This document shows, piece by piece, positions 1 to 20,776 of a stretch of 20,776 nt of DNA; position 1 is the first letter of the stretch; each line of letters opens with the position of its first letter. This DNA is from a virus. The stretch lies in IMG/VR virus record IMGVR_UViG_3300001213_000016, positions 1-20,776 of that record, one strand, 5' to 3'. Position numbers and translations under genes: made by a program. The notes below the pieces were generated by a model that saw only the letters and a program-made list of their open reading frames with translations, was not told the origin of the DNA and ran no database searches.

Positions 1-684
1 GTTGCCATTGCCGCCATTGATAGTTCCGGTCTCTATGCCACCAACACCGCCAGCCAGTAAAACAGTGCTCCCATTGACTGAGTTGACACTACCAGCCGTT
101 CCGCCCGTTCTTGCTGTGGTAGAATCGGCTCCTCCTCCGCCGCCACCAGAGGTAGGCTCGTAAGCACCCGAAGATGTTCCCCCCGAGTTTACTGAGTTGG
201 CACCCACAGTCAATGTCCCATTGCCTCCTCCTCCAAGGCTTGCCGATGGAGTAAATGTTGTTCCCGCACCAGTTACCGCACCACCACCATTAGCATTACC
301 AGAAAGAGATCCTGCCGTCGCGGCAGTTCCCACAGTTCCTGATATTGTTCCGAAAGATGTGGCTCCCCCTGTTCCTCCAGGATTTCCAGCGGAATTAGCA
401 CTCGCCTGTGTTGCCCCAGCTGTACCCGCAGCGCCGATAGTTACTGTAACACCGGAATTACTCCAGGTAGCGGCAGGACCTTCATACATAAATGCATAGC
501 CTCTAGAACCCCCACCACCTCCACCCGAGAGAGTAGTGAGACCCTGTGCTCCTGAAGCTCCACCTCCTCCACCAGATACCCCAATAACGCGTACATATAT
601 AGTACGAGGGCTCATGGTCCAAGTACCGGAACTGTTAAATGTGGTAACTAACATTGAATGGTTAGTTGCGTTATTATTTGCCAT
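1..684 (-). CDS. Glycine-rich tail/adhesin protein, 3' end outside window
   Basis: This minus-strand frame starts at the ATG at 682-684 and runs open through the left edge, giving 228 residues with no stop. The N-terminus (MANNNATNHSMLVTTFNSSG, then TWTMSPRTIYVRVIGVSGGG) is the pattern seen in phage proteins with a glycine-rich tail domain: a short beta segment, then VxVxGxSGGGGG, then long Gly/Ser/Ala/Thr stretches with several runs of five or six glycines. Such proteins are tail-fibre or adhesin components and may form polyglycine-II-type sandwiches like T-even gp38 adhesins; that structural link is an inference. It starts 7 bases after the preceding fibre gene in the same operon, which supports a role at the tail tip or in host recognition. 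The missing C-terminus prevents a firmer assignment. Confidence 0.75.
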   Translation of the reverse strand, partial: MANNNATNHSMLVTTFNSSGTWTMSPRTIYVRVIGVSGGGGGASGAQGLTTLSGGGGGGSRGYAFMYEGPAATWSNSGVTVTIGAAGTAGATQASANSAGNPGGTGGATSFGTISGTVGTAATAGSLSGNANGGGAVTGAGTTFTPSASLGGGGNGTLTVGANSVNSGGTSSGAYEPTSGGGGGGADSTTARTGGTAGSVNSVNGSTVLLAGGVGGIETGTINGGNGN

Positions 685-691
685 ATAAATC

Positions 692-2776
692 CTATACGTA
701 GGTTATATTTCCCATAGATGCTTTAATAACGAAGTCAGTATTGGCAACAGTACAGACCATCTGCAGGCAATCATATCTATTAATAGAAGACAAAGAACCT
801 CCAGCCCCTGTTGTCGTATTTACATTACCAAAGTGAACAGTCTGGCCACTATTTTGCGCTATAGTCCAGCCCCCGGCCCCATTACCAGCAACTTCAATAA
901 CCGAACCAACTGCTGCAGTTGCGGGAAGTGTTAAAGTAACCAGACCGGCATTGTTAGCTATATAGCCATTATTGACCGCCATCGCCGAGCTTGTACCTGT
1001 GACATTATTCCATGGCAATATTCCAGAAGGTATAGTGGCAACACCTAACTGATCAGTAGTGCTATCTATAGTGACCATCATTGAGTTTGAAGTTGTAACC
1101 CCATTGATACCGGCGATATAAGCCGCTGCCAGCTGACCAACACCTACACTGCCCGTACCGTTGCCGATTCTGAGAGTGTGCGCTTCTCCGCCAACTCCGG
1201 GAATTTCAGAACCGATCAAGATATTACTATTTTCAGTACTTCCATAACCAGCTCCGGCGGTAAATCCTAGAACTATATTATTACCACCACTGGTTATATT
1301 GGGAACGACTTGAGCCCCTATATATATATTCTGGTTTCCCGTGTTGTTAAGGGCGGGCTGATCACCTATAACCACATTGTTTGAACCAGTGGCATTAAGA
1401 AGTGCATACCTACCTAATGCGGTATTTCCAGTCGCTAAAGCAGAACTGGCACCTGCCTGTAGACCTATAATAGTATTACCCGATGTATCGGTAACATTTA
1501 GCTCCATGGTATCGGCAGCTATACGCTTAAATAATACTGTCTTTCCGCAGTCTGATGCTGCATTACTGGCCAATATGTTAACATTACTTCCCGTTACAGA
1601 AAGTCCGTCATCTCCCGTTAGAGTCTGTATGCCGCTAGCAGGAATAGTAGCCGTTCCCCATTGCTCGGTGACGCTATCAAGCACCACCATAAGCTGATTA
1701 GATACCGTAACACCATTTACGCCGTATATAAAAGCGGCTGCCAGATCGGCAGCTCCTACCCCAGACGACTCACCGATTCTTAAGGTGTTACTTTCACCCA
1801 CGACGCCCGTACTATTGAGCAAAATATTGCTTGATTCAGATGAGCCAAGATCAGATCCTGCAGAAGATCCTATGGCAATGTTAAATACACCCGTAGTCAA
1901 TGTTTCTAGAGAGTGCGATCCTACCGCAACGTTGTCTGTAGACCCATTTGCTTGATTCATAGAATTCAAACCAATGGCCACATTCCCGACACCATTAGTT
2001 TCATTATCTAAAGAGTCCGCACCTATGGCAATGTTGGCACTTCCCGTGGTGAGAGCACCCAAGACATCCTGACCAAGTCCGGTATTAAATATACCGGTAA
2101 GGGTAAGATTGCCCGAACTATTACCTATGATTGTATTTTGAGATGCGTCACTGACATTGAGTTGCAGCTCGGTAGCGCTTATAGCATCAATAGATACCGA
2201 ACTGCCACTATTAAGCGACGCGTTTCCCGCATCTATAGTTACTGCAGATCCCGTTACCGATCCAGTATCGCCATTGATGGTTTGTATGCCACTAGCGGGG
2301 GCTGCTTGGAAGGTGGGTGCCACACCAGCGCCATTACTGGTGAGTATTTGACCGGCAGTACCTACCGTTGTATCAACTAATCTCGTTCCATCAAAATAAA
2401 CTACACCATACGTATTGGCGAAAGAACTAGCATTGGTACCCCCATTAGCAATAGCCACTATACCCGTAAGTCCATAGTTTACGGTATTACCTATTGCAGA
2501 CGATGAAATATTAGTACCACCTAGAAAGTTTATTACACCCAATGCGGGCGTAGCACTACCCGCATCAGCGTCATAGGTAATAGCTACCGATCCACCAGAA
2601 CTTATAGTAAGCGTATTGGTACCGGGATTTCCTACCACATTAACAGTGGTTCCGTCTCCAATCACATTAATATTGCCCGAACCATCTGGTGGTACTGGTC
2701 CGCCCGTGTTACCAGTGAGAGTCTCTACATAGGTACCAGGAGCTATGCTGTGTTGAACTTTTCCACTTTGTGACAT
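692..2776 (-). CDS. Tail-fibre protein with two tandem YadA-head-like repeat modules
   Basis: I chose the ATG at 2776 (694 residues) over the upstream GTG at 2794 because AAGGAG lies six bases before it. Counting from the GTG, residues 167-385 and 386-589 are two copies of one module. Each opens with ASGIQTxxGD, contains repeats of the type NIAIGxxSL or NVAIGxNSM, then SSNILxxS, NTLRIG, GVNGVT and xTATIP. The NxAIGxxSL units match the left-handed beta-roll repeats of YadA heads, which also occur in phage fibres, often before an S74 chaperone domain. No S74 domain is seen here. The C-terminus (GGWTIAQNSGQTVHFG, then GGSLSSINRYDCLQMVC) looks like a beta-structured cap. It probably forms a trimeric fibre for receptor binding. 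Function is inferred from repeat type and context. Confidence 0.75.
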   Translation of the reverse strand: MSQSGKVQHSIAPGTYVETLTGNTGGPVPPDGSGNINVIGDGTTVNVVGNPGTNTLTISSGGSVAITYDADAGSATPALGVINFLGGTNISSSAIGNTVNYGLTGIVAIANGGTNASSFANTYGVVYFDGTRLVDTTVGTAGQILTSNGAGVAPTFQAAPASGIQTINGDTGSVTGSAVTIDAGNASLNSGSSVSIDAISATELQLNVSDASQNTIIGNSSGNLTLTGIFNTGLGQDVLGALTTGSANIAIGADSLDNETNGVGNVAIGLNSMNQANGSTDNVAVGSHSLETLTTGVFNIAIGSSAGSDLGSSESSNILLNSTGVVGESNTLRIGESSGVGAADLAAAFIYGVNGVTVSNQLMVVLDSVTEQWGTATIPASGIQTLTGDDGLSVTGSNVNILASNAASDCGKTVLFKRIAADTMELNVTDTSGNTIIGLQAGASSALATGNTALGRYALLNATGSNNVVIGDQPALNNTGNQNIYIGAQVVPNITSGGNNIVLGFTAGAGYGSTENSNILIGSEIPGVGGEAHTLRIGNGTGSVGVGQLAAAYIAGINGVTTSNSMMVTIDSTTDQLGVATIPSGILPWNNVTGTSSAMAVNNGYIANNAGLVTLTLPATAAVGSVIEVAGNGAGGWTIAQNSGQTVHFGNVNTTTGAGGSLSSINRYDCLQMVCTVANTDFVIKASMGNITYV

Positions 2777-2786
2777 AATTTCTCCT

Positions 2787-3128
2787 TTAGGCACCTACTC
2801 CATAGAACACTGTCAAGTATACTGATCCCGATGATGGAGATCCCTTAACATACAAACGCTGTCCCTGGGCGAAGTAAAGCGCACCACCCGGAAGTGATGA
2901 ATTACTTGAAACATCAAGTAATACAAAAGCCTCAGAGGGAAGCACAAAATGATCCGTAATCCCATCAAAACTAAAGGTTAAAAGCACATCTGTTTGATTC
3001 TGTAACCAAAATATACGCACTGGATTTGCAAAAGGCGCTCCCATTCCAGCGTAAGTTCCTGATATGCCACCAAAAGCAACCGTGCGAATAGCCTCGGGAT
3101 ACATCCTAAGGCATAGATTCTGCGCCAT
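2787..3128 (-). CDS. Small beta-rich virion protein, paralogue of the preceding gene
   Basis: This 113-residue protein has a good GGGAG ribosome binding site before the ATG. I do not recognise a named family. It aligns with the 115-residue product just upstream (3140-3484) over most of its length: both have N-[QS]-[TS]-[DS]-DVL-x4-[FY]DG-x2-[DN]H near the middle, then F-x2-G-x3-Y-x2-G, and end S-x-G-x-[VL]YL-x3-[FY]Y. The predicted character is all-beta with no signal peptide or membrane segment. The stop codon lies just before the next fibre gene's ribosome binding site, so the two are probably translationally linked. A role as a fibre-attachment, baseplate or decoration subunit is likely from context but unproven. 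Confidence 0.7.
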   Translation of the reverse strand: MAQNLCLRMYPEAIRTVAFGGISGTYAGMGAPFANPVRIFWLQNQTDVLLTFSFDGITDHFVLPSEAFVLLDVSSNSSLPGGALYFAQGQRLYVKGSPSSGSVYLTVFYGVGA

Positions 3129-3139
3129 AACAACTCCCT

Positions 3140-3484
3140 CTAGGCCTGTGGTTGATAATAAGCAGCAAGATATAAATTTCCGGTACTTAAAGCCGTTCCA
3201 TTTAAGTACACAATTGTTCCTGCCCGAAAGTTAGCTATAGAAGTATTAGGCTGAGCATTAGTCTGTGCATTAATAGTGAGTACCCCGCCACTTTTAGTAA
3301 CGAAATCATGATTAGTGCTCCCGTCATAACTAATAAGCACATCAGAACTACTGTTATTAATAATACGAAGAATACAAACCCCTTGAGGAAGTCCAGATGA
3401 GTTGATTGCTTGATAGCTTCCCGTAAACGCCGATCCCGCAACCGAAGTGAGCGGTATAGGAAGAAGCACATTTTTAGTTGCCAT
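3140..3484 (-). CDS. Small beta-rich virion protein, duplicate partner
   Basis: The start at 3484 (115 residues, MATKNVLLPIPLTSVAGSAF) is preferred to the ATG at 3499 because GGAG sits six bases before it. That start overlaps the upstream 68-residue gene by 11 bases. The protein is rich in Ser, Asn and Thr and looks all-beta. It is homologous by eye to the next gene downstream (see the shared motifs noted for 2787-3128), so the pair looks like a tandem gene duplication. Its place between a tail-fibre gene and another fibre gene suggests a structural role at the tail tip or fibre junction. No enzyme motif, signal peptide or membrane segment is visible. Confidence 0.7.
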   Translation of the reverse strand: MATKNVLLPIPLTSVAGSAFTGSYQAINSSGLPQGVCILRIINNSSSDVLISYDGSTNHDFVTKSGGVLTINAQTNAQPNTSIANFRAGTIVYLNGTALSTGNLYLAAYYQPQA

Positions 3485-3680
3485 CCTGGTCTCCATCAAT
3501 AGGCGATACCTCTTTAGGAGCTGCTCGTTCCGCAGCGGCTAAAGCTTCAGCTGCTACTTTCTGGAGCATTTGAAATAGCACATCATACACTTCTCCATGA
3601 GGAGCCCCTATGGGAATGTGTAGCATGTATTCACGATCATTCTTAGTGACGGATAGCCCGATTATATTTTTAAATTCCAT
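3474..3680 (-). CDS. Small protein of unknown function in fibre operon
   Basis: The start is the ATG at 3680 (68 residues), with AGGA seven bases upstream; an in-frame TTG at 3686 falls too close to that site. The first half (MEFKNIIGLSVTKNDREYML, then HIPIGAPHGEVYDVLFQML) looks like a small beta-hairpin plus helix. The second half is a helix rich in Ala and Glu with an acidic tail. It starts 10 bases after one fibre gene and overlaps the next gene by 11 bases, so it is translated with fibre proteins. A fibre-assembly chaperone or attachment factor is possible, but no family is recognised. Confidence 0.65.
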   Translation of the reverse strand: MEFKNIIGLSVTKNDREYMLHIPIGAPHGEVYDVLFQMLQKVAAEALAAAERAAPKEVSPIDGDQDGN

Positions 3681-3689
3681 AGTCAAATC

Positions 3690-4538
3690 CTATGCATCGT
3701 AGCTTGCAAATAGTGGCACATAGTAACTAGTTCCCGCTACGTTAACCTGCAGGAATCCCGAACTAACGGTATTTCCAGCACCGCTTACTCCCGTTATCAC
3801 ATATACACCGCTTCCGCCAGCACCCAATGTGGGATTAGATCCATAAGCAACTTGTCCAGCTATGGCAGTAGGAGTGGCTCCCCCGCCAGCAATAAATCCA
3901 CCCGCAGTAGCCGTCATATTGCCCGTCTGTGCAGTTACATATCCACCACTTATGGTACCCACAGATATACCACTGTTAGGCGCACTAAATCCACCACTGG
4001 CTCCACTGGCTATAAATGTTCCAGTAGCTCCAGAGGCTGTTATATTACCCGTAGTTGCAGTGATCCCCGTACCCGCGGTCATTGTTGTACCTGCATTCAC
4101 TTGTCCGGCAGTAGCAACTATATTACCTGTAGTTGCGGTGATACCTGTACCAGCAGTCATGGTCGTAGCTGAGTTAATGACCCCTGTTCCAGTGGTAACT
4201 ATATTAGCTGGAGAAGTTATTCCACCCGTTGCGGTCAACAATGAAGCAACACTCGCGGTGCTACCCATAGTGACAGCGCCATCAAGAAGACTAATTCCTG
4301 TGACATGAAGGTTCGTAAATACCCCGGCCCCACCACTTAAGTTTTCCCAGGTAGCCAGGTTGTTGACAATAGAGGTTAGCACATAGGCTGCATTACCCGT
4401 GGTATATATCCACAAGGTACCAATCTGGGCCTTGTCAGCCGTTGTTGGAGTACGCAGACTCACTATAGGCAATGGAAAGACGTTTATAAGGGGCGATGAT
4501 AGCCCATACGCAATTTGATTTGGTTGGTTTACTGCCAT
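3690..4538 (-). CDS. Tail-fibre protein, paralogue of neighbouring fibre
   Basis: This 282-residue protein has AAGGA seven bases before its ATG. Residues 10-80 form an N-terminal module (AYGLSSPLINVFPLPI, then TPTTADKAQIGTLW and AAYVLTSIVNN) shared almost position for position with the upstream fibre at 4562-5356; this is probably the part that anchors to the tail. The middle is a low-complexity Gly/Thr/Ala beta-repeat region with two near-perfect copies of TMTAGTGITATTGNI at about 126-140 and 152-166. The C-terminus (GFLQVNVAGTSYYVPLF) also matches the neighbour's C-terminus. The arrangement suggests a trimeric beta-helical fibre with conserved ends and a variable shaft. The receptor is unknown. 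Confidence 0.8.
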   Translation of the reverse strand: MAVNQPNQIAYGLSSPLINVFPLPIVSLRTPTTADKAQIGTLWIYTTGNAAYVLTSIVNNLATWENLSGGAGVFTNLHVTGISLLDGAVTMGSTASVASLLTATGGITSPANIVTTGTGVINSATTMTAGTGITATTGNIVATAGQVNAGTTMTAGTGITATTGNITASGATGTFIASGASGGFSAPNSGISVGTISGGYVTAQTGNMTATAGGFIAGGGATPTAIAGQVAYGSNPTLGAGGSGVYVITGVSGAGNTVSSGFLQVNVAGTSYYVPLFASYDA

Positions 4539-4561
4539 AATTATTTCCTTAGGTAAATTTA

Positions 4562-5356
4562 TTATTCAATAGTTTGGTCAAAATAGGGCACCCAGTAACG
4601 AGTAGATCCTATAAATATTTTTACAAATCCTGTGTTATTTGCAGGGCTTGCAGAACCTATTGCCTTAACAGTTAGAGTTCCTGATCCCGATGCAGCATTT
4701 GTTTGACCTGTAATAGCAACTTGACTTCCAGTAGTGGAAACATCCCCTGCCACAATAAGAGATCCAGAAGATACAATGCTACCACCAAGGGTAGTTATGG
4801 TGCCAGAAGTGGATGTAATATCATTTTCAGCCGTAATATTTCCATTTCCCGAAGTGGCATTACTAACGAAGAGGTCTCCATTTGTAACAGTTATATCTCC
4901 TAAAGTAACCGTTACATCACCACTCTGAACACTAACACCTCCCGATTGAGCAACAATTCCCAATGCTCCTACAATTTGATTGCCTGCGTTAATGCTACCA
5001 GCGTTAGCATTAATATCACCGGAACCCACCGTTAAATTATGCCCAACACCATTCACAACCACGGAGGCATTAATATTCACCTGCCCGTTAAAGGTAGACG
5101 TTCCATCAACCAATAATGTTGAAAAGTGACCATCTCCTCCACCAGTGCTGAGCCATACTGCTGAATTATTAACTATAGAAGTCAAAATATAGGCAGCATT
5201 AGTTAATGCACTCGTAGTTCTTTTAACCCATATCGTCCCCAATTGAGCTTTATCTAGGGCAGTGGGGGCCCTACTGCTAATTATAGGGCTAGGGAACACA
5301 TTTATTATGGGCTGACTAAGGCCATATGCGTCAAGATTATTAGGATTGGTGGACAT
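4562..5356 (-). CDS. Tail-fibre protein, first gene of fibre operon
   Basis: I place the start at 5356 (264 residues, MSTNPNNLDAYGLSQPIINV) rather than the ATG at 5368. From this start it aligns without gaps to the start of the paralogue at 3690-4538, and GGGA lies seven bases before it. The N-terminal anchor has YGLSxPxINVFPxPI, then PTxxDKAQxGTxW and AAYxLTSIVNN. The middle has short beta repeats such as GDVTVTLGDITVTNGDLFV. The C-terminus GFVKIFIGSTRYWVPYF matches the paralogue's end. It is the first minus-strand gene left of the divergent regulatory region at 5411-5450, so it probably heads a fibre transcript of its own. Function is inferred from repeats and context. Confidence 0.8.
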   Translation of the reverse strand: MSTNPNNLDAYGLSQPIINVFPSPIISSRAPTALDKAQLGTIWVKRTTSALTNAAYILTSIVNNSAVWLSTGGGDGHFSTLLVDGTSTFNGQVNINASVVVNGVGHNLTVGSGDINANAGSINAGNQIVGALGIVAQSGGVSVQSGDVTVTLGDITVTNGDLFVSNATSGNGNITAENDITSTSGTITTLGGSIVSSGSLIVAGDVSTTGSQVAITGQTNAASGSGTLTVKAIGSASPANNTGFVKIFIGSTRYWVPYFDQTIE

Positions 5357-5410
5357 AAATAATCCCATTAAAAAGTTAATACTCCTATATAACCATATAG
5401 TTCTCGATGC

Positions 5411-5439
5411 GATATAAATTATTTGACAAATTCTGTCAT
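5411..5439 (-). promoter_or_regulatory. Candidate sigma70 promoter for tail-fibre operon
   Basis: Read on the minus strand, ATGACA (5434-5439) is followed after 17 bases by TATATC (5411-5416). This resembles a sigma70 promoter with one mismatch in the -35 box and two in the -10 box. It points toward the fibre gene starting at 5356. Its -35 box overlaps one arm of the inverted repeat at 5424-5438. It is seen by eye only, and AT-rich sequence raises the chance of a false match. Confidence 0.4.
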
Positions 5440-5450
5440 TAATTTAATAT
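5423..5450 (+). promoter_or_regulatory. Strong sigma70-like promoter for plus-strand cassette
   Basis: A perfect -35 box TTGACA (5423-5428) is followed after 16 bases by TAATAT (5445-5450). The predicted transcript starts near 5457, about 23 bases before the ATG of the ribbon-helix-helix gene at 5480, which has its own GAGGA ribosome binding site. This is the clearest promoter in the window. It supports independent expression of the cassette apart from the late genes around it. Confidence 0.6.
5424..5438. promoter_or_regulatory. Inverted-repeat operator between divergent promoters
   Basis: TGACA-AATTC-TGTCA is a perfect inverted repeat with 5-base arms and a 5-base spacer. Its left arm lies in the -35 box of the plus promoter and its right arm in the -35 box of the minus promoter. 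Ribbon-helix-helix proteins commonly bind short inverted repeats of this size as dimers of dimers, and the adjacent gene encodes one. That this protein binds this site, and so represses both promoters, is an inference. Confidence 0.45.
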
Positions 5451-5479
5451 ATTAATAAGTTAATAATTTATGAGGATTT

Positions 5480-5641
5480 ATGGACGAACAGAAATCACTT
5501 ACGGCAACCCTATCCGCGAGTGTTCCTAAAGAAATTCACACGCAGGTCAAGATGATGGCAGCCATGAAGGGTATAAGCGTACAGAGGTACATCGCGCAGG
5601 CGGTGATGATTAGGCTGGCAGAAGATCAAAAAGCACAATAA
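5480..5641 (+). CDS. Ribbon-helix-helix (CopG/Arc-type) small transcriptional regulator
   Basis: This 53-residue plus-strand protein begins MDEQKSLTATLSASVPKEIH. The layout is a short polar beta strand (LTATLSASVP), helix A (KEIHTQVKMMAAMKG), a turn (IS) and helix B (VQRYIAQAVMIRLAEDQK). The strand-helix-G-x-[ST]-helix pattern and the length are those of CopG/Arc-type ribbon-helix-helix DNA-binding proteins, which act as dimers inserting the beta ribbon in the major groove. A GAGGA ribosome binding site precedes the ATG and a near-consensus promoter lies upstream. It is the first gene of a three-gene cassette facing against all surrounding virion genes, as expected for an autoregulated accessory (moron) operon. 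Its targets are unknown; the repeat at 5424-5438 is the obvious candidate. Confidence 0.7.
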   Translation: MDEQKSLTATLSASVPKEIHTQVKMMAAMKGISVQRYIAQAVMIRLAEDQKAQ

Positions 5642-5680
5642 TCCTGAGGAGGAAACATAAACAAAGAATCACATAAGGTA

Positions 5681-5995
5681 ATGCCACTTCGCAAAGTTCA
5701 ATTTATTATAAAAAATTTCACCGATGAATCCACGAAGGATAATCCTATATTGCTAGAAAAGATCCCCTGGGCAGTTGGAATAGCTAATCTTACTAGACAT
5801 GACATATGCGCTCTTAGTTGTGAATTTGGGTGGTCATTCATTCCAGCATTTGAATGCTCATTGGTGACCTACGAAGGAAATGAGACAATATTCAAGCATT
5901 TAATGGGAGATCGTATCTTCTTAAGGATTCAAGAAAGCTATGAAACTGGATTAAGCAAAGAAGAAGTTATTGTAGATATTTATTATAAAGAATAA
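5681..5995 (+). CDS. Unknown small protein of plus-strand cassette
   Basis: From the ATG at 5681 this is a 104-residue protein with mixed alpha/beta character and three cysteines, no signal peptide and no membrane helix. I do not recognise a family. The start is uncertain: the ATG has only a poor, too-close AAGG. Twenty-four bases upstream and in frame, the codon ATA at 5657 follows a very strong GAGGAGGAAAC element, the same context (GAGGGGGAGAC then ATG) that precedes the next gene. Translation from the ATA would add eight residues (M-NKESHKV). It lies 39 bases after the ribbon-helix-helix gene and 16 bases before the next gene, so the three are probably co-transcribed. A role in host or phage interference is possible from its moron-like position but not shown. 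Confidence 0.7.
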   Translation: MPLRKVQFIIKNFTDESTKDNPILLEKIPWAVGIANLTRHDICALSCEFGWSFIPAFECSLVTYEGNETIFKHLMGDRIFLRIQESYETGLSKEEVIVDIYYKE

Positions 5996-6011
5996 ATCCC
6001 GAGGGGGAGAC

Positions 6012-6290
6012 ATGGAACTACAGAGCCTTATACGGGACTATAAGCAAGCTCTATCCGAATACGAGTTGGCTTCTAAGAAAAAAGAGTACATCAAAGAGCA
6101 ATTCCTGAAGGTGATCGAATGGCAACCGGGGACTTATGGAGATATCTTAGTATCTAAATCCAAGCAGCCCCCTATAGTTGAGTGGAAAGAGCTCATATCT
6201 CACTTATGCATAGAGCAAGAAGTTATATCTAGGTACACGGTTTACAGGCCTGAGATATTAAAGGTGACCGTTAAGAGATCTATTATATAA
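6012..6290 (+). CDS. Unknown small protein with N-terminal coiled coil
   Basis: This 92-residue protein follows a strong GAGGGGGAGAC ribosome binding site. Residues 1-35 (LIRDYKQALSEYELASKKKE and onward) form a likely amphipathic helix or short coiled coil. The second half (GTYGDILVSKSKQPPIVEWK, then ELISHL) has a short beta hairpin followed by a V-[ED]-W-K helix start, loosely like small DNA-recombination accessory modules in phages; that similarity is weak. It is the last gene of the plus-strand cassette. Its stop overlaps the stop of the convergent ejection-protein gene by 8 bases, and no clear plus-strand terminator follows. Function unknown. Confidence 0.7.
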   Translation: MELQSLIRDYKQALSEYELASKKKEYIKEQFLKVIEWQPGTYGDILVSKSKQPPIVEWKELISHLCIEQEVISRYTVYRPEILKVTVKRSII

Positions 6291-8418
6291 GCGGCCCACT
6301 AGACTCCTCTTCTCGCTTCACCTTACCCTTTTCAAGGTCTCTGAGGGCCCTAAGCAAACCGTGTTTATCTCCGAACATTGCTTCAGTAAATGCCTTTGCT
6401 AGTTCCCTTTTTCCAGCAGGAGATCGGGCGAAATCTAATGTTTCACTCAATTTTTTACCACCCAATACGGTACCTAGTTTTCCAAGGGGGGCCCATGATC
6501 CACCACCCAAAGCACCTAAACCGTTTAAGATAACTTTAGAAAGATAATATTTAGAACCAGTTACGCCCTCCAGAGCCTTAGTCATACTACTCATGAATCT
6601 AAGGCCAGCGGTATATGATTCTCCTTTGGCAAATGATTCACCAAAATCTGGAAATTTCTTTCCGATTCCGGTCAGCGTGTCCTTTAATAATTGAGATAAC
6701 TGTATATAGGGAACTTTGAGAGTGGGGTCATCAATTTGAGATATAGATCTATTAAGCATCTTCTTAAGATCCCATATTTCTTGAGCCCCTACTTCTTTGC
6801 CCCTCACTGCGTTTTCAACCTTAATAAAAGTTTTTCGGAGGTCTGAAGTCTCCGCAGGTGTTAAAACGGTCTCAAATTTCTTGAATATATTATTAGTTTC
6901 ATTTCTTATGGGCTGAGCTGGAACGGTTATTTTATTATCAACTATAGCTTTCTGGGCAATATTGTATGCCTCAGTCTTCCCTTTCTCAGACCTTGCTCTG
7001 GCAACGGTATAGAACGCATTACCGCCCTTTTTCCAGAAATCATACCCAGCGCTAGCCACTAAACTTCCTATCAGTTCAGCCCATGGTCCTCCAATCGCAT
7101 CTTTAGCAAGTGTAGATCCAAACGCTGAAACAGCAGCTTTCTCTGCGGCAGGCAATATAGCAGTCGTACCACCACTTAATATATGTGGTGCGAATGCACC
7201 CACATTTTCAGCGAAGGTCTGAATTCCGGATTCTAACTTATTTCGAGGTTCTAAATATCCCTCAGGTAGAACCTTCTCAGCAGCACCCTTAACCCTTTGC
7301 TGGATATCATTCATGGTTGGCAATATCTGTCCACCACTCTTAGGCAGCAGAGATTCTATACTTCCAGGTATACCCAGCAGACCGGCAGCTCCTTGTGCTC
7401 CCTTGACGATACCAGATACTGCATTCCTGCCCAAAGATCCAAGTATTCCTTCATTTTGTTGTTGAGGGGCAGATCGGGATCCAGCGATCAGTTCATGCTC
7501 CGGTTGCAGCGGAGGCTGAAGTAGGGATTGCTCCTTTTCTGATCGGTTGCCTTGCGAAGGTTGCTCATTACCAGAAAGATAATCTCTAATTTTAAGTTCT
7601 AGGTTAGCTGGCTCATTTCCATTATTACTGTTAACCAAATTTTCATAAGCGCTATATCTATTCAGAATATCATCGGATGATTGATCCAATTTTTCTAGAG
7701 CTCTTTTCTGTACTCTTATGTCTTGACCAATTTCAGGCTTCGTAGCCCGTATCATACGTGTTTTATAATCTGTTGCTCGACCGGATTTTGCAACTTCGGA
7801 TAAGGCAAGACGTTCATATATCTGCGCCAAACGCTGAGTCGGCGCACTCCATAATTCTTTAGGATATTTTGAAGCGAAGTATCCAGATTGTATATCAGGA
7901 TTTTCCAATAGTTTTCGTGCCTCTGCAACATCATCTTTAATAGATTGGGCTACAGGTCTATTATCACGCAGGTCCTTAACGATAGGGGAATTTTTCTTAT
8001 CTATATACTGCTGTATCTTCCTAGATTCTTCACGCCTATCTCGTTGCTCCCTTAATGGTAATTGTGTGAACGCTCCAAATGCCCCAGATGACTTATTTGA
8101 TCCCTGGGGACCAAGTTTTCCCTCTGATCCTGATGTATTTCCCTCGGATTGAGCAGATTGCTGTTCTTGTAGAGACGCAAGAGCACCTGACTGACTTAAA
8201 GCCTTTATCAGATCTACTTGCTGATCAGGAGTATATCCAGAAAGAAACCCCGCTATGTCTTTAGGAAATCCTCCCTGCTCGAATCTTTGCTGACTTTTCT
8301 GCTGCACACCTCGAGCCATAAGTTCATTTATCTTATGCTGAGCGAGCGCTTGCAACCCAGTTCCGAAGGATGCGCCCAGTCTGCCACCTATTGATGGTAT
8401 GTCTAATATTGTGGCCAT
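6283..8418 (-). CDS. Large internal virion / DNA-ejection protein (putative)
   Basis: I use the ATG at 8418 (711 residues), which has AGGA seven bases upstream; the longer frame to 8463 lies inside the preceding gene. Residues 1-45 are a helical segment (GLQALAQHKINELMARGVQQ). A Gln/Ser/Gly-rich linker follows to about 115, then long charged helices to about 280, a disordered Gln-rich patch (285-320), hydrophobic Gly/Ala segments (323-360 and 402-462) and a helical C-terminus with a charged tail. A large, helical, membrane-active-looking protein between tail and fibre genes fits the ejected inner-core proteins of podoviruses. No lysozyme or transglycosylase motif is evident. The assignment rests on composition and position, not on a recognised domain. 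Confidence 0.65.
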   Translation of the reverse strand: MATILDIPSIGGRLGASFGTGLQALAQHKINELMARGVQQKSQQRFEQGGFPKDIAGFLSGYTPDQQVDLIKALSQSGALASLQEQQSAQSEGNTSGSEGKLGPQGSNKSSGAFGAFTQLPLREQRDRREESRKIQQYIDKKNSPIVKDLRDNRPVAQSIKDDVAEARKLLENPDIQSGYFASKYPKELWSAPTQRLAQIYERLALSEVAKSGRATDYKTRMIRATKPEIGQDIRVQKRALEKLDQSSDDILNRYSAYENLVNSNNGNEPANLELKIRDYLSGNEQPSQGNRSEKEQSLLQPPLQPEHELIAGSRSAPQQQNEGILGSLGRNAVSGIVKGAQGAAGLLGIPGSIESLLPKSGGQILPTMNDIQQRVKGAAEKVLPEGYLEPRNKLESGIQTFAENVGAFAPHILSGGTTAILPAAEKAAVSAFGSTLAKDAIGGPWAELIGSLVASAGYDFWKKGGNAFYTVARARSEKGKTEAYNIAQKAIVDNKITVPAQPIRNETNNIFKKFETVLTPAETSDLRKTFIKVENAVRGKEVGAQEIWDLKKMLNRSISQIDDPTLKVPYIQLSQLLKDTLTGIGKKFPDFGESFAKGESYTAGLRFMSSMTKALEGVTGSKYYLSKVILNGLGALGGGSWAPLGKLGTVLGGKKLSETLDFARSPAGKRELAKAFTEAMFGDKHGLLRALRDLEKGKVKREEESSGPLI

Positions 8419-8419
8419 A

Positions 8420-9325
8420 TCAATATCCTTTCGATAAATATTCGATGATTGCCTGCAGTTCATTACCGCTTCCGCTCATCCTTGGAGCACCCTGTGGGGA
8501 CATGGCTCCATATTCCTGCTGGGTGAACGGATTAACTGTCTGAGGCAATGGATTTCCGCCAAACTTATAACCCGTAGGTAGCAGCTCCTGGCTGGCTGAC
8601 CATGGCTCCTGAGAGCCCCTTGATTTGTTTTGGTCTAGGTAATCCATAAACAACTGAATCCACTGAGGACCATACTGGGCAACAGCATTGGCAGTATTTT
8701 CAGCAAATGAAGGCTGTTCCTTCTTATATATGTTCTCACCCTGGTTACCCAGATTGGATAAGAGGGCGTATAGTCCATACTGTTGAGCCGCAAGATCCTG
8801 ATCTAATTGAGCCCCGGCTCCCAGAGCTTGACCCTGAAACGCTGGAGATGATAATAAATTGGGAGTATTGGTCAAAGAAGAAAATCTATTGGCCAGCGAA
8901 GGAACTGTTTCTGTTTGGAATCTTCTCTGGGCCTGCTTTGCTATAGGATTAAGACCGCCCTCGCCGCTGATTATGCCCTGGGCTAGTTTAAGATTTAGAT
9001 CCTGAAGCGCCTGTTGCTGAGGCGTCAGATTAGGAATGGATTGCCCGGGAGTTCTATCAAATATGCCGCCGAAAGGGCTGGATTGTTGGGTCTGCCCGGG
9101 TGTACCATTATTTCTTGAAGGATATGGTACTGGATTATTTTTTGATCCTACAGGACCAGGATTCTCTTTGTGTTTGTTGCCACCAAACCAATCATAGAGA
9201 AGGCCGCCTATGGTCCCCACTCCTGTCCCTATTGCCGTTCCAACTCCAGGTATAAAAGACCCTACGGATCCTCCGTAATTTGCACCTTTAACTGCCGACC
9301 TAAGGGCTCTTCCTGCATCTGCCAT
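8420..9325 (-). CDS. Internal virion / ejection protein (putative)
   Basis: This 301-residue protein has an AGGA ribosome binding site and its TGA stop ends just before the next gene's ATG. Residues 15-50 (GANYGGSVGSFIPGVGTAIG, then TGVGTIGGLLYDWFGG) form a Gly-rich hydrophobic segment with repeated GxxxG spacing that could insert into membranes. Residues 55-95 are a Pro/Gly/Asn/Gln linker. Residues 100-215 are helical and rich in Ala, Gln and Leu, and the C-terminus is disordered. This layout, next to a large partner of similar type, matches small ejection proteins of short-tailed phages that form a trans-envelope conduit. No sequence family is recognised with certainty. Confidence 0.6.
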   Translation of the reverse strand: MADAGRALRSAVKGANYGGSVGSFIPGVGTAIGTGVGTIGGLLYDWFGGNKHKENPGPVGSKNNPVPYPSRNNGTPGQTQQSSPFGGIFDRTPGQSIPNLTPQQQALQDLNLKLAQGIISGEGGLNPIAKQAQRRFQTETVPSLANRFSSLTNTPNLLSSPAFQGQALGAGAQLDQDLAAQQYGLYALLSNLGNQGENIYKKEQPSFAENTANAVAQYGPQWIQLFMDYLDQNKSRGSQEPWSASQELLPTGYKFGGNPLPQTVNPFTQQEYGAMSPQGAPRMSGSGNELQAIIEYLSKGY

Positions 9326-9332
9326 ATCAATC

Positions 9333-9875
9333 CTAATTTTTAAGATATTCGAGTATCACATATGTGACATTAAAGTTAGTTCTATCAGATACCGTAGTAA
9401 TAGCCACGTCGGTCGGAGTTATACGGATTTGTATATTATCAGTACCCGCAGCATCAGCATAAGGTATGGGTATATAGGCTAGCGTAGTGGTGTCACTTGC
9501 CGTGGCATATATGCGAGTAAAGGTTACTGCAAGATTGGTTGATATATTATGTGGCACCAGCTTAGTCGCTGTATTTGGGAGAGCTCCAAAGTTAATCACC
9601 ATTCTAAACACTTGGCGCTGGGTGGGCTGCTGAGATGTCTGCGAGCTCAGCGCTGGATTACTAAAGAATGTCTGACCATTCACAAACTCTTGGTTTTGAT
9701 AGATACCCGTGTCTTTAACATTCAGCACCAAAGCCATGAGATTAAGGTTCTGATACATACGAACCAAGAGCTCTTTAAACTCTGGAGAACTTACATCCGT
9801 CTCATTAATTTGAGATATAACGTCGTATACACTGGTCGTTGGAACATAAGCACCAAATTGTGTTGCGTCGGCCAT
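9333..9875 (-). CDS. Beta-rich tail/neck structural protein
   Basis: This is a 180-residue protein whose ATG overlaps the stop of the 808-residue gene (TAATG), indicating translational coupling. Residues 10-60 are helical (VYDVISQINETDVSSPEFKE, then LLVRMYQNLNLMALVLN). The rest is beta-rich, with the pattern FRMVINFGALPNTATKLVPH and an end TNFNVTYVILEYLKN. I recall similar unnamed proteins downstream of nozzle genes in environmental podovirus-like phages. Coupling to the nozzle-like gene suggests a partner at the tail tip, a neck collar or a fibre socket. Its exact role cannot be read from the sequence. Confidence 0.65.
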   Translation of the reverse strand: MADATQFGAYVPTTSVYDVISQINETDVSSPEFKELLVRMYQNLNLMALVLNVKDTGIYQNQEFVNGQTFFSNPALSSQTSQQPTQRQVFRMVINFGALPNTATKLVPHNISTNLAVTFTRIYATASDTTTLAYIPIPYADAAGTDNIQIRITPTDVAITTVSDRTNFNVTYVILEYLKN

Positions 9876-12301
9876 TACATCATCCTAGAGGTTGTTGGCT
9901 GTGTGTAGAAAACGAGCGCCTCGAGTTCAAAGTCTGACATTGATATGGAAGGCACTACCATTTGATTAGTAGTCATATATAGATACAGCTGGATACAATT
10001 TCCCGAACTTTGGAAATATATCGGGTGCCATAGCCTATCCTGGAACTGTTCAAGCGGATAATATACGGGGCTATACGGCTTGGTTTCCAATACCGAGTTA
10101 CCCATTATAGAAGCAGTTGCAAGGCCGCCCTGTATCATAGATACGGAGCTGTCTGAAGGATAATAATCGACCGTTATTTCTCCACCAGTTATCACATATT
10201 CATCGTTTATGAGCTGAATCGAACCCGTTTTTTGTACCGCAAAGTCTACCTTATGCAGAAATACATTCCGGTCAGACTTCATGTAGGGATTAATCTGCTT
10301 GGTGGCTATCTGTATGTTGGATACGCGGGCCGCGGTTCCGCCTCCGGTATACTCTCCATCGGTCAATATAAGTCCATACCGAGTGGGATTAGTATCAATA
10401 CGTATGGTATTTACATCTACAAATTCCACAGGAAATATAGATCCATTCAGGACGGTCTCAGTAAATACATCACCCGTCACATTCTCGATGAATATAAAGT
10501 CAGAATTTTCGGTAAATCCTTCAGAGTTGTCTGCTGAAAAGTTATGATTCTTAATGGTAAGAAGCAACTTCCCATTGCCATTCACCCACGGGTTGGTCGG
10601 AGTTACACTATCGTTCGTTATATTACTGATCTGCAAAGACGGCGCATTGCGAGATATATCCGATGATATTCTCAAGACAAATCCCACTTGGTTTCCTGCA
10701 AGTATCTGGCGCTGATTAGCCGCTATGATATTAGAAGTCCACGAGCCACTGAAGTTTGCCCAGGTTGAGTTAGTGGTAGCCCAAGTTAGATCCACTTGCT
10801 GCTCAAAATACCCAAAGGTCGTGAAGCAATCATCAAAGAGAGCCCATGAACCATTCTTGTAGTTATAGATCAAGAGTTGGTTGGGATATGTCTGAGTAGC
10901 AGTTGATGTTGTCTCAACAAAAGTCCAAAATGCTAGCTCGTTGTAGTAGTCGCGAATACCCGCAGTGCGTATCGTGGCATTATTTTTGGTCTCAAAGCTA
11001 TCAAAGACTTCATTAGGTATCTTATCATCAATACGAACGACGTTTGATCCATTGCACGAATGTATTCCGGTGTTGCCAACGGTAAGGACTTGCTTATCAA
11101 AGGGCACTGTGCTGAACGTGGATTGCGATCCCAGCTCGGTATTGATCTTCTGAAAGGCAAAAGGTGTTACTTGGTTACCCGTAAAAACGAGCTCCCAGGT
11201 AGATCTTTCAAAGTAGACTATCAGGCGATCTTTTATAAACTCAGCGCTTATGATTTGCTCATCGGTGGCCGCATCAATTGCCGTTCCGCCCGCTCCAGGA
11301 TTACCCAACGAATCTAATTGATTCCATTCATACCATGCATTGACAGCGAAAGGATTTCCGTACCATGACCAACGAGCTCGACCGGGATAAGCGGTATTTA
11401 CGCCCGCCCCACCGCTATTATCATTCTCGATGGTATTAAGAAGAACTAATCTATTCTTAAATGGCACTATTATTCGAGCGGTCTTTACGTATGCCCCCGT
11501 GTGGACGGCGCCACCGGCAGGCCTGAAGTAAAATGCATTAGCGCCACTTGCAGCAACCCATGTAGATCCATCAACAGTATACCAAATAGGGTCATCGGTA
11601 GCTGCAGGAGTCGGAACTGTCGCATTAAAGTTTGTAGTGAATAGTACTACAGATCCAGGATCTGCCTGCCAATTGGTAGACCAGAAAAAGTTAGTGTCAG
11701 TTCCGTGCCAAACGGCGGTACCCGATCTATTCCACCCGCTTGCCGGCGTATAGAGGTATACGAACTTAGTATCAAATGCATAGGTTGGGTGGTTGTTGAT
11801 AGCACCGGTCTCATATTGGGTTATGCCCATCACTGGCAAACCGGGATACCAGTACACGGTAGTGAGAGCTATCGCTATATCACTACCGCTAACTTGTAGT
11901 TGGTACACATTAGGAGGCGTTGACAAAAGTCTGAGCGTCCCCACGGTAGTTGTATTGCTTAGTGTAGGAAGATCCCCCCCAGCGCCCACTACTGTTGGAA
12001 CCTGATAGACAGTTAAAATAGTAGCCCCTATGGAAAACATAGCTCCAATTTCCAGTACATTCCCCGGAAGGGTAGTGAATGCCAAGTCTCCCGAGGCATC
12101 CGTAGTGCCAATATTTACCCGAAGTCTACTGGTAAGTACGTTGGACCCCATGACCAATGACCCGAAACGCTTCCTAACTCTTCCCCTGAATACATAAGCG
12201 TTCTGAAGTTCGGTGAACGCATCATCCAATACGAGGAAGGGTTTTAAATCTGTTTGCAATCCGGTATTAAATGGTGCGATTAGAAAGCGATCAAATGCCA
12301 T
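9875..12301 (-). CDS. Large tail nozzle / tail-tubular-B-like protein
   Basis: At 808 residues this is the largest gene in the window, with an AGGA ribosome binding site. It begins MAFDRFLIAPFNTGLQTDLK and continues with FxxLxNAYVFRGRVRKRFGS, a start typical of large beta-propeller-like tail proteins in podovirus-like phages. Residues 345-500 contain the characteristic run DRLIVYFERSTWELVFTGN, then TELGSQSTFSTVPFDKQVL, GNTGIHSCNG and YNYKNGSWALFDDCFTTFGY. These repeated strand-turn units resemble T7 gp12 (tail tubular protein B) and P22 gp10. In those phages the protein forms the nozzle below the adaptor and closes or guides the DNA channel. Which of the two it is closer to is not clear. Order adaptor, fibre, nozzle, ejection proteins supports the call. 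Confidence 0.7.
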   Translation of the reverse strand: MAFDRFLIAPFNTGLQTDLKPFLVLDDAFTELQNAYVFRGRVRKRFGSLVMGSNVLTSRLRVNIGTTDASGDLAFTTLPGNVLEIGAMFSIGATILTVYQVPTVVGAGGDLPTLSNTTTVGTLRLLSTPPNVYQLQVSGSDIAIALTTVYWYPGLPVMGITQYETGAINNHPTYAFDTKFVYLYTPASGWNRSGTAVWHGTDTNFFWSTNWQADPGSVVLFTTNFNATVPTPAATDDPIWYTVDGSTWVAASGANAFYFRPAGGAVHTGAYVKTARIIVPFKNRLVLLNTIENDNSGGAGVNTAYPGRARWSWYGNPFAVNAWYEWNQLDSLGNPGAGGTAIDAATDEQIISAEFIKDRLIVYFERSTWELVFTGNQVTPFAFQKINTELGSQSTFSTVPFDKQVLTVGNTGIHSCNGSNVVRIDDKIPNEVFDSFETKNNATIRTAGIRDYYNELAFWTFVETTSTATQTYPNQLLIYNYKNGSWALFDDCFTTFGYFEQQVDLTWATTNSTWANFSGSWTSNIIAANQRQILAGNQVGFVLRISSDISRNAPSLQISNITNDSVTPTNPWVNGNGKLLLTIKNHNFSADNSEGFTENSDFIFIENVTGDVFTETVLNGSIFPVEFVDVNTIRIDTNPTRYGLILTDGEYTGGGTAARVSNIQIATKQINPYMKSDRNVFLHKVDFAVQKTGSIQLINDEYVITGGEITVDYYPSDSSVSMIQGGLATASIMGNSVLETKPYSPVYYPLEQFQDRLWHPIYFQSSGNCIQLYLYMTTNQMVVPSISMSDFELEALVFYTQPTTSRMM

Positions 12302-12310
12302 TTGTGATTC

Positions 12311-12967
12311 CTAGTAAGCCGTTGGGATGCCGATGGCCTGCCAAAAGAACTGAGTGAAGCTTGTACTTGATGCTGCTGATGTTCTTCGCGATTGATACAC
12401 GGTAAAGTTTTGTCCGGCCGTTAATACCGCCTGGGCATTGTACGAGGAGTTTGGGTCTGCGGATCCCAGTGCAATAGGCGTAAGCATCAGATTGAATATA
12501 CGGGAGAACTGAGGGAACCCAACCGGAAGAGTAATCACATATGATCCTGCTGCGGTATTTCCCGTATCAGCCTTACCCCACATAATCAATAAACCTGAAG
12601 GAGTATAAGTCCATCCATTTGAGTTATTGGCGGGAGTTGAAGTTGAGCTTAGTATGGATCCCGTCATGGGAACTTGTACGACAGTTGCTTGATTAGTCTT
12701 ATTGACGTACAGCTCATTCTGACCGCTTAATGTATCCGAAGCCGAATAGAGGCCTATATTTCCTGCAGGAAATAGGGCTGCCGGGGGAGGAGTTGCCCCC
12801 TGAGGCGGCAGATATACCCAGTTAAATCCGGAATTAGCATTTAAGCTAGAGCTGGAAGCGTTAGTATTGCCGGCTATAGCGCCCAATATCGTAAAGTTGT
12901 TAAGTATCTGTCCCTGAGATACCGATATATCGTCAGTCGGCTGAGGTATATTTGGGATAAATGGCAT
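12311..12967 (-). CDS. Tail-fibre/receptor-binding protein with gp53-like C-terminus
   Basis: This 218-residue protein has AGGA seven bases before its ATG. The N-terminal 50 residues (MPFIPNIPQPTDDISVSQGQ, then ILNNFTILGAIAGN) look like a virion-attachment segment. A Ser/Asn/Gly-rich middle follows. The C-terminal 110 residues carry NGWTYTPSGLLIMWGKA, then YVITLPVGFPQFSRIFNLML and FTQFFWQAIG. The pattern G-G/S-LLIxWG, ITLPVxFP and a final FFWQAIG is that of gp53-like/gp37-type tail-fibre tips. It probably sits on the tail near the adaptor or nozzle, coded separately from the main fibre cluster at the left. Receptor unknown. Confidence 0.7.
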   Translation of the reverse strand: MPFIPNIPQPTDDISVSQGQILNNFTILGAIAGNTNASSSSLNANSGFNWVYLPPQGATPPPAALFPAGNIGLYSASDTLSGQNELYVNKTNQATVVQVPMTGSILSSTSTPANNSNGWTYTPSGLLIMWGKADTGNTAAGSYVITLPVGFPQFSRIFNLMLTPIALGSADPNSSYNAQAVLTAGQNFTVYQSRRTSAASSTSFTQFFWQAIGIPTAY

Positions 12968-12968
12968 A

Positions 12969-13109
12969 TTATTGTCCTATATTTCTATTATCCATGTATA
13001 TATAGATAGCTATTGCTATAGCGACTACCAATAAACCACCCAATAAAACTAACGTTGTTGTATCCAATCCAGTTGCCATAGTAGTTGGTGCACTTGGTGA
13101 AATTTTCAT
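12969..13109 (-). CDS. 46-residue single-pass membrane protein
   Basis: A short minus-strand gene begins at the ATG at 13109, which overlaps the adaptor's stop (TAATG), with GGAGGT eight bases upstream. It encodes MKISPSAPTTMATGLDTTTL followed by VLLGGLLVVAIAIAIYIYMD and NRNIGQ. Residues 19-38 form one clear transmembrane helix with a small C-terminal tail. It stops one base before the next gene. A longer overlapping frame in the same interval lacks such features and is a shadow. Tiny one-helix proteins in late operons can be holins, spanin-like parts or virion membrane factors. No lysis cassette is seen nearby, so a role in DNA delivery or the tail is equally possible. Confidence 0.75.
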   Translation of the reverse strand: MKISPSAPTTMATGLDTTTLVLLGGLLVVAIAIAIYIYMDNRNIGQ

Positions 13110-14176
13110 TAAAATAAACCTCCGCCCCATCCCCAGCCGTTATAACCCATGCCGAGCGCGGTCTGATCTGTGTAGATAGTCGCCGTTCGATCATTGGTGT
13201 ACTGAACAATGGTTCTTCTTTGTATTAAATTTTCTTGTTTCTTAAACTCGGGCATGATCAGCTGAACACTATCCATGTCCATACGATCTTCAAATACTTT
13301 CTTTGCTGCTCCATAAGCAAAATATTGCCACCATTCTTCCAACTGCGGACTTTGGCTAGATGAAAGTAATTGAGTTGGCCTCTGGTACACTTCCATCTGA
13401 ACGCGATAAGGCTGGTCTGGAACCGGACGCAGGATAAACTTTCCATCATAAAAACACATAGCCACAGGACGGGTTGGCGCCTGGAATACCACCTGGCTAT
13501 TTATGAGGACCCCTACTGCAGGAGCCGTAGGGAATGTCACCGTAAATGCGCCGGTAACATAGTTTATGTAGTTAATAGGATCTTGTATGGTGGTCGAAGT
13601 GGGAGCCCCGCCAGGAACATACAAGTTTCCAATGAGAGGACTGATCGGATAATCGATCATAGCCAATCCGTTACCCGCAGTATCTACCGAACTAAATAAC
13701 ACTTCGTTGCGAAGTATACAGGTCAGCTGAGTGCTATTAGGCGGTACCACTGTCTGACTAGTATTAACTACCCCGCTAAATTGGGTGTTAATACCATTAC
13801 CTATGCCAGGAATGCTCGAAATACTGTTGATCTTAGGATATATATTAAAGAACTCTTGACGGGATTGCGTATAAAAAGACTGGAATCCTGCTATATAAAT
13901 AGGCGGATGAACCGTAAGATACTGCTGTACAAATTGATACAGTGGACTCGTAGGATCCGTCGAAGATTCGTAAACATCAACAAATGGCTCTGTATAAAAG
14001 GTAAATGTTGTTCTTAGATTAAATAATCGTAAGTGTTCCGGTACGTCGTATGCGATGAACGTATTAATATACTGATCCAACTGATCAGTAGTGAGTTGCG
14101 CTTCAGACGGACTACGAGTTAATCGACGAACTTTCTGCTCTATCGTAGCCAGTGTATTGGTTGCCGGAACTGCCAT
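13109..14176 (-). CDS. Head-tail adaptor / tail-tubular-A-like protein (putative)
   Basis: This is a 355-residue protein with a GAGGG ribosome binding site. Residues 8-60 hold TLATIEQKVRRLTRSPSEAQ, then LTTDQLDQYINTF and DVPEHLRLFNLRTTFTF, a helical opening typical of podovirus adaptor proteins that sit under the portal (compare T7 gp11 and P22 gp4). The middle is beta-rich. About residues 275-330 return to helices (LEEWWQYFAYGAAKKVFEDR, then MDMDSVQLIMPEFKKQENLI), and the tail is Gly/Trp/Asn-rich. It lies between capsid-associated genes and the nozzle-like gene, the usual adaptor place. The family assignment is by pattern and synteny; no decisive motif exists. Confidence 0.7.
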   Translation of the reverse strand: MAVPATNTLATIEQKVRRLTRSPSEAQLTTDQLDQYINTFIAYDVPEHLRLFNLRTTFTFYTEPFVDVYESSTDPTSPLYQFVQQYLTVHPPIYIAGFQSFYTQSRQEFFNIYPKINSISSIPGIGNGINTQFSGVVNTSQTVVPPNSTQLTCILRNEVLFSSVDTAGNGLAMIDYPISPLIGNLYVPGGAPTSTTIQDPINYINYVTGAFTVTFPTAPAVGVLINSQVVFQAPTRPVAMCFYDGKFILRPVPDQPYRVQMEVYQRPTQLLSSSQSPQLEEWWQYFAYGAAKKVFEDRMDMDSVQLIMPEFKKQENLIQRRTIVQYTNDRTATIYTDQTALGMGYNGWGWGGGLF

Positions 14177-14185
14177 AGGTTGCCC

Positions 14186-14554
14186 TCAGTATGGTAATAC
14201 GTTATTGGTGGCCGCCTTAAGCGTGTCATTATCCTCGCCGATAGGTATCACCTGGGCATTATTATAGTCTAAGGGGAACGATGAAGGTAAAATAAAAACA
14301 TCAAAAAATGTTGTATCAATGTCCACCGAAAAAGTCGTATTAGTTAAAACAATAATACTTCCCGTTAATTGATTTGCCTGTGTCATACCAAAACCCAGAG
14401 GGACCATTAATCGCACAATAGTCCCATCCAGGTATTGGTGATTTATGGTTGTTGTCACTACCGCCGGAAATCCGTTAGTGATATTGGATATAATACGCAT
14501 TGCCGGTTGATATACCGGAAACGGATAGGAATAACTCGGCGTGTAGGGACACAT
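14186..14554 (-). CDS. Stand-alone E1-FCCH-like domain protein
   Basis: This 122-residue protein has AGGT before the ATG. Residues 19-118 align by eye with residues 213-320 of the 398-residue protein at 15025-16221: I-x-NIT at the start, V-x-T-[TS]-[IV]-x-H, a [GM]MxQ-x-NQL/GMIQLN motif, F-[ST]-[VI]-[DN]IDTT, PSSFP and P-[IV]-GED near the end. This pattern (ITxI, then HGxxxGxxVxF, GMxxLN, TFxxxID) is the one that phage proteins labelled 'ubiquitin-activating E1 FCCH domain-containing' carry; it is a small beta-barrel fold and does not imply ubiquitin chemistry. Its likely role is structural, on the capsid or neck. It sits 9 bases before the adaptor gene. Confidence 0.7.
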   Translation of the reverse strand: MCPYTPSYSYPFPVYQPAMRIISNITNGFPAVVTTTINHQYLDGTIVRLMVPLGFGMTQANQLTGSIIVLTNTTFSVDIDTTFFDVFILPSSFPLDYNNAQVIPIGEDNDTLKAATNNVLPY

Positions 14555-14561
14555 AACAAAC

Positions 14562-14969
14562 CTATAGATGTTGAACGTTTATTATAGACTTACCCGGTTG
14601 TGGCAAATCTGCAATATCTATAAATTCTAGACTCTGAAATCCCGTACGATGAACCTTCTCATTAACGCGCATTGAAGGTTTGCCGTGCTCATCCGTCATG
14701 TATCCATGTATAGGATAATTACAGTTACCGTTCAAATGCTTGGCAACACCCAAAGGCAACGAATATTGATGGCCATCTAATAGATCATAACGCTCTACCG
14801 GATCACCTTTATATTTATGAAATACAAATGACATGCATCCGCCGGGTACTTCGTAATAGTGGAATATTCCGCGAACAATTTCACGGTCCTGGGCTCTTTG
14901 GTACTCCAGACCCTTAGGTTTTACAGATTTCTCTTTAACAGGAGCAGTATCTTTTATATCCATTTCCAT
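14562..14969 (-). CDS. Conserved unknown protein of capsid-tail region
   Basis: I choose the ATG at 14969 (135 residues): AGGA lies five bases upstream, whereas the longer frame would start inside the terminator-like hairpin at 14987-15013. The first 30 residues are charged and Lys-rich (MEMDIKDTAPVKEKSVKPKG). The rest (IVRGIFHYYEVPGGCMSFVF, then YDLLDGHQYSLPLGVAKHLN) looks like a compact beta domain of the kind often seen just after capsid genes. No catalytic motif is apparent. It may be a head-completion or decoration protein, but I cannot name a family. Confidence 0.65.
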   Translation of the reverse strand: MEMDIKDTAPVKEKSVKPKGLEYQRAQDREIVRGIFHYYEVPGGCMSFVFHKYKGDPVERYDLLDGHQYSLPLGVAKHLNGNCNYPIHGYMTDEHGKPSMRVNEKVHRTGFQSLEFIDIADLPQPGKSIINVQHL

Positions 14970-14980
14970 ATTAATCCTTT

Positions 14981-15013
14981 TTAAAAGGGTGGACCCCCTA
15001 GAAAGATCCACCC
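14981..15013 (-). terminator. Rho-independent terminator or attenuator after capsid-associated gene
   Basis: On the minus strand GGGTGGA (15013-15007) and TCCACCC (14993-14987) form a 7-bp stem with a 13-base loop, followed by TTTT (14986-14983). It lies 12 bases after the stop of the 398-residue gene. The U-tract is short, so read-through into the adaptor and tail genes is likely. This would lower tail-gene expression relative to capsid genes. Confidence 0.55.
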
Positions 15014-15024
15014 GGTCATACCTG

Positions 15025-16221
15025 TTATAGTCCGCCGTACGTCGATTTACCAGCTACCCAATACATAGTATCGGGAGCGCTAATCACACCAGTATTGCTT
15101 GTTGAACCACTACCGGCAGGGCCGAGAATAGGTGTACCAAGAGCAGTACCATTACCACCAGATCCAAGGATCATTCCAAGATATCCAACGTTAATGGTAG
15201 AATCCGCAAGGATACCGCTATTAGCATTGAAGATTGGATTACCCAAAGCATCCAGAGGGACTTGGGCAGTGTTAGAAGCTAATGCCGTAGCAGTATCTTC
15301 GCCCACTGGGGTCATTTCTGGGAATGAACTTGGTTGCTGAGCAATCGTTGGGAATGTAAACGCTGTATAACCAGTCGTATCAATATTGATAGTGAAGTTA
15401 TACGCATCTACCACCGTAACAACTGTAGCCGTCACGTAGTTATTCTGAGCGGTAGGATTCAGCTGAATCATTCCTGATACCGTCGGAATGTTAAAGCGAA
15501 TCGCCTGACCAGGAGTCATCCCATGAGATACTGAAGTGCTAACATTTGCGTTAACTGCTTGAGTAATATTGGTAATGAAACGACGACGTGGATAATACAG
15601 AGGATCAACATTGATAATGCGGTAGAAACCAGCACCACCAATAGCACCAGGAGCTGTAGCTAAAGCGTTGGTAGCAGTTAATAACGTAAAGGCTGATCCA
15701 GCAGTAACTGCACCCACTACCATGTCAACACCGTCAACATCCGTCTGAGCGGTATTACTCATACGGACAACAGATCCAACAGACAATCCGGTTGTGCTAC
15801 CTGTGGATACCACAGGCCGTGTCGCATTGGTAGATGCTGTAGTTGCAACTGCAGCGCTTACTAATGGGTATGACCCTGCAGATTGACCAGATGGGTCGTA
15901 AATGGTGAATCCGCCCGAGACAAGCGTGTCAGACGAAAGAACAGCAGTTGTAGCACCTTTATAAATAACAGTACCTGTTCCAGCCGCCATACCTCTTTGC
16001 CAAAAGAACTCAATACCTATAGAACCATTCGCAGTTCCTTGGAAGTTGGCCGTAGTGACACCAACTGCTCCATAACGCGAATAGTTACGTACGATCATCC
16101 AATCAGCATTAGAAGGGATCTGAACAGTGTAGGGGACGGCATAGGTAGTTACTGCGCCTAAGCCGCTTGCAGCAATAGGAGTAGAAACAAAAGTTCCTTG
16201 CCCTAATATAGTTCCATCCAT
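15025..16221 (-). CDS. Virion protein with E1-FCCH-like domain, capsid partner
   Basis: This 398-residue protein has AAGGAG upstream of its ATG and starts 11 bases after the capsid gene. Residues 1-115 look like a beta-sandwich (FVSTPIAASGLGAVTTYAVP, then ADWMIVRNYSRYG). Residues 134-188 (VVSTGSTTGLSVGSVVRMSN) may be one FCCH-like unit, and residues 213-312 (ITNITQAVNANVSTSVSHGM, then GMIQLN, FTINIDTTGY and PVGED) a clearer one, shared with the 122-residue gene at 14186-14554. The C-terminus is Gly/Ser-rich and flexible. A virion protein made right after the major capsid protein and before a terminator is probably abundant: a decoration, head-fibre or capsid-stabilising protein. The specific role is inferred. 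Confidence 0.7.
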   Translation of the reverse strand: MDGTILGQGTFVSTPIAASGLGAVTTYAVPYTVQIPSNADWMIVRNYSRYGAVGVTTANFQGTANGSIGIEFFWQRGMAAGTGTVIYKGATTAVLSSDTLVSGGFTIYDPSGQSAGSYPLVSAAVATTASTNATRPVVSTGSTTGLSVGSVVRMSNTAQTDVDGVDMVVGAVTAGSAFTLLTATNALATAPGAIGGAGFYRIINVDPLYYPRRRFITNITQAVNANVSTSVSHGMTPGQAIRFNIPTVSGMIQLNPTAQNNYVTATVVTVVDAYNFTINIDTTGYTAFTFPTIAQQPSSFPEMTPVGEDTATALASNTAQVPLDALGNPIFNANSGILADSTINVGYLGMILGSGGNGTALGTPILGPAGSGSTSNTGVISAPDTMYWVAGKSTYGGL

Positions 16222-16231
16222 GGTTTACTCC

Positions 16232-17179
16232 TTAAGCTTGTGTAGCGCGTAAGTTTATAACCCACAAGTCGTTAGTGATCCGAGGGACCTCTGCGAACTT
16301 ATAGCCGACGGAAGCATTGAGAGCCAATGGACCATCATAAATAGGCGGACGGTAAATGAACGATGCAGAATATCCATCTTGCTCGATACAGGCATAGGCC
16401 TCCATCCCCACACAGAAGATATTAAACACCGTATTGCCCAAGTTTGAGGCATTAGCAATTTGTGATCCGATCGAAGAGATCAAGAACCTCAAGTTACCAA
16501 TAGCGCCCCACTCAGAGCGTAAAGCATTCATAGGCGCAGGATATTGGTTCTTCTGAATGAAACCATTAACCGCATCCAGGTTGCCCGTCAGCTGAGTAGA
16601 ACATAATGCGAAGTACGCATCACGAACCGGAGCTGTACCGAATTTATCTTCACCTTCAATGTTGTCCATGATGGTATACGCATTGTTGTTAAGCAATGAA
16701 CGAACCACTTGATCAACGTCTGAGCGAGTTATTTCGGTCGGATTGTCTCCATTTACGCCACCCGTACAGTTAATAAATGATGCTGTTGATGCCAACATAT
16801 CACGCGTTAACTGATCTTCTGTTTGACGGAGCGAAACCCCTAGCCTCGCTGCGCATTCATTGAGAACAGGGTCTTGGTTTTGCAATGTCACCTGTTCATT
16901 TAGCACAACATATGTCCCGTAAAACGAGATCTTCGCGTCGATGTCCACAGCGGTTAGATTTTGCGGAGGGGGAGTCACGCCAGAGTTGCCTAATGGCACC
17001 ATCGCCGTGTTTAAAGGGTTATACCTACGCATACGAAGAGTCGTACCACCATTACGGGGCATATTCTTCTTCATCGCAGGAATTTTATGGATCATATTCG
17101 GCACAGGTACCGAAAGAAGCTTATAGCTAAAACTTTGCTGCACTGGTGCAGGTAAAGTGCTAGTTGTCGTTATAGACAT
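16232..17179 (-). CDS. Major capsid protein, N4-gp56 family
   Basis: This 315-residue protein has GAGGA before the ATG. The pattern TLRMRRYNPLNTAMVPLGNS, then VDIDAKISFYGTYVVLNEQV and RLGVSLRQTEDQLTRDML is characteristic of the N4-gp56 branch of HK97-fold major capsid proteins: a conserved R-x-Y segment, a pro-rich loop, the xxYGxYxxLxExV strand and the long spine helix. The C-terminal part (GYKFAEVPRITNDLWVINLR) fits the family's last strand. It forms the icosahedral head shell. It has its own promoter and leader, two terminators separate it from the scaffold-like gene upstream, and the next gene encodes its likely decoration partner. The length is at the short end of the family. Confidence 0.88.
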   Translation of the reverse strand: MSITTTSTLPAPVQQSFSYKLLSVPVPNMIHKIPAMKKNMPRNGGTTLRMRRYNPLNTAMVPLGNSGVTPPPQNLTAVDIDAKISFYGTYVVLNEQVTLQNQDPVLNECAARLGVSLRQTEDQLTRDMLASTASFINCTGGVNGDNPTEITRSDVDQVVRSLLNNNAYTIMDNIEGEDKFGTAPVRDAYFALCSTQLTGNLDAVNGFIQKNQYPAPMNALRSEWGAIGNLRFLISSIGSQIANASNLGNTVFNIFCVGMEAYACIEQDGYSASFIYRPPIYDGPLALNASVGYKFAEVPRITNDLWVINLRATQA

Positions 17180-17337
17180 AGCTTTTCCTCAATATTGGAT
17201 ATTAAGTATTACTATGCTGACGAGGCATACGTGCGTCACCCGATGGGCGAGACCGGAATTCAGCCGTGGGAGGACGACATCCCAATTCAGTCCGAGTTGA
17301 ATTTGAGTGAACGACGCTCAGATTCGGTTCAATAAGT
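17180..17337 (-). other. Structured, GC-richer leader of capsid transcript
   Basis: This stretch without a confident gene lies between the promoter at 17338-17366 and the capsid start. It is visibly richer in G and C than its AT-rich flanks. It holds several inverted repeats: TGACG/CGTCA (17218-17222 and 17234-17238) with an inner GCA/TGC, CCC-GAT-GGG next to it, TGGGA/TCCCA within the copies of AATTCAG(C/T), and TTGAA/TTCAA nearer the promoter. The 3' part carries the capsid ribosome binding site. Folding could affect capsid translation or message stability. Short open frames on both strands here are discussed in the findings. Confidence 0.45.
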
Positions 17338-17366
17338 GTTATACATCAAGTGGTTGATAATGTAAA
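17338..17366 (-). promoter_or_regulatory. Sigma70-like promoter of the major capsid gene
   Basis: On the minus strand TTTACA (17366-17361) is followed after exactly 17 bases by TATAAC (17343-17338). Each box has one mismatch to consensus. Transcription would start near 17331, leaving a leader of about 150 bases. Its position just past a strong terminator (17394-17425) supports an independent, strong capsid transcript. Confidence 0.55.
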
Positions 17367-17393
17367 AGTTGTATAAACTACATGCCTATTACT

Positions 17394-17425
17394 AAAAACC
17401 GCCGGGATACATCAGTCCCGACGGT
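17394..17425 (-). terminator. Strong rho-independent terminator before capsid promoter
   Basis: On the minus strand ACCGTCGGGA (17425-17416) pairs with TCCCGGCGGT (17407-17398) with one G-T wobble across an 8-base loop. A run of five T follows (17398-17394). It would stop transcripts that passed the first terminator at 17510-17548. Confidence 0.8.
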
Positions 17426-17490
17426 CTAACCACTAATCCCTCTGTTACTTATAGGAGCATTTGTGTCTTCACCTACAGAGGGATGCTTAT
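17394..17490 (-). ncRNA. Candidate small RNA ending in the terminator at 17394
   Basis: Between the two minus-strand terminators lies a perfect 10-bp inverted repeat, ATCCCTCTGT (17484-17475) and ACAGAGGGAT (17445-17436), with a 29-base loop that can form further AGG/CCT pairs. It is followed after a short linker by the terminator hairpin. Stem, linker and intrinsic terminator are the layout of a free small RNA of about 95 bases. The only promoter hint is a TAAAAT box near 17488-17493 without a good -35 box, so the RNA may instead be a read-through product. No Rfam family is recognised. Confidence 0.3.
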
Positions 17491-17509
17491 TTTACACCAA
17501 AATCTATCC

Positions 17510-17548
17510 AAAAAAAGGGCTACAATAGGTACCAACTTATTGTAGCCC
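17510..17548 (-). terminator. Strong rho-independent terminator after scaffold-like gene
   Basis: On the minus strand GGGCTACAATA (17548-17538) and TATTGTAGCCC (17527-17517) form a perfect 11-bp stem with a 10-base loop, followed by seven T (17516-17510). It lies 46 bases after the scaffold-like gene's stop codon, so it ends that transcript. Confidence 0.88.
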
Positions 17549-17594
17549 CCAAGGAGAGTAGTAATGAAGCGCTTGCGTCCACACTCGGGATAAT

Positions 17595-18359
17595 TTAGTA
17601 GCCCTTACGAGCCGTGTTCATCTCTTTAATGAGCTGTGCTTGCAACTCAGCTGTTAACCCATTGGCAAAAGCATTAGCCTGAGACAGGGGAGTGTTTCCT
17701 TGCTGAGGAGATATACTGGTAACCGTTCTTGGCTTTACAGCATTCTTGAGCGCTTGCTGTCGCTCTCTTTCAGACTCATCAGGAACACCGATCTTTAATT
17801 TCTTCATGATAGTATAGGCCGAGGCGGCTTTGTTGTACATGTCATTACTGGAGTATATCGTCTGATATATTTCAGGGTGCTCATCTTGTAGCTGCTGTAA
17901 GGAATCCTGTGTAACAACGCGATCAAAGTCAGGAAATTGAGATTTGAGTCTCAGTTCGATATTAGACATTTCAAGCTTTGATTCAAGCTGACGAATCTTC
18001 TGGTTTACCTTATTAAGATGCTTACCTTCTGCTATATCGTCGGACCTTAAATCATATTCTGATTCATCTTCTTGAGGCTTTGCTGATCTTTGCTGACTTT
18101 CCCTAATAAGTCTTTCATTCTCGGCTTTTAAGCGACGCGCTTCTTCGCGTATGGCACGTATATTACGATCATTGTCATACTTACGGGTTTCTTGCGCTAT
18201 AGATTGATCTACTGGTTGCTCTTCTTGCGCGACAGATGATTCCTGCTCTTGGGCAACTTCTTGAACTGGTTCTGGTTGCTGTGGTTCTTCAGGGGGAAGG
18301 GGCGGCATGGCTATTTGTGGGGCGATTCCCTTGTCTTGATTCAATTGCCAGTCACTCAT
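17595..18359 (-). CDS. Scaffolding protein (putative)
   Basis: This 254-residue protein has AAGGA seven bases before the ATG. Residues 15-55 are disordered, acidic and Pro/Glu/Gln-rich (PPLPPEEPQQPEPVQEVAQE). Residues 60-145 form long charged helices and a likely coiled coil (IRAIREEARRLKAENERLIR, then KVNQKIRQLESKLEMSNIEL). The end (SQANAFANGLTAELQAQLIK, then EMNTARKGY) is a short basic helix like the capsid-binding tails of scaffolds. This composition directly before the major capsid gene is typical of phage internal scaffolds, which direct procapsid assembly and then leave. Two terminators lie between this gene and the capsid gene, so the two are probably expressed from different promoters and at different levels. 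Confidence 0.72.
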   Translation of the reverse strand: MSDWQLNQDKGIAPQIAMPPLPPEEPQQPEPVQEVAQEQESSVAQEEQPVDQSIAQETRKYDNDRNIRAIREEARRLKAENERLIRESQQRSAKPQEDESEYDLRSDDIAEGKHLNKVNQKIRQLESKLEMSNIELRLKSQFPDFDRVVTQDSLQQLQDEHPEIYQTIYSSNDMYNKAASAYTIMKKLKIGVPDESERERQQALKNAVKPRTVTSISPQQGNTPLSQANAFANGLTAELQAQLIKEMNTARKGY

Positions 18360-18363
18360 ACAT

Positions 18364-18840
18364 TTATCCTTCGACGATCAGAGGAGTTTCTTTAGATTCA
18401 CTGTTAAGCTTCTTACTCAGATGATAGAGCGTTTCATCCGCAAAATCTAACACATACTGTAATAATTGCTTTTCGGATTCATGAACTCGGGGAGCGTTGG
18501 CGCGCAGATGTATACACGCGTCTTTGGAAGGGATAACCCACAAGAGAGTGATTTCTTCACCCTCGCTATCAAATTTATATACCGCTTGGTCATATTCAGG
18601 AGTAGGGCAGCTATACCTTGCGGTGAAATAGTTCCTAAAGACATTAGGCATTAGTCTTTCGTTCTTAGTAATGACGATAACATAGAAATCTCCCATGGTT
18701 GTTTCACGAAATGACTCAACACACTCAAGAAGATTTCTAAGGTAATCCTGCGTCATTTCCCTTTGGAGCTCAATTGGATCTTGAGACTCAACGGGCTTTT
18801 GCGATAATTCTAAAGATACTTCACCAACCGTCTTATGCAC
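18364..18840 (-). CDS. Conserved phage protein of unknown function upstream of scaffold
   Basis: I use the GTG at 18840 (158 residues), seven bases after AGGAG; an in-frame TTG at 18846 is too close to that site. Residues 26-65 (MTQDYLRNLLECVESFRETT, then MGDFYVIVITKNERLMPNVF) are helix then beta strand, followed by RNYFTARYSCPTPEYDQAVY and ITLLWVIPSKDACIHLRAN, and a helical C-terminus (LLQYVLDFADETLYHLSKKL). I recall similar unnamed proteins in environmental phages beside scaffold genes, but no domain is known to me. It stops 4 bases before the scaffold-like gene, so they share a transcript. Three cysteines are present but no metal-binding spacing is clear. Confidence 0.7.
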   Translation of the reverse strand: MHKTVGEVSLELSQKPVESQDPIELQREMTQDYLRNLLECVESFRETTMGDFYVIVITKNERLMPNVFRNYFTARYSCPTPEYDQAVYKFDSEGEEITLLWVIPSKDACIHLRANAPRVHESEKQLLQYVLDFADETLYHLSKKLNSESKETPLIVEG

Positions 18841-18865
18841 AATCAATCTCCTTTAGTGTGGTGGT

Positions 18866-18894
18866 ACTATATCACGATAATTTTATTGTGCTAA
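18866..18894 (-). promoter_or_regulatory. Candidate promoter for the 158-residue gene and scaffold
   Basis: On the minus strand TTAGCA (18894-18889) is followed after 17 bases by TATAGT (18871-18866). The -10 box has one mismatch and the -35 box two. The predicted start is about 10 bases before the AGGAG ribosome binding site for the GTG at 18840. A 16-base palindrome lies just upstream. Confidence 0.4.
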
Positions 18895-18896
18895 TT

Positions 18897-18912
18897 ATTA
18901 ATCTTGATTAAT
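18897..18912. promoter_or_regulatory. Perfect 16-base palindrome-type operator candidate
   Basis: ATTAATC-TT-GATTAAT has 7-base arms around a 2-base centre. It lies directly upstream of the -35 box of the minus promoter at 18866-18894 and within a weak plus-strand promoter (TTGTGC at 18886, TAATAT at 18909). Such a site could bind a dimeric regulator. AT-rich palindromes also occur by chance, so confidence is limited. Confidence 0.35.
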
Positions 18913-18957
18913 ATACCGGCTGATTCATGCATGGGATGGCTCATGTGCTCGTATCAT

Positions 18958-18986
18958 CCCCTCCTTATCAACCGGGAGGGGTTTTT
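18958..18986 (+). terminator. Plus-strand-oriented terminator between minus-strand genes
   Basis: CCCCTCC (18958-18964) and GGAGGGG (18975-18981) form a 7-bp GC-rich stem with a 10-base loop, followed on the plus strand by TTTTT (18982-18986), which overlaps the stop codon of the minus-strand gene at 18985. On the minus strand the hairpin has no U-tract. It may stop antisense transcription, or end a short plus-strand RNA that starts in the gap 18847-18957. Confidence 0.6.
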
Positions 18987-19230
18987 ATTTACGTTTCTTA
19001 GGAATCTTCGCTCCCGATTTTCTGGCCTCAGAAAGACCTATTGCAATAGCCTGTTTAGGATTAGTTACTTTAGGACCCTTTTTAGATCCACTGTGTAATT
19101 TACCTGCCTTAAACTCCTCCATGACTTTCTTCACCTTCTTTTGCGCAGGCTTAGACTCATGGGCTTTTGCATACTCTTTATCAGCTTTTTTGTATTCTTT
19201 TTTAGCTTTTTTAAGCATCTTTTTTTTCAC
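18985..19230 (-). CDS. Small basic protein, DUF6496-like
   Basis: This 81-residue, very Lys-rich protein starts at a GTG (19230) five bases after AAGGA. The first 30 residues are a Lys/Ala/Glu helix (KKMLKKAKKEYKKADKEYAK). The C-terminal half (KVMEEFKAGKLHSGSKKGPK, then VTNPKQAIAIGLSEARKSGA and KIPKKRK) carries the core of the DUF6496 family: VMxEFKxGxLxSGSKKGxxV, KQAIAIALSEARK. The family is found in bacteria and phages and its role is not established; the charge suggests nucleic-acid binding, perhaps DNA condensation in the head. It follows the cysteine-rich gene after 9 bases. A plus-strand terminator overlaps its 3' end. Confidence 0.75.
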   Translation of the reverse strand: MKKKMLKKAKKEYKKADKEYAKAHESKPAQKKVKKVMEEFKAGKLHSGSKKGPKVTNPKQAIAIGLSEARKSGAKIPKKRK

Positions 19231-19239
19231 TTTTATCCT

Positions 19240-20157
19240 TTATTGGCATGATTCACAAGGATTGGGAACATTTCCTGATCCGAGCGGCAGACATGGCGTA
19301 GTAAAGGGAACACATGGGATAGTAACGGCAGGACACATCGGACATGGATTTTGATCTCCACCGCCACACAATCCTGATAGCAGGATTATTTTGAACAGTG
19401 AGTTACCATCTTCAATACCCGCGCCGCCGATATCAACTGTTCCCGTCACTGGAGTTCCATTGCCACCCAATACGTCATACTTCATAGTTACCTGATCCCC
19501 CTGTTGAAGAGTTATCAAGCTATCAAGAATAACTTTTTGTGTGTTAAAGAATGACAAGAATGGAGAATACATTTCCCGAACCAACATACCATTTACATAG
19601 ATCTGGGGATTGGCTACCGGAATTCCCAAGATAGGGCCACTGGAAGACACCAGATTTGTTACATTGACCTTAAAGGTAATATCGTAGTATCCAGCGACCG
19701 GAGCTGTATAGGTTGTATTAGGAACGAGAGTCACATTCCCATTAGGATCATCCACAATGTTGGTAAAATTGAGGAAGTTTCCCAAAGTATACACCGCATT
19801 AACACTGTAATTAACCGTTGCTCGTTGCTTAATGCAGGGCATAAAGTTTCCGATGGTCAAATTACTGATACACGCCGTACCGATATTGGCATTCGTCGCA
19901 CACAAAGAGTTGGTATACGAATTAGTAGACCAAACCTGAGAGGCCTTCACCGATCCAGGAACGCAGAGATTATTAAGAGTCGCATCTTCAGCAGACAATT
20001 TCTTAATCTCACCAGCCTGGCTACAGACATCGTTAGTTATGATTTGCTTTATTTTGCCACAGCCTGCAAATATGCAATCCGAGCACAATCTATCGAGATC
20101 GAGTTCGCTTCTGCAGCAACCACAATCACTACTTTTATTCAAAACGTTATTACACAT
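19240..20157 (-). CDS. Cysteine-rich virion protein with C1q/TNF-like jelly-roll core
   Basis: The start is the ATG at 20157 (305 residues), with GGAG six bases upstream; a TTG at 20184 has none. Residues 1-108 hold twelve cysteines (2, 12, 14, 15, 25, 28, 33, 45, 65, 86, 96, 108), including a DCGCC cluster, CxxC and CxxxxC. Residues 114-262 have none and follow a C1q/TNF-like pattern: NVTLVPNTTYTAPVAGYYDI with TFKVNV, then QIYVNG and LITLQQGDQVTMKYDV. The C-terminus has seven more cysteines (264-304) in Pro-Cys pairs (NPCPMCPAVTIPC). C1q-like domains form trimers at the tips of surface fibres such as Bacillus BclA. This looks like a trimeric head-fibre or adhesin, but disulfide or metal roles are inferred. 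Confidence 0.68.
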   Translation of the reverse strand: MCNNVLNKSSDCGCCRSELDLDRLCSDCIFAGCGKIKQIITNDVCSQAGEIKKLSAEDATLNNLCVPGSVKASQVWSTNSYTNSLCATNANIGTACISNLTIGNFMPCIKQRATVNYSVNAVYTLGNFLNFTNIVDDPNGNVTLVPNTTYTAPVAGYYDITFKVNVTNLVSSSGPILGIPVANPQIYVNGMLVREMYSPFLSFFNTQKVILDSLITLQQGDQVTMKYDVLGGNGTPVTGTVDIGGAGIEDGNSLFKIILLSGLCGGGDQNPCPMCPAVTIPCVPFTTPCLPLGSGNVPNPCESCQ

Positions 20158-20260
20158 GACAAACTCCAATGTAATAATACTCAAGAGATAAGTCTGTTAC
20201 GGTCGGAACACTCAATCCCTTGCAAATCATACTAAAACCGTCTTTGCGGTCCCTTCTCAA
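20150..20260 (-). CDS. Possible 36-residue small protein (TTG start)
   Basis: In the gap between two genes, an open minus-strand frame begins at TTG (20260) with AGGT eight bases upstream. It encodes MRRDRKDGFSMICKGLSVPT followed by VTDLSLEYYYIGVCHV. Its stop overlaps the start of the cysteine-rich gene by 8 bases (ATGTGTAA arrangement), which is typical of translational coupling. It is in the same frame as the 66-residue gene upstream, separated only by that gene's TAG and two codons. It has no known family and could be chance. Confidence 0.35.
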   Translation of the reverse strand: MRRDRKDGFSMICKGLSVPTVTDLSLEYYYIGVCHV

Positions 20261-20266
20261 GCATCG

Positions 20267-20467
20267 CTACCTAATCCTCCTCTGACTTTGGTTATACATA
20301 GCCAGTCTTTCAGGGTATCTATTTGCGTCAAACTGACGATTTATGACCCTTGGCGAAAGATTGGCCACTTTTGTATGATCCTCAAAGATCATATTCGAAT
20401 CTGCAAGCTCCTGCCGTCGACGTGGGTCAACATTAGGCGCTCCAATCCAATATAGTGTTTCATCCAT
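20267..20467 (-). CDS. Small Arg-rich protein of unknown function
   Basis: This is a 66-residue protein from the ATG at 20467, with GGAA/GGAATG a few bases upstream as a weak ribosome binding site. It begins MDETLYWIGAPNVDPRRRQE and ends RYPERLAMYNQSQRRIR. It is charged and probably partly disordered, with no membrane segment or recognised motif. It lies among small genes between the expected portal region (to the right) and the scaffold/capsid region, where head-associated small proteins are common. It is separated by a plus-strand-oriented hairpin from the next gene to the right. Confidence 0.6.
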   Translation of the reverse strand: MDETLYWIGAPNVDPRRRQELADSNMIFEDHTKVANLSPRVINRQFDANRYPERLAMYNQSQRRIR

Positions 20468-20479
20468 AGCACATTCCAG

Positions 20480-20510
20480 AAGAGCGCTCGTAACAGGGCG
20501 CTCTTTTTTT
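20480..20510 (+). terminator. Plus-strand-oriented terminator hairpin
   Basis: AGAGCGC (20481-20487) and GCGCTCT (20498-20504) form a 7-bp GC-rich stem with a 10-base loop, extended by an A-T pair, followed by a T run to 20510 on the plus strand. On the minus strand only TTCT follows. It lies between two minus-strand genes, so it either blocks antisense transcription or acts weakly in both directions. Confidence 0.6.
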
Positions 20511-20658
20511 ATCTAACCCGTATTGTCTCATCAAAGAGAAGCTTTTTATTTACCTTACGCATCGGCTTAGGCTGCTTATAATCAAAGTTCGCCGGGCGAC
20601 CAATGATCTTAAAAGCAATCTTTGTAGCCTTCGTGTTAGGTCTTGGCATTGCGGGCAT
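20509..20658 (-). CDS. Small basic protein of unknown function
   Basis: A 49-residue minus-strand gene from the ATG at 20658, with AGGT six bases upstream. It encodes MPAMPRPNTKATKIAFKIIG followed by RPANFDYKQPKPMRKVNKKL and LFDETIRVR. It is Lys/Arg-rich with a short strand and an otherwise extended character. It starts 11 bases after the stop of the truncated gene at the right edge, so they share a transcript. No family is recognised; nucleic-acid or capsid contact is suggested only by charge. Confidence 0.55.
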   Translation of the reverse strand: MPAMPRPNTKATKIAFKIIGRPANFDYKQPKPMRKVNKKLLFDETIRVR

Positions 20659-20669
20659 ATTAATACCTA

Positions 20670-20776
20670 TTAATATTTATGTGGCTTCAAATGACGCTTC
20701 ATTTGGGAATAATCAGCACTTTTCTGCTCATTAATTCCGCGTATCGTGTCATCAAGTTTTTCTGGCTCATAGCCTC
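20670..20776 (-). CDS. C-terminal end of a truncated gene
   Basis: The minus-strand frame is open from the right edge to a TAA at 20670-20672. Its visible 34 residues are GYEPEKLDDTIRGINEQKSA followed by DYSQMKRHLKPHKY, a charged helix and a basic tail. The other two minus frames have early stops. By position this could be the end of a portal or another head gene, but too little is visible to say. Confidence 0.55.
   Translation of the reverse strand, partial: GYEPEKLDDTIRGINEQKSADYSQMKRHLKPHKY

Follow-up and report, generated by a model that had tools for sequence, protein, structure and literature searches.

Here we describe a small cassette, antisense to the late genes of an uncultured podophage, that is likely to be an accessory locus at a fixed genomic site, repressed by its own ribbon-helix-helix (RHH) protein and loaded with exchangeable cargo, in a clade of phages with a P22-type portal. 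The sequence analyzed, referred to here as the window, is a 20,776-bp IMG/VR virus fragment whose minus strand carries every head, tail, ejection, and fibre gene. Sequence comparison with relatives brought out the fixed site, the conservation of the RHH gene, the variability of the cargo, a promoter that faces one way, a local palindrome, and selection on one cargo protein, ORF3.

As the original prediction had it, three small plus-strand genes (the RHH gene, ORF2, and ORF3) are located between ejection-type and fibre genes on the minus strand (Table 1). The ejection-type gene is convergent with ORF3, and their ends overlap by 8 bp. The fibre-type gene is divergent from the RHH gene, with the two starts 111 bp apart and no ORF between the RHH gene and the fibre start in the window. 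The promoter that had been proposed for the cassette is present and matches 10 of the 12 consensus bases. Strong ribosome binding sites were also part of that prediction; good ones were found for the RHH gene (GAGG) and ORF3 (GAGGGGGAG) but not for ORF2 as annotated, whose strong AGGAGG precedes an ATA codon and not the ATG at position 5681. This AGGAGG is ideally placed for the ATA at position 5657, eight codons upstream of the ATG, which would give a 112-aa version of the protein; the ATA is possibly a non-standard start or an altered start codon of ORF2.

Table 1. Features of the cassette locus in the window
Feature	Position	Strand	Description
Fibre-type late gene	4562-5368	-	268 aa; N-terminal part also found in the fibres that relatives encode at this position
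Cassette promoter	5423-5450	+	-35 TTGACA, 16-nt spacer, -10 TAATAT
Candidate RHH operator	5444-5455	unstranded	Perfect palindrome TTAATATATTAA; overlaps the -10 box
RHH gene	5480-5641	+	53 aa; repressor of the MetJ/Arc ribbon-helix-helix type; leads the cassette
ORF2	5681-5995	+	104 aa (112 aa from the ATA at 5657); orphan cargo gene
ORF3	6012-6290	+	92 aa; conserved cargo; probable stand-alone domain of the RecE/YqaJ C-terminal type, divergent
Ejection-type late gene	6283-8463	-	726 aa; named from position and from synteny in relatives

The first gene does encode an RHH protein, as first proposed. It matches Pfam HicB just above the gathering cut-off (21.6 bits against 21) and the Arc-like repressors of PHROGs with an E value of 0.002, and it combines the features that define the MetJ/Arc superfamily, namely, a strand-helix-helix order, a length of ~45 residues, and an RHH profile match. 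The profile of the whole family matches Arc and other RHH structures. Its best PDB match (1e-5) is the Arc entry set 1b28/1myl, which includes an engineered Arc mutant, while wild-type Arc and Mnt match the profile in register at only ~13 bits. The pair 1b28/1myl is Arc-MYL, a mutant that has hydrophobic residues in place of a buried salt bridge; like Arc-MYL, the family consensus is without the charged triad of the Arc salt bridge. Orthology to either Mnt or Arc is not demonstrable at this level of sequence similarity. It is of note that in G048, L160, L166, L201, and L204, the plain RHH gene is replaced by a fusion of 147 to 164 aa in which an HNH-type N-terminal part is joined to the RHH domain.

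The Pfam matches of the protein are the HicB, ParD, and CopG antitoxins, and these matches would be in line with a toxin-antitoxin module in which the RHH protein is the antitoxin and ORF2 or ORF3 is the toxin. However, at ~50 aa, the protein is essentially a DNA-binding domain with no toxin-binding tail, it is solitary in at least 13 relatives, and the gene next to it varies by lineage. Neither ORF2 nor ORF3 matches a toxin family, and we regard such a module as improbable.

To what extent the locus is shared was established from a major capsid protein search, which gave 592 related IMG/VR stretches, and from a search with a conserved 113-aa tail-region protein, which gave 168 places, 80 of which were kept; the cassette site was reconstructed in 101 genomes or fragments. 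An antisense RHH gene was present at the site in 87 of the 92-93 relatives with sequence on both flanks, at a median distance of 135 nt from the fibre start, and at the contig end in two further relatives. Clear exceptions were L197, L198, and L206, with G021 left unclassed. Consistent numbers came from a search of whole records, where the RHH profile was found in 45 of the 49 near-full-length records, mostly once per genome. Judged by these comparisons, nearly all members of the clade have the RHH gene fixed at this site, and it is not an occasional moron; only the cargo is moron-like. Of the moron-like cassette envisaged originally, the cargo thus fits the description, as it differs between relatives, but the RHH gene does not. 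The comparison of relatives at this site had been proposed beforehand as a check, and its outcome was that cargo presence varies while the RHH gene stays. We rejected a reading of all the genes as conserved parts of the virion, because the cargo is present in some relatives and missing from others and because the genes are antisense to the virion genes. In the RHH-less relatives L206 (positions 7345 to 8617) and L198 (positions 7441 to 7713), the same site holds antisense membrane and coiled-coil proteins that share a DFHGR motif.

Behind the RHH gene, relatives carry from 0 to ~8 cargo genes drawn from many unrelated families; HNH-type proteins make up one of the two largest, and a coiled-coil family, referred to here as A5, is the other. 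A transmembrane (TM) stretch was predicted in 85 of 160 cargo proteins; ORF2 and ORF3 of the window have none. Taking a moron to be a gene with its own promoter that is inserted among late genes and absent from relatives, ORF2 (in no relative) and ORF3 (in one relative) answer to this description and the nearly universal RHH gene does not. No anti-defence match was obtained for ORF2 or ORF3 in PHROGs, Pfam, NCBIfam, or PADLOC. A subclade formed by G048, L159, L160, L161, and L166 has a long, partly shared cassette of ~8 to 9 genes, with many small proteins that have signal-peptide-like starts.

The promoter was assessed against shuffles of the 110-nt upstream region, none of which reached the score of the site in the window, weaker sites being common by chance. 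Among 65 distinct upstream regions of relatives, promoters with at least 10 of 12 matches were directed toward the RHH gene in 40%, compared with 7% in shuffles; toward the fibre gene, the same regions showed no enrichment (4.6% versus 7%). The 12-bp palindrome that overlaps the -10 box is present as a single copy in the window and, taken alone, is not significant in AT-rich DNA. However, palindromes of the form TGTAYA-N-TRTACA were found at the same place in 11 of the 65 regions, compared with 0.13 for shuffles and 0.08 for the genome background. Over 1.39 Mb, TGTAYA-N1-5-TRTACA occurs 20 times, with 15 of the occurrences, some of them from near-identical genomes, falling in the ~60 nt that precede the RHH gene. 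No second palindrome site was found in the whole 37-kb genome G001, and the palindrome sequences differ strongly among genomes. Because the promoter faces the RHH gene only and the palindrome is nearly absent elsewhere, the upstream sequences support local autorepression by the RHH protein. They give no hint of distant RHH targets, and other genomes may differ in this regard.

A different role for the RHH protein would be regulation of the fibre or late genes, with the cargo being incidental, and control of the fibre genes had been among the original suggestions. Its short, fixed distance to the fibre gene would be compatible with this, as would its persistence in 13 relatives that have no room for any cargo, which pure control of cargo does not account for. 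However, promoters toward the fibre gene are not enriched over shuffles, and the palindrome, which overlaps the promoter of the RHH gene, has a single copy in the window and a single copy in G001. These results go against fibre gene control, and we consider this role unlikely. For the favored reading of a locally acting autorepressor, the strand of the cassette bears on timing: the cassette and the ERF recombination gene share a strand in 42 of 44 genomes, and because of this, we infer that the cassette is expressed early, a term that rests here on strand and promoter type.

ORF2 has no homologues in IMG/VR, phage records, Pfam, PHROGs, NCBIfam, or PADLOC, and its AlphaFold model (pLDDT of 44) is not usable; it is presumably an orphan accessory cargo protein. 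ORF3 is found in a single relative, L001, where a protein with 81% identity is encoded at the same site without ORF2. Its dN/dS against L001 is ~0.06, an approximate value as synonymous sites are near saturation, compared with 1.3 and 3.4 in the other two frames and 0.04 for a virion gene; by these ratios, ORF3 is under strong purifying selection. These values also bear on whether the ORFs are spurious or are decayed remnants antisense to late transcripts. The absence of ORF2 homologues would agree with that possibility, and we rejected ORF length as coding evidence, with the probability of a longest run of at least 104 being 0.09 in shuffles of the region, so that the lengths are within chance. 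However, all three genes (the RHH gene, ORF2, and ORF3) have their best codon score in the frame that was annotated. With the selection on ORF3 and the conservation of the RHH gene in the clade, a spurious origin is already refuted for these two genes, though not for ORF2, and as an account of the cassette, it is very improbable.

No match to ORF3 was found in phage and plasmid records. Its structural model (pLDDT of 69) has a long helix, a beta hairpin, a helix, and two strands, and a fold search with this model in BFVD was uninformative (best E value of 0.13). In a profile alignment with family A5 (hhalign), ORF3 scored 23.0 over 59 columns at a probability of only 19%, compared with a maximum of 17.8 over 20 columns among 126 decoys (44 families and 82 helix-rich decoys). 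Family A5, in turn, matches the C-terminal part of the RecE-like exonuclease phrog_434: 3 of 10 members match, the best at 3.4e-5, and the match spans profile positions ~268 to 362 of 372; ORF3 itself is below significance against phrog_434. L206 encodes a full-length YqaJ exonuclease with this RecE/YqaJ C-terminal domain at its end. A5 was found in 9 of 50 long records, with one clear match each, located in the RHH cassette in some records and next to the ERF gene, or not far from it, in most of the rest but never at both places in one genome. ORF3 is, from these profile comparisons, probably a member of a family of stand-alone RecE/YqaJ C-terminal domains. Because its profile is akin to that of A5, because A5 matches the RecE-like C terminus, and because A5 is often near ERF, we lean slightly toward ORF3 being a recombination partner.

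The original prediction also allowed for cargo that protects a lysogen. In searches with working controls, a tyrosine integrase was found in none of 49 near-complete records and a resolvase or serine integrase in none of 43. A major capsid protein search of 84,980 species genomes returned four short contigs (3 to 6.5 kb) and no chromosomal prophage. These contigs, from metagenome-assembled genomes (MAGs) of Thermotoga, Saccharibacteria, Parachlamydiaceae, and Methylococcaceae, are probably misbinned, and a host assignment from them was rejected. L139, a capsid relative (88%) on the 6.5-kb Parachlamydiaceae contig, either hints at a host or was misbinned.

Lysogenic conversion would have the cassette expressed from a prophage and protecting the lysogen in the manner of P22 sieA, with the RHH protein tuning the dose. 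The place and order of the genes are as in P22 sieA-orf59a-mnt, many cargo proteins of relatives are small and of membrane type, and the cassette has its own promoter, all of which would suit this idea. However, ORF2 and ORF3 are without a TM stretch, and lysogen protection is the less likely role because neither an integrase nor a prophage was found, although the records may be incomplete. This part of the original prediction is weakened, and lysogenic conversion has, in our estimate, a small chance of being correct; an early accessory role in lytic infection fits better.

Taken together, the data suggest the following scheme for the cassette, in which timing, autorepression, and cargo functions are put forward conditionally. 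The sigma70-type promoter would fire on the strand of the early and recombination genes, so that the RHH protein and the cargo would be made early in infection. An RHH dimer would then bind the palindrome over the -10 box and shut its own promoter, which would limit the dose of cargo and clear the promoter on the antisense strand ahead of late-operon readthrough of the site. The RHH gene would be the conserved anchor, and the cargo behind it would be exchanged between phages. Cargo roles may include small membrane proteins of the exclusion or anti-defence type, HNH endonucleases, and recombination partners. ORF3 would most likely act as a stand-alone RecE/YqaJ C-terminal-type domain together with the phage ERF annealing protein, and ORF2 would be an accessory protein of the cassette.

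Two further features of the clade are worth recording. The homologue of the 180-aa protein encoded at positions 9333 to 9875 of the window (p180) is inverted relative to its neighbors p808 and p301 in about 12 relatives, while the surroundings keep their orientation (L087/L125, L098/L126, L101/L127, L104/L128, L107/L129, L108/L130, L109/L131, L110/L132, L111/L136, L112/L133, L115/L134, L122/L135, and L147). Furthermore, the highly conserved capsid gene is split in G001 (L083, L084; L086 at ~10200 to 11600) by ~370 bp holding a 79-aa ORF, and the capsid gene of L064 (positions 4615 to 5779) is split by ~220 bp; no Rfam intron family matched these inserts.

More speculatively, in a large clade of uncultured, apparently non-integrating podophages with a P22-type portal, the RHH autorepressor may mark a universal slot in which early accessory genes can be exchanged, and this slot may hold new counter-defence or exclusion proteins, ORF2 included, as well as stand-alone RecE C-terminal domains that assist recombination by ERF or weaken host nucleases. 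The RHH gene can serve as a bait, since the next genes on the same strand are accessory cargo in nearly every relative, and one RHH profile search yields a list of small phage proteins that can be tested for exclusion, counter-defence, and recombination.

Several known systems share features with this cassette. With the HicB, ParD, and CopG antitoxins, it has the RHH DNA-binding domain in common, but it has neither the toxin-binding extension nor a partner toxin. The C-terminal domain of RecE/YqaJ (lambda-exonuclease family) is related through the A5 profile match and the resemblance of ORF3 to A5 in profile and predicted layout, whereas here the domain would stand alone, without a nuclease domain. 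In anti-CRISPR-associated (Aca) operons, small accessory genes are likewise accompanied by a small DNA-binding protein that represses its own operon from an operator, here a candidate, lying over the operon promoter. However, Aca families are described as helix-turn-helix proteins (PMC9410906), whereas in the cassette, the regulator is an RHH protein and the first gene, and no Acr was identified.

By layout and position, the nearest known system appears to be the mnt-orf59a-sieA arm of P22 immI, although strict membership is not claimed. In the P22 record (BK000583), the injection genes 7-20-16 are followed by sieA, orf59a, and mnt in antisense orientation and then by arc, ant, and tailspike gene 9. 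The P22-like interval in the late operon has been called "very variable," and all that phage L retains there is a homologue of mnt plus one small orf (PMC8022706). The arc-ant arm with its divergent Pant promoter was not seen in the window or the clade, and relatives of the window phage are without a detected integrase. No homologues of SieA or orf59a were found among the ORFs of relatives, and the ejection proteins of the clade have no detectable similarity to P22 gp16 or gp20. In both systems, however, the site lies between an ejection gene (16 in P22) and a tailspike or fibre gene (9 in P22), an RHH repressor is nearest the spike with small cargo behind it, all of these genes are antisense to the late genes, and the interval varies among relatives. 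Moreover, the clade has a P22-type portal (PF16510, 1e-72 in G001) and an ERF recombinase (annealing protein in 47 of 50 records). This likeness suggests that the layout of immI, in which a repressor heads an antisense slot between the ejection and spike genes, extends beyond the temperate phages of enterobacteria and can be maintained in the absence of an antirepressor and, apparently, of lysogeny.
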